DNA from: Acidobacteriota bacterium
GTDB taxonomy: Bacteria; Acidobacteriota; Blastocatellia; Pyrinomonadales; Pyrinomonadaceae
DNA length: 64,000 bases
Assembly (NCBI GenBank): GCA_020200135.1
Contig: JAIVJI010000064.1
Span: forward strand, 92,988-156,987
Direction: 5' to 3'
Position 1 is the stretch's first letter. Each line of letters opens with the position of its first letter. A program made the position numbers and the translations under genes. Positions 1 to 64,000 of the stretch are shown here, piece after piece. Under the pieces are notes generated by a model that did not search any database, was not told the DNA's origin, and worked only from the letters and a program-made list of their open reading frames with translations.

Positions 1-22
1 TTAATCAAGGAGGATTGACGAA

Positions 23-235
23 ATGGGTGTTCAGAACAGCGACGAGATGGAAGGCAAATATGAGCAGGCGAAGGGCTCCGTCAAAGAGGGTCTCGGCCGC
101 CTGACCGGCGACGACGATTTGCAGGCCGAGGGCTCGGCCGACAAGCTCAAGGGTGACGTTCAGGAAGGCTGGGGCGGCGCCAAGCGCAAGGTCGGCGACG
201 TGCTCGAAGACGCGGGCGACGCCATCAAACGCTGA
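23..235 (+). CDS. CsbD family stress-response protein
   Basis: This 70-residue, highly charged protein has no signal peptide or membrane segment. It matches the CsbD family in size and pattern: an N-terminal EGKYEQAKGSVKEGLG segment, a central TGDDDLQAEGSADKLKGD segment, and a C-terminal helix ending in DAGDAIKR. CsbD proteins are abundant general-stress proteins of unknown biochemistry. A strong ribosome-binding site (aaggagg, bases 7-13) precedes the ATG at 23. The gene stands alone and is followed by a GC-rich hairpin at 259-301. Identification is by composition and motif only, but the family is distinctive. Confidence 0.85.
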   Translation: MGVQNSDEMEGKYEQAKGSVKEGLGRLTGDDDLQAEGSADKLKGDVQEGWGGAKRKVGDVLEDAGDAIKR

Positions 236-258
236 CCCCTCTGAAAGGGTCACACACC

Positions 259-301
259 GTGAGGCGGCCGGGCGGGCGAACAACCCGTCCGGCCGCCTCA
301 C
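259..301 (+). terminator. Hairpin downstream of the CsbD gene
   Basis: A near-perfect inverted repeat has 13-base outer arms (GTGAGGCGGCCGG and its complement) around a short loop. It sits 24 bases after the CsbD stop and between convergent genes. No clear T-run follows, so it may be a rho-assisted or bidirectional terminator. Confidence 0.55.
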
Positions 302-349
302 GATGAACTAAAAGCTTTTGACTTACAGTCCAGCGTTCAGCGTTCGTCC

Positions 350-850
350 TTACTCCTGTCTGACGTGCTCCGCGCCGAGGTCGCCGAGCAGCTCTTCGAG
401 CTTGTCGGCCTCCTCGTCCGTCTTCGCCTCGACGCCGATGAGGATGCCGCCCGCGCGCAGTGTCGCGTCGTAGACCTTCGCGCGGTGCTCCGGGATGCCC
501 GCGCCGACGAGCGCGCCGATGAGCCCGCCCGCCATGCCGCCCGCGCCCGCGCCCGCCAGCGCCGCCGCCAGAGGCCCGGCGACGACGAGCCCGAGGCCGG
601 GCAGCACCACGTTCGTCCCGACCGCGACGATGGCCGCCACCACCGCGCCGACCGTCCCGCCGACGGCCGCGCCGTAGCCGAGCCCGTCGGCCGCGTGCGT
701 GCGCGTCTCGATGGCGAACTCCTTCGACTTGGTCGCGTCGGACATGAGCACCGAGATGTCGTCGCGCGTGTAGCCGCGCTTCAGAATCGCGTCCACGGCC
801 GCCTCGGCCGCCACGCGCGTCTTGAAAATCCCCGTCACAAGCTTGGCCAT
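350..850 (-). CDS. Glycine-zipper general stress (GsiB/YflT-like) protein
   Basis: This 166-residue protein begins MAKLVTGIFKTRVAAEAAVD, a pattern shared by 'general stress protein 17M / heat-induced stress protein YflT' and DUF1269-like proteins. A small alpha/beta N-terminal domain (about residues 1-45) is followed by a long Gly/Ala/Val-rich segment (about 60-125, with repeated GAGAGG-type zippers) that probably inserts into or associates with a membrane. A charged C-terminal tail ends LGAEHVRQE. The reading frame stays open far upstream, but the ATG at 850 has a good ribosome site (aaggag on the minus strand) and the family-typical N-terminus, so it was chosen. Molecular function is not known. 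Confidence 0.75.
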   Translation of the reverse strand: MAKLVTGIFKTRVAAEAAVDAILKRGYTRDDISVLMSDATKSKEFAIETRTHAADGLGYGAAVGGTVGAVVAAIVAVGTNVVLPGLGLVVAGPLAAALAGAGAGGMAGGLIGALVGAGIPEHRAKVYDATLRAGGILIGVEAKTDEEADKLEELLGDLGAEHVRQE

Positions 851-1180
851 AACTGACTCCTTCGCCTTCAACCCCCGAAGTGGGCGCGGGCGGCGAGAGA
901 ACACGCCACGCGCGCCGGAGAGACCTGTCCGCCCACACATAATGGCAAGACCCGTGCCGACTGCGCCCGCCCGCGCGCGCCGCGCAAACCGAAGCGGTAG
1001 AACCAACGCCGGCACGATTGTCCCGCGTTCGCGTACCAAAGCGGAACGAGCGGGCGCGGCTGTGTTCTGTTCGGCGTCAGCGGCCGCGGGCGCGGCACGC
1101 CCGCGACGCGCGACGCGGCGCGCTGGTATAATCCGTGCCTCGCACTTACGTCGGCTCAAAACTTTCAGGGGGGAATTCCT
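851..1180. other. Intergenic region between divergent genes
   Basis: These 330 bases separate the stress-protein gene (minus) from the HAD gene (plus). They are very GC-rich. I see no conserved ORF; the only recognisable element is the extended -10 promoter near 1124-1132. Confidence 0.5.
1124..1132 (+). promoter_or_regulatory. Extended -10 promoter for the HAD/glycosyltransferase operon
   Basis: A perfect TATAAT (1127-1132) is preceded by TG one base upstream (TGGTATAAT), the extended -10 form that tolerates a poor -35. No good -35 is visible about 17 bases upstream. It lies roughly 50 bases before the TTG start at 1181. Confidence 0.5.
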
Positions 1181-1873
1181 TTGGTCAAGGCGGTCATCTT
1201 CGACGTGGACGGGACGCTCGTCAACTCCGTTGACCTGCACGCGCGCGCGTGGCAGGAGGCGCTCGCGCACTTCGGCAAGCGCGTCGAGTACGAACGCGTG
1301 CGCTACCAGATAGGCAAGGGCGGCGACCAGTTGATGCCGGTCTTCCTCTCGGAGGAGGAGTTGGACGAGTTCGGCGAAGAGCTCGAGAAGTACCGCGGTG
1401 AAATCTTCAAGCGCGACTACCTGCCGCGCGTCGAGGGCTTCCCCGCGGTGCGCGAGCTGTTCGAGCGCGTCAAGCGCGAAGGGCTCCGGATAGCCCTCGC
1501 CTCCTCGGCCAAAGCCGACGAGCTGAAGACTTATAAAAAGATCGCCGACATCGAAGACCTCGTCGAGGAGGAGACCTCGGCGGACGACGCGGAGAAGTCG
1601 AAGCCGCACCCCGACATCTTCGAGGCCGCGCTCGAACGTCTCGACGGCGTGAGCCCTTCCGAGGCGTTCGTCGTCGGCGACACGCCCTACGACGCCGAGG
1701 CCGCCGGCAAGGCCGGGCTCAAGACCATCGGACTGCTCGGCGGCGGCTTCCCCGAAGCAGACCTGCGTGCGGCGGGCTGCGTCCGCATCTACCGCGACGC
1801 CGCGCACCTCCTCGCCGAATACGACTCGTCGCCGCTCGCGTCGCGCGCGTCGGACGCCGCCGCGAGCGACTAG
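1181..1873 (+). CDS. HAD-superfamily phosphatase (phosphoglucomutase/phosphatase subfamily)
   Basis: This 230-residue hydrolase carries all HAD motifs. Motif I is FDVDGTLV near residues 7-14, with the nucleophile and acid Asp pair. Motif II is LASSAK around residue 107, motif III Lys is in KSKPHPD, and motif IV is VVGDTPYDAE. The alpha-helical cap follows motif I, as in beta-phosphoglucomutase/phosphoglycolate-phosphatase-like proteins; the substrate cannot be read from sequence. The start is TTG at 1181, with an aggggggaa ribosome site a few bases upstream. The next gene begins 25 bases after the stop, so the two are likely cotranscribed. Confidence 0.8.
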   Translation: MVKAVIFDVDGTLVNSVDLHARAWQEALAHFGKRVEYERVRYQIGKGGDQLMPVFLSEEELDEFGEELEKYRGEIFKRDYLPRVEGFPAVRELFERVKREGLRIALASSAKADELKTYKKIADIEDLVEEETSADDAEKSKPHPDIFEAALERLDGVSPSEAFVVGDTPYDAEAAGKAGLKTIGLLGGGFPEADLRAAGCVRIYRDAAHLLAEYDSSPLASRASDAAASD

Positions 1874-1898
1874 GCACGCCGTCAAGCCCTTCGACCCG

Positions 1899-3026
1899 AT
1901 GAGAATCCTCCAGGTCAGCTCGGCGCGCGCGTTCGGCGGGGGCGAGCGGCACCTCTCCGACCTCGCGCGCGGCCTCCGCGGTCGCGGCCACGAACTCTTC
2001 GTCGCGCTCGCCGAGGGCTCGCCGCTCCGCTGGCGGCTTTCGTTTCTGCCCGAGGCGAACGTCTTCACGCTCCCGCTGCGCAACGCGCTCGACCTCCCCG
2101 GCGCGCTCAGGCTCTCGCGGCTCGCGCGCGAGAAAGAGATAGACATCGTCCACGCGCACGTCGCGCGCGACTACACGCTCGCGTCCTTCGCCGCGCGCCG
2201 CAACGCTCGCGCGCGACTCGTCATCACGCGCCACGTCCTCTTCCCCCTGAGCCGCGCGCACCGCCTCGCGCTCTCGAACGTCTCGCGCGTCATCGCCGTC
2301 TCCGGCGCCGTCGCGCGCGCGCTGCGCGGGCAGAAGATTTTCGAAGACGAAAAGATTCGCGTCGTCGAGAACGGCGTTGACCTCACGCGCTTCGAGCAGG
2401 CGCGTGAGAAGTTTAGGAAGGAGGGCCGCGCGGGCGACGGCGCGCCGCTGCGCGTCGGCATCGTCGGCGAGGTGAGCCCGGTCAAGGGGCACGTCGAGTT
2501 CCTCCACGCCGCGGCTCAGGTGGCAGAGGTGTTCGGCGGCGGGGTCGAGTTCTTCGTCGTCGGCGACGACCTTTCACGCGGCGGCGCGTACCGCGAGCGC
2601 GTCTCGGGAGTCGTCGAGGAGTGGAAGCTGTCGGGGCGCGTGCGTTTCCTCGGGCGGCTCGACGAGGACGAGCTGCCGCGCCTGCTGGCCTCGCTCGACC
2701 TGCTGGTCTCCGCCTCGCGTTCCGAAGCCTTCGGGCTGGCAATGGTCGAGGCTCTGGCGTGCGGCGTCCCCGTCGTCGCGACCGCGACCGAAGGCGCGAG
2801 AGAGGTCGTCGAAGACGGCGCAGACGGACTGCTCGTCCCCGTGGGAGACGTGAACGCGCTGGCCGCGGCCGTCGTCTCGCTGCTCAGGGACGAGGCCCGC
2901 CGCCGCGCGTTCGGCGAGAGGGCGGTCGAGGCCGCGAGCGCGCGTTTCGACATCGCGCGCACGGTCGAAGCCACCGAGCGCGTCTACGCCGAGGCGCTCG
3001 GCGGCGGACGCGCGCCGGGCTCTTAA
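1899..3026 (+). CDS. GT4-family glycosyltransferase
   Basis: This 375-residue GT-B enzyme begins MRILQVSSARAFGGGERHLSD, the usual nucleotide-binding N-terminus of family 4 retaining glycosyltransferases (the GGGE loop). The C-terminal half has the sugar-nucleotide signature EAFGLAMVEALACGVPVV, with the E-x7-E pair. No signal peptide or clear transmembrane helix is present, so it is probably cytosolic or peripheral. The reading frame opens upstream inside the HAD gene, but the ATG at 1899 gives the canonical N-terminus. It probably acts in polysaccharide or lipid glycosylation; donor and acceptor are unknown. Confidence 0.8.
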   Translation: MRILQVSSARAFGGGERHLSDLARGLRGRGHELFVALAEGSPLRWRLSFLPEANVFTLPLRNALDLPGALRLSRLAREKEIDIVHAHVARDYTLASFAARRNARARLVITRHVLFPLSRAHRLALSNVSRVIAVSGAVARALRGQKIFEDEKIRVVENGVDLTRFEQAREKFRKEGRAGDGAPLRVGIVGEVSPVKGHVEFLHAAAQVAEVFGGGVEFFVVGDDLSRGGAYRERVSGVVEEWKLSGRVRFLGRLDEDELPRLLASLDLLVSASRSEAFGLAMVEALACGVPVVATATEGAREVVEDGADGLLVPVGDVNALAAAVVSLLRDEARRRAFGERAVEAASARFDIARTVEATERVYAEALGGGRAPGS

Positions 3027-3098
3027 ATATTTAAGACCCCGGGGCTATCATTCGACGCTGCTAAATTTCCGGGGCGAACTTCCGTACGTGGAGGACGA

Positions 3099-3911
3099 AT
3101 GGGCAGAGGCGTGGCGCGCGTGCGCGGTATCGAGGTGGCTTACGACGACGCGGGGGGCGGCGAGGCGTTCGTGCTGCTGCACGGCTTCCCCTTCGACCGC
3201 TCGATGTGGGGCGAGCAGTCCGAAGTCTTAAGCGCGAGCTGCCGCGTCATCGCGCCCGACCTGCGCGGCCTGGGCGAGACGCCGCTCGGCGACGGCGGCG
3301 CGGCGACGATGGACGAGATGGCCGAAGACCTCGCGGCGCTCCTCGACGCTCTGCGCGTCGAGCGCGCGGTGCTCGGCGGGCTCTCGATGGGAGGTTACGT
3401 CGCGTTCGAGTTCTTCCGCCGCTTCCCCCGTCGCGTGCGCGCGCTCGTCCTCGCGGACACGCGCCCGCAGGCAGACACCGACGAGGGGCGGCGCACGCGC
3501 GAGGAGAACGCGCAGAAGGTTCTGCGCGACGGCATGCGGCCGCTGGTTGACTCGACGCTGCCGAAGCTGCTCTCGGCGTCCACGCGCGAGGGCAGTCCCG
3601 ACGTGGTCGAGCGCGTGCGCTCGATGATGCTCGCCGCCCGTCCCGAAGGCGCGGCCGCCGCGCTGCGCGGGATGGCCACGCGACGCGACCAGACGGAACT
3701 GCTCCCCCGGATTGACGTGCCGACCCTCATCCTCGTCGGCGCCGAAGACACCATCACGCCCCCCTCGGACTCCGAGGCGATGGCCGCGAACATCAAAGGC
3801 GCGAGACTCGTCCGCGTCGAAGGCGCGGCGCACCTCTCGAACGTCGAGCGCCCCGGAGAGTTCAACCGCGCGCTTGTTGATTTTGTGGGCGGCTTATCGA
3901 AAGTGGATTGA
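3099..3911 (+). CDS. Alpha/beta-fold hydrolase
   Basis: This 270-residue protein has the classic catalytic elements. These are an HGFPFD oxyanion loop near residue 28, the nucleophile elbow GGLSMGGY near residue 95, an acid in GAEDTITPP near residue 215, and the catalytic His in GAAHLSNVERP near the C-terminus. It resembles 3-oxoadipate enol-lactonase/esterase-type hydrolases, but substrate cannot be assigned. The ATG at 3099 has a purine-rich site (gtggagga) upstream. Its stop overlaps the start of the thioesterase by four bases (TTGA), indicating translational coupling. Confidence 0.8.
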   Translation: MGRGVARVRGIEVAYDDAGGGEAFVLLHGFPFDRSMWGEQSEVLSASCRVIAPDLRGLGETPLGDGGAATMDEMAEDLAALLDALRVERAVLGGLSMGGYVAFEFFRRFPRRVRALVLADTRPQADTDEGRRTREENAQKVLRDGMRPLVDSTLPKLLSASTREGSPDVVERVRSMMLAARPEGAAAALRGMATRRDQTELLPRIDVPTLILVGAEDTITPPSDSEAMAANIKGARLVRVEGAAHLSNVERPGEFNRALVDFVGGLSKVD

Positions 3912-4372
3912 GAGACGTGAACGAACCCTGGAAATACAGCATCGAGGAGCGCGTCCGCTGGGGCGACGTGGACGCGGCGCGAATCATCTTCTACGGCGCC
4001 TACATACGCTTCTTCGAGTTCGCCGAGACCGAGCTGTTCCGCGCGGTGGGACTCCCCTACGGCGTGATGTTCGACGAGCTGGACATCTGGCTGCCGCGCG
4101 CTCACCTCGAATGCGACTTCCGCCGCGCCGCGCAGCTCGACGACCTGCTGGAGGTCTGCGTCTACGTCGGCCGCGTCGGCTCGAAGTCGCTGCGCCTCGA
4201 CTTCGAGGTGCGCCGCAACGGCACCGACGAACTGGTCGCCGAGGCGCACTTCGTCCTCGTCGCCGTCCGCCGTAACACCTTCGAGTCCGTCCCCGTCCCC
4301 GACGAACTCAAACGACGCCTCGCCCCCTACACACAACCCGACGATGACCGGGGGGATGACCAGAAGAACTAA
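3908..4372 (+). CDS. Acyl-CoA thioesterase (hotdog fold, YbgC/4HBT-like)
   Basis: This 154-residue hotdog protein has the 4HBT active-site strand VRWGDVDAARIIFYGAYIR, where the Asp and following residues form the catalytic loop of 4-hydroxybenzoyl-CoA thioesterase/YbgC-type enzymes. It probably hydrolyses an acyl-CoA. The TTG at 3908 overlaps the stop of the alpha/beta hydrolase; a GTG at 3917 is an alternative. The overlap suggests the two hydrolases are made together. A C-terminal acidic tail (DDDRGDDQKN) is unstructured. Confidence 0.75.
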   Translation: MRDVNEPWKYSIEERVRWGDVDAARIIFYGAYIRFFEFAETELFRAVGLPYGVMFDELDIWLPRAHLECDFRRAAQLDDLLEVCVYVGRVGSKSLRLDFEVRRNGTDELVAEAHFVLVAVRRNTFESVPVPDELKRRLAPYTQPDDDRGDDQKN

Positions 4373-4420
4373 CGTCTCGGCTCGACTCGCCGCGAGGAAC
4401 GTCCAAACAATTCAAGACTT

Positions 4421-4481
4421 CCTCCGCACAGCGTAGAGGTTCCTCTACACAGAGTAGGGGAACCTCTGTGCTGTGCGGAGG
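4421..4481. repeat. Long interrupted hairpin built of about 21-base near-repeats
   Basis: The outer arms pair CCTCCGCACAGC with GCTGTGCGGAGG, and the inner arms pair AGAGGTTCC with GGAACCTCT. Read linearly, the segment is also three related units of about 21 bases beginning CCTCCGC, CCTCTAC and CCTCTGT. It lies between convergent genes and could terminate transcription from both sides, though no T-run follows. A second weaker hairpin (CCCCCGGC/GCCGGGGG) lies near 4505-4545. Confidence 0.6.
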
Positions 4482-4583
4482 TTTCGCCGAATGATGCTGG
4501 GGTTCCCCCCGGCGAATTCAGTCGAGACGTTTGCCTGCCGGGGGTTCTCTCACTCGATTGAGGGTAGGGATTACGTTCCGCGT

Positions 4584-5576
4584 TCAACTCAGAAGGGGTT
4601 GAGGGCGCGGCGCGCGAGCGTGCGCTTGAGGTCGAGGTAGCCCTGATCGCCCGTGACCAGCTCGCGCAGCGTGCGGCGGATTCCCGGGTGCGCGCGCGCG
4701 AGCTTGATCATCCTGTCCGTGAAGGGACCGCCCCAGAAGTCGCCGTAGAACCTGCGTCTCATCTTCGACGCGCGGCGCAGCTCGCGGCCGAAGTCGGCCC
4801 GCCACCTCGCGTCGTAAGAACCGACGTCGCCCGCGAGGTAAGCCTCGGCGAAGAGTTCCGCCGAGCGCAACGCGTAGTAAATCCAAGTCCCAGAGCATTC
4901 GGTCGAGCGTCTTGTGGTCGAAGGCGTCCTGCGCGGTGGCGATGCCGAAAGAGATGTGGTCGAGCCGCGGGAAGGCCCAGGCGTAACCGGCCCAGCCCGG
5001 CAGGAAGGCGATGACCGTCGGGGCGTCGTCCGCCTCGTTCAGAGGTGTGCGGTAGCCGAACGCGACCTCCATGTCCGAGTTCGGGAGCGGCCCGGCTAAG
5101 CGACGCGCGATCGCGCTGTTCGCGCCGTCCGACGCCGCGAGCACACGCCCCCACCAACTCCCGCCGCCGCGCGCGCGCGCGACCCAGCCGCCGTCCGCGT
5201 CCTTCTCCGTCGAAACCGAGACGCGGCACTCGAAGACTTCGGCGCCCGCTCTTTGCGCCCGCCCGAGCAGGTAAGAGTCGAAGGCGCAGCGCGAGTAGAC
5301 GGCGAAGGGCTCCGCGAGCTTGAGGCGGACGCCGTCGCCCGCCGGCGAGACCATCTCCACCTCCGTGACCGCGCGCCCGCCGGCTTCTAACAGAAACGGC
5401 CACGCCTTGAGCGCCTTCGACGTGACGCCGCCGCCGCACGCCTTGGCCTCGCCCGCCGGCCGACCGTCGAACAGCGCCACGCGCGCGCCCGCGCGCGCCA
5501 GCCTCTCGGCCGCGAACGAGCCGGCCGGCCCCGCCCCGACGATGAGCACATCGAACTCTTGGTTAAAGCCCGTCAT
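4584..5576 (-). pseudogene. Geranylgeranyl-reductase-like FAD oxidoreductase, internally deleted and frameshifted
   Basis: The N-terminal part (5576 down to about 4890) is a typical FAD-dependent GG-reductase family protein. It has LIVGAGPAGSFAAERLA, then ACGGGVTSKAL, the substrate-pocket signature. At about 4883-4892 the frame jumps. The family C-terminus (IYYALRSAELFAEAYLAGD through RRALNPF, stop 4589-4591) continues in another frame, while the original frame reads nonsense to 4584. The segment that should hold the second FAD motif (GDAAG...GEG just before IYYAL) is absent, so tens of codons are missing rather than one base. An intact relative would reduce polyprenyl chains of lipids or quinones. 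Either a pseudogene or an assembly deletion. Confidence 0.7.
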
Positions 5577-5656
5577 CCTTGCCCTTAAAAACCACAGTTG
5601 TTAGAATCCGTCCCAACCCCTACCAGAAGAGTTTCCCCCGGCGGCAAACGTCGAGG

Positions 5657-6472
5657 ATGATGAAAAACAGTCCTCTCGTCTTCGTCGGCATCGCACCGCA
5701 CCCGCCGATCATGGTCCCGGAAGTAGGCGGCGCGCGGGCGGGCGAGGTGCGCGCCTCGGTCGAGGCCATGCGCGTGCTGACCGCGCGTGTCAAAGACTGC
5801 GGCGCGGAAACGGTCGTCCTCGTCTCGCCACACGCCCCGCTGGAGCGTGACTCCTTCGTCGCCTACGGCGGCGCGCGTCTGCGAGGGGATTTTGCCAACT
5901 TCCGCGCCCCCGAGGCAATCGTTGAAGCCGCACTAGACGAAGAGCTGCTCGCCGCCGTCGAGGAAGCCGCGGCCGAAGAGCGTTACCGCGTCGTCAATCT
6001 CGGCGCGCTCCCGCTCGACCACGGGACGGCCGTGCCGCTCTATTTTCTTCTGCGCAACGGCTGGGTCGGCCGTGTCGTCGCACTGGGATACAGCTTCCTC
6101 CCCGACGAAGACCACCTGCGTTTCGGCGAATGCGTCAGGCGCGCGGTCGAACGGGTCAAACGTCCCGCCGCGCTTGTCGCGAGCGGAGACTTGAGCCACC
6201 GCCTCACCCCCGACGCGCCCGCGGGTTTTCACCCCGAAGCGCACCGTTTCGACGAGCAGGTCGTCGAGTCGCTCAGCCTGAACCGGCCCGGCAGCATCAC
6301 CCGGATAGACCAGGGGCTGAGGCGGCTCGCCGGCGAATGCGGCTACCGCTCGATGCTCGTCGCCCTGGGCGCCGCCGTTGGGGGCGAGGGTGTCTGTGAG
6401 GTCATGCACTATGAGGCGCCCTTCGGCGTCGGCTACCTTGTGGCTCAGCTGTCGCGCTCAAGTCTGAATTAA
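5657..6472 (+). CDS. amrB: AmmeMemoRadiSam system protein B (MEMO1/LigB-type)
   Basis: This protein of about 271 residues belongs to the MEMO1/class III extradiol dioxygenase fold. His-bearing loops are visible at GIAPHPPIMVPE, VLVSPHAPLER, LPLDHGTAVPLYFL and SGDLSHRLTP, and the C-terminus reads YEAPFGVGYLVA. The gene is followed after 7 bases by an AMMECR1-domain gene, the standard AmrB-AmrA pairing. The frame is open from 5579, but the conserved sequence begins at MMKNSPLVFVGIAPHPP, so the ATG at 5657 (or 5660, with cgagga upstream) was chosen. The promoter must lie between here and the divergent GG-reductase start. The biochemical role of bacterial AmrB is not established. Confidence 0.8.
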   Translation: MMKNSPLVFVGIAPHPPIMVPEVGGARAGEVRASVEAMRVLTARVKDCGAETVVLVSPHAPLERDSFVAYGGARLRGDFANFRAPEAIVEAALDEELLAAVEEAAAEERYRVVNLGALPLDHGTAVPLYFLLRNGWVGRVVALGYSFLPDEDHLRFGECVRRAVERVKRPAALVASGDLSHRLTPDAPAGFHPEAHRFDEQVVESLSLNRPGSITRIDQGLRRLAGECGYRSMLVALGAAVGGEGVCEVMHYEAPFGVGYLVAQLSRSSLN

Positions 6473-6479
6473 CTAACCG

Positions 6480-7100
6480 ATGGCCACGAAGACCGAGCAT
6501 GTCGAAAGCGCGAGCCCAGCGGCGGCCGTGTCCTTTAACGACGCGGAGGTTTTGGCCTCTCAACTCTCGCCCGCCGGCTGTCAAATAACTGCGCTCGCGC
6601 GGGCGGCGGTCGAAGCCTACGTCTTGAAACGTGAGGTCATCGGGCCGGACGATTCTCCGCTCACGTCTTTGCTGATTCGCCCGTCGGCCTGCTTCGTTTG
6701 CATCAAGACCCTGGGGCGCGAGTTGAGGGGTTGCATCGGCACGATAGAGCCGGAGAAAAGCACTCTGGGAGAGGAGGTGATAGTTAACGCCATCAAAGCG
6801 GCGACCCGCGACCCGCGCTTCAAACCTCTCTCGGGCGACGAACTCACCTCCCTGCGTTATTCAGTAGACGTCCTCGGGAGACTTGAGCCGGCCGTGTTCG
6901 AGGACTTGAACCCTTCGGTGTTCGGCGTCGTCGTGACGAACCATTCGGGCTCGCGGCGCGGGATCCTTCTGCCGTCCATCGAAGGCATCGGGACGCCCGG
7001 CCAGCAGGTCGGCGTCGCCGCCAGGAAGGCCGGCATCAAGGCCGGCGAGCCGCTCAAGCTTTACCGCTTTCGCACACACCGCTTTAGCGAGTGGGTGTAA
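6480..7100 (+). CDS. amrA: AmmeMemoRadiSam system protein A (AMMECR1 domain)
   Basis: This 206-residue protein carries the hallmark AMMECR1 motif CIKTLGRELRGCIGTIEP near residues 79-96, followed by the NAIKAATRDPRF segment. The C-terminal half matches AMMECR1 proteins (GILLPSIEG, then RKAGI). It begins 7 bases after amrB and is certainly cotranscribed with it. Three-gene AMMECR1/MEMO/radical-SAM sets are common; the radical SAM partner is not in this window. Exact function is unknown. Confidence 0.85.
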   Translation: MATKTEHVESASPAAAVSFNDAEVLASQLSPAGCQITALARAAVEAYVLKREVIGPDDSPLTSLLIRPSACFVCIKTLGRELRGCIGTIEPEKSTLGEEVIVNAIKAATRDPRFKPLSGDELTSLRYSVDVLGRLEPAVFEDLNPSVFGVVVTNHSGSRRGILLPSIEGIGTPGQQVGVAARKAGIKAGEPLKLYRFRTHRFSEWV

Positions 7101-7129
7101 ACCTTAAATTCTGAACGAGGAGGAAGAAG

Positions 7130-7372
7130 ATGCCGGATATGAACCAGACCCAAAGCTCACTCGGTGAGAGGAATGAAGACCCCGAACTCAAACCCGACGC
7201 CACGCCGAACCCGATTGAGGACGTTAACCCCGCCAACGACGAGCGCGCCATCAACGTCGGCGAGTCAGGCCAGTTCGCGCCGGGCGGACGTTACAACGAA
7301 TTGGGGGCCACGAGGCCGCGCCGCATCGACCTGGACGAGCAGGTTGACGGAGCCCTCTCCAAAGAGGAGTAA
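7130..7372 (+). CDS. Small hydrophilic hypothetical protein
   Basis: This 80-residue, Asn/Asp/Glu/Pro-rich protein has no signal peptide, Cys or membrane segment and is probably largely disordered. A strong ribosome site (gaggaggaag) precedes the ATG at 7130. It follows amrA by 29 bases and may be the last gene of that unit. I do not recognise a family; codon use and ribosome site make it likely real. Confidence 0.55.
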   Translation: MPDMNQTQSSLGERNEDPELKPDATPNPIEDVNPANDERAINVGESGQFAPGGRYNELGATRPRRIDLDEQVDGALSKEE

Positions 7373-7388
7373 TGATGTAATGATAGGG

Positions 7389-7455
7389 TCGGAAATACCC
7401 CCAAAGCTTGTCTTCATTTTCGTTAGTACTACGAAGCTGGGGACGGTATTTCCGA
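7389..7455. repeat. 11-base inverted repeat after the small ORF
   Basis: TCGGAAATACC (7389-7399) and its exact complement GGTATTTCCGA (7445-7455) flank a 45-base loop. It lies between convergent genes and may form the 3' end of the amr transcript. Confidence 0.4.
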
Positions 7456-7470
7456 AACAAAGTTTTCCGC

Positions 7471-7508
7471 AAAAAAATTCCGCTGCATACGCGAGATGCA
7501 TGCAGCGG
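7471..7508 (-). terminator. Rho-independent terminator of the gyrB-side operon
   Basis: On the minus strand, a 9-bp stem (CCGCTGCAT/ATGCAGCGG, 7480-7508) is followed directly by AATTTTTTT (7471-7477 in plus coordinates). It lies about 90 bases after the gyrB stop, the correct position and orientation for the dnaA-dnaN-recF-gyrB transcripts. Confidence 0.75.
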
Positions 7509-7541
7509 TAAGATCCACAGGAGGAAAGGGTCTTCATTCTA

Positions 7542-7590
7542 CACGAGAGGGTCGAGTGTGTCAAATAGATTCACACAAGACCCTCTCGTG
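7542..7590. terminator. Hairpin immediately downstream of gyrB
   Basis: CACGAGAGGGTC (7542-7553) pairs with GACCCTCTCGTG (7579-7590), with an inner GTGTG/CACAC extension. It begins 9 bases after the gyrB stop, just before the T-rich terminator. It may protect the 3' end or act as a first terminator. Confidence 0.5.
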
Positions 7591-7599
7591 GAGAAAAAC

Positions 7600-10116
<2,517 letters not shown>

Positions 10117-11265
10117 TTAGATGCTTTCGGCGGACGTAACGATTGTCGCGTCCTGCTCGGCCCGGCCGGCGTCGGCGCCCACACCGCCCCTCACTTCGAA
10201 AAGCTGCGCGTGTGTGGCGAGCCCTTTGATGAGGTCATTTTTGGAGGTCGTGATGAAGGTCTGCGTGCGCCCTTCGAGGTATTCCAGCAAATGACCGATA
10301 CGCCTTCTATCCAGCTCCGCATCCACATCATCCATCAGGAAAAGCGGATACTCATTGTGCCACGAATAATACACCGAAATCGCCGCTAAGTCAAGTAAAA
10401 TCAACGCACTACGCTGCTGACCGGAACTCCCGTAAGTGCGTATATCGCGGCCGTCAAAGAGGATTTCCAGGTCGTCACGGTGGGGGCCGATGAGGGCGTA
10501 GCCGGAGGCGATCTCGGCCTGCAGGCGCAGGTGCAGACGCTCCCTGAGCAGCGACTCGTAATCTTCCAGGTCGCCCTTCCCTTCGAGGGCCGAGACGTGT
10601 CGAATCGCGACCTCCTCACGCTCGAACAGGCGCTGCTGGAGACTCTCCACGAGGCGTTCGGCGTAGTCGCGGCGCGCACGGTGAATGGAGGCGCCGAGGA
10701 GCACGATCTGCTCGTTCCAGGGCTCGATCAGGTCGCGCGCGTGTTCGAGGCTCGTTTCCGAGTCGGAGAGGTCCTGGAGCAGACGGTTCTTCTGCTTGAC
10801 GACGCGCTGGTAGTCGGTGAGCGTCTGGACGTAGCTGTGGTGGAGGGAGACAACGCCCCGGTCTAAGAACCTGCGCCTGGCTTCGGGCGCGCCACGCACC
10901 ACTTCGAGCTCGTCGGCCGTGAAGGGCACGACGTGGAGTTGGCTCAGGTAACTCGTCACCGTCTCTCGTTTGCCGTTCAGAGACAGTGATTTTGAGCTTC
11001 CCTGAAGAGTTACCTGTAAATCTCTGTGGACGTCTCGGGCTCGCGTCACGCGACCGCGTACGACGCACAGGTTCTCGCCGAATCGTATGGCTTCTTGCGG
11101 CCGCTGCGTGCGGAAGGATTTGGTGGTTGCGAGGAGGTAGATGGCTTCGAGCCAGTTGGTCTTGCCTTGCCCGTTCTCGCCGTAGATGACGTTCAGGCCC
11201 TCGCCCCAGCTGATTTTGCCGCTCAAATTTCTGAAATTGTGAGCCTCAATAGATTCGAGCAGCAT
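10117..11265 (-). CDS. recF: DNA replication and repair protein RecF
   Basis: This 382-residue SMC-like ATPase loads RecA at gaps together with RecO and RecR. Walker A is YGENGQGKTNWLE (about residues 28-40), the ABC signature is GSSGQQRS, and Walker B is FLMDDVDAELD near the C-terminus. Length is typical (about 360-380), with a short extra Ala/Gly-rich C-terminal tail. The start ATG at 11265 gives the canonical LESIEAHNFRNL beginning. The gene lies between dnaN and gyrB in the conserved origin order, 64 bases from dnaN. Confidence 0.93.
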   Translation of the reverse strand: MLLESIEAHNFRNLSGKISWGEGLNVIYGENGQGKTNWLEAIYLLATTKSFRTQRPQEAIRFGENLCVVRGRVTRARDVHRDLQVTLQGSSKSLSLNGKRETVTSYLSQLHVVPFTADELEVVRGAPEARRRFLDRGVVSLHHSYVQTLTDYQRVVKQKNRLLQDLSDSETSLEHARDLIEPWNEQIVLLGASIHRARRDYAERLVESLQQRLFEREEVAIRHVSALEGKGDLEDYESLLRERLHLRLQAEIASGYALIGPHRDDLEILFDGRDIRTYGSSGQQRSALILLDLAAISVYYSWHNEYPLFLMDDVDAELDRRRIGHLLEYLEGRTQTFITTSKNDLIKGLATHAQLFEVRGGVGADAGRAEQDATIVTSAESI

Positions 11266-11329
11266 ATGTCGAGTTTAACATACGCTGCTCGAAAGGGGCG
11301 CAGGCTTGCCGGTTTTAAGGCTCGCGTAA

Positions 11330-12442
11330 TCAGAGGCGCATGGGCATGACGACATACTTGTAATCGTAGCCGTCGTCCGAGGCGGGGCTGAGCTGCGCCT
11401 GAGAGTTGCCGTCCTTGAACTCGAAGGCGACCGAGCCGTCGCTCAGGACGTTGAGGAAGTCCTGAAGGTAGGCGGCGTTGAAGCCGATCTCTGTCTCGTC
11501 GCCGGCATACTCCGTGGTTACGGTTTCGCGCGCCTCCCCCTCTTCAGCCGTCTGCGAGCTGATGTGGAGGCTGCCGGGTGTCAGGTGGAACCGGATGGCG
11601 TGTGAGCGGTCGTCGGCCATCAGAGCCACGCGGCGTATGGCCTGCCCGAGCTGCGCCGAGTCGAACTCGGCCCTCTTGTCGTTCGTCTTCGGCATCACCA
11701 TCTCGTAGTTCGGGAACTGCCCCGTCAGCGTGCGCGAGATGAGGAGGCGCGGGCCGACCTCGAAGTAGATGTGATTCTCGTCGGCGCCCAGCCCGATCTC
11801 GCCCTCGAACGAAGAGGTCAGCTTCGTGAGTTCCGCGAGAGTCTTGCGCGGGATGAGCACGTCGATCTCTTCGGCGGGGGTGCCCTCGCCCAAATCCTTA
11901 CGCTCGACGTAGGCCAGACGGTGGCCGTCGGTCGTCACCATCCGCGCCCCGGACTTGCTCAGCATGAACTTCGCGCCGGAGAGCGTGTACCTCGACTCCT
12001 CCAGCGTGATGGCGAAGATCGTGCGGTCGATGAGGGTCTTGAAGACGCCCGAGGATAATTTTACGGGGGCGGACTTGAAGCTCGGCACTTCGGGGAAGTT
12101 ATCCCTGTCGATGCCGGCAATGCGAAAGTTTGAGCGCTCGCACTTGACCGTGGCCCAGTTGTTCTCCTCCTTCCGAAAACTGACGGGGGCGTCCGGCAGC
12201 ACGCGCGCAATGTCGAAGAGCTTGCGCGCGCCCACGCACATCGAGCCGGGGGTCTTGATCTCGGCCTCGGTCTCGCAGCGCAACGTCACGTCGAGGTCTG
12301 TCCCCGTGATGCGTATTGAACCTTCCCCGACCGACTCGATCAGGATATTGGAGAGCGCCGGAATCGTGTTCTTCTTTTCTACCGTGCCCTGTACGAGACC
12401 CAGCTCCTTTTGGAGAGAGGTCTTACTGATCGTGAACTCCAT
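11330..12442 (-). CDS. dnaN: DNA polymerase III beta subunit (sliding clamp)
   Basis: This 370-residue clamp begins MEFTISKTSLQKELGLVQG and ends in the canonical YKYVVMPMRL, the C-terminal signature of beta clamps. Three tandem clamp domains are implied by length; IPRKTLAELTKL and LLISRTLTGQFPNYEMVMP are typical DnaN segments. It dimerises around DNA and tethers Pol III. It is read leftward, the first gene on the gyrB side of the oriC spacer, with a purine-rich site (cagaggag on the minus strand) before the ATG. Confidence 0.95.
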   Translation of the reverse strand: MEFTISKTSLQKELGLVQGTVEKKNTIPALSNILIESVGEGSIRITGTDLDVTLRCETEAEIKTPGSMCVGARKLFDIARVLPDAPVSFRKEENNWATVKCERSNFRIAGIDRDNFPEVPSFKSAPVKLSSGVFKTLIDRTIFAITLEESRYTLSGAKFMLSKSGARMVTTDGHRLAYVERKDLGEGTPAEEIDVLIPRKTLAELTKLTSSFEGEIGLGADENHIYFEVGPRLLISRTLTGQFPNYEMVMPKTNDKRAEFDSAQLGQAIRRVALMADDRSHAIRFHLTPGSLHISSQTAEEGEARETVTTEYAGDETEIGFNAAYLQDFLNVLSDGSVAFEFKDGNSQAQLSPASDDGYDYKYVVMPMRL

Positions 12443-12835
12443 TTCTAAACTCCTCTGAGGGATTAAACTTTTGCAATCACATGATAGCCTTTAAAGGCAT
12501 TGAAGTAATCTGGCCGGAGACGCTTTTCCTGTTTACTCTAATTAAATACCTTATATATATATCTAGTAGTAGTAGTAGTGCCTGTGGAAATGTGGAAAAG
12601 TGACTTAAGTGTTGCAGTCAATAGAATTGTTTTCCACAACGGCTGTGGAAATTGCTGTGGAAAACTTTATCTTTGTGTGGAAAAAGAACTCGAAGAAAAA
12701 GTTTTCCACATTTCCACAGGCACGTTTAATAAGTGGCCTGTGGAAATGTGGAAAACTTTTAATTAAACCGTTGAAGTCACAGAGTTTATTAGAAAATCGG
12801 GCTGTGGAAAATAATTCACCTCAAAAGTGAGCTAA
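12443..12835. other. oriC: Chromosomal replication origin (oriC), dnaA-dnaN spacer
   Basis: This 393-base spacer holds eleven DnaA-box-like sites of the TGTGGAAA(A/T)/TTTTCCACA type. They lie at about 12583, 12591, 12630 (reverse), 12644, 12656, 12676, 12702 (reverse), 12711 (reverse, 8 of 9), 12739, 12747 and 12803. On the dnaN side the array ends in (TAG)5 and an AT-rich block. DnaA-box clustering beside dnaA and dnaN, and the gene-orientation switch nearby, make this the origin. The preferred box here is TTTTCCACA rather than TTATCCACA. Confidence 0.9.
12551..12599. promoter_or_regulatory. Origin unwinding element: AT-rich stretch, DnaA-trio and paired DnaA boxes
   Basis: Reading from dnaA toward dnaN, two abutting DnaA boxes (12591-12599 and 12583-12591) are followed by a 4-base TGCC spacer. 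Five TAG triplets (12564-12578) come next, then TTATATATATAT (12551-12562). This is the order described for the Bacillus subtilis basal unwinding system, where DnaA assembles on repeats of 3'-GAT-5' next to a box pair and melts DNA. Function here is inferred from pattern. Confidence 0.75.
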
Positions 12836-14302
12836 CTACTTGCAAAGATTATCCATAATGTCGCTCACGACCCTGTGGAAATTCTGGTCCTTGGAAACAA
12901 GCGCCTCGATCTTATCCACGGAGTGGATGACGGTGGTGTGATGCTTCCCGCCGAACTCTCTGCCGATTTCGGGGAAGCTGTGTTTCGTCAAACGTTTGCA
13001 CAAGTACATGGCCACCTGCCTGGGCACTGCGATCTGCCGCGAGTTGTTTTTTGACTTCAGGTCGTCAACGCGCAGTTTGTAGTGCGAACCCACCGCGCGT
13101 TGAATCTGGTCGATGGTTATTCCTGCCGGCTGATCGTCCTCGGCGATATTGCGTATGGCGTCCTGCGCCAGCATTTTGGAGATGGGCAGCCCGCGCAAAG
13201 AGGAGATGGCAATTAGCCGTACCAGCGAGCCTTCGAGCTCGCGTATGTTGCTCTTGACTTTGCTCGCGATAAAGAAGGCGACGTCGTCGGGCAGGCTCAC
13301 GCCGTCCAAGTCGGCTTTACGCTTGAGGATGGCGACCTTTGTTTCGAGGTCGGGCGGCTCGATGTCGGCGATCAAGCCCCACTCGAAGCGCGAGTGGAGC
13401 CTCTCCTCCAGCGTCGGAATCTCGCGCGGCGGGCAGTCCGAGGTGATGACGATCTGTTTCTGGCCGTCGTAAAGCGCGTTGAAGGTGTGGAAAAACTCCT
13501 CCTGCGTGCGCTCCTTGCCCGCCATAAACTGTATGTCGTCCATCAGGAGAACATCGATAGAGCGATATTTCTCACGAAAAGTTTGCGTCTTGTCATAGCG
13601 AATCGCGTTGATTAACTCATTCATGAAACGCTCAGCCGAAATGTAGGACAGGCGGAGGTAGCGGTTCCGCTCTTTGACGGCGTGGCCGATGGCGTGTACG
13701 AGGTGCGTCTTCCCCAACCCGACGCCGCCGTAGATGTAGAGCGGGTTGTAAGTTTTTCCAGGCGCCTCGGCGACGGCCAGCGCCGCAGCGTGCGCGAACT
13801 GGTTGCAGGAGCCTACGACGAAAGTCCCGAACGCACACTTCGGGTTAAGCGAATTCTCCAGCGGTTCGATGTCCACGAAGGTCGTCGCACCCGGTGTCAG
13901 TCCGTCAGACTGCGCGGCTTCTAATAAGGAGAAGAGGCTCGAAGATGTGTTCTTGGGCGAGCTCGCCACGGGCTGTTTCTCTAAGTCCAGCGTCCCGAGA
14001 TTGTCGATTTCTTTGTCGGAAATCGAGCCGTGGGTCTGCGAGTCCTCGTCCACAGACCAATCGACTTGATGGTCGGCCAGGTTCAGCTCCGACAACGAGG
14101 CGTCTAGGACGTCCGAATAGTTGGAACTCACCCAGTCTTTAACTACGTGATTAGGGGCGCGAAGGTGGAGCACATGGCCGGCCTCGTCGTAGCCCTCGAA
14201 ATGGATGGGTCGTATCCATGTCTCAAAGCTCTGACGATTCAGGCGCTTCTCTACCGCGACAAGGATGTCGTTCCAAATTCTGTTCTCGTAAATTGTGCTC
14301 AT
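12836..14302 (-). CDS. dnaA: Chromosomal replication initiator protein DnaA
   Basis: This 488-residue AAA+ initiator has all four domains. Domain I is the N-terminal [23 protein letters not shown] segment. Domain II is a variable acidic linker (about residues 90-150). Domain III has Walker [16 protein letters not shown] and Walker [10 protein letters not shown]. Domain IV has the DNA-binding helix-turn-helix ending [17 protein letters not shown]. The frame could begin at GTG 14323, but the ATG at 14302 has a gaaggcgag ribosome site and gives the normal N-terminus. Boxes lie on both sides of the gene, suggesting autoregulation. Confidence 0.95.
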
Positions 14303-14810
14303 AAGCTTCTCGCCTTCAGCCACACTCGGAAGAAGAGTGGCTGAATTAAAAAAGTACAGTCCCCCTCCATGATTTGCTCAAGCTAACTGTTGAACCAATC
14401 ACCGGAAGGTGTTGTAAAACTTCCCTTTTAAGCTCTCTTTTGAAAGACCTTTGAAGGTTTTCCACAGAGTTTTCCACAGGGCTGTGGAAAACTCTGGAAA
14501 ACTTAAAGTGAAGCTTTAAGTGTTTTACTTTCAAGTATTTACAGGCGATAGCCGTCTGTGAAACGGGCGCGAGACTAGCATAACCTGACCCTGGATGCAA
14601 GAGAATTCCACAGGGTAGAAATTTTTTTTCGGCGGGCTCTTTTTTTAACTTTTCCCTAACTCTGGAATTTCGAACTTTCTTGGAAATTACTAAAGTTATG
14701 AATTGTTTCAAGACGATTATTTTTTTAGTGTTTTCAGGGACTCTGAGGTTTGGCGTCGCGAGAATCTATGAAATCAACTTCTCAGTCGATTTAGATAACC
14801 CTCACTTTCC
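14303..14810. promoter_or_regulatory. dnaA upstream region with DnaA boxes and a 5'-leader inverted repeat
   Basis: Three DnaA boxes cluster at 14458-14466, 14470-14478 and 14483-14491, with a weaker TTCCACAGG near 14607. A perfect 9-base inverted repeat (TTCAGCCAC 14315-14323, GTGGCTGAA 14337-14345) sits in the probable dnaA leader. The 14620-14720 stretch is rich in A/T runs. No gene is seen in these 500 bases. The boxes form the second half of a bipartite origin or the dnaA autoregulatory region. Confidence 0.65.
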
Positions 14811-14839
14811 TTGACACAAACCGTATTAGCGGCTAGTCT
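14811..14839 (+). promoter_or_regulatory. Sigma-70-type promoter of the rpmH operon
   Basis: A perfect -35 TTGACA (14811-14816), a 17-base spacer and the -10 TAGTCT (14834-14839) lie 36 bases before the rpmH ATG. A taaggag ribosome site follows. Confidence 0.75.
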
Positions 14840-14875
14840 TAATACTTTCGCCTTAAGGAGAAAATTTGAATAGTT

Positions 14876-15022
14876 ATGCCTAAGAGAACATTCCAACCAA
14901 ATAATCGTCGCCGCGCCAAGACCCACGGCTTCCGTGCGCGTATGGCTACGAAGAGCGGCCGCCTGGTACTTAAGAGGCGACGCGCCAAGGGCCGCAGGCG
15001 TCTGACCCCGTCACATTACTGA
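14876..15022 (+). CDS. rpmH: 50S ribosomal protein L34
   Basis: This 48-residue, extremely Arg/Lys-rich protein begins [20 protein letters not shown] and continues through [19 protein letters not shown], the universal L34 sequence. A slightly extended C-terminus reads RRLTPSHY. A taaggag ribosome site precedes it. It is the first gene of the rpmH-rnpA-yidD-yidC-jag-mnmE-mnmG operon and faces away from dnaA, the standard arrangement. Confidence 0.95.
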
Positions 15023-15033
15023 TTGAGACTGCT

Positions 15034-15393
15034 TTGCCGAAGGATGCGCGTTTGCGTAAATCGGCGGAATTCCGCCTGGTCTACGGTGAAGGTAAGCGTT
15101 TTGAGGGGCGTCTGGTGACAGTCTTCGTACTGCGGACCGGGCTCTCGCAGCATCGATTAGGCATAACGGCCTCGCGAAAGATGTCGCGTCTCGCCGTTAA
15201 ACGCAACCGTGCCAAGCGTCTCTTGCGTGAGGCTTTCCGTTTAACCAACGGCGAGTTGGACGCCCTTAAAAGCAGGTACGATTGGGTTTTTAACGCGCGC
15301 CGTTCCCTCCTGGAGGTAAAGACGGAGGCGGTCATCTCTGATCTAAGGCGAATAATTACTCAGGTCGAGCGCGGCGAACAAATATCTCCGTGA
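15034..15393 (+). CDS. rnpA: Ribonuclease P protein component
   Basis: This 119-residue basic protein assists the RNase P RNA in tRNA 5' maturation. The signature is RLAVKRNRAKRLLREAFR (about residues 50-67), the RNR motif. The N-terminal DARLRKSAEFRLVYGEGKR matches RnpA. The likely start is TTG at 15034, 11 bases after rpmH. It lies in the conserved operon, and the next gene yidD follows closely. Confidence 0.93.
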   Translation: MPKDARLRKSAEFRLVYGEGKRFEGRLVTVFVLRTGLSQHRLGITASRKMSRLAVKRNRAKRLLREAFRLTNGELDALKSRYDWVFNARRSLLEVKTEAVISDLRRIITQVERGEQISP

Positions 15394-15408
15394 GAAACGG
15401 ATAAATAA

Positions 15409-15621
15409 TTGGTAAGACTCGCGCTTACATCTCTACTCCGATTTTACAAGGCGTTTATCTCGCCCGTGCTCCCGCCCTCTTGTCGATTTGTTCCAACCTG
15501 TTCAGAATATGCGCTTGAGGCCGTGGAGCGGTATGGGGCAATTCGCGGCGTCTGGATGGGTCTACGTCGCCTGTTACGCTGTCACCCTTTTCATCCGGGC
15601 GGATACGACCCGGTCAAGTGA
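15409..15621 (+). CDS. yidD: Membrane protein insertion efficiency factor YidD
   Basis: This 70-residue membrane-associated protein has the family signature [19 protein letters not shown] and the C-terminal [12 protein letters not shown]. The start is TTG at 15409, 15 bases after rnpA. YidD helps YidC-dependent insertion of inner-membrane proteins. Between it and yidC lie 56 bases with no other gene. Confidence 0.93.
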
Positions 15622-15677
15622 TTTTGCGAGCTTATTCACAATCCGACGTATAGTTTAAAGTGAGTGGTATGAAATAG

Positions 15678-17537
15678 ATGGATCAGAAGCGTCTTTTACT
15701 GGCTTTTGTACTTTCGGCTGTAATTCTTTTTGGATGGAGCTATCTTTTTCCTCCTCCGGCGAATGACCAGCAGAACGCCAACACGGCGCAGCCAGCCGCA
15801 AACGCCACGGCCACGCCTGCTCCCGCCGTCCTTCCCAATCAAGCTGACGCTCAGAATCAGCCCACAAGCGCTCCGGCTCCGGACACTGTTCCCCAGCGGT
15901 CTCTGACCGTTTCGACTCCTCTCTACAAGGTCGAGTTCGACAGCCGCGGCGCGATTCCCAGAAGTTGGGTCATCAAGCAGATCAAGGAGAAAAGCGGTGA
16001 GGTAAAGCCGTTGCGTTCGGCTTCCAGCACCAAGGATAACCCCAAGGACCTCGAGCTTATTTCGCCCGAGGGCCTCAGCCGCGGCCTCTCCCCTCTCAAG
16101 ATTTTGACGGGTAGGCAAGATTTGGACGCGACCATCGCTTCGAGAAATTTTGCCGTCGGCGGGGTAAACGGCGAGACGGGAAACGCCGAACTGAGTCTCA
16201 ACCCCGGCGAGCAGAAATCCGTCGAATTTCGTTTAAACGAACCCGCGAGCGGGGTCGAGGTCTTGAAAAAGCTTACCTTCGACGCGGAGCATTACGTTAT
16301 CAAGCTGGAGACAAAGGTTTTACAGGCCGGCCAGCCGATTCCCGGCACTAAAATAGCCGTCGGACCAAACATCGCCGATCAGGGAGTCAAATACTACGAC
16401 TTTTACTCTATCGCGCCCGAGGGTATCGCCGCCGTCGGCGACGAGGTCGAACACCTGACGGCATCCTCAATTGACCAGGATAAAAACAGCTCTCACGTAC
16501 AAAAATTTGAAGCCCCTGCGCGTTGGGCGGCTGTCGGTGATACTTACTTTGCGATGACGATGGTTCTCCCTAGCCTGGCTCCGGGGCTGGAGTACCGCAC
16601 CGAAAAGTATGAGCATCAGAGCGACGGCCAGAAGGAGGAAAGGTACTTAATAACCGGTTACGTCCCCGTCCCCGCCGACGGAGCGCCGGTTCACATCTTC
16701 ACTGGGCCTAAAGACCTTGACCAGTTACAGGAAACGAGCGAATTTATTAACAAAAATCTCCCCGGTCAGCCGGTAGACCTGGGTCAGTTGATAAATTACG
16801 GTTGGACGCAGCGCGTAACCAAGCCGCTCGCGATGCCGATTCTCTGGGCTATCAAGCAGCTAAACAGTCTGACGGGCAGCTACGGCCTCGCAATTATCCT
16901 CTTCACGATTATCATCTACACGCTCTTTTTCCCCCTGAAATGGCGCTCTTCCAAGTCCATGAAGAAGGCGCAGAAACTTGCGCCGCGGATGAAGGAGTTG
17001 CAGGAAAAAATCAAGGGGATGAAGCAGAACGACCCGCGGCTCAAAGAACTGCAGATGGAGCAGTTACGTCTGATGAAGGAGGGTAATCCCCTCGGCGGTT
17101 GTCTGCCCCTTCTGATTCAGATGCCGTTCCTGATTGCGCTTTACGTCGCGATTACCATCTCGATAGACTTTCGTCAGTCGTCGTTCCTATGGATTCAGGA
17201 CCTCTCGGCTGGCGACCCGACCAAATTGCTCCCGATTCTGATGGCCGCGTCAATGCTGGTCTTACAGTTGATAACGCCGGCCCCGTCGGCCGACCCTTTG
17301 CAGCGGAAAATGATGGCGGTCATCATGCCGGTGATGATGCTCTACATCCTCTGGAGCGCCCCGGCGGGACTCTTGGTTTATTGGCTCGTGGGCAACCTCG
17401 TCGGCTTCGGCCAGCAGATTTTAATAAACCGCATGCTCAAGTCGAAAGATGATGAGGAGCAGCCTCCCCCGGAGAAGGATCGTGCTGGCGCGCGTCCAAA
17501 CAAGAAGTTCAACGACGCCAGCCCGACTCAGGCTTAA
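15678..17537 (+). CDS. yidC: Membrane protein insertase YidC
   Basis: This 619-residue, Gram-negative-type YidC begins with a membrane anchor (MDQKRLLLAFVLSAVILFGW). A Gln/Asn/Pro/Ala-rich linker and a large periplasmic beta-rich P1 domain (to about residue 350) follow. The conserved C-terminal five-helix insertase core includes YGLAIILFTIIIY, the basic cytoplasmic loop WRSSKSMKKAQKLAPRMKELQ, GGCLPLLIQMPFLIALY, and a charged tail. It inserts and folds inner-membrane proteins alone or with Sec. It lies in the standard operon position. Confidence 0.95.
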   Translation: MDQKRLLLAFVLSAVILFGWSYLFPPPANDQQNANTAQPAANATATPAPAVLPNQADAQNQPTSAPAPDTVPQRSLTVSTPLYKVEFDSRGAIPRSWVIKQIKEKSGEVKPLRSASSTKDNPKDLELISPEGLSRGLSPLKILTGRQDLDATIASRNFAVGGVNGETGNAELSLNPGEQKSVEFRLNEPASGVEVLKKLTFDAEHYVIKLETKVLQAGQPIPGTKIAVGPNIADQGVKYYDFYSIAPEGIAAVGDEVEHLTASSIDQDKNSSHVQKFEAPARWAAVGDTYFAMTMVLPSLAPGLEYRTEKYEHQSDGQKEERYLITGYVPVPADGAPVHIFTGPKDLDQLQETSEFINKNLPGQPVDLGQLINYGWTQRVTKPLAMPILWAIKQLNSLTGSYGLAIILFTIIIYTLFFPLKWRSSKSMKKAQKLAPRMKELQEKIKGMKQNDPRLKELQMEQLRLMKEGNPLGGCLPLLIQMPFLIALYVAITISIDFRQSSFLWIQDLSAGDPTKLLPILMAASMLVLQLITPAPSADPLQRKMMAVIMPVMMLYILWSAPAGLLVYWLVGNLVGFGQQILINRMLKSKDDEEQPPPEKDRAGARPNKKFNDASPTQA

Positions 17538-17576
17538 GCCGTTTAATATAAACAACTTACCCCCATTAGGTGTCAA

Positions 17577-18038
17577 ATGAAGGAAGTTTACGGACAGGCA
17601 GAACAGTTCTTAAACGACATCTTCCGCATGGCCGGATTCGAGCTTCATGCACAGGCGAGCGAGGGTGATAACACCTGCATTTTGAATATCGACGGCCCGG
17701 ATTCGCCGCTAGTGCGCAGCGAGGGTGGCGAGCTTTTGGACGCGCTCGAACACTTCGTTAACCAGTCCTTCATACGTGGGCTTGCGGAGGGAGAACGCTT
17801 CGTCTGTGACGTCGATAACTTTCGCGCGATTCGGGAGAAGGAACTCCGTGCGATGGCGCGCCACGCGGCCGACCGCGTGCGTTCGACCGGCCTGCCCTTC
17901 TTTTTCGGCCCGATGAGTGCTGCCGAGAGACGTGTTATTCACTTATCTCTCGCTGAGGATGAAAGTCTTTTCACCGAGTCAGTGGGTGAGGGTAACGCGC
18001 GCCGCCTCAAGGTCAGCCTCAAAACGCCAGCTAAATAG
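17577..18038 (+). CDS. jag: Jag/KhpB-like R3H single-stranded nucleic acid-binding protein
   Basis: This 153-residue protein contains a KH-like N-terminal half (EQFLNDIFRMAGFELHAQASEGDN) and an R3H domain near residues 90-150. The R3H signature is visible as RAIREKELRAMARHAADRVRSTG, then FGPMSAAERRVIHLSLAED. It lacks the extra N-terminal Jag_N domain found in longer members. It probably binds RNA as a post-transcriptional regulator. It starts 39 bases after yidC, as usual. Confidence 0.88.
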   Translation: MKEVYGQAEQFLNDIFRMAGFELHAQASEGDNTCILNIDGPDSPLVRSEGGELLDALEHFVNQSFIRGLAEGERFVCDVDNFRAIREKELRAMARHAADRVRSTGLPFFFGPMSAAERRVIHLSLAEDESLFTESVGEGNARRLKVSLKTPAK

Positions 18039-18115
18039 TAATTTCTCTGATAGGGGCGCGCCGATATCATAAAAGCGCGGCCCTTTTCTCTTTTTACTGC
18101 GATTTCTCACCTGTT

Positions 18116-19483
18116 GTGCATGTGTCGGACACTATCGTCGCGCTCTCGACACCGCCCGGACGTAGCGGGATTGGCGTAATCCGCATTAGCGGAGAAAGCG
18201 CACTCCTCCTAACATGTTCGCTCCTTAACGACCCTAATTTCAGCCCGGAGCCCAATCGGGTTATTCTTAAAGCCATTTATGATCCCGACACCCGGGAAGT
18301 TATTGATCGAGCATTAGTTACCTTTTTTCATGCTCCCCACTCCTATACGGGCGAAGATGTCATAGAGCTTAGCTGTCACGGTTCTCCTCAGCTCCTTCTG
18401 CGCGTTCTTGATTCTCTCCTCTTCTTCGGCGCCCGGACGGCCGAGCCCGGCGAATTTACGATGAGGGCTGTCGCCAACGGACGCCTCAGCCTCACACAGG
18501 CTGAGGCCGTACGCGATCTTATTGAGGCTCAGACACATGCGGCCGTCCGCCAGGCGGCTCGACAACTTGGCGGAGAACTTTCGGCAAGGCTTCAGCCTGT
18601 CAAAGACTCTCTTTTGGATATAATTGTACCCCTCGAATCCTCGCTCGAATTCGTAGAGGATGATCTGCCAGAGGACATCGTACGCAACATTTCAGAAAAG
18701 CTTTCGTCTCTCTCGGCAAAACTTGACGAATTAGCTAACTCCTTTCGCCGGGGAAGGCTTCTAAAGGAAGGGCTACGTGTCGCATTAGTCGGAAGACCTA
18801 ATGTAGGTAAGTCCAGTATTTTCAATAGCTTGCTGTCATCGGACAGGTCTATCGTCACAGAGATTCCCGGCACCACACGTGACACTATCAGCGAAGTCGT
18901 CAACCTGGAGGGGATACCCGTCCTAATAACTGATACTGCTGGCGTTCGTTCCTCCGCCGACGTAATTGAACAGTTAGGGATAGAGCGCACACGACGCGCC
19001 GTGGCAGATGCGGACCTCATCGTCGCGGTAATCGATGGCTCTCAGCCTTTTACTGAAGAAGATAAAAAGATTGTAAGCGAGGCTTCTGAAAGTTACAGTG
19101 TGGTCGCTTTAAACAAAAGCGATTTAGAAAGCTTTCGTATTCATAATGCACAACAGTTGGCTCAAGATTTGATTCTGATTCCCGTCTCCGCAAAAACCGG
19201 AGACGGACTTACGACTCTTTGTGCGGAAATAATCAAGCCCTTTTCGGCTAATTATCTGGACGAAAATAGCTTTGTCATTACTAATGCCCGACACTTCGAT
19301 CTTTTGCGGCGGGCGAGCGACTCCTTAGAGTCTGCCGGAGAATTAATTCGGGGAGGGCTGAGCGAAGAGATTATCCTTGCGAAACTTTACGAATCTCTGC
19401 GGTTTCTGGGTGAGATAACAGGCGAAACAACTCCCGAGGCGATTCTCTCTCAAATATTTTCGAGTTTCTGTATAGGAAAATGA
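18116..19483 (+). CDS. mnmE: tRNA uridine-5-carboxymethylaminomethyl modification GTPase MnmE
   Basis: This 455-residue GTPase forms the wobble-uridine modifying complex with MnmG. The N-terminal tetrahydrofolate-binding domain begins DTIVALSTPPGRSGIGVIRISG. The G domain carries GRPNVGKSSIFN (G1), TTRD (G2), DTAGV (G3) and NKSD (G4). The C-terminus ends in the invariant FCIGK with its essential Cys. The start is GTG at 18116, or GTG at 18122 two codons later. Its stop overlaps the mnmG start by four bases (ATGA). Base composition is clearly more AT-rich than the flanks. Confidence 0.95.
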   Translation: MHVSDTIVALSTPPGRSGIGVIRISGESALLLTCSLLNDPNFSPEPNRVILKAIYDPDTREVIDRALVTFFHAPHSYTGEDVIELSCHGSPQLLLRVLDSLLFFGARTAEPGEFTMRAVANGRLSLTQAEAVRDLIEAQTHAAVRQAARQLGGELSARLQPVKDSLLDIIVPLESSLEFVEDDLPEDIVRNISEKLSSLSAKLDELANSFRRGRLLKEGLRVALVGRPNVGKSSIFNSLLSSDRSIVTEIPGTTRDTISEVVNLEGIPVLITDTAGVRSSADVIEQLGIERTRRAVADADLIVAVIDGSQPFTEEDKKIVSEASESYSVVALNKSDLESFRIHNAQQLAQDLILIPVSAKTGDGLTTLCAEIIKPFSANYLDENSFVITNARHFDLLRRASDSLESAGELIRGGLSEEIILAKLYESLRFLGEITGETTPEAILSQIFSSFCIGK

Positions 19484-21360
19484 AAGCTAGTTTTGACGAA
19501 GATTTTGATGTGATTGTAATCGGTGCTGGGCACGCCGGTTGTGAAGCCGCTTCGGCGGCGGCGCGTATGGGGTGCCATACTGCGCTGGTTACTATTAGCC
19601 TAGATATGATTGGCCAAATGTCATGTAATCCGGCGGTCGGGGGTATTGCTAAAGGCCATCTAGTAAGGGAGATAGACGCTCTGGGGGGGATTATGGGGCG
19701 TGTCATCGACCGCACCGGTATACAGTTTCGCCTGCTCAATCGCTCTCGAGGACCGGCGGTACAGGCTCCACGTGCCCAGGCGGATAGGGCTCTTTACCGA
19801 ACTGAGATGCGGCACGTTCTCGAATACACCTCGAATCTAAACCTTCGGCAGGGTGTCGTGACCGACTTCGTTATTGAAAAGGGGCACGTGGAAGGTATCG
19901 AACTCCAAGATACTAGACGACTAAAAGCGAAGGCAGTCATTCTTGCCGCCGGTACGTTTCTAAATGGGTTAATTCACAATGGCCGTTCGACTTATACCGC
20001 TGGTCGCGCGGGGGAGCCCGCATCGATTGAGCTGGCGGAAAGCTTAAAAAGATTGGGTTTTCCGGTTGGACGGCTAAAAACAGGTACACCTCCTCGACTC
20101 GATGGACGTACAATTGACTGGGAGGCATTTGAGGCGCAACCCGCCGACGAACGTCCAGTTCCCTTCTCCTTTTTAACGGAATCTATTGAGCAGCCACAAG
20201 TTAGCTGTCACATTGGCTATACTAATCAAGAAGTTCACAAACTCATTCAAGATAATCTGCACGAATCTCCTCTATATTCTGGCCAGATTAAAGGTATAGG
20301 CCCACGATATTGCCCTTCAATCGAGGATAAGGTAGTAAAATTCCCTGAAAAAACGCGGCACCAGCTTTTCCTTGAGCCTGAAGGTTATGACACATACGAA
20401 GTTTATCTTAACGGCTTTTCTACCTCTTTGCCGTTTGAGCTACAACAGGAGCTCGTGCATGAGATTCGGGGTCTGGAAGAGACGAAGCTAATCCGACCGG
20501 GATACGCCATCGAGTATGATTTTGTCGATCCGAGAGAACTCAAGCATTTTTTACAGACCACACGAGTCCAAGGGTTGTTTTTTGCGGGGCAGATTAATGG
20601 CACTACCGGCTACGAAGAGGCCGCCTGTCAAGGACTCCTCGCGGGTATTAACGCCGCACTCTATATTCAGGGCCGGGAGGGGTTTACGTTGCGCCGCGAG
20701 GAATCTTATATTGGAGTTTTAATAGATGACTTGATAACTCAGGGAGTTGACGAGCCTTACCGAATGTTTACTTCCCGCGCGGAGAATCGACTTTCGCTCC
20801 GTTTTGATACTTCGGACGCTCGTCTTTCCCCTTACGGGAAGAATTTAGGGCTTATCGAAGATACGGAATGGGCGAAGTTCTCTGCAAGACGAGATCGGAT
20901 AGCCAGGTTACGTAATATTCTGCTTGAGACTCGTTTTAAGCGCTCTGATCCTGAGTATCAGGAGTTGGCTCGTATCCTTCAAAAGGATTTGGGTGATTCT
21001 ATCTCCTTAGCCTCCATTTCCCAGCTACACGAAGTCGATATCCCCCTGATTTTCAATCTTTTACCATCAAGTTTTCGTAGCCAAACAAAACTTTCTGACT
21101 TAGAGACTTCTATCGGAGACATCATTTACCACGGCTATATCCGTGCTCAACACCAAAATAATGAGCGCATAAGTACTCAGGGTGACGTCCAAATCCCCTC
21201 TGATTTGCAGTTTAATGTAGTTAGCGGTCTTTCTCACGAAATGGTTGAAAGGCTTGAACGTATACGGCCTCAAACGTTTGCCCAAGCTTCGCGAATCCCT
21301 GGTATGACTCCGGGTGCCCTCACAACTTTGCTCTTTTTCCTCAAGTCTTCAAAAAACTAA
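19480..21360 (+). CDS. mnmG: tRNA uridine-5-carboxymethylaminomethyl modification enzyme MnmG
   Basis: This 626-residue FAD protein has the dinucleotide-binding N-terminus VIGAGHAGCEAASAAARMG, and SCNPAVGGIAKGHLVREIDALGG, both diagnostic of MnmG/GidA. LKTGTPPRLDG and the GYEEAACQGLLAGINAA segment are also typical. It works as a heterotetramer with MnmE. Four-base overlap with mnmE shows translational coupling. It is followed by the palindromic terminator at 21375-21426. Confidence 0.95.
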   Translation: MKASFDEDFDVIVIGAGHAGCEAASAAARMGCHTALVTISLDMIGQMSCNPAVGGIAKGHLVREIDALGGIMGRVIDRTGIQFRLLNRSRGPAVQAPRAQADRALYRTEMRHVLEYTSNLNLRQGVVTDFVIEKGHVEGIELQDTRRLKAKAVILAAGTFLNGLIHNGRSTYTAGRAGEPASIELAESLKRLGFPVGRLKTGTPPRLDGRTIDWEAFEAQPADERPVPFSFLTESIEQPQVSCHIGYTNQEVHKLIQDNLHESPLYSGQIKGIGPRYCPSIEDKVVKFPEKTRHQLFLEPEGYDTYEVYLNGFSTSLPFELQQELVHEIRGLEETKLIRPGYAIEYDFVDPRELKHFLQTTRVQGLFFAGQINGTTGYEEAACQGLLAGINAALYIQGREGFTLRREESYIGVLIDDLITQGVDEPYRMFTSRAENRLSLRFDTSDARLSPYGKNLGLIEDTEWAKFSARRDRIARLRNILLETRFKRSDPEYQELARILQKDLGDSISLASISQLHEVDIPLIFNLLPSSFRSQTKLSDLETSIGDIIYHGYIRAQHQNNERISTQGDVQIPSDLQFNVVSGLSHEMVERLERIRPQTFAQASRIPGMTPGALTTLLFFLKSSKN

Positions 21361-21374
21361 TTGAGTAATAGTCC

Positions 21375-21426
21375 TGGTGTTTCACGTGTCACATCTGCAG
21401 ATGTGACACGTGAAACACCATTTTTT
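21375..21426 (+). terminator. parS: 46-bp perfect palindrome: terminator carrying two parS-like sites
   Basis: Bases 21375-21420 form a perfect palindrome centred on CTGCAG and followed by TTTTTT (21421-21426), a textbook intrinsic terminator for mnmG. Each arm contains a ParB-site-like 16-mer: TGTTTCACGTGTCACA (21378-21393) and TGTGACACGTGAAACA (21402-21417). Each matches the consensus TGTTTCACGTGAAACA at 14 of 16 positions. The element lies about 100 bases before parA. The dual role is inference from sequence. Confidence 0.8.
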
Positions 21427-21454
21427 GTGGATTAGGATAGTGTTTAGAGGGATT

Positions 21455-21484
21455 TTGTAGCCTGTTACGGCAAAGTGTGATAAT
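21455..21484 (+). promoter_or_regulatory. Candidate parA promoter
   Basis: TTGTAG (21455-21460), an 18-base spacer and GATAAT (21479-21484, 5 of 6 to consensus) lie 43 bases upstream of the parA ATG and downstream of the terminator. Confidence 0.4.
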
Positions 21485-21527
21485 TTGTCCGCGATTAGCG
21501 ATGCCCGCGTTGTTAAGGAACATTTAA

Positions 21528-22346
21528 ATGGCAAAAGTGATCGCCGTAGCAAATCAGAAGGGCGGGGTCGGAAAAACCACTACCTCTGTTAATCTGGCTG
21601 CCAGTCTTGCTATCGCGGAAACTCGCGTGCTTTTGATCGATACTGACCCTCAAGCAAATGCTACGTCAGGAGTGGGAATACAAAGAGGTAGTTTGAGAAG
21701 GAGTTTGTATCACGTTCTCGTGCTAGATGAGGCGCCACAAAATGTGATTCAAAACACGGAAATTCCCTTCCTCAAAATACTTCCGGCGGATAAAAATCTG
21801 ATTGGCGCAGAAGTTGAGCTAGTCGATCTCGAAGGACGAGAATATAAACTAGAGAAAGCAATCCGCACATTCGAAAGCGATTACGACTTCATAATCATAG
21901 ACTGCCCTCCTTCTCTGGGACTCCTCACCTTAAATGCGTTGACGGCCGCAAATTCTCTCTTGGTTCCGATCCAATGTGAATATTATGCGCTTGAGGGAGT
22001 AACAGAGCTTTTCGACACGCTCGCCCGTATAAGACGCTCGCTCAACCCCTCTTTAACGATTGAAGGGCTGCTGCTAACGATGTATGACGAGCGCACAAAT
22101 TTATCAGCCGCTGTGGCCGCGGATTTAAGAGACTTTTACGGCCATCAGGTTTTCGAGGCGGTCATCCCTCGTAACGTCCGCCTGGCGGAGGCTCCGAGTT
22201 ACGGTAAACCAATCATACTTTATGACATCAAGTCGCGCGGGGCGGAAAGCTACCTTCAGTTAGCAAAGGAGATAATGGCTCATGACAAGAAGAGCGTTAG
22301 GACGGGGGCTGAGCGCGCTGCTGTCGGACAAGCCGGCGATAACTAG
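21528..22346 (+). CDS. parA: Chromosome-partitioning ATPase ParA (Soj)
   Basis: This 272-residue Walker-type ATPase begins MAKVIAVANQKGGVGKTTTSVNLAAS, the deviant Walker A of ParA/MinD proteins. Walker B is FIIIDCPPSLGLL. It forms ATP-dependent dimers on DNA and moves ParB-bound origins. Its last 65 bases overlap the start of parB in another frame, a longer overlap than usual, giving a non-conserved C-terminal tail (KKSVRTGAERAAVGQAGDN). It has its own likely promoter behind the palindromic terminator. Confidence 0.95.
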   Translation: MAKVIAVANQKGGVGKTTTSVNLAASLAIAETRVLLIDTDPQANATSGVGIQRGSLRRSLYHVLVLDEAPQNVIQNTEIPFLKILPADKNLIGAEVELVDLEGREYKLEKAIRTFESDYDFIIIDCPPSLGLLTLNALTAANSLLVPIQCEYYALEGVTELFDTLARIRRSLNPSLTIEGLLLTMYDERTNLSAAVAADLRDFYGHQVFEAVIPRNVRLAEAPSYGKPIILYDIKSRGAESYLQLAKEIMAHDKKSVRTGAERAAVGQAGDN

Positions 22347-23142
22347 TGAGGAGATGGTTGAGCTTGATATAGACCTCATCGAGCCAAATAATTTTCAACC
22401 GCGGACGACCTTTGACGAGGAACGTCTGGAGCAGCTTGCACAGTCGATAAGAGCCAACGGAATTATTCAGCCTTTGTTAGTTCGCAGAACGGCCACTGAA
22501 AAATATCAGTTGGTGGCTGGTGAAAGGCGTTGGCGTGCCGCCCAGCGTGCCGGTCTTCACAGGGTGCCTTGCGTCGTAAAAGAGATACCCGAAGATAAAA
22601 TGTTAGAACTGGCTTTAATAGAGAATATACAAAGACAGGAGTTGAATGCGATTGAGGAAGCCCACGCTTATAAGAGGTTGATTGAAAGTTTGGGACTCAC
22701 GCAGGAGATGGTTGCTCAAAGGGTCGGGAGAGATAGAACGTTTATTACCAACTATTTACGGCTGTTGCGGCTGCCTGAAGACATCCAGCGCCTTGTCGAA
22801 GCGGAACAACTCTCGATGGGACACGCACGGGCACTCCTGGGAATTGACGAGCCTGAAACCCAGAGAAAGCTGGCGAAGGAGATTATTGATAAAGGTCATT
22901 CGGTACGCCAAACGGAAAGAACTATAAAAAGGATAGTCGAGGGGGTAGAGTTAGTCAGCGCACCCACCATCAAAGAAGATCCAAATATCAGGTCCGCAGA
23001 GGATAAGCTACGCAGAAAGTTAAGTTCTAAAGTGCATATAGTGGTCAATCAGAAGAACGATGGTGGAAAGATTGAAATCGAGTTTTTTGACGTAAATGAC
23101 TTAAATAGAGTCTACGAGATAATCATGGGTAAAGATAGTTGA
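22282..23142 (+). CDS. parB: Chromosome-partitioning protein ParB (Spo0J)
   Basis: This 286-residue CTP-dependent DNA clamp begins MTRRALGRGLSALLSD. It has the ParB N-terminal CTPase motifs (QPRTTFDEERLEQLAQSI, GERRWRAAQRAG, LIENIQRQELNAIEEA), a helix-turn-helix (LTQEMVAQRVGRDRTFITNYLRLL) and a short C-terminal dimer domain. It binds parS; two candidate sites lie 5' of parA. The start ATG lies inside parA, so expression is probably coupled. Confidence 0.95.
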   Translation: MTRRALGRGLSALLSDKPAITSEEMVELDIDLIEPNNFQPRTTFDEERLEQLAQSIRANGIIQPLLVRRTATEKYQLVAGERRWRAAQRAGLHRVPCVVKEIPEDKMLELALIENIQRQELNAIEEAHAYKRLIESLGLTQEMVAQRVGRDRTFITNYLRLLRLPEDIQRLVEAEQLSMGHARALLGIDEPETQRKLAKEIIDKGHSVRQTERTIKRIVEGVELVSAPTIKEDPNIRSAEDKLRRKLSSKVHIVVNQKNDGGKIEIEFFDVNDLNRVYEIIMGKDS

Positions 23143-23466
23143 AAATATCAAAACCAATATTTTGGCTTTCATGTAGAAAGTAAAATGACCACTGGGGCAA
23201 AGATGTAGTTTATATCTCAGAATTTTTAACTCGAAAAAGGTCATACCCACACAGTCTTAATTTGTAAAGATGGGGGACTAAGATTCTTCCACATGCAATC
23301 GTTTCTCACGCATTCAAAGGTTAACTCAACATCGCTCGCAATCTTGACGCTCCAAAATCCGGCGTGTTAAACTTCCGCTCTTTAGCCATACCGCAAACTT
23401 TACTTACAGTTGAGTTTTGCGCTCGACTTGTGCTTACTGACGCAGCTACTTCTACGCCTAAATACT
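23143..23466. other. Intergenic region between parB and atpF'
   Basis: These 324 AT-richer bases contain no supported gene. A weak AATATT-centred inverted repeat (near 23147-23170) follows parB. Base composition rises sharply to GC-rich shortly after 23570. Genes atpB and atpE, usually expected upstream of the stator genes, are not here. Confidence 0.5.
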
Positions 23467-23910
23467 ATGTTAGCCTTCGCCGAATCCATCCAGCTGGTAC
23501 CGGACGGTACGCTGATAGTTCATATTGCGATCATTATCACAATGGTGTTTGTCCTGAATAGGCTTCTGTTCAGACCGATAGGACGAATCCTGAGCGAGCG
23601 TGAGAAGCGGACGCGCGGGCGCACGGGCGAGGCGCGCGAGACGATTCATAGAGTTAAAGAGAGTCTGTCGCGTTACGAGAATTCGTTAAGGCAGGCGCGC
23701 GCCGAAGGTTACGGTCTGCTGGAACAACAGCAATCCGCGGCACACGAGGAGCGGAAACGCAAAATCGCCACTGTGCGCGAAGAGGTCGAACAGCAAATCG
23801 AACAACAGAAGGGCGAGATACGCGCCCAGGTCGAACAGGCTAGAGGAAGCCTTCGGGAAGAGGCGGAGCGGGTGGCAGCCAACATCAGTTCTCATCTCCT
23901 CCGGAGGTGA
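23467..23910 (+). CDS. atpF': ATP synthase F0 subunit b'
   Basis: This 147-residue stator subunit has a single N-terminal membrane helix (TLIVHIAIIITMVFVLNRLLF) followed by a long charged coiled coil (about residues 40-147) rich in Arg/Glu/Gln. It precedes a second b-type gene, giving the heterodimeric b/b' stator seen in cyanobacteria and several other phyla. The frame is open from 23410, but the ATG at 23467 gives the expected short N-terminus. No strong ribosome site is visible. Confidence 0.75.
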   Translation: MLAFAESIQLVPDGTLIVHIAIIITMVFVLNRLLFRPIGRILSEREKRTRGRTGEARETIHRVKESLSRYENSLRQARAEGYGLLEQQQSAAHEERKRKIATVREEVEQQIEQQKGEIRAQVEQARGSLREEAERVAANISSHLLRR

Positions 23911-23993
23911 AAGCCTGTCCACGAACAAACTTTCCTTAGCTGTTTTTGGAAGGGAGCACCGCTCTTCAAACCTGTGGGGCGAGGCCAATTAGA

Positions 23994-24542
23994 ATGAGTT
24001 TTCAGGAATTTCTGCCGACCATCGCGAAGCTAGTTAACCTGCTCCTTTTCGCGGGGGCGATGTTCTACTTCTTGCGACGGCCGGTCATAGAAGCGTTCCG
24101 GGCGCGGCAGGAGAGTATCCGCGACGAGTTGATGCGCGCCGAGGAAGAGAAGGCGGCAGCGGTGGCGCAGCTCGAAGAGGTCGAGGGGCGACTGGCTCGG
24201 CTGGACGCGGAGGTTGAAGCCATCCGGGCGCAGGCGCGGAAGGAAGCCGCTGAAGAGAGCGCGCGCATCGAGCGTGCGACGGAAGAGGAGATGCGGAAGA
24301 TTCGCGAGCAGTCCCGCGGGTTGGGACGAACTGTTGCGCTCGAACGCGCAGCTGCTCGAAGTATTCCGCCACCCGGCGATACCTTACGAGCGGAAGCGCG
24401 GCGTCCTCGAAGAGCTCATCAGACGCACTCGCCCGCGTCCCACGACGGCAAACTTCCTGAAGGTGCTGTTGCAGAACCACAGGCTCGCGGAGCTGAGCGA
24501 GGTCGCCGCCCAGTTCGCGGAGGAGTTGGACAGGCGTTCTAA
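23994..24542 (+). CDS. atpF: ATP synthase F0 subunit b, C-terminus lost at an atpF/atpH junction
   Basis: The N-terminal 106 residues are a normal b subunit. The membrane helix is LVNLLLFAGAMFYFLRRPVIEAF, followed by a long Glu/Arg/Ala coiled coil ending KIREQ at 24311. Beyond that the frame reads Arg/Pro-rich sequence to 24542, which is the atpH gene read out of frame. The expected last 50-60 residues of b, which bind delta, are missing. A product from this sequence would be chimeric and unlikely to bind delta. The ATG at 23994 fits the family N-terminus. Confidence 0.75.
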   Translation: MSFQEFLPTIAKLVNLLLFAGAMFYFLRRPVIEAFRARQESIRDELMRAEEEKAAAVAQLEEVEGRLARLDAEVEAIRAQARKEAAEESARIERATEEEMRKIREQSRGLGRTVALERAAARSIPPPGDTLRAEARRPRRAHQTHSPASHDGKLPEGAVAEPQARGAERGRRPVRGGVGQAF

Positions 24543-24768
24543 CGTGGTGACGGCGCAGGTGACGACCGCGCGCCCGCTCTCGCCGGACGCGCAGGAGGCT
24601 TTGCGGGCCAGGCTCGGCCAGCTGACCGGCAGCACGGTGCGGCTCCGGTTCGAGGTGGATGAGGAGTTGATAGGCGGCGTCGTGACGCGCATCGGCTCGA
24701 CGCTGTACGACGGCTCGGTGCGTGGCCAGTTGCAGCAGATGAAGCAAAGGATGGTCGGGGGAGTTTAG
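24312..24768 (+). pseudogene. atpH: ATP synthase F1 subunit delta, N-terminus missing
   Basis: From about 24319 the frame encodes the C-terminal part of delta: GWDELLRSNAQLLEVFRHPAIPYERKR, then ANFLKVLLQNHRLAEL, then VRLRFEVDEELIGGVVTRIGSTLYDGSV, the OSCP/delta signature. The first about 35 residues and the start codon are absent. The frame upstream is the antiphase of atpF. Delta normally clamps the F1 crown to the b stator. Because this subunit is essential for coupled ATP synthesis, the lesion may be an assembly deletion rather than a real pseudogene. Confidence 0.75.
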
Positions 24769-26482
<1,714 letters not shown>

Positions 26483-26489
26483 TCAGAGA

Positions 26490-26513
26490 GTAGACAGTGT
26501 GACTGCTGTCTAC
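26490..26513 (+). repeat. Short hairpin between atpA and atpG
   Basis: GTAGACAG (26490-26497) pairs with CTGTCTAC (26506-26513). The surrounding bases again read as a 7-base-phased string. No T-run follows. It may tune expression between atpA and atpG. Confidence 0.45.
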
Positions 26514-26526
26514 CGACTAACGTTTT

Positions 26527-27417
26527 ATGGCTAACCTCCTCGACATCCGCCGGCGCATCAAGTCGGTCAAGAACACGCAGCAGATCACGAAGGCCATGAA
26601 GATGGTCTCGGCGGCGAAGCTGAAGCGCGCGCAGGAGCGTGCGGTCTCGGCCAGGCCCTTCGCGGTGAAGATGGCGGAGGTGTTGACCGACCTCGCGTCG
26701 CAGGCGGGCGAGGACTTCCGCCACCCGCTGATGGACGCGCGCGGCGACTCGCGCTACCTGCTCGTGCTCGTCACGGCCGACAAGGGGCTCGCCGGCGCCT
26801 TCAACGCCAACCTGACGAAGGCCGCGCTCGCCTTCATGCGCGAGCACGAGGGCAAGTCGGTCGAGGTGCTGGCGGTCGGCCGCAAGGGCAGAGACTTCAT
26901 CCGCCGGCGCGGCGTCGAGATCGCCGGCGAGTACGTGGGGCTGACGGGCAAGGGAAGGATCGAGCACGCCGAGGCGCTCGAAATCGCGCGCGACGTGATG
27001 CGCCGCTTCACCGAAGACGAGGGCGTCGACAAGGTCTTCGTCATCTTCAACGAGTTCCGCTCGGTCATCTCGCAGCGCGTCGTCGTCGAGCAGATTCTCC
27101 CGGTCTCGCGCGCCGAAGAGGGAGGCGAGGAGGGCGACTCGCCGCGCGAGCTGAACCTCGTCGGCTACAAGTACGAGCAGCCGCCGGCCGAAATCTTCAG
27201 CCAGCTTTTGCCGCGCCTCGTCGAGACGCAAATCTACCGCGCGCTGCTGGAGTCGGTCGCCTCCGAGCAGGGCGCGCGCATGACGGCGATGGACTCGGCG
27301 TCGAAGAACGCGGGCGAGCTCATCCAGTCGCTGACGCTCAACATGAACCGCATCCGCCAGGCGAGCATCACGCGCGAGATCATCGAGATCGTCTCGGGCG
27401 CGGCGGCCGCGCAGTAG
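26527..27417 (+). CDS. atpG: ATP synthase F1 subunit gamma
   Basis: This 296-residue rotor shaft begins MANLLDIRRRIKSVKNTQQITKAMKMVSAAK. The C-terminal helix carries the conserved AMDSASKNAGELIQSLTLNMNRIRQASITREIIEIVSGAAA, so both coiled-coil helices are intact. It is the last gene of the cluster, with a good terminator 34 bases downstream. The usual next genes atpD and atpC do not follow, so the ATP synthase genes are split. Confidence 0.95.
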   Translation: MANLLDIRRRIKSVKNTQQITKAMKMVSAAKLKRAQERAVSARPFAVKMAEVLTDLASQAGEDFRHPLMDARGDSRYLLVLVTADKGLAGAFNANLTKAALAFMREHEGKSVEVLAVGRKGRDFIRRRGVEIAGEYVGLTGKGRIEHAEALEIARDVMRRFTEDEGVDKVFVIFNEFRSVISQRVVVEQILPVSRAEEGGEEGDSPRELNLVGYKYEQPPAEIFSQLLPRLVETQIYRALLESVASEQGARMTAMDSASKNAGELIQSLTLNMNRIRQASITREIIEIVSGAAAAQ

Positions 27418-27451
27418 CGGCCGGCCGCGCGTCAAAGTTCGAAGGTCAGGT

Positions 27452-27490
27452 GAGGGAAGCAGGCTCGAAGCCGCTTCCCTCATTTTCTTT
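27452..27490 (+). terminator. Rho-independent terminator after atpG
   Basis: GAGGGAAGC (27452-27460) pairs with GCTTCCCTC (27473-27481), with a short GC inner stem, followed by ATTTTCTTT. It ends the ATP synthase transcript before the VanZ-like gene. Confidence 0.75.
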
Positions 27491-27507
27491 CTGGGTCGAG
27501 GTGGGCA

Positions 27508-28014
27508 GTGAGTTTCGAGAAGGACGGGCTTGACTTAGAGGCGACGGCGCGGCGCGGGCGGCTCTGGCGCTACGGGCCGGTCGTGGCGTGGGCGTGCTTC
27601 GTGCTGTTCGCGTCTTCGTCGAACTTCTCGGCGTCGAACACCTCGCGCATCATCCGCCCCTTGCTGCTGTGGCTCTTCCCCGGCATCTCCGAGGCGTCGC
27701 TCGCACCGGCTCACTTCTTCGTCCGCAAGGCGGCTCACTTCACGGAGTACGCCGTGCTGGCGCTGCTCGCGGCGCGCGCCTTCCGCACGTCGTCGCGCGC
27801 CGCGCTCGCGCGCCGCTGGTGGCCCGCCTCCTTCATCCTCATCGCCGCGGTCGCGCTCGTCGACGAGTACCACCAGAGCTTCGTCCCCGTGCGCACGGGC
27901 ACCGCCTACGACAGCCTGCTCGACATGGCCGGCGGCGCGACGGCGCTCGCCGGCGCGGCGCTGTGGCACGCGCGGAGGGAGGGGAAGTCGGCCGACGCCG
28001 CGCGCGGAGGCTGA
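27508..28014 (+). CDS. VanZ-like family membrane protein
   Basis: This 168-residue protein has about four hydrophobic helices: residues near 22-36, 50-62, 76-90 and 108-120, plus a last one near 145-158. The VanZ-family pattern is clear: ASSSNFSA, HFFVRKAAHFTEYAVLALL, and a DEYHQSFVPVRTGTAYDSLLDMAGG segment. The family is named for a teicoplanin-resistance protein, but most members have no known function. The start is GTG at 27508. It is separated from atpG by a terminator and appears to be a single gene. Confidence 0.8.
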   Translation: MSFEKDGLDLEATARRGRLWRYGPVVAWACFVLFASSSNFSASNTSRIIRPLLLWLFPGISEASLAPAHFFVRKAAHFTEYAVLALLAARAFRTSSRAALARRWWPASFILIAAVALVDEYHQSFVPVRTGTAYDSLLDMAGGATALAGAALWHARREGKSADAARGG

Positions 28015-28110
28015 CTTCAGAGTTACTGCCTCTTTCGGGCGGCGTGTTATCCTACGGCCCGTTTCCCAGGCGTGCCCGGTTCTCCTGACAGCCCGAGGGC
28101 GACTCATCCT

Positions 28111-29493
28111 ATGCTGAAGAATTTGAGGCAGCCGCGCCGCGTCGTCATCACGGGGCTCGGGTGCGTGACGCCGCTCGGCGTCGGGCGCGAGGCGTTCTGG
28201 GGCGGGCTGCTGCGCGGCGAGAGCGGCGTCCGCCGCATCGAAGGCTTCGACGTGACGGACTCGCCAGTGCGCATCGCGGGCCAGGTGCGCGGCTTCGACT
28301 GGGAGGCCGAGCTGAAGCCGAAAGACCGCCGCCACGTCGCGCGCACAGTCCCGCTCGCGCTCGCCGCCGCGCGCGAGGCGATGGAAGACGCGGGGCTTCA
28401 GCCTTCCGACTTCTCTCCCGAAGAGAGGCGGGCCTTCGGCGTCGTGCTCGGCACCGGCGGCGGCGGGCTGGCCTTCACGGAGGAGCAGTACAAGTACCTC
28501 TACGTCCCCGACGCGCCGGGCACCGCGAGCGTCTACACCATCCCTTCATCTACGCACGGCGGGCTCTCCTCCGAACTCTCGATGGCTTTCGGCCTGCGCG
28601 GCCTCTCGCACGTCGTCTCGACGGGCTGCACCTCCTCGACCGACGCCATCGCCTACGCCGCGCAGCACGTCGCGGTCGGCCGCCAGGAGGCTATGCTCGC
28701 CGGCGGGTCGGACGCGCCGCTCGCGCCCGGCATCCTCGCGGGCTTCTGTCTGATGAAGGTCCTGACCGAGAACTGGAACGACGAGCCCGAGCGCGCCTCG
28801 CGCCCGTTCTCGCGCGACCGCTCGGGGATGGTTCTGGGCGAGGGCGCGTGGGTCTACGTGCTCGAAGAGTACGAGCGCGCGCGGCGGCGCGGGGCGCGCG
28901 TGTACGCCGAGGTGACGGGCTACGGCGCGACGTGCGACGCGTACCACCGCGTCCGTCTGGAAGACACGGGCGAGGAGCCCGCGCGCGCGATGCGGCTCGC
29001 ACTCGAAGACGCGGGGCGCGCGCCCGAGGAGGTCGATTACGTCAACCTCCACGGCACGTCCACCGTCCTCAACGACCGCATCGAGACGCAGGCGCTCAAG
29101 CTCGCGTTCGGCGATGCCTCGAAGCGCATCCCGATGTCGGGGACGAAGTCGCAGATCGGACACCCGCAGGGCGCGTCGGGCGCGGCGGGACTCGCGGCGG
29201 CGCTCTGCGCCATGACGACGGGCCACGTCCCGCCGACCATCAACCTCGACGAGCCCGCGCCCGAGTGCGACCTCGACTACACGCCCAACCGCGCGCGCGA
29301 GCGCGACGTGCGCGTCGCGCTCTGCAACTGTCGTTCGACTACCCCGAGGGTTGGACGCTCGAAGACAAGAGTAACGCCGAGCTACAGCACCTCGCCCTGC
29401 GCCGCCAGGGCAGCTCCGCCCTCGTCATGGTCATGGCGGAGCGCCAGCCCCTGCGGGACGCGTCGCAGCTCTTCCTGTCGCGCCTCAACGTGA
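28111..29493 (+). CDS. Beta-ketoacyl-[ACP] synthase (FabF-like), C-terminus replaced at a junction
   Basis: The first about 406 residues form a thiolase-fold ketosynthase. They begin RVVITGLGCVTPLG; the nucleophilic Cys lies in STGCTSSTDAIAYA (near residue 172), and the catalytic His residues in NLHGTSTVLND and SQIGHPQGASGAAG. At RVALCN (base 29328) the family should continue into the GFGG loop and end, but the frame instead runs 55 codons of unrelated sequence. The following downstream gene is itself headless, so DNA spanning the gene boundary seems to be missing. An intact enzyme would elongate fatty-acyl or polyketide chains. Confidence 0.7.
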   Translation: MLKNLRQPRRVVITGLGCVTPLGVGREAFWGGLLRGESGVRRIEGFDVTDSPVRIAGQVRGFDWEAELKPKDRRHVARTVPLALAAAREAMEDAGLQPSDFSPEERRAFGVVLGTGGGGLAFTEEQYKYLYVPDAPGTASVYTIPSSTHGGLSSELSMAFGLRGLSHVVSTGCTSSTDAIAYAAQHVAVGRQEAMLAGGSDAPLAPGILAGFCLMKVLTENWNDEPERASRPFSRDRSGMVLGEGAWVYVLEEYERARRRGARVYAEVTGYGATCDAYHRVRLEDTGEEPARAMRLALEDAGRAPEEVDYVNLHGTSTVLNDRIETQALKLAFGDASKRIPMSGTKSQIGHPQGASGAAGLAAALCAMTTGHVPPTINLDEPAPECDLDYTPNRARERDVRVALCNCRSTTPRVGRSKTRVTPSYSTSPCAARAAPPSSWSWRSASPCGTRRSSSCRAST

Positions 29494-30083
29494 CCCAGCC
29501 TTACGCGGAGAACCTCGCGCGCCGGCTCGGCGCGAAAATTCCACAGCTGCCGGACAACGAGTGCCTGCCGGTGGGCGAGAGCTTCGCGGCGGGCTACAAG
29601 CTCGCCGGCCGCATCGGGCAGGAGCCGAGCACGGGCGAGGTCTACGCGCTCGTGAAGGGGCAGCGTCTCGTCCACCTCGTCTACATACGGCACGACAAGG
29701 ACGACCCGGCGGCCGCGCCGGCGTGGAAGTTAGTGGCGGATACGCTCAAGGTCGAGCCGCCCGCGGACCTCCCTCCCGGGGCGGCGATGTCGGGGCGAGT
29801 CGTCTCGGGCGGCGTGCTCAACGGCAGGGCCATCTCCAAGCCGCCGCCGTGGCCTTACCCGGCCGAGGCGAAGAACCTGCTCGTGCAGGGGACGGTCAGC
29901 GTGCAAATCTTCGTTGACGAGACGGGGAAGGTCGTTCACGCGAAGGCCATCTCGGGGCACCGGATGCTGCACGCCGCGAGCGAGACGGCGGCCAAGCGCG
30001 CGAAGTTCAGCCCGACGACGCTCTGCGGCAAGCCGGTGAGGGTGACGGGCGTCATCACCTACAACTTCGTTCTGCAAAGGTGA
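29328..30083 (+). pseudogene. TonB C-terminal-domain protein fragment lacking its start
   Basis: From about 29328 this frame encodes a protein in two parts. The first, beginning LSFDYPEGWTLEDKSNAEL, resembles the PsbP/DcrB-like domain found in some Acidobacteriota proteins. The second is a TonB C-terminal domain with the pattern PPWPYPAEAKNLLVQGTVSVQIFV and ending GVITYNFVLQR. No signal peptide or start codon exists for it, since the upstream frame is the ketosynthase. Its stop overlaps the next methyltransferase start (GTGA), so it belonged to the same operon. Confidence 0.6.
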
Positions 30084-30814
30084 GCGCCCCGGCGCGGGCG
30101 CGCGGCATGTTCGAGCAGTTCAGGCAGCGGAGCGAGGAGCTTGAGCACCTCGACAAGGGCGACTACACGCCCGAGGAGTACGAGGGGTGCCTGCGCGAGC
30201 TGCGCCGGGTCAACCGCTGGCTCGGCGACTCGCGCGCGCTCCGCCGCTCGGTGCTCCCCGACATCGCGCGCGACCGCCCGCGCGAGTTCTCGCTGCTCGA
30301 CGTGGGCGCCGGCTCGGGCAAGCTTCTGCGCGAGGTCGCGCTGTGGGCGCGGGGCGCGGGCAGGGGCGCGCGCCTCGTCGGGCTCGAGCTGAACGGCCGC
30401 GCGGCCGAGGGGCTGGCCGAGGAGTCGCGCGAGTTCTGGGAGATTGAGTCGGTGCGCGGCGACGCGCTCCGCCTGCCCTTCGCCGCCGGGGCGTTCGACT
30501 ACGTGATGTGCTCGCTCTTCACACACCACTTCCGCGACGACGCGTGCGTCCGCGTGCTCACTGAGATGGCGCGCGTCGCGCGGCGGCGCGTCTACTGCAT
30601 CGACCTGCACCGCCACCCCGTCGCCTACCACTTCTACACGACGGCCGGACGGCTCCTCCTACACAACCGCCTCGTGCGCGAGGACGGCGCGCTCTCCATC
30701 CTGCGCAGCTTCCGCCCGCGCGAGCTGCGAGCCTTAGCCGGGCGCGCGGGGCTGTCGGACGTGCGCGTCGAGCGGCGCTTCCCCTACCGCCTGGTCCTGA
30801 GCGCGAGCGCGTGA
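30080..30814 (+). CDS. Class I SAM-dependent methyltransferase
   Basis: This 244-residue protein has the SAM-binding motif LLDVGAGSGKLLREVAL (near residue 73), an acidic second strand (LVGLELNGRAAEGLAEE) and the motif-IV region FDYVMCSLFTHHF. The start GTG at 30080 overlaps the upstream stop by four bases, and its own stop overlaps the next FAD gene. Coupling to a ketosynthase and an FAD oxidoreductase suggests methylation of a polyketide or quinone-like compound; the substrate is unknown. Confidence 0.75.
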   Translation: MSAPARARGMFEQFRQRSEELEHLDKGDYTPEEYEGCLRELRRVNRWLGDSRALRRSVLPDIARDRPREFSLLDVGAGSGKLLREVALWARGAGRGARLVGLELNGRAAEGLAEESREFWEIESVRGDALRLPFAAGAFDYVMCSLFTHHFRDDACVRVLTEMARVARRRVYCIDLHRHPVAYHFYTTAGRLLLHNRLVREDGALSILRSFRPRELRALAGRAGLSDVRVERRFPYRLVLSASA

Positions 30815-32043
30815 TGACGGACTTCGACGCGATCATCGTGGGCGGCGGGCCGGCGGGCGCGTGCGCCGGGATAGAGCTGGCTGCGGCGGGCGCGCGCGTG
30901 CTGATAGCCGAGCGGGAAAAGTTCCCGCGCGAAAAGCTGTGCGGCGAGTTCATCTCGCCCGAGTGCCTGGGCCACTTCGCTCGGCTCGGCGTCCTCGAAC
31001 GGATGAGGGACGGCGGCGGCGCGCGCGTCAGTGAGACGGTCTTCTACGCGCCTTCCGGGCGCGGCGTCTCCGTGCCGAGCGCGTGGTTCGGCGGCGGCGG
31101 CGAGGCGCTCGGCCTGAGCCGCGCCGAGATGGACGCGCGGCTCATGGCGCGCGCGCGCGCGGCCGGCGCCGTCGTCCTCGAAGAGGCGTCGCTCGCGGGC
31201 GTCCTGACAGATGGGGCGCGCGTCGTCGGCGTGCGGCTGCACGTGGACGGCGTGCCGCTTGAGTTTCGCGCGCGCGTCACGCTCGACGCGACGGGGCGGC
31301 ACCGCGCGGTCGTGCGCCGCGCCGAGCGCGAGCTGCGCGGCGCGGGCGCGGCGGGCGAGGGAAGCGCCGAGGCGAGCGGGCGCGCGCGCCTCGTCGCCTT
31401 CAAGGCGCACCTTGAGGGCGCGCGCGGCGCGCCGGGCGTCTGCGAAATCTACTTCTACCCCGGCGGCTACGGCGGGCTGAGTCCGGTCGAGGGCGGACTG
31501 AGTAACCTCTGCTTCATCGCGCGCGCCCGCGACGTGCGCGCGCGCGCGAGCGACGCCGAGCGCGTCGTGCGCGAGGTCGTCGGTCGCAACCGCCGCGCCG
31601 CGCACACGCTCGAAGGAGCGCGCGCGTGCGACCGCTGGCTCGGCGTCTCGGTCGAGAGCTTCGGCCGCCACGAGCCCGCGCCCTTCCCGGGCCTGCTCGC
31701 CGTCGGCGACGCCGCAGCCTTCATCGACCCCTTCACCGGCAGCGGCATGTTGATGGCGCTCGAAGGCGGCGAGCTTGCGGCCTCGGCCGTCTCGCGCTGG
31801 CTCGCGCGGGGCACGGAAGACTTCGGGCCGCTCGCTCGCGAGTACCGCGCGGCCTACGCCACGCGCTTCGACGCGCGTCTGCGTCTGTGCGGGCTGCTGC
31901 GCCGCGCCGCGCTCGCCCCGCCCGCGCTCGCGGAGGCCGGCGTCCTCGCACTCGGCGCGAGCGCGGCCCTCCGACGACGCCTCGCGCGCGCGACGCGCGG
32001 CGGCGGCGCTTCCGAAAATCATCAGCCCGACCTCGGGCTCTGA
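30814..32043 (+). CDS. FAD-dependent oxidoreductase (geranylgeranyl-reductase/monooxygenase-like)
   Basis: This protein of about 409 residues has the Rossmann motif DAIIVGGGPAGACAGIEL, then REKLCGEFISPECLGHF, and the second FAD motif GDAAAFIDPFTGSGMLMALEGGELAA. The family includes tryptophan-halogenase-like and GG-reductase-like enzymes. The Arg/Ala-rich C-terminus ends SENHQPDLGL. ATG 30814 (or GTG 30811) overlaps the methyltransferase stop. With the ketosynthase and methyltransferase it probably tailors a lipid-like or polyketide product. A transposase remnant lies immediately downstream. Confidence 0.75.
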   Translation: MTDFDAIIVGGGPAGACAGIELAAAGARVLIAEREKFPREKLCGEFISPECLGHFARLGVLERMRDGGGARVSETVFYAPSGRGVSVPSAWFGGGGEALGLSRAEMDARLMARARAAGAVVLEEASLAGVLTDGARVVGVRLHVDGVPLEFRARVTLDATGRHRAVVRRAERELRGAGAAGEGSAEASGRARLVAFKAHLEGARGAPGVCEIYFYPGGYGGLSPVEGGLSNLCFIARARDVRARASDAERVVREVVGRNRRAAHTLEGARACDRWLGVSVESFGRHEPAPFPGLLAVGDAAAFIDPFTGSGMLMALEGGELAASAVSRWLARGTEDFGPLAREYRAAYATRFDARLRLCGLLRRAALAPPALAEAGVLALGASAALRRRLARATRGGGASENHQPDLGL

Positions 32044-32130
32044 GCGCCGAACCTCACTATCAAGATGCGCACGCGCCGCCTGACGAGACTGACGAACGCT
32101 TTCTCAAAGAAGTGGGCGAACCTCCGCGGG
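32044..32130 (+). mobile_element. Remnant of a DDE transposase (C-terminal fragment)
   Basis: Directly after the FAD oxidoreductase stop, one frame reads PNLTIKMRTRRLTRLTNAFS followed by KKWANL. This is the motif found near the C-terminus of IS1/IS1595-like transposases (NLTxRxxxRRLTRLTNxFSKK). Nothing upstream or downstream supports an intact element, and no terminal inverted repeats are visible. The frame continues to a stop near 32191 with unrelated sequence. It is a decayed scar of an insertion. Confidence 0.65.
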
Positions 32131-32292
32131 GACGCTGAAAGACCTCTTACACGCCTAAAGAAATCTGTTGCAATATCCTTCGGGCGGCGCTAATCTCCCG
32201 CCCGTGGGTCGCCTCTGCTTTCCGACCCTCACGACAGGCACACTAAGCCCTAGCCGCCAGAAGGCAGCTTGCCCGGCCGGAAGGCGCGCGGA

Positions 32293-32523
32293 CTAGACCA
32301 GCGCGAGCACGCCCGCGAGCAGGTCAAGAACAGTCTCCGCGAGACTGTCCGTTGCCCCGTCGGGCGCTTCGCCTTCCGAGGCGTCGGGTGTGGTGTTTTG
32401 TTCCTGCCCTGCGGTCGCCGGCTGTGGCGGCGGGGGCTGTGGCGAGCCGTTAGGCATCTCGCCGGCATAGACGGGGAACGTCAAGGCCAGTATCAAGGCC
32501 GCTACGCTGACAGCTTTACGCAT
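32293..32523 (-). CDS. Small secreted Pro/Gln-rich peptide
   Basis: This 76-residue product has a clear Sec signal peptide: MRKAVSVAALILALTFPVYA, with an AYA-type cleavage site. The predicted mature peptide of about 56 residues begins GEMPNGSPQPPPPQPATAG, has an acidic middle (PDASEGEAPDGATDS) and ends in a hydrophobic stretch (VLDLLAGVLALV). It has no Cys. It is transcribed divergently from the TPR-Fis regulator, 117 bases away, across a region with a strong palindrome. Function is unknown; the context suggests a signalling or membrane-active peptide. Confidence 0.65.
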   Translation of the reverse strand: MRKAVSVAALILALTFPVYAGEMPNGSPQPPPPQPATAGQEQNTTPDASEGEAPDGATDSLAETVLDLLAGVLALV

Positions 32524-32594
32524 CCTCTTTTCCTCTCGCTTTAATGAGGGTTAACCGAAGCCGCCGCCCGAACCCGAAGGTTCGGGGGCTTTGT

Positions 32595-32622
32595 CGCACA
32601 TGCCGAAAAATCGGCATGTGCG
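32595..32622. promoter_or_regulatory. Perfect palindrome between divergent peptide and TPR-Fis genes
   Basis: CGCACATGCCGA and TCGGCATGTGCG (12-base arms) flank AAAA. A weaker palindrome (CCGAACC/GGTTCGG) lies just before it. The 18-base distance to the regulator ATG suits an operator for autoregulation, though an RNA hairpin in the leader is also possible. Confidence 0.55.
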
Positions 32623-32640
32623 GAGAAAGGCTGACCTCAC

Positions 32641-34128
32641 ATGACATTAGCAGATAGCCGCCTGAAGGAACTAGATAACCCCTCACTATCAGAGAATGAG
32701 CGCGTCATGTTGCGCTGCCGTGTAGCGGCAGACCTCATCCACAAAGGGCAGTACGAGGGCGCGCGCGAGGCTTTAGGCGAGTTGTGGCCGGGAGTCGGGC
32801 AGAGGCCGGAAGTGAAGAGGCTGCTGCCCGTGACGGCCGCCGAAGTCTTACTCCAAAGTGGGACGCTCACGGGCTGGCTCGGCAGCGCGCGTAACGTACA
32901 GGGCGCGCAGGAGCAGGCTAAAGACCTTCTCTCCGAAGCACTCCGAAAGTTCAAGTCTCAGGGTAAACACGCGAAGGTCTCTGAGGCGCAGTATGAACTT
33001 GGCATGTGCTACTGGCGGCTCGGCTCTTACGACGAGTCGCGGGTGACGTTAGAAGAGGCGTTAAAGGGGCTTGGCGATCATGACGGCGAGTTAAGAGCCA
33101 AAGTGCTGATAAGGCGCAGTCTCGTTGAAGTCTGGACGGGCAGGTATCACGAAGCGTGGAAGATGCTGGACGAGGCCGCCGCGTTCTTCGAGGGCTGCGG
33201 CGACGCGCTTAAGGGAAGGTGGCATGGGCAGAAGGGGTTGGTCTTTAGGAGGCTCGCCACGGCGGAAGGGCGGGCGGATTACTTTGATAAGGCCATCATC
33301 GAATACACCGCAGCAATTTACCACTACGAGCAGGCCAAGCATGAAAGGTACTGCGGCACTAACTTAAACAACCTTGCTTTCTTACTCTACAAGCTCGGCA
33401 GGTATAAAGACGCGCACGAACACTTAGACCGGGCAGAGTTCATCTTTACGAGGCTGGAAGACCCCGGCAACCTCGCGCAGGTTGACGAGACGCGGGCGCG
33501 CGTTCTGATAGCTGAGGGGCTACACCGCGAGGCAGACCGCATCCTCGCGGGAGTCGTTAAGACCTTCGAGCAGGGTAGCGAGTTCGCCTTGCTCGCAGAC
33601 GCTCTCACCGTTCAAGGCGTCGCGTGGGCAAGGCTCGGGGCGTCCGAACGCTCTATCGCCGTACTGTACCGCGCGGCGGACATAGCCGAAGGCGTCGGCG
33701 CTCTCACAATCGCCGGTTTCGCGGCGCTGGCCTTAATCGAAGAATACGGCGCGGGACGTCTACTCACTCAGGCGGAAGTCTATAAGGCTTACACGCGCGC
33801 CGACCGGCTGTTGAAAGACTCGCAGGACGCGGAGGACGCCGCGAGGCTTCGGGCGTGCGCGCGCGTGGTCATGCGGAGGCTGGCGGGCGTGCAGCTACAC
33901 GATAAAAACTTCTCGTTCTACGGCGCGGTACAGGAGCTTGAGGCGAAGATAATCGAGCAGGCTTTAGAGGAGACGGGCGGAAGCGTGACGAAGGCGGCGA
34001 AGCTGCTCGGACTGAAGCACCAGACGCTAGGCTCCATACTGAATCAGAGGCACAGGCGGCTTCTGAGGAAGCGGACGCCGGCCGTTCCGCGCCGCCGGAG
34101 TATCATCAAAGAACCCCCTGAAGAATAG
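32641..34128 (+). CDS. TPR-repeat regulator with C-terminal Fis-type helix-turn-helix
   Basis: This 495-residue cytosolic protein is mostly tetratricopeptide helices (about residues 30-400, with repeats such as AQYELGMCYWRLGSYDESRVTLEEAL and NLAFLLYKLGRYKDAHEHLDRAE). The last 60 residues carry a Fis-type HTH, ALEETGGSVTKAAKLLGLKHQTLGSIL, then a basic tail RRLLRKRTPAVPRRR. A TPR sensor joined to a Fis DNA-binding domain suggests ligand- or peptide-controlled transcription. It faces the small secreted peptide gene across a palindromic spacer. Confidence 0.8.
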   Translation: MTLADSRLKELDNPSLSENERVMLRCRVAADLIHKGQYEGAREALGELWPGVGQRPEVKRLLPVTAAEVLLQSGTLTGWLGSARNVQGAQEQAKDLLSEALRKFKSQGKHAKVSEAQYELGMCYWRLGSYDESRVTLEEALKGLGDHDGELRAKVLIRRSLVEVWTGRYHEAWKMLDEAAAFFEGCGDALKGRWHGQKGLVFRRLATAEGRADYFDKAIIEYTAAIYHYEQAKHERYCGTNLNNLAFLLYKLGRYKDAHEHLDRAEFIFTRLEDPGNLAQVDETRARVLIAEGLHREADRILAGVVKTFEQGSEFALLADALTVQGVAWARLGASERSIAVLYRAADIAEGVGALTIAGFAALALIEEYGAGRLLTQAEVYKAYTRADRLLKDSQDAEDAARLRACARVVMRRLAGVQLHDKNFSFYGAVQELEAKIIEQALEETGGSVTKAAKLLGLKHQTLGSILNQRHRRLLRKRTPAVPRRRSIIKEPPEE

Positions 34129-34429
34129 CAACACAGATTTAGGACACCACCCGCCGGAAAGGGTTCTTGCCAAAGCCGGTCTGTTTAAGGTACAAAGTCG
34201 TTCGTAAGTGACGACAGGTTGCTCCCCGTCAAGAACAGAGATTTAAGTCACAGACCACCTTTCACGAGCGGGCGAGAAGCGGCCTAAGCTCCCGGCGCGC
34301 GCCCGCCGTCTGTTCGCGAGCAACCTTGACAAGGCTCACGCTGGCGGATTTGTCCCGCGCCCGAACAACGTGCGGCGGCGGCCGCCTCGCCCGAATTCGA
34401 CCCATTTGTCTTCAAGGAGAGAAGAAGTT
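34129..34429. other. Intergenic region before the TonB-dependent receptor
   Basis: About 300 bases with no supported gene. A Shine-Dalgarno stretch (caaggagagaag) lies directly before the receptor start. I see no clear terminator for the TPR-Fis gene and no promoter of good quality. Confidence 0.45.
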
Positions 34430-37400
34430 ATGCGTGCTAACCCACGGCGGTGGCTCCCGACCGCTTACCGTTTCGTGCTCGCGTGCGCCTGCGCGCTCGC
34501 CTTCGGCGCGGGCCCCGCACTGGCGCAGGCCGACGCCACATCCGCCAACCTGAGCGGCTTCGTGCACGACCCGGCGGGCGCGGTCGTCACCGGCGCCACC
34601 GTCACGGCGCGCAACCCCTCGGTCGGCGTCACACGCACGACGACGACCAACGACGAGGGCTTCTACCAGCTCGTCCAACTCCCGCCGGGCGCATACGAGG
34701 TGTCGGTCGAGGCCGCCAACTTCAAGAAGGCCCTCATCCCCTCGGTCACCGTCACCGTCGGCCAGCGCGCCGACCTCGACATCGCGCTCGAGCTGGGGCA
34801 GATCACCGACGTGGTCACCGTCACCGGCGCGCAGACCGAGCTGATCGAGACCTCGAAGACCAACGTCTCGAACACCATCGACGAGCAGCGCATCGACAAC
34901 CTGCCCATCAACCAGCGCGACTACATCAACTTCGCGCTGACGACCTCGAACGTCACGCGCGACAACGGCCGCCCCATCGGCCCCGCGCCGACCTCGGGTC
35001 TCAACTTCGGCGGCCAGCGCGGGCGCTCGAACCTCGTCCAGGTCGACGGCGCCGACAACACCGACAACTCGGTCAACGCCTCGCGCTCGACCGTCTCGCA
35101 GGAGGCGGTGCAGGAGTTCCAGGTCGTCACCAACTCGTTCGCGCCGGAGTTCGGGCGCACCGCGGGCGGCGTCGTCAACGTCGTCACCAAGTCGGGGACC
35201 AACGAGGTGCGCGGCAACGTCTACGGCTTCATCCGCCACAAGTCGATTCAGGCCAAGAACCCGTTCGCGCCCATCATCGACAACGACCCGGAGAAGAAGC
35301 CGCCGTTCACGCGCGCGCAGTACGGCGCCACGATCGGCTTCCCGCTCGCGCGCGACATGACGTTCGGCTTCCTCGCCTTCGAGCAGCGCAAGCGGCAGGA
35401 GTCGGGCTTCTTCACCTCGGACGTCGTCCAGGGTCTGAATTCGAGCGTCACCATCGGCGCGCCGTTCCTCCCCTTCTCGCAGACCTTCACGCGCATCAAC
35501 TCGGCGCAGGCCGCCTACGTCCAGGGGCTTTTGACGCAGGCCGCGACGCTCATCGGGACGGGCGTGCCCGCCAACATCGCCACGGGGCAGGCGCTCGCCG
35601 GCGCCGCCGTCCAGTACGCGACGCTCGCCTCGGCCGGCGGCCAGACCGGCCTGACCGGCTCCAGCACGCTCATCAGCCCGGGCGGCGCCATCCCCGCCGG
35701 CACGCCCATCGGCCAGCGCTTCTTCCTGACGGGCGCGCCCGTCCCCGTCAACCCGAACGCCTTCCGCCCGCTGCTCGGGCTCCCGCGCGTCTTCCCCATC
35801 GCCGAGGACACGACCTTCGCGTCGGGACGCCTCGACCACCGCATCAACGAGCGTAACGACCTCACGATGCGCTTCAGCTACAACCCGTCGGACATCACGG
35901 GCATTCAGGTCGAGTCGCAGAACCAGGCGCTCGGCCAGAACGACTTCTCGCGCACGGGCATCCAGACGCTGCGCGACTCGAACTTCGTCGCCACGCTCCA
36001 CTCGACGCTCTCGAACACGATGGTCAACGAGGCGCGCTTCAACTTCGGCCAGCGGCGCGCCACCTTCACCTCGCAGAACGGGCAGGGCACGGCCTACAAC
36101 ATCTCGGGCGTCGCCTTCGTCGGCCGCGAGCTGTTCTCGCCGGTCATCCGCACCGAGAACCGCTACGCCTACAGCGACAGCCTGAGCTGGGTCGCCGGCA
36201 ACCACACGCTGAAGTTCGGCGGCGACGCCAACTTCGTCAGCGTCTCGGCGCTCTTCGAGCTGAACTTCGCCGGCCTCTTCAACTTCGGCGGGCTCTCGGC
36301 CAACACGCTCGCGCCCTTCCCCGGCAGCGCGCCGGCGTTCACGCCCGTCCAGCAGTACGGGCTGGGCTTCCCCAACAACTTCGTCCAGGGCTTCGGCAAC
36401 CCGAGCAGCAACCTCAAGAACCGCCCGCTCGCGGCCTTCGCGCAGGACTCGTGGAAGATTCGCCCGAACCTGACGCTCAACTACGGCGTGCGCTACGACT
36501 ACGAGATAACCGACCAGCTCGCCGTGCAGGACTTCCGCGACCCGCTCTCGGGGCTCACCGTCGCCGCCGGCACCACGCAGCAGTTCTACAACGCCTTCGG
36601 CGTCCAGCAGGGCTTCCCGCGCGACAAGGACAACATCGCGCCGCGCATCGGCGTGGCCTGGGACCTGACGGGCAACGGCGACACGGTGCTGCGCGCCGCC
36701 TACGGTCTCTTCTACGACCACCCGCTCCTGGCCATCGGCTTCAACTCCGACATCGCCGACAACGTGCAGCAGCAGCAGTTCATCTCCTTGCCCGGCAGCC
36801 CGGCGCCGACCGCGCTCCTGAACGCCGTGCAGATCTTCCAGGGCACGGTCTGCACCGCGGCCTCCAGCAACCCGCTCTGCCCGCCGGGGTTCACCACGCC
36901 GGGCACGGCGCCGTCGGCGCGGTACCAGTTCGGCCGCCAGCGCTTCGACGACCAGACGTTCCCGGGCTTCGGGCCGTTCCTGCCGTTCTCGCTGCCGGTC
37001 TCGACCGACTTCGAGTTCGCCTACGCCAACCAGGCCAACGTCACGCTCGAGCGCAAGCTGACGACGAACATGTCGTTCCAGGCGAGCTGGCTCTTCACGG
37101 GCGCGCACCACCTGCCGCACCCGACCAACCTGAACGCGCCGAACAACGCGCTGCTCATCCAGAACTTCGTCCGCTGCTTCGGCACTCAGCCGACGAACAC
37201 GACTGCGGTGCTCACGGTCTCGCCCACGGCCTGCTCGAACATCGTCGCGCAGCCCATCCCCGGCCTCATCGCCGTCACCACGCGCGGCGCGGTCGTCCAG
37301 CCGTTCGCGGCCAACCTCTTCCGCCCGTCGGGGCCCAACTACTTCTTCACGCAGGCCATCACGGGCGGCGCGGTCACGCCCTCGGTCTTCAACGGCGCGC

Positions 37401-38164
37401 TCACCGCGACGGGCGCGCTCGCGCGGCCGGGCTTCGTCACCACCTTCGGCGACGTCAACGCGCAGGTCTCGGACGGCAACAACGTCTACCACGCCGGCAC
37501 CTTCGAGGTGCGCCGGCGCTTCGCCGACAACTACCAGTTCCTCGCCTCCTACACCTGGTCGCACTCGATCGACGATTCGAGCGACCTCCAGACGCTGCTG
37601 CTGCCGCAGGACGTAACCCGGCTCGACCTCGAGCGCGCCGACTCACTCTTCGACCAGCGCCACCGCTTCGTCTTCAGCGCCGTGTTGGCCGCGCCCGGCT
37701 CGTGGCGCAGCGAGGGCGGGTTCCGCAGCTTCCTCTCGGGCTTCATCGTCGCCCCGATCTTCGAGTGGTCGGCGGGCCGACCCTTCAACATCCTCTCGGG
37801 GCAGGACACGAACAACGACCTGTCGAGTTCGACCGACCGCCCGTCGGTCGACTCGAACGGCGTGCTCTTCGTGCCCGCGCCGTTCCAGTCCGGCAACCTC
37901 GGGCGCAACGTCGGGCTGACGCACTCCTACCAGTCGCTCGACCTGCGCGTGACGCGCAACATCCCCTTGGGCGAACGCTTCCGCCTCGAAGTCATCGCCG
38001 AGGGCTTCAACCTCTTCAACCGCTTCAACGAGGCCGCGGTCTCGCCGCGGTTCGAGGACGTCAACCTCGTGGGCGACCGCGCCGGCAACGGTCGCTACCG
38101 CAGCCGCTCGACCGCCGCCTTCGACCCCCGCCAGTTCCAGTTCGGCTTGAAACTAAACTTCTGA
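34430..38164 (+). CDS. TonB-dependent receptor with carboxypeptidase regulatory-like domain (Oar-type)
   Basis: This 1244-residue outer-membrane protein starts with a signal peptide (RFVLACACALAFGAGPALAQA). A carboxypeptidase-regulatory-like beta-sandwich follows (NLSGFVHDPAGAVVTGATVT), then a plug region with TSNVTR, NFGGQRGRSNLVQVDGADNTD and FAPEFGRTAGGVVNVVTKSGTNEVRG, and a long TonB barrel ending in an aromatic C-terminus (FQFGLKLNF). It is intact. Such giant receptors are numerous in Acidobacteriota and probably import large or carbohydrate substrates. ATG 34430 fits the signal peptide and ribosome site. Confidence 0.88.
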   Translation: MRANPRRWLPTAYRFVLACACALAFGAGPALAQADATSANLSGFVHDPAGAVVTGATVTARNPSVGVTRTTTTNDEGFYQLVQLPPGAYEVSVEAANFKKALIPSVTVTVGQRADLDIALELGQITDVVTVTGAQTELIETSKTNVSNTIDEQRIDNLPINQRDYINFALTTSNVTRDNGRPIGPAPTSGLNFGGQRGRSNLVQVDGADNTDNSVNASRSTVSQEAVQEFQVVTNSFAPEFGRTAGGVVNVVTKSGTNEVRGNVYGFIRHKSIQAKNPFAPIIDNDPEKKPPFTRAQYGATIGFPLARDMTFGFLAFEQRKRQESGFFTSDVVQGLNSSVTIGAPFLPFSQTFTRINSAQAAYVQGLLTQAATLIGTGVPANIATGQALAGAAVQYATLASAGGQTGLTGSSTLISPGGAIPAGTPIGQRFFLTGAPVPVNPNAFRPLLGLPRVFPIAEDTTFASGRLDHRINERNDLTMRFSYNPSDITGIQVESQNQALGQNDFSRTGIQTLRDSNFVATLHSTLSNTMVNEARFNFGQRRATFTSQNGQGTAYNISGVAFVGRELFSPVIRTENRYAYSDSLSWVAGNHTLKFGGDANFVSVSALFELNFAGLFNFGGLSANTLAPFPGSAPAFTPVQQYGLGFPNNFVQGFGNPSSNLKNRPLAAFAQDSWKIRPNLTLNYGVRYDYEITDQLAVQDFRDPLSGLTVAAGTTQQFYNAFGVQQGFPRDKDNIAPRIGVAWDLTGNGDTVLRAAYGLFYDHPLLAIGFNSDIADNVQQQQFISLPGSPAPTALLNAVQIFQGTVCTAASSNPLCPPGFTTPGTAPSARYQFGRQRFDDQTFPGFGPFLPFSLPVSTDFEFAYANQANVTLERKLTTNMSFQASWLFTGAHHLPHPTNLNAPNNALLIQNFVRCFGTQPTNTTAVLTVSPTACSNIVAQPIPGLIAVTTRGAVVQPFAANLFRPSGPNYFFTQAITGGAVTPSVFNGALTATGALARPGFVTTFGDVNAQVSDGNNVYHAGTFEVRRRFADNYQFLASYTWSHSIDDSSDLQTLLLPQDVTRLDLERADSLFDQRHRFVFSAVLAAPGSWRSEGGFRSFLSGFIVAPIFEWSAGRPFNILSGQDTNNDLSSSTDRPSVDSNGVLFVPAPFQSGNLGRNVGLTHSYQSLDLRVTRNIPLGERFRLEVIAEGFNLFNRFNEAAVSPRFEDVNLVGDRAGNGRYRSRSTAAFDPRQFQFGLKLNF

Positions 38165-38248
38165 TTTCAGGGCGGGTGGCCAAGGACGCCCCGAGATTTG
38201 TCTGTAACTTCAGCGTGCCGTTCGAGTGAGCGAGCACATTCACGCGCA

Positions 38249-38296
38249 GGACGGTGAGCACCCCCCGCTTCTTCACGAGGGGGGTGCTCACCGTCC
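38249..38296. terminator. 18-bp perfect stem hairpin downstream of the receptor
   Basis: GGACGGTGAGCACCCCCC (38249-38266) pairs exactly with its complement at 38279-38296 around a 12-base loop. It lies 85 bases after the receptor stop. There is no T-run, so termination in either direction would need help. Confidence 0.5.
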
Positions 38297-38451
38297 CGAA
38301 CACGCCCTCCGGCTTCCGGCAGTAGTCCGCGAACTGCCGCGCTCTCTCTCTGGCGCGCTCTTTGGCCGCGAGCTCGGCGCGGAGCCGGTCGGCCACGCCC
38401 AGAGTATCCTCTCCTGCCTTAAAGTCATTCCCGCAACACCACCACCGGGCG

Positions 38452-39132
38452 TTAGACGGCGCGCACGGGCGAGCCCGTCCCGCCGCGTATCCTGAGCGGC
38501 AGGCCGATGAAGCGGAAGCGCCCACGCCCGACGAGCCGGTGCAGGTTGCACATGTTCTCGTAGTGCGTGAGGCCCAGCTCGCCGCAGACGCGGTGGACTT
38601 CCTTGTTCGAGACGCCGCGCACGCCCGGCGCCGCCGGTTCTACGTCGAAGGCCGCGACGCCCCGCCGGCCCAGCCAGCGCGCGGCCTCGACGCTCACGCC
38701 CGGCCCCCTGTGCCAGTCGTCCGTCCCGTACGCGCGCCGGTAATGATCCGTGTAGAGCAGCACCGTGTCGCCCCGCCTAATCTCAAGGCCCGCTTCGGAG
38801 AGTGCGCGCTCCAAATCTTCCACCTCGATCAGCTCCATCAGCCCCTTGTGCGAGAGGTCGAGACAGATGCCCTCGGTGTAGAAGGTCTCCAGCGGCATCT
38901 TGTCGATGGACTGCGCGCGGTGCTCGCGCCCCATGCGGCTGATCGCGTCCACGTGCGTGCCCGTGTGCTCGCCCAGTTCCAGCAGGTTGACGGCGGGCGA
39001 GACCACGCCGCTGTCAACGATGCCTTCCAACTCCTCGTCCGACTGGTGGACGGTGATCTTCACCTCGGGGAGTCCGGGGAAGACCGGCATGCCCGTGAAG
39101 ATTTCCTGACTCAAATCAATAATCTCAAGCAT
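38452..39132 (-). CDS. Cyclase-family / kynurenine-formamidase-like hydrolase
   Basis: This 226-residue metal-dependent hydrolase carries the cyclase-family metal motif in LGEHTGTHVDAISRMGREH (about residues 52-70), the HxGTHxDxxxH pattern of KynB/arylformamidases. LLYTDHYRRAYGTDDWHRGPGVS and NLHRLVGRGRFRFIGLPLRI are also typical. It may open cyclic amides or esters; substrate unknown. It is transcribed alone on the minus strand. CGTTAG-type sequences sit at its stop (38451) and just upstream (39158). Confidence 0.8.
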   Translation of the reverse strand: MLEIIDLSQEIFTGMPVFPGLPEVKITVHQSDEELEGIVDSGVVSPAVNLLELGEHTGTHVDAISRMGREHRAQSIDKMPLETFYTEGICLDLSHKGLMELIEVEDLERALSEAGLEIRRGDTVLLYTDHYRRAYGTDDWHRGPGVSVEAARWLGRRGVAAFDVEPAAPGVRGVSNKEVHRVCGELGLTHYENMCNLHRLVGRGRFRFIGLPLRIRGGTGSPVRAV

Positions 39133-39157
39133 ACCTATTCCCTCCGCCGCGCCGCGT

Positions 39158-39232
39158 CTAACGGGCCGGGGCGCGTCTGTCGTGTCACATCCCCGCCCGG
39201 CACCCCCGGCCCACGGCCCATCCCGGCGTTAG
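39158..39232. repeat. attC-like inverted repeat 1
   Basis: CTAACGGGCCGGG (39158-39170) and CCCGGCGTTAG (39222-39232) are near-complements ending in the TAAC/GTTA cores seen at integron attC sites. The 75-base length fits attC, but no integrase is present and inner boxes are not clear. Confidence 0.35.
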
Positions 39233-39271
39233 CCGGTCGCCCTCCCGGCAGAGCCGGCCGGCTCCAACCTT

Positions 39272-39373
39272 CTAACGCGTAAGAGCGGGGCGGCGGGTAT
39301 CTCGCCCTGCGACGTGGGGGATTGCGCCCAAAAGTGCCACCCTGATCCTTTCTCCGCCCGTGCTACGCGTTAG
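39272..39373. repeat. attC-like inverted repeat 2
   Basis: CTAACGCGTA (39272-39281) and TACGCGTTAG (39364-39373) are exact complements enclosing about 80 bases, with further partial pairing inside (GGGCGG/CCGCCC). Size and cores resemble attC. An ordinary inverted repeat upstream of the next gene is also possible. Confidence 0.4.
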
Positions 39374-39467
39374 CAGCCGAGTCCGAACAGGCATCTGTAC
39401 GGCGTCACGGACTGTGCGGCCTCGGGGGTCCGAGACGACATTCATACGGAAGAGAGGAATACTTGCC

Positions 39468-40183
39468 ATGATGATGAAGAGAACGTTATGGGGCGGATTA
39501 ACGGCCCGGTTGTTTCTGGCGGCGTTGTGCGTAGCCAGCGGCCTCTCGCTGCCGAGCCTTTCGAGGACGGCGGGCGCGGCGGCGGCAGAGGCGGGGGCGG
39601 AGTTCATCCTCTTCGAGCGGGGCGGCGAAATCTGGAAGATGAACCCTGACGGCAGTAACCAGACCACGCTTAGCGGCCCCGGCGTCAACGCGGCCGAGCC
39701 GCAGCCGACGAGGCGCAGCAGCCGGCCTACTCGCCCGACGGCAGCCGCATCGTCTTCTACCGCAAGACGCTGCTCCGGGACGAGGAGGGCACCGTCATCG
39801 GCAAAGAGGACGGCATCTACGTGATGCAGGCCGACGGGACGAACGTCCAGAGTCTCAACGCCGCGGGCGGGTACGCGCCCCACTGGGGAGGCGTGAAGGC
39901 GACGCCGCCGCCGCCCGCGAGGACGCCCGCCGAACGCGTCGCCGACCTGATCTCGCTGGTGCGGAGCTACAACCTCCCCTACGGGACGACCAACAGCCTG
40001 ACCGTCAAGCTGCGCGGCGCGCTCGACGCGCTGGAGGCCGGCGACACGGCGACCGCCTGCGCGAGGCTCTCGGACTTCGTCAACCACACGCGCGCGCAGT
40101 CGGGCAAAAAGCTGACGACGGCGCAGGCGGCTCAGCTCATCGAGGGGGCGAACGCCATCCGCGCCCTGCTGGGCTGCTCGTAA
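39468..40183 (+). pseudogene. Secreted TolB-like/PD40 beta-propeller protein with C-terminal FIMAH-type domain, frameshifted
   Basis: ATG 39468 begins a signal peptide (LFLAALCVASGLSLPSLSRTAGA). A PD40 propeller repeat follows ([17 protein letters not shown]). At about 39708-39725 the frame breaks. The expected next repeat, [18 protein letters not shown], continues in another frame and leads to a C-terminal domain ([24 protein letters not shown] through RALLGCS, stop 40183) resembling the FIMAH domain of secreted Acidobacteriota proteins. Removing a 17-base segment (acgaggcgcagcagccg) would restore [11 protein letters not shown] exactly. The gene is therefore probably a recent pseudogene or a sequencing artefact. 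Confidence 0.65.
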
Positions 40184-40313
40184 ATCGGCGCGAGGCCGCG
40201 TGGCTGATCCATCCCGCCGCCCCCTTCCGCGTTACTGGTCTGGGGGGGCGTCTACCGCGCGGCCTCGGGAGCCGGCTCCGGCCCCGAGACGGGGGCGAGC
40301 CGTTACGTACTCA

Positions 40314-40343
40314 GGGCTCGCGGGCGCGGGCGCCCGCGAGCCC
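40314..40343. repeat. Perfect GC hairpin before the MBL gene
   Basis: GGGCTCGCGGGCG and CGCCCGCGAGCCC (13-base arms) flank a CGGG loop. The 215-base spacer also holds further GC-rich inverted repeats (for example GGGGC...GCCCC near 40360). It may end the upstream pseudogene's transcript. Confidence 0.5.
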
Positions 40344-40398
40344 GAGGCGATTTCACGTCGTCGGGGCACGCCCCGGCGCTTCAGGAAGGGAGTTCCGT

Positions 40399-41118
40399 AT
40401 GTCAGTGAACGAGATCGCGCCGGACACGTACCGCATCTCGACCTACGTGCCCGAGATCAACTTACAGTTCAACCAGTTCCTCGTCACCGACGACGAGCCG
40501 CTCCTCTACCACACGGGGATGCGCGGGCTGTTCCCGCGGGTACTGGAAGAGGTGTCGCGCGTCATCGACCCGTCGCGGCTGCGCTGGGTGTCTTTCAGTC
40601 ACTTCGAGTCCGACGAGTGCGGCGCGCTCAACGACTGGCTCGCGGTCGCGCCGCGCGCCGAGCCGGTGTGCAGCGTCGTGGGCGCGCTGGTGAGCGTTAA
40701 CGACTTTTCGCTGCGGCCGGCACGCGCCCTCGCGGACGGCGAGGCGTTGGAGACGGGCCGGCGCCGGTTCCGCTTCCTACAGACGCCGCACGTGCCGCAC
40801 TGCTGGGAGGCGGGGCTCATGTTCGAGGAGACCGAGGGGACGCTGCTCTGCTCCGACCTCTTCACGCACGGGGGCGACGTCGCGCCGCTGACCGAATCGG
40901 ACGTGGTCGGGCCGTTCCGCGAGGGGCTCGTCGCGGACCTGCGGGGGCCGCTCGCCGGCGCCTACCCCTACACGCCGCAGACCGAAGAGACGCTGCGCCG
41001 TCTGGCCGCGCTCAGGCCGAAGACGCTCGCCCTGATGCACGGCTCGGCCTACGTCGGCGACGGCGGGCGCGCGCTGCTCGACCTTGCGGCGGCGATGCGC
41101 GAGGTTCTGGCGGCCTGA
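40399..41118 (+). CDS. MBL-fold metallo-hydrolase, flavodiiron-domain-like
   Basis: This 239-residue metallo-beta-lactamase-fold protein resembles the diiron domain of flavodiiron proteins without the flavodoxin part. The metal loop is [14 protein letters not shown] (near residue 73), where canonical flavodiiron proteins have HxExDH; the last His is Glu here. Later ligands appear as [22 protein letters not shown] and [13 protein letters not shown]. It could be an oxygen- or NO-binding sensor-type protein (ODP-like) or a hydrolase. Ribosome site aggaaggga precedes the ATG. Confidence 0.75.
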
Positions 41119-41138
41119 AGAGAGAAGGGGGGCAGACC

Positions 41139-41342
41139 GTGCCGTACGTCAACGTCCGGGTCACGAGAGACGGCGTGACCGTCGAGCAGAAGAGGCGGGT
41201 GGTGGAGGAGATCACGCGGACGCTCGTCGACGTGCTCGGCAAGAGGCCCGAGCACATCCACGTCATCATCGACGAGGTCGAGCCCGAGAACTGGGGCTTC
41301 GCCGGAGTGCTCACGACCGACTACCGCCGGGCGCAGGAGTAG
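41139..41342 (+). CDS. 4-oxalocrotonate tautomerase family protein
   Basis: This 67-residue protein starts GTG-CCG, so Met removal exposes the catalytic Pro1 of the tautomerase superfamily (MPYVNVRVTRDGVTVEQKRR). The rest, through VEPENWGFAGVLT, matches 4-oxalocrotonate tautomerase-like enzymes. It begins 20 bases after the MBL gene behind a strong purine-rich site and is probably cotranscribed. Substrate unknown. Confidence 0.85.
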   Translation: MPYVNVRVTRDGVTVEQKRRVVEEITRTLVDVLGKRPEHIHVIIDEVEPENWGFAGVLTTDYRRAQE

Positions 41343-41363
41343 GCGCGGCGCAGGAGGTTCGTT

Positions 41364-41501
41364 ATGAAGGTCACCGTCAACGGCTGGAACGGGACGACCG
41401 GGCGGCCGGTCTCGTGAGCTCTCTCGGCGCGCCACCAGGTCATCAGGGTCGGCCGGACGGGCGACGACTACGCGTCGATGACAGGGGCGACGGCCGCGGG
41501 C
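41364..41501 (+). pseudogene. Decayed short-chain dehydrogenase N-terminal fragment
   Basis: A good ribosome site (caggagg) and ATG at 41364 start MKVTVNGWNGTTGRPVS, then an in-frame TGA. The same frame continues ALSARHQVIRVGRTGDDY, so together it reads as a Rossmann NAD(P)-binding N-terminus (beta1, glycine loop, helix, beta2). The canonical glycine loop appears altered (NGWNGTTG). Everything after about 50 codons is gone. It looks like the stub of an SDR gene lost by deletion after the tautomerase. Confidence 0.55.
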
Positions 41502-41592
41502 GGAGAAATTGAGGGTTCCCTCAGACCGGTCACGCCCTCGAAACACGTGCGTGAGGGACTTAAACGCCGAGAGAATGGCGGAGGAGAGAGTT

Positions 41593-42456
41593 ATGGACAT
41601 CCGAATCAGGCCCGCCGCGCCGGACGACGCGGAAGCGTGCGGGCGCATCATCTACGAGGCCTTCAAGGGCATCGCCGAGCGCCACGACTTCCGGCCCGAC
41701 TTCCCTTCGGCCGACGCCGGCGCGCAGCTCGCGCACCTCTTCATCAACGACCCCAAAGTCTACGGCGTGGTCGCGGAGGCCGGCGGCCGCGTCGTCGGCT
41801 CCAACTTCCTCTCGGAGTGGGACCCCGTCCGCGGGGTCGGCCCCATCACGGTTGACCCGGACACACAGGCGCGCGGGACGGGCAGGCGGCTGATGGAGGC
41901 CGTCATCGAGCGCGGGCGCGGCGCGGCCGGCGTCCGCCTGGTGCAGGACTCCTTCAACGCGGCCTCGCTCTCGCTCTACGCGAGCCTGGGCTTCGAGGTG
42001 AAGGAGCCGCTGGCGTTGATGGAGGGGAGTCCCGTGGGCGAGCCCCCTGCCGGCTATGAAGTCCGACCGATGCGGGAGGGAGACCACACCGCCGCCGCGG
42101 AGTTGTGCGGGAGGGTCCACGGGTTCTCGCGCGCGGGCGAGTTGAAGGGCCTGGCCCCGGCGCTCGGGCCGTTCGTCGTACTGCGCGAGGGGCGCGTGAC
42201 GGCCTACGCCTCCGCGCCCAACTCGTGGCCGCTCGGGCACGCCGTGGCCGAGGGCGAAGATGACATGCGCGCCCTGCTCGCGGGGGCGGCGCGGGAGAGC
42301 GGTGAGCCTCTCTCCTTCCTCCTTCCGACGCGGCAGGCCGGGCTCTTCCGCTGGTGCCTCGGCGAGGGGATGCGCGTCGTGAAGACGATGACGCTGATGG
42401 CGACCGGCGAGTACAGGGGGCCGCGCGGGGCTTACCTCACGTCGGTCCTGTACTGA
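41593..42456 (+). CDS. GNAT-family N-acetyltransferase (tandem GNAT)
   Basis: This protein of about 287 residues begins MDIRIRPAAPDDAEACGRII. The first GNAT domain (residues 1-145) has the acetyl-CoA loop TQARGTGRRLMEAVI and DSFNAASLSLYASLGFEV. The second half (EVRPMREGDHTAAAELCG to the end) is a degenerate GNAT copy without an obvious Q/RxxGxG loop. The frame is open upstream, but ATG 41593 has a gaggagagag ribosome site and fits. Substrate unknown. Confidence 0.8.
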   Translation: MDIRIRPAAPDDAEACGRIIYEAFKGIAERHDFRPDFPSADAGAQLAHLFINDPKVYGVVAEAGGRVVGSNFLSEWDPVRGVGPITVDPDTQARGTGRRLMEAVIERGRGAAGVRLVQDSFNAASLSLYASLGFEVKEPLALMEGSPVGEPPAGYEVRPMREGDHTAAAELCGRVHGFSRAGELKGLAPALGPFVVLREGRVTAYASAPNSWPLGHAVAEGEDDMRALLAGAARESGEPLSFLLPTRQAGLFRWCLGEGMRVVKTMTLMATGEYRGPRGAYLTSVLY

Positions 42457-42537
42457 AGTCCCTGTGGCGGGTGGAAAGCGGAGTAGAAAACCGACGGGGG
42501 GGCCGCGGATTAATGAAAGGGTTTGAGGAGGCAGATC

Positions 42538-43332
42538 ATGGCTGAGAGGCGATTGATTCTGGAGGCGGGGGCGGCGGGCAGTGGCGTCGACGGCCGCCTG
42601 ACGCGTAAAGGCAGGGCGGAGAATGCGCCGCGCCCGTTTAACTTTTCGCGGAGCGGGCCGTACTTCGCCGGCCTGTTCCTGCTGGCGCTGGTGGCCTATT
42701 GGCCCACCTACTTCTCGCGGGTGCTGAGCGCCGACCATTACACGCACTTTCACGCGTCACTGGCGGCCGTGTGGATACTGATGCTGGCCGCTCAGCCGAT
42801 GCTGATCCGTGCGAAGCGGCTGTCCTGGCACCGCCTGCTGGGAGGGTTCTCCTACGTGTTGGCGCCGCTCATCGTCGTCAGCATCGTGCTGCTCGCACAC
42901 AGCCGGATCAAGGGGTTGAGTGGCGAGGCGTACGCCGTCCAGACTTACATCCTGTATCTACAGGTGTCGCTGACCGTGTTGTTCGGCCTCTCCTACGCCC
43001 TGGCGATCTACAAGCGCCATGCGCTCGCGCTGCACGCGCGCTTCATGGTCTGCACCGCGTTCACGCTGATAGACCCCGTGGTCATCCGCCTGATGTTCTG
43101 GATGGGGAGCCGGACGCCGAGCTGGAATTACCAGTGGGTCACCTTCGGGCTGACCGACCTCGTCATAGTCGCACTGATCTTCATGGAGCGGCGCAGTCGG
43201 ACGGGGCGGAGGGTGTTCCCCGTCATGCTGGCGGTCTTTGTGCTGGCGCAGATTCCGGCTCTGTTCGGGCTGACGAACACCGAGCCGTGGCAGGCGTTCG
43301 CACGCTGGTTCGCGGCGCTCCCGTTGACCTGA
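42538..43332 (+). CDS. Seven-helix membrane protein, possibly haem-binding-like
   Basis: This 264-residue protein has an N-terminal cytosolic region of about 35 residues and about seven hydrophobic helices. Conserved-looking histidines occur in DHYTHFHASLAAVW and LSWHRLLGGFSYV, and KRHALALHARFMV, a spacing reminiscent of small haem-binding or DUF2306-like membrane proteins. It has no recognised enzymatic motif. The ATG at 42538 follows a gaggagg site. It is the last gene before the regulator block. Confidence 0.6.
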   Translation: MAERRLILEAGAAGSGVDGRLTRKGRAENAPRPFNFSRSGPYFAGLFLLALVAYWPTYFSRVLSADHYTHFHASLAAVWILMLAAQPMLIRAKRLSWHRLLGGFSYVLAPLIVVSIVLLAHSRIKGLSGEAYAVQTYILYLQVSLTVLFGLSYALAIYKRHALALHARFMVCTAFTLIDPVVIRLMFWMGSRTPSWNYQWVTFGLTDLVIVALIFMERRSRTGRRVFPVMLAVFVLAQIPALFGLTNTEPWQAFARWFAALPLT

Positions 43333-43477
43333 CGCGGCGGTCGCACTGAAGGAATCGGCAATCGCCGCGATAGAGGTCAGGCGTTTTTGCCGGAAGGTAT
43401 CGCCCACCAGACTCCGCCCCGGCCGGGGCGGGCAGGCGAGGCCCCACGGGCGGGGCGGTGCCGAAGCCCTTTACCTC

Positions 43478-43505
43478 TTGACTTTCCGTGCCCCTGTAAT
43501 AGAGT
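43478..43505 (+). promoter_or_regulatory. Promoter of the first SARP/TPR regulator
   Basis: TTGACT (43478-43483), 16 bases, TAGAGT (43500-43505). If used, transcription starts near 43512, which argues for the start codon at 43578 rather than GTG 43509. Confidence 0.5.
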
Positions 43506-43577
43506 CGTGTGACGCTCGGCAAGAACAAGAGTGCGCTTGCTCGATTGCTACGGCTACTGGCATTTGAGAGCGATGAG

Positions 43578-45803
43578 ATGCCGAAACTCGCACGAGGGAA
43601 AGGCGTTGCCCTTCCATCTTTAGAGGTTTACTTGCTCGGCCTGTTCCGGGTAGTGGTGGACGGCCTCCCGGTCGAGGAGCGCCGCTTCACGCGCCGCAAG
43701 CCGAAGCTGCTCGTCAAGCTCCTCGCCCTCGAACCCCACCACCGGCTTCATCGTGAGCGTCTGATGGAACTGCTCTGGCCCGACTCGGACCCCGACGCGG
43801 CGAGCAACAATTTACATAAAGCGATTCACATGGCCCGCCAGGCGCTCGAACCCGGTCTGAGGGCGGCCGCCGACTCCCACTTCATCCTCACGAGGGGGCG
43901 GCAGGTAGTTTTATGCGCGCCGGGTAAGTTGTGGATTGATGTGGACGCGTTCGAGCAGGCCGCCGCCGCGGCCGTCAAGGGGGAAGACGAGGGGGGCTAT
44001 GTGAACGCGCTTTCGTTATACGGCGGTGATTTGCTGGCTGGGGACATCTACGAAGATTGGGCCGCAGCGCGGCGGGAACAGTTGCGCGGCGCTTACCGTG
44101 AGCTGCTGCAAAGATACGCCCGCCTGCTGGAAGCGGGCGGCCAGTACCAGCGGAGCGTCGAACGCCTGAGGGAGCTCGTCGCCTGTGACCCGTCGAACGA
44201 GGAGGCGCACCGGCAGTTGATGCGTCTGTACGCCGCGACGGGCCGCCGGCAGCAGGCGCTCCGCCAGTACGCGGAATGCCGCGAGGTGCTCCGACGCGAG
44301 CTGGACGCCGAACCCGAGCGGGCGACCCGCGCCCTCAACGAGGAGATCATCGCCGAGCGCGTCCGGCCTCTTCCGCGCGCCGCCGCGGGCGCCCCGCGCC
44401 GCGCCGCCGCCTCGAACTCCCTCGCCATCCTGCCTTTCGTCAACGCGAGCGCCGACCCGGGCCTGGAGTACCTCTCGGACGGCATCACGGAAAGCATCAT
44501 CAACAACCTCTCGCAACTGCCGCAACTGCGTGTCATGGCCCGCTCGACGGTCTTCCGCTACAAGGGGGTTGAGGTTGACCCGCAGGAAGTCGGGAGCCGT
44601 CTGGGAGTCGGCGCCGTGCTCACAGGTAGGGTGCTCCACCGCGGTGACGCGTTGAATATTCAGACGGAGTTGGTTGACGTGTCGGACGGGTCGCAAGTTT
44701 GGGGCGAGCAGTACAATCGAAAGGCCTCGGACATCTTCAAGGTGCAGGAGGAGATTGCGAAGGAGCTGGCGGGCAAGTTGCGACTGGGGTTGAGCGGCGA
44801 GGAGAAAGGGCGGCTGAACAAGCGTCACACAGAAAACATGGAAGCTTACCAGCTTTATCTTAAAGGCCGGTACTTCTGGAACAAGCGGACAATCGAGGGA
44901 GTGAAGAGAGGCATGGGCTATTTCCAACAGGCAATTGGGATAGACCCCGACTACGCGGCGGCCTATGCCGGGTTGGCCGATTGCTATGCCAAGCTCGGAG
45001 ACGTCGGAACTCCCGCCATGCCGTCGAAGGAGGCGTTCTTTCAAGGGAAGATAGCGGCCATCAAGGCTTTGGAGATTGACGGCGCGCTCGCCGAAGCTCA
45101 TACCTCGCTGGCGCACTTCCACATGCATGAGTACAAATGGTCAGAAGCCGAGCGAGAATTCGAGCGTGCCTTTGAGTCGAATCCGAACTACGCCACCGCT
45201 CATCACTGGTATGCCTACTGCTTATTAATGGTCGGACGGCCGGACGAGGCCCTGACGGAGATCGCAAGAGCGTTGGAGCTCGACCCGCTGTCGCTCCCTA
45301 TCAACTGCGATTTCGGAGACATTCTGTACTTTGCGCGCCGGTACGATTGCGCCGTCGAACAGCTCCAGAAGACGCTTGAGATGGACCCACAGTACCTACA
45401 GGCGCGCGTAGACCTGGCGCGGGTTTACGAACAAAAGGGGATGTACAAGGAAGCCGTCGCGGAGTTTCTCAAGGCGAAAGAACTTTCAGCAGACAACGTG
45501 GACGTTTTGGCGTCGCTCGCGCACACGTTTGCGGTCTCAGGCGAAAGGGAAGAGGCGTCGAAGGTGCTTGCCCGGTTGAAGAAGTTATCGAAGCGGAAGT
45601 ATGTCTCGCCTTACAGCCTGGCGGTGGTCTATACGGGTCTTGGCGAGAAGGACAGAGTATTCGAATGGCTGCACCGGGCTTATGAGGAGAACGCCGAGTG
45701 GATGATTTACCTGACATTGGATCCGAGATTCGACCCTCTGCGCACGGACTCAAGATTCACAGAGCTTGTGCGGCGCGTCGGATTGCATGAGGCTCAAGTT
45801 TGA
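43578..45803 (+). CDS. SARP/BTAD-TolB-TPR transcriptional regulator, copy 1
   Basis: This protein has 741 residues from ATG 43578. Domain order: an OmpR-like winged-helix SARP domain (EVYLLGLFRVVVDG, then RRKPKLLVKLLALEPHHRLHRERLMELLWP); a bacterial transcriptional activation domain (YGGDLLAGDIYEDWAAARREQLR, to about residue 245); a FlgO/TolB-like domain (SLAILPFVNASADPGLEYLSD to about 430); and tetratricopeptide repeats (YLKGRYFWNKRTIEGVKRGM to the end). The frame is open from GTG 43509, but ATG 43578 matches the start and length of the paralogue at 46501. It is presumably a cytosolic activator sensing through its TPRs. Confidence 0.82.
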   Translation: MPKLARGKGVALPSLEVYLLGLFRVVVDGLPVEERRFTRRKPKLLVKLLALEPHHRLHRERLMELLWPDSDPDAASNNLHKAIHMARQALEPGLRAAADSHFILTRGRQVVLCAPGKLWIDVDAFEQAAAAAVKGEDEGGYVNALSLYGGDLLAGDIYEDWAAARREQLRGAYRELLQRYARLLEAGGQYQRSVERLRELVACDPSNEEAHRQLMRLYAATGRRQQALRQYAECREVLRRELDAEPERATRALNEEIIAERVRPLPRAAAGAPRRAAASNSLAILPFVNASADPGLEYLSDGITESIINNLSQLPQLRVMARSTVFRYKGVEVDPQEVGSRLGVGAVLTGRVLHRGDALNIQTELVDVSDGSQVWGEQYNRKASDIFKVQEEIAKELAGKLRLGLSGEEKGRLNKRHTENMEAYQLYLKGRYFWNKRTIEGVKRGMGYFQQAIGIDPDYAAAYAGLADCYAKLGDVGTPAMPSKEAFFQGKIAAIKALEIDGALAEAHTSLAHFHMHEYKWSEAEREFERAFESNPNYATAHHWYAYCLLMVGRPDEALTEIARALELDPLSLPINCDFGDILYFARRYDCAVEQLQKTLEMDPQYLQARVDLARVYEQKGMYKEAVAEFLKAKELSADNVDVLASLAHTFAVSGEREEASKVLARLKKLSKRKYVSPYSLAVVYTGLGEKDRVFEWLHRAYEENAEWMIYLTLDPRFDPLRTDSRFTELVRRVGLHEAQV

Positions 45804-45835
45804 CGATTCGGCCGAGACGGTGTGGGGTCTGCAAC

Positions 45836-46483
45836 ATGAAGAAGCCACAGTCAGAGATAGAGGCCAGTTACGACAGCGTCGCTGAAAATTTCGTCGAAGA
45901 GTTCTTCGGCGAGCTCGAGCGAAAGCCCTTCGACCGCGAACTGCTCGACGCCTTCGCCGAAAGCGTCCGGGGCGGGGGGCGGGTCTGCGACATCGGCTGC
46001 GGCCCGGGGCAGATCGCGCGCCGCCTGCGAGACCGCGGGGTCGAGATGCGCGGGATCGACCTGTCGCGGGAGATGGTCAAGTTCGCGAGGCGGCTCAACC
46101 CTGACATCCCGTTCGAGCAGGGGGATATGCTGTCGCTCGACGTGCCCGACGCTTCGCTGGCGGGGATCGTCTGCTTCTACGCCATCATCCACCTCGGGCG
46201 CAAGGACGCGCCGCGCGCCCTCGCGGAGATGCACCGTGCCCTGCGCCCCGGCGGAAGGCTCCTCGTCTCCTTCCACGGCGGCGGCGGGGAGCTTCACCGC
46301 GACCGGTGGTACGACAAGCCGGTCTCGATCGGGGTCACCCTGTTCGAGAAAGAGGAGATGTCGGGTTACATGGAGGCCGCGGGGTTCGAGGTCGAGCGGG
46401 TGGTCGAGCGAGAGCCTTACGAGTTTGAATACCCGACGCGCCGCGTCTACGCCTTCGGGAGAAAGCCGGCTCGGGCGAAATAG
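45836..46483 (+). CDS. Class I SAM-dependent methyltransferase
   Basis: This 215-residue protein has the SAM motif GGRVCDIGCGPGQIARRL (about residue 47), MRGIDLSREMVKFAR and the motif DVPDASLAGIVCFYAIIHL, typical of small-molecule methyltransferases. The chosen ATG is 45836 (a TTG at 45800 overlaps the previous stop). It sits between two homologous regulators, 17 bases before the second, so it may be cotranscribed and under their control. Confidence 0.78.
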   Translation: MKKPQSEIEASYDSVAENFVEEFFGELERKPFDRELLDAFAESVRGGGRVCDIGCGPGQIARRLRDRGVEMRGIDLSREMVKFARRLNPDIPFEQGDMLSLDVPDASLAGIVCFYAIIHLGRKDAPRALAEMHRALRPGGRLLVSFHGGGGELHRDRWYDKPVSIGVTLFEKEEMSGYMEAAGFEVERVVEREPYEFEYPTRRVYAFGRKPARAK

Positions 46484-46500
46484 CCGGCGGGGGTGGCGGT

Positions 46501-48726
46501 ATGTCGAAGACTGAGCCGCAGGGGGCGGAGGCCCCCTCCGTGCTGGAGATTCACCTGCTCGGCCCGTTCCGCGTCGTGGTGGACGGCCGCGCGGTCGAGG
46601 GGCGGCGTTTCGCGCGCCGCAAGCCGAAGCTGCTCGTCAAGCTGCTCGCGCTCCAACCCCACCACCAGCTTCACCGCGAACAGTTGATGGAGCTACTCTG
46701 GCCGGAGTTGGACGCGGAGGCGGCGGCCAACAATCTGCACAAAACTATCTACCTGGTGCGCCACGCCCTCGAACCCGGACTAAAATCGGCGGCCGAGTCC
46801 CGCTTCATCTTGTCGCAAGGGCACCTGCTCGCTTTGCGCGCGCAGGGCGGGCTGCGGGTCGACGCCGAAGAGTTTGAGCGGCGTGCCGCCGCGGCGAAAA
46901 GGAGCGGCGAGGCGGAAGAGTACGAGGCGGCGCTGGCGCTCTACGCGGGTGATCTGCTTCCGGAAGACCTCTACGCAGATTGGGCCGCGGCCCGGCGCGA
47001 GCAACTGCGGGGACAGCGTCGGGAGCTTCTGACGAAGCTCGCGCTTTTGTATGAGGCGCGCGGCGAGTTCGGGCGGGGCGTGGAACAGTGGAAGAGGCTT
47101 CTCGACTGCGACCCGCCTAACGAGGAGGCACACCGGCGATTGATGTCGCTTTACGCGCAGATGGGGGACCGGCACCTGGCGCTCCGTCAATACCGGCAGT
47201 GCTGTGAGGTGCTGCGGAAGGAACTCGACGCGGAGCCCGAGCGGGCGACGGTGGAGCTGCGCGAACGAATAGTGTCGGGGCGGGCGCGAGCCCTCCCGCA
47301 GGGCGAGGCCGGGCGCCGGGAGGACGCTCACGGGGCCGGGGACTCCCTCGCCGTCCTGCCCCTCGACAACTCCTGCGCCGACCCGAACGCGGAATACCTC
47401 TCGGACGGCATCGCCGAAAGCATCATCAACAACCTCTCGCAGTTGGGCGGGCTGCGCGTGATGGCGAGCAGCACCGTGTTTCGTTACAAGGGCCGGGGCG
47501 CCGACCCGCAGGAGGTCGGGCGCGCCCTGGGCGCCCGCGCCGTCCTGACCGGGAGGGTGCTGCAACTCGGCGACCGCCTGGTCATCAGGGTTGAGCTGGT
47601 TAACACGTCGGACGGGGCACAAATTTGGGGGGAGCAATATGACGGCCACGTCTCCGACGTGCTCGCCGTTCAGGAGGAGATCGCCAGGCGGATTTCGGAG
47701 AAGCTACAACTGCGGCTGACGAGTGAGGAGCGAGGGCGGCTCGCCGGACGCCACACGGAGAGTACCGAGGCGTATCACGCCTACCTCAGGGGTCGTTACT
47801 TCTGGAACAAGCGGACCGAGGACGGGCTGAGAAAGGGCATCGAGCACTTCCGGCAGGCGATTGAGTTCGACCCGTGTTACGCGCTGGCCTACGCGGGCCT
47901 GGCCGAATCTTACGTCGTGCTCGGTTCGTTCGGGGTCGGCGCGCTCGCGCCGGCGGAGGCCTTCCCGCGGGCGAAAGAGGCGGCGACGAGGGCCTTGGAG
48001 ATTGACGACACGCTCGCGGAGGCGCGCGCCGCGCTGGCCTTCAGTCTGGCTCATTACGACTGGGACTGGGCCGCGGCCCGAAGAGAGTTCGCGCGGGCCA
48101 TCGAACTGAAGCCGGCCTGCACGACCGCCCACCACTGGTACGGCCTGATCTACCTGCCGGCAATGGGGCGCCTGGACGAGGCCTTCGCGGAGGTGCGCCG
48201 GGCGCACGAGCTGGAGCCGCTGTCGCTCAGCATCAACACGGACTTCGGGTTCCTCCCGTACCTGATGCGCCAGTACGACCGATCAATAAACGAGTACCAC
48301 AAATCTCTCGAACTGGACAAAAGTTTCGTCTACACGCACTGGAAGCTGGGCCTCGCCTACGAACAGAAGGCGATGTACGAAGAGGCTATCGAGGAATTCC
48401 GCAAAGCCATCACCCTCTCCGGCGGGAGCGCCCAGGCGTTGGTGCTGCTCGGGCACACGTACGCGGTGTCAGGGAGGAGGGGCGAGGCGCTGAAGGTGCT
48501 CGACGAACTGGGCGAGTTGTCGAAGCGAAGGTACGTCTCCTCGTACCGCGTGGCGGCGATCCACCTGGGGCTGGGGGAGAAGGGGCGTGCGTTCGAGTGG
48601 CTGGAGCGCGCCTATGAGGAGCGCGACTCCTGGCTGGCCTGGCTCAAGGTAGACCCCGTGCTGGACGACCTCCGGTCTGACCCGCGCTTCTCAGACCTCG
48701 TCCGTCGCGTCGGGCTGCCGCCGTAA
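46501..48726 (+). CDS. SARP/BTAD-TolB-TPR transcriptional regulator, copy 2
   Basis: This 741-residue paralogue of the 43578 gene has the same domain order and length. Shared blocks include RRKPKLLVKLLAL, DWAAARREQLRG, NEEAHR, ITESIINNLSQL/IAESIINNLSQL and YFWNKRTE/YFWNKRTI. The winged helix, BTAD, TolB-like domain (SLAVLPLDNSCADPNAEYLSD) and TPRs (VYTHWKLGLAYEQKAMYEEAI, ALVLLGHTYAVSGRRGEALKVL) are all intact. It follows the methyltransferase by 17 bases. Tandem duplication around a methyltransferase is the simplest explanation. Confidence 0.82.
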   Translation: MSKTEPQGAEAPSVLEIHLLGPFRVVVDGRAVEGRRFARRKPKLLVKLLALQPHHQLHREQLMELLWPELDAEAAANNLHKTIYLVRHALEPGLKSAAESRFILSQGHLLALRAQGGLRVDAEEFERRAAAAKRSGEAEEYEAALALYAGDLLPEDLYADWAAARREQLRGQRRELLTKLALLYEARGEFGRGVEQWKRLLDCDPPNEEAHRRLMSLYAQMGDRHLALRQYRQCCEVLRKELDAEPERATVELRERIVSGRARALPQGEAGRREDAHGAGDSLAVLPLDNSCADPNAEYLSDGIAESIINNLSQLGGLRVMASSTVFRYKGRGADPQEVGRALGARAVLTGRVLQLGDRLVIRVELVNTSDGAQIWGEQYDGHVSDVLAVQEEIARRISEKLQLRLTSEERGRLAGRHTESTEAYHAYLRGRYFWNKRTEDGLRKGIEHFRQAIEFDPCYALAYAGLAESYVVLGSFGVGALAPAEAFPRAKEAATRALEIDDTLAEARAALAFSLAHYDWDWAAARREFARAIELKPACTTAHHWYGLIYLPAMGRLDEAFAEVRRAHELEPLSLSINTDFGFLPYLMRQYDRSINEYHKSLELDKSFVYTHWKLGLAYEQKAMYEEAIEEFRKAITLSGGSAQALVLLGHTYAVSGRRGEALKVLDELGELSKRRYVSSYRVAAIHLGLGEKGRAFEWLERAYEERDSWLAWLKVDPVLDDLRSDPRFSDLVRRVGLPP

Positions 48727-48870
48727 AAAGGGGCGGGAAGCGGGCGGGAAGTTTTGCGGAAGTTTTTGAGGAAGTGGGCCGGGTACGATCCTTCACGTGA
48801 TCGCGCCCGGCCATCGTTTTGGGCCGAAAGCGGCCACCCGACTTCACGATGAACTCAGGAGGAAAGACCC

Positions 48871-51597
48871 ATGTCGAAGTCTTCAACGGTTGAGCCGGGC
48901 GCGAAGTCCCGCCGTCTCCCGACCGCCGGCCGCCCGCGAAAAAGCGGCCGCAGACCACGCACGGCGAGGCGTCTCCTCCGCGCCGCGCTCGCCGTCTGCC
49001 TGTGTCTCGCGTTGACGACGACGGGGCTCGCGCTACTTCATTTCGACCCGACCCTGCCGCCCTTCGACGCCGCCACGCTCGTGCCGTTCGGCCCGGCGGA
49101 CGCCCCGCACGGCGCGCGGCAGTTTACCATCACGCGCGACGGCGTGCAGTTCACCTTCAGCACCACTTCGACGAACGGCATCTTCTTCTGTGACGCCGCC
49201 GGCAACTGTCACCTGCAAGCGCCCTTCCCCGCCGGCATCGAGGTCAGCATCAGCCCGCCGGTCGCGGCCGTCGGCTTCCAGCACAGGTGGATCGAGTGCC
49301 CGGGCCGCGCGACCTTCACCGGCTCGCAGGGGACGGAGACTTTCGCGTTCCCGTTCGTCCCCCAGTCGAGAGGCGGCTTCGTCGGGGCGTCCGACATCGG
49401 CGACATCTCCCGCGTCAGGCTCGAAAGCAGGTGCGGGTGGGCCGAGATTTGGGACGACATGCGCTTCGTGCCCGCCCGGCCGACCGGCCCGACCCCGACG
49501 CCGACCCCGACGCCCCCGAACCGCGCCGACCTGTCCGTCACGAAGAGCGCCCCGAACGTCACGCCGGACGATGCCCTTCTCAACTATGACATGACGGCAG
49601 GGAACTTCGGGCCCGACGCGGCCAACGACACGCGCGTGGTCGATTTTCTCCCGCCGGGCGTGACGCCCCTCTTCGCCGGTCATCCCCTCTCGCTCGACCC
49701 CTCCGGGCGCGTGGCGACCATCTCCGTCGGCGACGTGGCGGACGCTTCGAGCGTGTCAACCTTCCTGCGTGTGAGGACGCCGCCCTTCATCACGGACGAC
49801 AGCCCCTCCAACGGCACGGCGAGGCTGAGCTGCTACTCCGCGCTGGTGAACGTGGCGCTCGCCACCTCCGCCTCGATTGAGACCGACCGCGGCAACAACC
49901 TCTCGACCGCCGTCACCTACTTCGACAAGGCGTCCCGCGCCGGGGCGGGCGAAGTCTGCGGCAACGGCGTCGACGACGACTGCGACGGGCTGGCCGACTG
50001 TGACGACCCGGCCTGCGGCTGTTACCCGCCGCTCAGGGCCGTCGGCGGCAGCACGCCGCCGCAGTGCATCTTCCTCCCGCCCCTCAGCACCTGCACCGCC
50101 GCGCCGCCGCCGACCTCCCCGCCCGCGCGCAACCGCCGCGCGCAGTTCGAGAGCTGCGGCCCGTTCGACGACGGGCACGGCGGCACGGTCACGCTCCCGG
50201 CCTACTGCTGCGACGGCGAGCCCAACAGCGGGATACAGGATCAGAACTGCCGCGTCCCCATCGACCCGAACTTCAAGGAGTCAGACCCGGGCGTGAACGC
50301 CGCCGGCTACGGCTACACGGAGGCCGGCCGGGTGATGACCTACACGCTCCACTACGAGAACATCGGCGACGCGGACGCACACGACGTGAGCGTCCTCGAC
50401 GCGCTCCCGCCCGACCTCGACGCCTCCACCCTCGTCGTGAACGCGGGCGGGACTTACGACCCCGCGAACCGCGTCATCACCTGGCGCGACCCCGTAGTCC
50501 CGCCCCGCGAGCCGCGCAGCGTCAGCTTCCGCGCCGCCGTCCGCGCCGACGCGCCGCACGGCACGCGCATACGCAACGCCGGCACCGTCATCTTCCCCGA
50601 CGCCGTGCCCCCCTCGCGCATCGACACGAACTTCGTCGAGCACGTCGTCCTCGCCCCCGGCAACCGCGTCGAGCCCGACCTGAAAGTCTTCCGGTGCACC
50701 CAGACCACTCCGGGCGAGTGGCGGGTCGATCTCGTCAACGAGGGCTACGGCTTCGCCTACAACGTGACGGCGGAGATCATCAACCCGCCGGCCTCCGTCA
50801 GCGTGGGCGACGCCACGGCCGCACTCTTCTCGCACCCGGACGACACGCAGCAGCTCGCGACCGTCATCCCGCTCGCCGCCACCCTGAGCGCCGACGCCGT
50901 CCGCTTCACGACCCGGACGCCCGGCGACCCCTGCGGCGCGCTCACCTGGCGCATCAGCTACCAGAACTCGCGCGGCGAGCGGTTCACGCGCGACGTGCGG
51001 GACGCGCCCGACGGCGACGCGGACGGCGTGCCCGACGCCGCGGACAACTGCCCCGTCACCTACAACCCGTCGCAGGCCGACGCGGACGGCGACGGGCGGG
51101 GCGAGGCGTGTGACAACTGCGCCGCGGTCGCGAACCCCGGCCAGGAGGACGCGGACGCCGACGGCGTCGGTGACGCGTGCGAGAACGTCGCGCCCGATTG
51201 CGGCGGGGCGCGTGCGAGCGTGCGGGAAATCTGGTCGCCCAATCACCGGAAGCTCGCCGTCTCGATCCTCGGCGTGAGGGACGCGGACGGCGACCCCGTC
51301 TCAGTCAGAATCGACCGCGTCATGCAGGACGAGCCGACGAACGGCACGGGCGACGGCGACACGTGCCCGGACGCACACGTCACGCCCGACGGCTCGACCG
51401 CGTACGTGCGCGCCGAGCGCAGCGGCGCGGGCAACGGCCGCGTCTACACCATCTACTTCACGGCCTCGGACGGGCGCGGCGGGAGCTGCCGCGGGAGCGT
51501 CAAGGTCCCCGTCCCGCACGACCGGGGCGGCGGCGCGGCGATCGACGACGGCCCGCGCTACGACTCGGCCGTCTGCACCCCCCGGGCGAAGCCTTAG
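48871..51597 (+). CDS. Secreted DUF11 / thrombospondin type 3 repeat protein
   Basis: This 908-residue exported protein has a long basic N-terminus followed by a hydrophobic export signal (LLRAALAVCLCLALTTTGLALLHF). It carries a beta-rich N-domain, a TPTPTPTPP linker and a DUF11 domain (ADLSVTKSAPN, then PPGVTPLF). A Cys-rich segment with CGNGVDDDCDGLADCDDPACG follows. A second DUF11-like domain begins VMTYTLHYENIGDADAHDVSV. Calcium-binding type 3 repeats (GDADGVPDAADNCPVTYNP, ADADGVGDACENV) come before a final beta domain. It is probably cell-surface or extracellular. ATG 48871 is preceded by aggaggaaag. Confidence 0.78.
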   Translation: MSKSSTVEPGAKSRRLPTAGRPRKSGRRPRTARRLLRAALAVCLCLALTTTGLALLHFDPTLPPFDAATLVPFGPADAPHGARQFTITRDGVQFTFSTTSTNGIFFCDAAGNCHLQAPFPAGIEVSISPPVAAVGFQHRWIECPGRATFTGSQGTETFAFPFVPQSRGGFVGASDIGDISRVRLESRCGWAEIWDDMRFVPARPTGPTPTPTPTPPNRADLSVTKSAPNVTPDDALLNYDMTAGNFGPDAANDTRVVDFLPPGVTPLFAGHPLSLDPSGRVATISVGDVADASSVSTFLRVRTPPFITDDSPSNGTARLSCYSALVNVALATSASIETDRGNNLSTAVTYFDKASRAGAGEVCGNGVDDDCDGLADCDDPACGCYPPLRAVGGSTPPQCIFLPPLSTCTAAPPPTSPPARNRRAQFESCGPFDDGHGGTVTLPAYCCDGEPNSGIQDQNCRVPIDPNFKESDPGVNAAGYGYTEAGRVMTYTLHYENIGDADAHDVSVLDALPPDLDASTLVVNAGGTYDPANRVITWRDPVVPPREPRSVSFRAAVRADAPHGTRIRNAGTVIFPDAVPPSRIDTNFVEHVVLAPGNRVEPDLKVFRCTQTTPGEWRVDLVNEGYGFAYNVTAEIINPPASVSVGDATAALFSHPDDTQQLATVIPLAATLSADAVRFTTRTPGDPCGALTWRISYQNSRGERFTRDVRDAPDGDADGVPDAADNCPVTYNPSQADADGDGRGEACDNCAAVANPGQEDADADGVGDACENVAPDCGGARASVREIWSPNHRKLAVSILGVRDADGDPVSVRIDRVMQDEPTNGTGDGDTCPDAHVTPDGSTAYVRAERSGAGNGRVYTIYFTASDGRGGSCRGSVKVPVPHDRGGGAAIDDGPRYDSAVCTPRAKP

Positions 51598-51674
51598 AGA
51601 AGTTTTTGCAAATCAACGGACGCTGAGGGGCGTTGCATCGTGCCGCCCCGATGCGCACAGCGAAAGGAGTGAGA

Positions 51675-52007
51675 ATGATGACCGGCTACCTTTTCATCGA
51701 GACGCGCGACCCCTTCGAATCGCGCGACACGGAGTTCGTCGCCGAGACGGCCGCGGCCCTCAAGGAGCGCGACAGCGAGGTGACCGTCTTCCTCGTCCAG
51801 AACGGCGTGCTCGCGGCGCGTCGCGGGGCGCGCGAACGGTACCTCTCCCGGCTCGCGGAGGCGGGCGTGCGCGTCCTCGCCGACGACTTCTCGCTGCGCG
51901 AGCGCGGCATCGCGGGCGACGACCTGCGCGCGGGCGTCTCGCAGTCGAGCGTGGGCGCGCTCGTCGAGATGCTCGCGCGCGGGGAGACGAAGGCCATCTG
52001 GCACTGA
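51675..52007 (+). CDS. DsrE-family protein, member 1 (Cys-less)
   Basis: This 110-residue alpha/beta protein begins MMTGYLFIETRDPFES and has VTVFLVQNGVLAARR, typical of DsrE/DsrF/DsrH-fold small sulfur-relay proteins. It contains no cysteine, so it is unlikely to carry persulfide. The C-terminus KAIWH resembles that of member 3 (RIWHW), suggesting paralogy. ATG 51675 (or 51678) has aaaggag upstream. It is first of three DsrE-like genes spaced 13 and 67 bases apart. Confidence 0.72.
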   Translation: MMTGYLFIETRDPFESRDTEFVAETAAALKERDSEVTVFLVQNGVLAARRGARERYLSRLAEAGVRVLADDFSLRERGIAGDDLRAGVSQSSVGALVEMLARGETKAIWH

Positions 52008-52020
52008 GGAGGAGGAAACG

Positions 52021-52422
52021 ATGGAGGAAAAAACTCTGACGATCGCGCTGATGAACCCGCCTTACGAGTCCGCGAACTCGACGACGGCGTTCCGAATCAT
52101 CGCCGCCGCCCTCCGGCAGGGCCTGCGCGTCAACGTCTTCGCCTACGAGGGCGCGGTCTGCCTGCCCCTCAAGGAACAGGCCCCGCACGCGAACCCCGTC
52201 AAGGGCACGACCGTGGAGGAGGAGGACCACCCGACGACGAGCAAGTTCGTGAGCGCGCTGCTGGAGATGGGGGGCGACCGCCTCACGTGGGTCAACTGCG
52301 GCCTGTGCGTGGACGAGCGCGGCGCGTCGAACGCGGTCGAAGGCGTCAGGCGCGGCAGCCCCGCGGACTTCTTCAAGATGGCCGAGGGCTCGACCAACAC
52401 GCTCGTCATCCCGACCAGGTAG
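52021..52422 (+). CDS. DsrE-family protein, member 2 (Cys-bearing)
   Basis: This 133-residue DsrE-fold protein has VNVFAYEGAVCLPLKEQAP and a conserved-looking CGLCVDERG segment (near residue 98) that could hold a persulfide, like TusD/DsrE. It starts 13 bases after member 1 behind gaggaggaaa. It probably pairs with its neighbours as a heteromultimer, as DsrEFH and TusBCD do, in sulfur transfer or a redox role. Not verified. Confidence 0.75.
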   Translation: MEEKTLTIALMNPPYESANSTTAFRIIAAALRQGLRVNVFAYEGAVCLPLKEQAPHANPVKGTTVEEEDHPTTSKFVSALLEMGGDRLTWVNCGLCVDERGASNAVEGVRRGSPADFFKMAEGSTNTLVIPTR

Positions 52423-52489
52423 GGCGGCGTGCGCACCGGCCGCGGTGAAGCGGCCTTAAAGACAACTCTAAAGGAATCGGAGGACGGCC

Positions 52490-52867
52490 ATGAAAATCTT
52501 AAACGTCGTCGAGACGGCCTACCGCGCGACGCTCGAAGAGCAGGACGACACGATCCTCTGGCTCAGCGGCGCGCTCAGGAACGCCGGGGCGGAGCTTTCG
52601 GTGCTGCTGCGCGCGAACGCGGTCAACTACCTCGTGCCGCAGGAATGCCCCTCGCTCCGGATCGGCGCGGCCGGCGTCAACCACCCGGCGCGGCCCTGCG
52701 AGGACATCAGGAAGTTGCGGGGGAAGGGCGTCGAGGTCTACGCCGTGCGGGAAGACCTCGAAGAGCGCGGGCTCGACAGCCGGGACTGTGTCGAGGGGGT
52801 CGGGCTCATCGGCCGCGCGGAGGTCGCGGCGCTCTTCGAGGGCCACGACCGAATCTGGCACTGGTGA
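52490..52867 (+). CDS. DsrE/DsrF-like protein, member 3
   Basis: This 125-residue protein begins [34 protein letters not shown] is followed by a Cys in [10 protein letters not shown], then further Cys residues ([16 protein letters not shown]). It follows the DsrE fold and ends RIWHW, like member 1. Ribosome site tcggagg precedes ATG 52490. It completes a three-gene set before the beta-propeller gene. Confidence 0.65.
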
Positions 52868-52931
52868 GGCGCCCGCCCGCGAACGGGCGCACGTTCCACG
52901 AAACTCTTAACACGCATCGGGAGGTGAAAGC

Positions 52932-54296
52932 ATGAAACGCAAAGTGACGCTCTTCGTCTGTCTGCTCCTGACCTTAATCGGCGTGGGGGCGGGGGCGCGC
53001 ACGGACGGCGCGGCGAACGACGACGCGGCGAAATATGAGGTCTGGGTCATTGACCAGTCGGACACCACGCCTGACGGCGGCGGCACGCTCTACGTCTACC
53101 GGGGCGACGAACTCGAAGGGGCGGACGCCGCCGCGGCCGTGCCCGAGACGTTAGACCTGGGCGGCGCGGCGCGCGACCTCTGCGTCGAGCGGACGGGGAC
53201 GGCCCCGCGCCGCCCCCACATGTTCTTCTTCAGCCCGTCGAGGACGCACGCGGCGGTCGCCTTCGTCACGACGGGCCACGTGCTCTTCATGGACGTGGTG
53301 ACGAAGGCGCCCGTGGGGTGCGTGGACGTGGGCGCGCAGGCCCACGCCGCCGTCCCGTCAAACGACGGCACGTTCGTCGTCGTCGCGAACCAGAACGGCA
53401 GGCTCCTCCAGCGCATCAACACGGACTACGCGACGAACACCTTCACGCTCGACGCCGCCGCGACGCTCGACCTGGCGACCTGCACGACGCCCAGCGGCGC
53501 GCCCTGCCAGGACCCTGTCCTGCGCCCGAGCAACCGCCCCATCTGCCCCGTCATCGACGAGAGCGACCAGTTCACCTTCGTCACGCTGGCCGGCGGCGGC
53601 CTGTTCGTCGTCGACAGCCGGCAGACGCCGATGGCCATCGTCGGCGAGTACGACAAGGACACGGTGCACCCGGAAGGGTGCGGCGGGGTGCAGGCCCGCG
53701 GTCGCATGTACATCAACTCGGGCGGCCCGCTCGAATCCGACCTGTACTCGTTCCCCCTGTCGGGCTACGCGGGCGCGAACCCGCCCAACACGCCCGCGCC
53801 GACACTCGTCTTCACGCACGACGGAGCTAACTCGGACTCGCACGGGGCGGTCAGGACCAAGCACGAGCGCTACGTGTGGGTCGCCGAGCGGTTCGGCAAC
53901 ACCATCACGGTCGTGGACACGGACAGCAACACCGTGCTGGAACAGTTCAGCCTGGTCGGCCCGGTGAGCAGTGACCCGACGCCCGACCTGATGGACATTT
54001 CGCCCGGCGGCAACCGCGTCTTCATGGCGCTACGCGGGCCGAATCCCCTGACGGGCAACAACGCGGCCTTCAACAACGCTGCGGGCGGCACGCCCGGCAT
54101 CGGCGTCATCCGCGTCGAGCGGGGCGGCAGAAGAGGCGTGTTCTTCGCCCGCGTTCCGATCAGCCACGTCGTCGGCGGCGTCGAGCGCGCGGACCCGCAC
54201 GGCCTCAGGGTCCTGGTTAAATATCAACCGCGGGCGGAGGGAACGGCCGTCCGCGGTGAGAAAAGCAGTTGGGAAGCGGAGGGGGCGGGACGCTAA
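52932..54296 (+). CDS. Secreted YVTN/YncE-type beta-propeller protein
   Basis: This 454-residue exported protein has a signal peptide (KVTLFVCLLLTLIGVGAGA). Repeats of a beta-propeller (YEVWVIDQSDTTPDGGGTLYVY, HVLFMDVVTKAPVGCVDV, VWVAERFGNTITVVDTDSNTV) match the YVTN pattern. Paired Cys residues (DLCVE, GCVD, ATCTTPSGAPCQDP) may form disulfides. It lies 64 bases after the DsrE trio and ends in a strong terminator overlapping its stop codon, so the DsrE/propeller run ends here. Molecular role unknown. Confidence 0.75.
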   Translation: MKRKVTLFVCLLLTLIGVGAGARTDGAANDDAAKYEVWVIDQSDTTPDGGGTLYVYRGDELEGADAAAAVPETLDLGGAARDLCVERTGTAPRRPHMFFFSPSRTHAAVAFVTTGHVLFMDVVTKAPVGCVDVGAQAHAAVPSNDGTFVVVANQNGRLLQRINTDYATNTFTLDAAATLDLATCTTPSGAPCQDPVLRPSNRPICPVIDESDQFTFVTLAGGGLFVVDSRQTPMAIVGEYDKDTVHPEGCGGVQARGRMYINSGGPLESDLYSFPLSGYAGANPPNTPAPTLVFTHDGANSDSHGAVRTKHERYVWVAERFGNTITVVDTDSNTVLEQFSLVGPVSSDPTPDLMDISPGGNRVFMALRGPNPLTGNNAAFNNAAGGTPGIGVIRVERGGRRGVFFARVPISHVVGGVERADPHGLRVLVKYQPRAEGTAVRGEKSSWEAEGAGR

Positions 54297-54321
54297 CACT
54301 AGCGTCCCGCCCCCTCCGCTT
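54274..54321 (+). terminator. Strong terminator overlapping the beta-propeller stop codon
   Basis: A perfect 22-bp stem (arms 54274-54295 and 54300-54321) with a 4-base loop straddles the TAA stop (54294-54296). It is followed by a moderately T-rich TTCGGTTTAT. It can also serve minus-strand transcripts. Confidence 0.75.
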
Positions 54322-54332
54322 TCGGTTTATGG

Positions 54333-54590
54333 CTATGGGATGTTTCTTATCAGTTTGCCCAGGGTGTCGAAGAGGTGTTCGCCGTGGCCGAGTGTGCGCA
54401 CCCTGTCTGGCGTGACGATGGCGGGCGCGTCGGGTTCCGCGCCGAGCACGCCGCCGTTCGTGTCCGCGGCGTCGCCGTTTTCGGCGCGGGCAGCGCTACC
54501 CGCGACCGATGTCGACACGTCCGCGGCATCCGCCGGCGGGCGGGGGGCGAGAAATTGCGGCGAACCTGTTTCGGGTGGGGGACATCCGAA
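54333..54590 (-). pseudogene. Possible orphan C-terminal coding fragment
   Basis: On the minus strand an open frame ends at 54333 with a protein-like C-terminus (TPDRVRTLGHGEHLFDTLGKLIRNIP). Ala/Asp-rich sequence precedes it, back to about 54590. No convincing start exists, and the upstream side is the next plus-strand gene. It may be a gene tail left by a deletion or only a chance ORF. The 54297-54633 stretch otherwise holds nothing recognisable. Confidence 0.3.
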
Positions 54591-54633
54591 GGTCTGCCCC
54601 TCTCCCCGCGGGGTTGAAATCGCCCGACTCGTT

Positions 54634-55842
54634 ATGAAACACTTCCGGCTTATGAAGAGACTTAACCTGAGACCCGCCGCCTGCGCCGCCGCGCTCGTCG
54701 CCTGCGCGGGGCTGGCGCACGCGCAGTCGGGCGCGACCCGCCCCCGGCGCGTGACGCCGGTGCAGCCCACGCCCGAGGCCGCCGCCAGCGTCAACGCCTC
54801 GCCGTCGGCCGCGCGCGCCGGCGCGCCGTCCGGCACGGCCTCGACCGCGCGCGCCTTCTCGCTGCTCGAACAGAAGCAGTACGAAGCGGCGCTCGCAGAG
54901 GCGAAGCAGCTCGCCGCCGCCGACCCGAAGAATTCCGAGGCGTGGAAGCTCGCCGGCTACGCGCAGTTCTACCTGAAGCGCTACGCCGAGGCGGCCGCCG
55001 ACCTCGAACGCGCGCTCGATTTGCGCAGCGCCACCGGCGAGAAGGACACCAAGACCGAGGACGCGCTCGCGCAAGCCTACTTCTTCGCGGAGAACTACGA
55101 GCAGGCGCTCCCGCTCCTCGTCGGCGCGACGACGCGCGCGGGCGCGCGCCCCGACGCGGTGATGCTCTACTACCGCGCGGTCGCCGAGATGAACTTGAAG
55201 AAGACGGCCGACGCCGAGCGCACCTTCGCCGACGTGCTCAAGGCCGACCCGAAGAACAAGTTCGCGCTGCTCTATTTGGGTCAGCTCGCCTTCAACCGCC
55301 GGGACTACGCGACGGCCGTCAACATGCTCAACCGCGCCACGCTCGCCGACGCGACCTTCGCGCAGGGCTGGGAGATGCTGGCGCAGGCTTACATGTTCCG
55401 GGGCCGCGCCGCGACGGGCGCGGCGGCCGACGCCGACTTCCTCTCGGCGGTGCGCGCGGCCGACTCGCTCGCACGCGTGCGCCCGGACGGGCGCTCGGCG
55501 CTCCTGCAGGGCCAGGCGCTCCTCTTCGCCAAACAGTTCCCGCGCGCCGTCGCCGCGCTCGAACGCGCGGCCGCCTCGCCGCAGGCGAATGGCGAGACCT
55601 TCTACTACCTCGGCTACGCGCAGGTGCAGGCGAAGAACTTCCCGAAGGCCGTCGCCGCGCTCGAATCGGCGGCCGCCAAGACGCCCGACAATGCGGAGGT
55701 CTACCGCCTGCTCGGCTTCTCCTACGAGTCCTCGAAGCAGTACGCGAAGGCGCTCGCCGCCTACGAGCGCGGCCTTGAGCTTGCGCCCTCCGACGACTAC
55801 TTCAAAGAGTCGGCCGAGCGCGTCCGCCCGTTCGCCAAGTAG
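54634..55842 (+). CDS. Exported tetratricopeptide-repeat protein
   Basis: This protein of about 402 residues has a signal peptide (MKRLNLRPAACAAALVACAGLAHAQ) and a low-complexity linker. At least seven TPRs run through to the end (for example AWKLAGYAQFYLKRYAEAAADLERAL, FALLYLGQLAFNRRDYATAVNML, VYRLLGFSYESSKQYAKALAAYERGLELAP). It is likely periplasmic and an assembly scaffold. ATG 54634 or 54652 could start it. It ends 10 bases before a heptamer-phased hairpin. Confidence 0.8.
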   Translation: MKHFRLMKRLNLRPAACAAALVACAGLAHAQSGATRPRRVTPVQPTPEAAASVNASPSAARAGAPSGTASTARAFSLLEQKQYEAALAEAKQLAAADPKNSEAWKLAGYAQFYLKRYAEAAADLERALDLRSATGEKDTKTEDALAQAYFFAENYEQALPLLVGATTRAGARPDAVMLYYRAVAEMNLKKTADAERTFADVLKADPKNKFALLYLGQLAFNRRDYATAVNMLNRATLADATFAQGWEMLAQAYMFRGRAATGAAADADFLSAVRAADSLARVRPDGRSALLQGQALLFAKQFPRAVAALERAAASPQANGETFYYLGYAQVQAKNFPKAVAALESAAAKTPDNAEVYRLLGFSYESSKQYAKALAAYERGLELAPSDDYFKESAERVRPFAK

Positions 55843-55852
55843 CCGAGAGCCG

Positions 55853-55922
55853 CGAACCGAAAACCGTGAGCCGCGACAAGAGGGAGGCAATCCTTCGGGT
55901 CACGGCTCACGGTTTTCGGTTT
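55853..55922. repeat. Heptamer-phased hairpin downstream of the TPR gene
   Basis: AACCGAAAACCGTGAGCCG (55855-55873) pairs with its exact complement at 55903-55921. The left arm reads in 7-base words GCCGCGA ACCGAAA ACCGTGA GCCGCGA, and the right arm TCACGGC TCACGGT TTTCGGT. It lies after the TPR stop and may serve as a terminator-like hairpin. Confidence 0.65.
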
Positions 55923-55955
55923 ACGTGCTCTGGCTTTTGAGCTAGCATCCCGAGC

Positions 55956-56471
55956 ATGAGGAATACAAACTCTCGCCGCGCACATGCGCGCAACGTCGCG
56001 TTAAGTTTAGCCGCCGCTCTGACGGTTCTGCTCACCACGGCCGGCGCCGCGCGGGCGGCGACGTGGAAGGGACTGGAGCCTTTCGTCTCGAAGCGCGCGG
56101 ACGTGGAGCTGGCGCTCGGCGCGCCGGCGGCCGACCGCTTCGCGGAGGACGGGATGCTGGAGTTCAACGTCTCGGGCGGGCGGGTGACGGTCCTCTTCGT
56201 CACGCCCAAGTTCGTCGCCTCGAAGCGCCTGCCCGCGCACTACGAGGGGACGGTCTTGCAGATAGTCCTCCAGCACGAGAACGCGCAGGACACGCCCGAG
56301 TCGATGAACCTCGTCACCAACAAAGCCTTCAAGCGCGAGGGGCGCGGCGGCGTCGAGAAGTTCAGCGACGACAAGGAGGGCCTCTTCTACACCTTCGTCG
56401 AGAGTCGCCTCAAGACGACGCGCTACTCCTACTCGATGGACAGGCTCGCGCGCGTCCAGAGAGGTAAGTAG
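55956..56471 (+). CDS. Exported hypothetical protein
   Basis: This 171-residue protein has a basic N-terminus and signal peptide (NVALSLAAALTVLLTTAGAARA). Its mature domain contains KGLEPFVSKRADVELALGAPAADRFAEDG, then VTVLFVTPKF. No family was recognised with confidence. Regular codon use and position between two hairpins support it as real. Probably periplasmic. Confidence 0.65.
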   Translation: MRNTNSRRAHARNVALSLAAALTVLLTTAGAARAATWKGLEPFVSKRADVELALGAPAADRFAEDGMLEFNVSGGRVTVLFVTPKFVASKRLPAHYEGTVLQIVLQHENAQDTPESMNLVTNKAFKREGRGGVEKFSDDKEGLFYTFVESRLKTTRYSYSMDRLARVQRGK

Positions 56472-56581
56472 TGAATGGTAAATGGTAAATGGTGAATAGT
56501 GCTTGAGTGTGCGCCGCGGCTGTAGAAACAGCGACGCGGGCTAAGTCAAGTTCTATTTACTATTTACCATTCACCATTCAC
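56471..56581. repeat. 36-base imperfect inverted repeat of GGTAAAT-type heptamers
   Basis: The left arm (56471-56506) is built of 7-base words (GTGAATG, GTAAATG, GTAAATG, GTGAATA). The right arm (56546-56581) is nearly its complement. The loop holds a small GCTGT-AGAA-ACAGC hairpin. It fills the spacer before the NurA gene and starts one base into the preceding stop region. Confidence 0.7.
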
Positions 56582-56587
56582 CCTCTT

Positions 56588-57805
56588 ATGCTTTACCGCA
56601 CGCACGTCATCAGCGCGCTCGAAAAGACGCGCGAGGATTTCGCGAGGTTCGAGCGCTCGCTGCGCGGCGAGGTGGGCGAGCTGGCGGCGCGACTGCGCGC
56701 GCTCGCCGGCCGCGCGAGCGCGGAGGTCTTGCGCGAGTCGGGCGCGCGCGAGGCGCGTCTGGCCTACCCCTCGGACGAGCTCGACGGCGCGGGCGGCGCC
56801 GTCGTCCCGTTCGGCGAGACGTGGCGCTCGCACGAGGAGGCGCGCCGCTGGGCGCTCGCGACCCTGCGCGACCGCGTGACCTTCGCCGCCGACGGCAGCC
56901 AGGTCTTCCCCGGCCGCGACGCGAGCCTCCCCGTCGCCGCCGTGCAGGTCGCCTCGTTCGAGAACCCGCACTCCGCGGAGGGTCGCTACTTCAAGGACGT
57001 ACACTTCGAGGTGCTGACGCCCGAGCAACTGCTCGGCACGCGCGGCAGCTTCGAGAGCCCCGAGCAGGTCGTGGGCCTCCGCCGCTTCGAGATAGAGGCG
57101 CGCGCCGTCTGCGACTTCCTCGAACGCCGGACGGGCTGGCGCGAGCGCGGCGAGCGCGCGCCCGTCGCCTTCTTCGACAACACGCTGCTCGTCGCCTCGC
57201 TCCGCAAGGGCACCGACCGCCACCTCTCGCAGCGCATGGCCGGCGCGCTCGCCGAACTGGTCGCGCTCTCGCGCGCGACCGAGGTGCCCGTCGTCGGCTA
57301 CGTCGATCATTCTTACGCGCACGACATCGCGGGCCTCCTCGCCGCGCTCAACCGCGACCTGCCGGAGACGAGCGCCTACGACGCGCAAATCCTGCGCGCG
57401 CGCGCGTCGGGGAGCGCCCCCGCGCCGCTCGCGCGCTGGGGCGACCGCACCGTCTTCTGGCACTGCCAGCGCCCGAACCTCGCCGAGAGCTTCTTCGACG
57501 AGCGCGGGCTCCCGCTCGTCGGCTTCGTCTACCTGCAAACCACCTCGGACGGCCACCCCGCGCGCCTCGACATCCCGGCGTGGGTGCACGAGGCGGGACT
57601 CGTCGAGGAGGTCGTCGGCGCCGTCCGCGCCGAGTGCGTCGTCGGCAACGGCTACCCCTACGCCATCGAGACCGCCGACGAGGCCGCCGTCATGAACGCG
57701 CGCGACCGCGAACAGTTCCTCCGCGTCGTCCAGGACTTCGCCGCCCAGCACGACCTCGACTTCCACGTCTCCCGCAAGGCGCTCAGCAAAGGCCGCCGCC
57801 GTTGA
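56588..57805 (+). CDS. nurA: NurA-domain 5'-3' nuclease
   Basis: This 405-residue protein has the NurA active-site Asp in TFAADGSQVFPGRD (near residue 100). A later metal-binding region reads VVGYVDHSYAHDIAGLL, and the C-terminal block is GNGYPYAIETADEAAVMNARDREQF. NurA works with the HerA ATPase in DNA end processing. The ATG at 56588 immediately follows the inverted repeat. The genes that follow encode a zinc-ribbon membrane protein and a HAS-barrel protein, but no HerA motor is adjacent. Confidence 0.8.
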   Translation: MLYRTHVISALEKTREDFARFERSLRGEVGELAARLRALAGRASAEVLRESGAREARLAYPSDELDGAGGAVVPFGETWRSHEEARRWALATLRDRVTFAADGSQVFPGRDASLPVAAVQVASFENPHSAEGRYFKDVHFEVLTPEQLLGTRGSFESPEQVVGLRRFEIEARAVCDFLERRTGWRERGERAPVAFFDNTLLVASLRKGTDRHLSQRMAGALAELVALSRATEVPVVGYVDHSYAHDIAGLLAALNRDLPETSAYDAQILRARASGSAPAPLARWGDRTVFWHCQRPNLAESFFDERGLPLVGFVYLQTTSDGHPARLDIPAWVHEAGLVEEVVGAVRAECVVGNGYPYAIETADEAAVMNARDREQFLRVVQDFAAQHDLDFHVSRKALSKGRRR

Positions 57806-57871
57806 GCGCGGCCGAGAAATCTGTCATCATCCGTCCGCGTCCGAACGTCCCAGGGCTCCCCGGCGAAAGAT

Positions 57872-58447
57872 ATGAAGGGCCTCTCCGGCGACAGCGAAAG
57901 CACACACGGCGTCCTCGAAGCCTCAGGCGGCGAAGAGTCGCGGGCGTGTCCGGCGTGCGGGGCTCGTGCGCGGAGGGCCGGGGCGCGGTTCTGCGCGACG
58001 TGCGGGCGCGCGCTCGGCGGCGGGTACTTCCCGGCCGACTCGGTGCGCGCGTCGTACCGGTTCGAGCGCGCGCCCGCGCCGGAGAAGCGGCAGCACGGGC
58101 CGGTCGCGCCGGCGCGCTCGCCGCGTCGGGCGGCGGGGCGGCGCGCGGCCGCGCGCGGGGGGGTGGAGTTTATGCCACGCGCGAGAGAGAGCGGCGCGGC
58201 GGCGACGGCGTTCGCCTTCGTCACGTACGCGCTGGTGCCGTACCTCGGGATTCTCTTCTGCCCCGGCGCGGTGCTGTTCGGCGGCTGGGGGCTCGTGCGC
58301 GCGTGGCGCGCGCCGCACGCGTCGGCCGGGGCCGCGCGCGCCTCGGCGCTCGGCATCGCCTTGGGCCTCCTCGTGCTCTGCGTCCAGCTCGTGCTCTGGT
58401 GGATTCTCTACAAGGTGCCCGAGTGGTCGCGCGCCGCGCCGTTTTAG
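57872..58447 (+). CDS. Zinc-ribbon membrane protein (DUF4190-like)
   Basis: This 191-residue protein has an N-terminal zinc ribbon (CPACGARARRAGARFCATCGRA, four Cys). An Arg/Ala/Pro-rich linker follows, then two or three membrane helices (FAFVTYALVPYLGILFCPGAVLFGGWGL and ALGIALGLLVLCVQLVLWWILY), matching DUF4190-type proteins. It sits between nurA and the HAS-barrel gene, 4 bases before the latter. Function unknown. Confidence 0.72.
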   Translation: MKGLSGDSESTHGVLEASGGEESRACPACGARARRAGARFCATCGRALGGGYFPADSVRASYRFERAPAPEKRQHGPVAPARSPRRAAGRRAAARGGVEFMPRARESGAAATAFAFVTYALVPYLGILFCPGAVLFGGWGLVRAWRAPHASAGAARASALGIALGLLVLCVQLVLWWILYKVPEWSRAAPF

Positions 58448-58451
58448 ACCG

Positions 58452-59066
58452 ATGAGCAGAATCGCGAAGATCGTCAAGTCGAACTCGCACGTCGACTACG
58501 TGGCGCGGGTCATCGACGAGCTGGACGCCGACGCGCCGCCCTCGCCCGACGAGTACGGCTTCGCGCAGTTCGTCCGCCTGCCCGTCCGGGAGGGCGAGGA
58601 GGTCGTCGGCGTCGTCTACGACACGCAGCTCGCCAACCCCGAGTACGGTACCTTCGGCCCGCGCCTCTCGTCGCACGCCGACCTGAAGGTCCTGAGCCCC
58701 GACTTCCTGCACGAGCAGGGCGTGCTGCTCGGCATCCTCCTCCTCGGCTGGCGCTCGCGCGGCGACGACGCCGCGGGCGGCTGGGCCGCGCACCACGGGA
58801 TGCCGCGCCGCGTCGTCCCCGTCGGGCAGGAGGTCTTCTCGCTCCCGGACGCGGAGGTCTTCGAGTTCCACCGCGGCCCGGGCGGCTCGGTGCAGCTCCA
58901 CTACTTCTCGCAGGCGCTGGCGCACGCCGGCGCGTTCGCCGTCCCGCTCGTCGAGTCGGTCATCGCGCAGCTCGAACCGGCCTGCGAGCCGGCCGACCGC
59001 CAGCGGCTCTGCGTCCTGAAAAAATCACTCGTTTGGCAACGAACCCTGGGCCAGTTGCGTCTTTAA
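58452..59066 (+). CDS. HAS-barrel-domain protein
   Basis: This 204-residue protein begins MSRIAKIVKSNSHVDYVARV. It has the beta-barrel signature of the HerA/ATP-synthase (HAS) domain: PDEYGFAQFVRLPV, then EVVGVVYDTQLANPEYGTFGPRLS. In fused HerA proteins this domain precedes the ATPase; here it is a separate gene, with no ATPase downstream. It lies in the nurA transcript, so a role with NurA (perhaps a HerA accessory subunit) is inferred. Confidence 0.68.
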   Translation: MSRIAKIVKSNSHVDYVARVIDELDADAPPSPDEYGFAQFVRLPVREGEEVVGVVYDTQLANPEYGTFGPRLSSHADLKVLSPDFLHEQGVLLGILLLGWRSRGDDAAGGWAAHHGMPRRVVPVGQEVFSLPDAEVFEFHRGPGGSVQLHYFSQALAHAGAFAVPLVESVIAQLEPACEPADRQRLCVLKKSLVWQRTLGQLRL

Positions 59067-59111
59067 AGGGCGCCGAAAGTTTCTCGCCTCTCGAAAGGAA
59101 GTCCCGAAAAA

Positions 59112-59774
59112 ATGAAGTTCGCAAGCAAGTCCCTGTCGCTGATACTGCTCGCGGCGGCCCTCGCCCCCGCCCCGGCCTTCGCGCAGCGCACGCGCCAGGT
59201 GGGCGACTCGCCGAAGCCCGTCCCCACGCCCGAGCAGCAGCCGCAGGCCGCGACGCAAGGTGACGGCAAGGCCGCGCCCAAGGTGAGCGCCCCCGCGCCG
59301 CCCGCGCCGCCGAAGGTCGTCCCGGCCAAGTACATGGGCGGCTTCGCCAGCTACCGCAAGAAGCAGGAGGGGATGCTCACCTTCGACGACCGCAACCAGC
59401 GGCTCGTCTTCCGCGACAAGAACGAGAAGGAGGTCATCTCGATCTCCTACGACGCCGTCATGGTGGCCTTCGCCGACCACGAGACGCGCCGCCTGATGGG
59501 CAACGGCACGCAGCAGGTCGTGCTCGGCACCGCCGGCATCCTCGGCCTGCCCGGCCTGCTGTTTAAGAAGAAGTTCGAGTACCTGACCATCCAGTTCGAG
59601 GACCCCGAGACCTACCTCCGGGGGACGACGCAGTTCAAGCTCAAGAACCAGGAGATCATTGACTCGATGGCCTACGCGCTCGCGCAGAAGGCCGGGCTCA
59701 TCCAGCAGGGCGCCATCTACACGCGCCGCCGCGTCATCCAGCCCGCCTCCGACCAGAGTCCCTCGAACCCGTAA
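59112..59774 (+). CDS. Exported hypothetical protein
   Basis: This 220-residue protein has a clear signal peptide (KSLSLILLAAALAPAPAFAQ) and a Pro/Gln/Ala-rich linker. The mature domain of about 140 residues (GMLTFDDRNQRLVFRDKNEKEVISISYDAVM, then LGTAGILGLPGLLFKKKFEYLTIQF) suggests a PH-like/GRAM-type small beta domain with a short hydrophobic hairpin. No family assigned. It ends before a strong bidirectional terminator. Confidence 0.68.
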   Translation: MKFASKSLSLILLAAALAPAPAFAQRTRQVGDSPKPVPTPEQQPQAATQGDGKAAPKVSAPAPPAPPKVVPAKYMGGFASYRKKQEGMLTFDDRNQRLVFRDKNEKEVISISYDAVMVAFADHETRRLMGNGTQQVVLGTAGILGLPGLLFKKKFEYLTIQFEDPETYLRGTTQFKLKNQEIIDSMAYALAQKAGLIQQGAIYTRRRVIQPASDQSPSNP

Positions 59775-59798
59775 CAGCGGGCGGGAGAGCCGGCCCAC

Positions 59799-59845
59799 AA
59801 AAGAATCGCGCCGAGGGTGTTGAAGACCCTCGGCGCGATTCTTTT
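59799..59845. terminator. Bidirectional rho-independent terminator
   Basis: A perfect 20-bp stem (59799-59818 with 59826-59845) and 7-base loop has AAAA/TTTT at its base, so both strands show a T-run. It separates the convergent exported protein gene and thiC. Confidence 0.85.
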
Positions 59846-59863
59846 ATTAAAGTCGGAGTCCGG

Positions 59864-61870
<2,007 letters not shown>

Positions 61871-61916
61871 TTATTCGCTTTCCGCGCGCGCCCTCGCGGG
61901 GCGCGGCGCAAACGTA

Positions 61917-61958
61917 AGGGGCCGTCCCTTCTTCCTCGGAAGAGAAGGGACGGCCCCT
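61917..61958 (-). promoter_or_regulatory. Expression-platform hairpin of the thiC leader
   Basis: A perfect 16-bp stem (61917-61932 with 61943-61958) lies between the TPP riboswitch and the thiC start. No strong T-run follows, so it may act with rho or by hiding a ribosome site. Confidence 0.6.
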
Positions 61959-61965
61959 CACAAAG

Positions 61966-62062
61966 CCTCCCTTCGGCGGTACTAACCGCATCAGGTTCAA
62001 AGGGTCTCGCCCGCGGGCGACTCTCAGCCGCGCCCTCCGCAAAGTGGCGCCGGCTCCCCCGT
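61966..62062 (-). ncRNA. TPP riboswitch (thi-box)
   Basis: On the minus strand the conserved thi-box parts appear in order: CTGAGAG, GACCCTTTGAACCTGA and GGTTAGTACCGCCGAAGGGA. These form the pyrimidine- and pyrophosphate-sensing helices. It lies directly upstream of thiC and should repress it when thiamine pyrophosphate is abundant. Confidence 0.93.
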
Positions 62063-62130
62063 TAACACTCTGACTTTCAAAGTCTCGGCCGAACTATAGA
62101 ACATTTAACCGGCCGGCGACAGCCGCGCCG

Positions 62131-64000
62131 TCACGGGCCGAAGCGCCGCCGGTACTCGTCCGAGGTGATGAAGGCTTTGACCATCTCGGCCCGGACGAAG
62201 TCGCCGTTAAAGCTGTTCAGCTTCGAGAGCCAGAACTGGTAGCCCGCGTCGCTCGTGTCGGGCGGGTCGGTCGGGTTGCGGCGCAGGTAGCCGTGGTACT
62301 GCAACAGGACGAAGGCCGCGTTGAGCTCTGCGGCCCTCACCGAGTTCGAGTCGGCCACGACGCGCAGCGCGTTCGTGCGCCCCCCCTCGATGGAGTTCGC
62401 CGCGTGGAAGGCGTCGATGGCCTCCTGCCGCTCGGCCGGGGTCGGCGCCACTCCCGCCGTGGCGTAGAGCGTGTCCACGTAGGGCGCCGCGTTCGCGTGG
62501 TTGTTGCTCCCGTTGAACATGATCAGGGTGTTCAGACGCGAGGCGTAGGTTCGCTTGCGCGAGGCGAGCTTCTGCTCCCACGCCAGCTCGCCGACGACGA
62601 GGCCCCCGGCAATCTCGCGCTGGTCGCGCATCAATTCCCGGAAGGTCATCCTCGTCGCGGGGTCGTTCGAGCGGCGGCCGAGGGCGACGCGCTGGGCGCG
62701 TATCGCATAGAAGCCGGTCTCCTGGAACTCAATCGACAGGAAGAAGGCGGCCGAGACGTTGACGCGGCAGACCTCGGGGTTGGGACTGCCGCAGTTGGTC
62801 GTCTGGTTCGTCCAGAAGGCGAGCCCCGCGGCGTCGGGCTCGCGGCCGAGAAAGTCCAAGTAATGCTGACGGACGAAAAAGTCCGGGTTGAAACCGGGCG
62901 GGACGACGGGGTTCGGCCCGTCCGCCTGTTCGTTGTCGGCGATCTGCACGGTCGCGGAGGTGTTGGCCCCGAGCCGCGCGGAGCCCGACGGGTCAGAGAG
63001 CGCCACGCCGAAGGTCTCCGCGCCCTCGGACCCGTAGGCGTCGTCGGTGATAAAGATGTCCACGGTCTTGACCGTCTCGAAAGCGTTGAAGCTGAGCCTG
63101 GCGAACACGGCCCCGTAGTCGGACGTGGACTTGGCCGTCCCGTCGGCGGTCGCGAAGTCGACCGTGAACCCGCGGTCGAGGTTGCCCGAACGCCGGACGC
63201 GGACGCTGACCTTGCCGTCGCCCTCCGCGACGTTGTAGGCGACCGCCTCAAGCTCCACCTCGGGGACGAGGGTGGAGAGCTTGGTGACGAACGAGGCGAC
63301 CGGGTTGACCCTCGTCGGTTGATGCGCCCCCGGAGTGACGGGGTAATCGACCGAGGCCGTCTGCCCCGTCACGTAGAGGTTGAAGGCATTGTCGCCCGCC
63401 GCGCCCGTCACCCACTCCGGCCGTTCGCCGCCGAAGGCCGCGTCGTAGATGGTCTGCCCCGTGGGCGAGAAGCCGTTGACGCACACGTCGAAGAGCGTCT
63501 CGGCGCGCTGGCACGACCACGCGACCGTGGAGAAGCCGTTCGACCCGACGGCGAGCGCGCCGTTGCTGCTGACGAGCGTCGTCAGCTTCTTCGAGAAGAC
63601 CAGCGTGTCGCCGAAGGGCGCGAACTTGACGAGGAACTGCTTGGGGCCGCCGCCGCTCGCGCAGCCCGAGGGCGGGGCGTACGGGTTCGACGTGGGGAAG
63701 CAGCCCGAGCGCGTCGCGCCGGTGACGTAGACGTTGCCGAAAGAATCTACGCCCACGTCGTTGCCGTAGTCGTCGCCGCCGCGCGGCGTGTCGCCCGCGC
63801 CCTCGGGGCCGCCGAGGAAGGTCGAGAAGAGTAGTGACGAGCCCGCCGAGTTGAGCTTCGCCGCGAAGGCGTCGAAGGTGAACGCCCCGCCGAGCGTCGG
63901 CTGGTAGGCGTTGACCACGGGTAGCGTCGGCGGGTTGCTGTCGGAGGTGGTCGTCATCCCCGTGATGTACGCGTTGCCGTTCGGGTCGGCGGCGACGGCC
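62131..64000 (-). CDS. Secreted SBBP/Calx-beta/DUF4214 protein (5' end beyond the window)
   Basis: At least 622 residues lie in the window; the start is off the right edge. Reading N to C: SBBP beta-propeller repeats (DSFGNVYVTGATRSGCFP and others), a Calx-beta domain (YNVAEGDGKVSVRVRRSGN, TDDAYGSEGAETFGVALSD), then a DUF4214 domain (FVRQHYLDFLGREPDAAGLAFW, about the last 220 residues). The C-terminus ends EYRRRFGP. It is an extracellular or surface protein of a kind common in Acidobacteriota. No function known. Confidence 0.8.
   Translation of the reverse strand, partial: AVAADPNGNAYITGMTTTSDSNPPTLPVVNAYQPTLGGAFTFDAFAAKLNSAGSSLLFSTFLGGPEGAGDTPRGGDDYGNDVGVDSFGNVYVTGATRSGCFPTSNPYAPPSGCASGGGPKQFLVKFAPFGDTLVFSKKLTTLVSSNGALAVGSNGFSTVAWSCQRAETLFDVCVNGFSPTGQTIYDAAFGGERPEWVTGAAGDNAFNLYVTGQTASVDYPVTPGAHQPTRVNPVASFVTKLSTLVPEVELEAVAYNVAEGDGKVSVRVRRSGNLDRGFTVDFATADGTAKSTSDYGAVFARLSFNAFETVKTVDIFITDDAYGSEGAETFGVALSDPSGSARLGANTSATVQIADNEQADGPNPVVPPGFNPDFFVRQHYLDFLGREPDAAGLAFWTNQTTNCGSPNPEVCRVNVSAAFFLSIEFQETGFYAIRAQRVALGRRSNDPATRMTFRELMRDQREIAGGLVVGELAWEQKLASRKRTYASRLNTLIMFNGSNNHANAAPYVDTLYATAGVAPTPAERQEAIDAFHAANSIEGGRTNALRVVADSNSVRAAELNAAFVLLQYHGYLRRNPTDPPDTSDAGYQFWLSKLNSFNGDFVRAEMVKAFITSDEYRRRFGP

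Follow-up and report, generated by a model that had tools for sequence, protein, structure and literature searches.

The locus described here is probably a peptide pheromone and receptor module that works in the manner of RRNPP quorum sensing and is built from other parts. It lies in a window of 64,000 nt, the whole stretch of DNA that was analysed, and consists of two divergent genes separated by a spacer of 117 bp:

32293..32523, minus strand: putative exported propeptide gene (ATG ORF, 76 aa)
32641..34128, plus strand: TPR-Fis receptor/regulator gene (ATG ORF, 495 aa; Pfam, AlphaFold2 and PDB profile and fold matches)

The ORFs and Pfam confirm the arrangement proposed in an earlier, sequence-only reading, i.e., a 76 aa peptide gene divergent from the gene of a TPR protein with a C-terminal Fis helix-turn-helix (HTH). 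The guess of an Acidobacteriota-like genome was right, as all matches in a taxon-named scan are in Acidobacteriota, mostly in Pyrinomonadaceae/Blastocatellia. The proposal of a peptide-signalling module gains support from co-conservation of the two genes and from an anatomy typical of pheromone precursors (a variable tandem motif). Three findings go beyond that reading: the motif repeats, a palindrome near the receptor start that is private to the module, and a far receptor promoter with a probable antisense overlap.

A check of relatives shows that the pair is kept in ~97% of TPR-Fis loci. Among TPR-Fis starts in Pyrinomonadaceae/Blastocatellia, 97/100 have a divergent exported-type peptide gene, where the 100 starts are those with enough upstream DNA (in a few cases one gene contributes alternative starts) and the 97 pairs comprise 83 from a strict caller and the remainder by inspection. 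A peptide gene also accompanies 18 of 20 further, distant receptors and 4/4 remote relatives in IMG/VR contigs, and pairing persists down to receptors with 30–33% identity to that of the window. There are several TPR-Fis paralogues in this genome, and the close ones each have a divergent exported-type peptide gene at near-equal spacing. A peptide profile search of the genome detects six strong genes, all six adjoining a TPR-Fis gene, with no clear orphans. The receptor is present in 44 of 119 genomes of the same family, with up to nine matches each, and in phylum and class samples receptors are found in one family only. The pairs form a large, apparently undescribed family within one Acidobacteriota family; a search of a library of published papers, with few subscription papers among them, came upon no account of such TPR-Fis/peptide pairs from Acidobacteriota. 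L208–L211 are distant copies of the pair on contigs that IMG/VR classes as viral; they represent either mobile copies or misfiled chromosome.

The peptide ORF is not a chance ORF, since the ORF caller is positive at 88/91 paired loci compared with 1/171 other long-ORF starts and 11/4745 random positions; the caller, which uses a divergent ATG ORF, signal-peptide features, prolines and a hydrophobic C-terminus, was tuned on the peptide family itself, so the 88/91 figure is not independent. The gene is under purifying selection, with dN/dS < 1 in 13/13 pairs tested. No fitting family for the window peptide is found in Pfam or NCBIfam. The AlphaFold2 model of the peptide displays only two helices (residues 2–15 and 56–75) and is uninformative (pLDDT 68). 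Across the family the peptides are mostly 60–90 aa in length, with a few down to 50 aa. They comprise a signal-peptide-like start and a conserved cleavage-like site (A before and G or D after the predicted cut), then a short variable motif that a proline-rich linker connects to the hydrophobic C-terminal helix, which has the conserved sequence LLxxVLSLF. Export via Sec is predicted from the composition, the hydrophobic N-terminus and the conserved site; the window peptide would begin with MRKAVSVAALILALTFPVYA before the cut and continue with GEMPNGSPQPPPP after it. Because export is a prediction from sequence and the C-terminal helix is conserved, the peptide might instead stay in the cell, where the precursor or its C-terminal helix would bind the TPR domain directly and modulate the receptor by an anti-activator logic. 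The conserved cleavage-like site, immediately followed by a repeated motif, is at odds with this explanation, which is the least probable of those considered.

The motif that follows the predicted signal peptidase site varies among paralogues, e.g., GEMPNG, GIIWTGK, GETSTPPC, GDMGTG and GDLPTAG. In the window peptide GEMPNG is the predicted mature start and GEAPDG is a second, imperfect copy (4/6 identical). Of 91 precursors, 42% contain a further copy of their own motif with an identity of 5/6 or more, compared with 2.5% when a motif is searched in another precursor and 0.5% in shuffled sequences; ~36% of precursors have no repeat above 3/6. The highest copy number is four, with GDMGTG in the L144 precursor, and GDLPTAG is present three times in L253. 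Repeats within one precursor are as in RRNPP pheromone precursors; RRNPP propeptides contain 1–4 motif repeats, which in Rap-Phr represent functional pheromones (PMC11343458). The copies are at the mature N-terminus and internal, and the C-terminus of the precursor is the conserved hydrophobic helix, which the pheromone model leaves unexplained. At L249 and at L252 a single TPR-Fis gene is accompanied by two propeptide genes in tandem that differ from each other.

The 495 aa protein has Pfam matches to TPR_12 (7e-13) and to the Fis domain HTH_8 (2e-10, residues 431–463). Its AlphaFold2 model (pLDDT 88.2) shows a TPR superhelix of ~nine helical hairpins followed by the HTH, and the closest solved folds are the peptide-bound TPR domains of LGN/Pins. 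In a PDB profile search the best match is kinesin light chain (4e-12), and the Fis domain of FleQ is also matched. Similarity to Rap and NprR in this search is weak and of a general TPR kind (RapI 8e-4, NprR 7e-4 to 2e-3). A comparison of concave and convex TPR helices shows that the groove is not significantly more conserved (p = 0.07). The Fis-type C-terminal HTH is shared with enhancer-binding proteins of the NtrC type (FleQ, NtrC). These have an AAA+ domain, whereas no such domain (Sigma54_activat) is found in the window receptor by Pfam search and its sensor is the TPR domain; relatives such as L027 and L043 do carry the sigma54 AAA+ domain. The TPR domain is found in three architectures, TPR-Fis, TPR-Fis-REC and TPR-sigma54 AAA+-Fis, and a tree of 88 receptors requires 14 changes between them, an upper figure in that some Fis-only rows end at a contig edge. 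This number implies repeated gain or loss of output domains, with retention of the peptide partner. No convincing sigma54 promoters are found in the spacers of the AAA+ members.

The closest known systems are those of RRNPP(A) in Bacillota, i.e., Rap-Phr, NprR-NprX, PlcR-PapR, Rgg-SHP, PrgX-cCF10 and AimR-arbitrium. Their signature is a cytosolic TPR receptor adjoining a Sec-type propeptide of 10–100 aa within 400 bp (PMC10075063), and the receptors have an N-terminal HTH or a 3-helix bundle (PMC9765709). A TPR superhelix receptor, a neighbouring propeptide, paralogues in multiple copies and motif repeats are common to RRNPP(A) and the module. The Pfam TPR matches, the AlphaFold2 model and the related folds agree with 5–9 TPR units in a right-handed superhelix, and a propeptide of 76 aa at 117 bp is within the limits of 10–100 aa and -60 to 400 bp; the neighbouring propeptide is conserved in ~97% of loci. 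The differences are in the receptor, the peptide and the host. The HTH of the window receptor is C-terminal and of the HTH_8 type, not N-terminal, and the PDB profile search reveals no homology to an RRNPP(A) subfamily beyond generic TPR. The mature pheromone of RRNPP(A) is mostly at the propeptide C-terminus, in contrast to the mature N-terminal and internal motif of the module, whose peptide has a conserved C-terminal hydrophobic helix instead. Further differences are the REC or sigma54 AAA+ domains of some receptors and the Gram-negative Acidobacteriota host. Given the C-terminal Fis HTH, the lack of specific homology and the different motif position, the best reading is that the module is RRNPP-like in its working, of separate origin, and not an RRNPP member.

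The spacer contains two inverted repeats:

32567..32586, no strand: stem-loop/palindrome CCCGAACC-CGAA-GGTTCGGG, seen in the sequence and in relatives
32595..32622, no strand: perfect 28 bp palindrome CGCACATGCCGA-AAAA-TCGGCATGTGCG; the TPR-Fis start is 18 nt downstream

Close relatives have similar elements at the place of the first. The second is a candidate operator, a candidate leader hairpin, or both. Its core, TGCCGA-N4-TCGGCA, is present in two copies in the 5.27 Mb genome, both just upstream of TPR-Fis genes, and the TTGCAAGGAWTCTTGC form is present in four copies in 119 genomes, 4/4 at TPR-Fis genes. Strong palindromes (score of at least 7) are found at this place with a frequency of 20%, compared with 1% in shuffled sequences. 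In 14/88 spacers a half-palindrome represents the -35 box of a near-consensus promoter of the peptide gene, compared with a null of 1%; the subclade of the window itself yields no recognisable peptide promoter. An operator search for a regulon yields no target genes beyond the module, since exact copies of the palindrome occur at TPR-Fis loci only. Palindromes private to the module could mean that TPR-Fis regulates the peptide gene alone, which would suit a structural or envelope role for the secreted peptide, with TPR-Fis as an ordinary local regulator whose signal is a different one. Exported proline-rich peptides are common, and the C-terminal helix could be seated in a membrane. However, the strict one-to-one pairing and the paralogue-specific motifs, identical within a precursor, fit a ligand and receptor instead, and a structural role for the peptide is considered unlikely, although less so than an intracellular one.

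The spacer was also scanned for a receptor promoter of the kind described below, which is absent there. Three conserved elements follow the peptide gene on its 3' side:

32168..32196, plus strand: sigma70-like promoter TTGCAA-N17-TAATCT, conserved in the alignment, the probable TPR-Fis promoter
32237..32246, plus strand: conserved leader sequence GGCACACTAA
32253..32268, strand unsure: conserved stem-loop GCCGCCA..GGCAGC, immediately past the stop codon of the peptide gene

In the family a conserved promoter in this location, TTGCAT-N17-TAATCT or TATGCT, points back at the peptide gene, with a conserved GACACACTAA and stem-loops downstream of it. It is present at a match of at least 10/12 in 25% of loci, compared with a null of 0.9%. 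Three TPR-Fis genes have no peptide gene (L004, on contig C29 of this genome, L084 and L134) and are possible receivers without a signal of their own. Each has a like promoter 250–317 nt upstream that is aimed at the receptor, with a frequency in shuffled sequences of 0 to 1.3% each. On these observations the far promoter probably drives the receptor gene. As it is beyond the peptide gene, the leader of the receptor mRNA would be antisense across the whole of that gene, and the two transcripts probably overlap. An Rfam search gives no match near a curated threshold. RNAalifold with a MAFFT alignment of the convergent leader gives only 4 pairs with weak covariation, a result attributed to poor alignment in the loops; individual folds do show stem-loops. 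In the common form GCCGCC/GGCAGC, the plus strand has a C-A mismatch where the minus strand forms a G-U pair, and the stem-loops of other members favour the plus strand, so that either strand may be the acting one. A similar organization is found in prgQ/prgX of plasmid pCF10, where convergent promoters produce overlapping antisense transcripts of a peptide gene and a TPR-like receptor gene (PMC4519249). There is no sequence relation to prgQ/prgX, and in the module the receptor leader would span the entire peptide gene.

The antisense geometry also suits a unit of the toxin/antitoxin kind, in which a membrane-acting, self-harmful peptide would have its mRNA silenced by the TPR-Fis leader while TPR-Fis controls both promoters. 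The peptide is small with two hydrophobic helices, and the receptor gene is broken in three of this genome's six copies. Next to these broken genes, however, the peptide genes are intact; a TPR ligand-binding superhelix is not needed for such a unit; and a variable tandem hydrophilic motif right behind a signal peptidase site is not a known feature of type I toxins. A toxin/antitoxin function is unlikely, if somewhat less so than the structural and intracellular alternatives.

In the preferred pheromone and receptor module, the propeptide would be exported via Sec and cut by signal peptidase. The cut would expose the short paralogue-specific motif (here GEMPNG, with GEAPDG), the copies having proline-rich linkers between them and the hydrophobic C-terminal helix after them, and further proteolysis would free the motif peptides. 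These may be taken up again by an oligopeptide importer and then bind in the groove of the TPR superhelix. SBP_bac_5 oligopeptide-binding proteins are present in the genome, none of them tied to the module. Peptide binding would alter the action of the C-terminal Fis HTH at the spacer palindrome and in this way switch the module. Most likely the free receptor would repress the peptide promoter and the peptide would relieve this repression, a direction suggested by the half-palindrome being the -35 box where that promoter is recognisable. With the receptor probably transcribed from the far promoter, the two transcripts would oppose each other. The many diverged copies per genome could provide several private channels.

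The pair appears to be a system of bacterial cell-to-cell signalling, and none was found reported for Acidobacteriota, an abundant, hard-to-culture Gram-negative soil phylum. RRNPP quorum sensing is on record for Bacillota and for the mobile elements of Bacillota, and the largest survey covered those and viruses only (PMC10075063). If the proposal is true, a scheme of the RRNPP type with a different DNA-binding domain exists in Acidobacteriota and has arisen more than once, and the motifs represent concrete candidate signal peptides for the phylum. The chances are about even that the loci together constitute a separately evolved Acidobacteriota superfamily of peptide communication, with one TPR sensor, three outputs (Fis, Fis-REC and sigma54 AAA+-Fis), for each receptor its own repeat-bearing precursor and an antisense toggle, and up to ~nine channels per genome.

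Recurrent neighbour genes that might represent an output were sought, and a single conserved locus was found, in one clade only (L142, L145–L150, L154, L155 and L159). There the module is between DNA-ligase-like and peptidyl-prolyl-isomerase-like genes, names that were assigned by eye, and this locus is possibly the ancestral site of the module. In the window, a long ORF at positions 34370–38164 on the plus strand, with a putative start codon, is directly 3' of the TPR-Fis gene. It resembles a TonB-dependent receptor whose N-terminal domain is carboxypeptidase-like. In this genome, the receptor gene is broken and the peptide gene intact at L005 (contig C116), L007 (C32) and L010 (C61). The TPR-Fis copy of L005 has a fold-back at positions 2280–2408 with inverted arms of ~45 nt, in which codons 306–331 are reversed and replace codons 267–305. 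A template-switch mutation would explain this, as would an assembly error.
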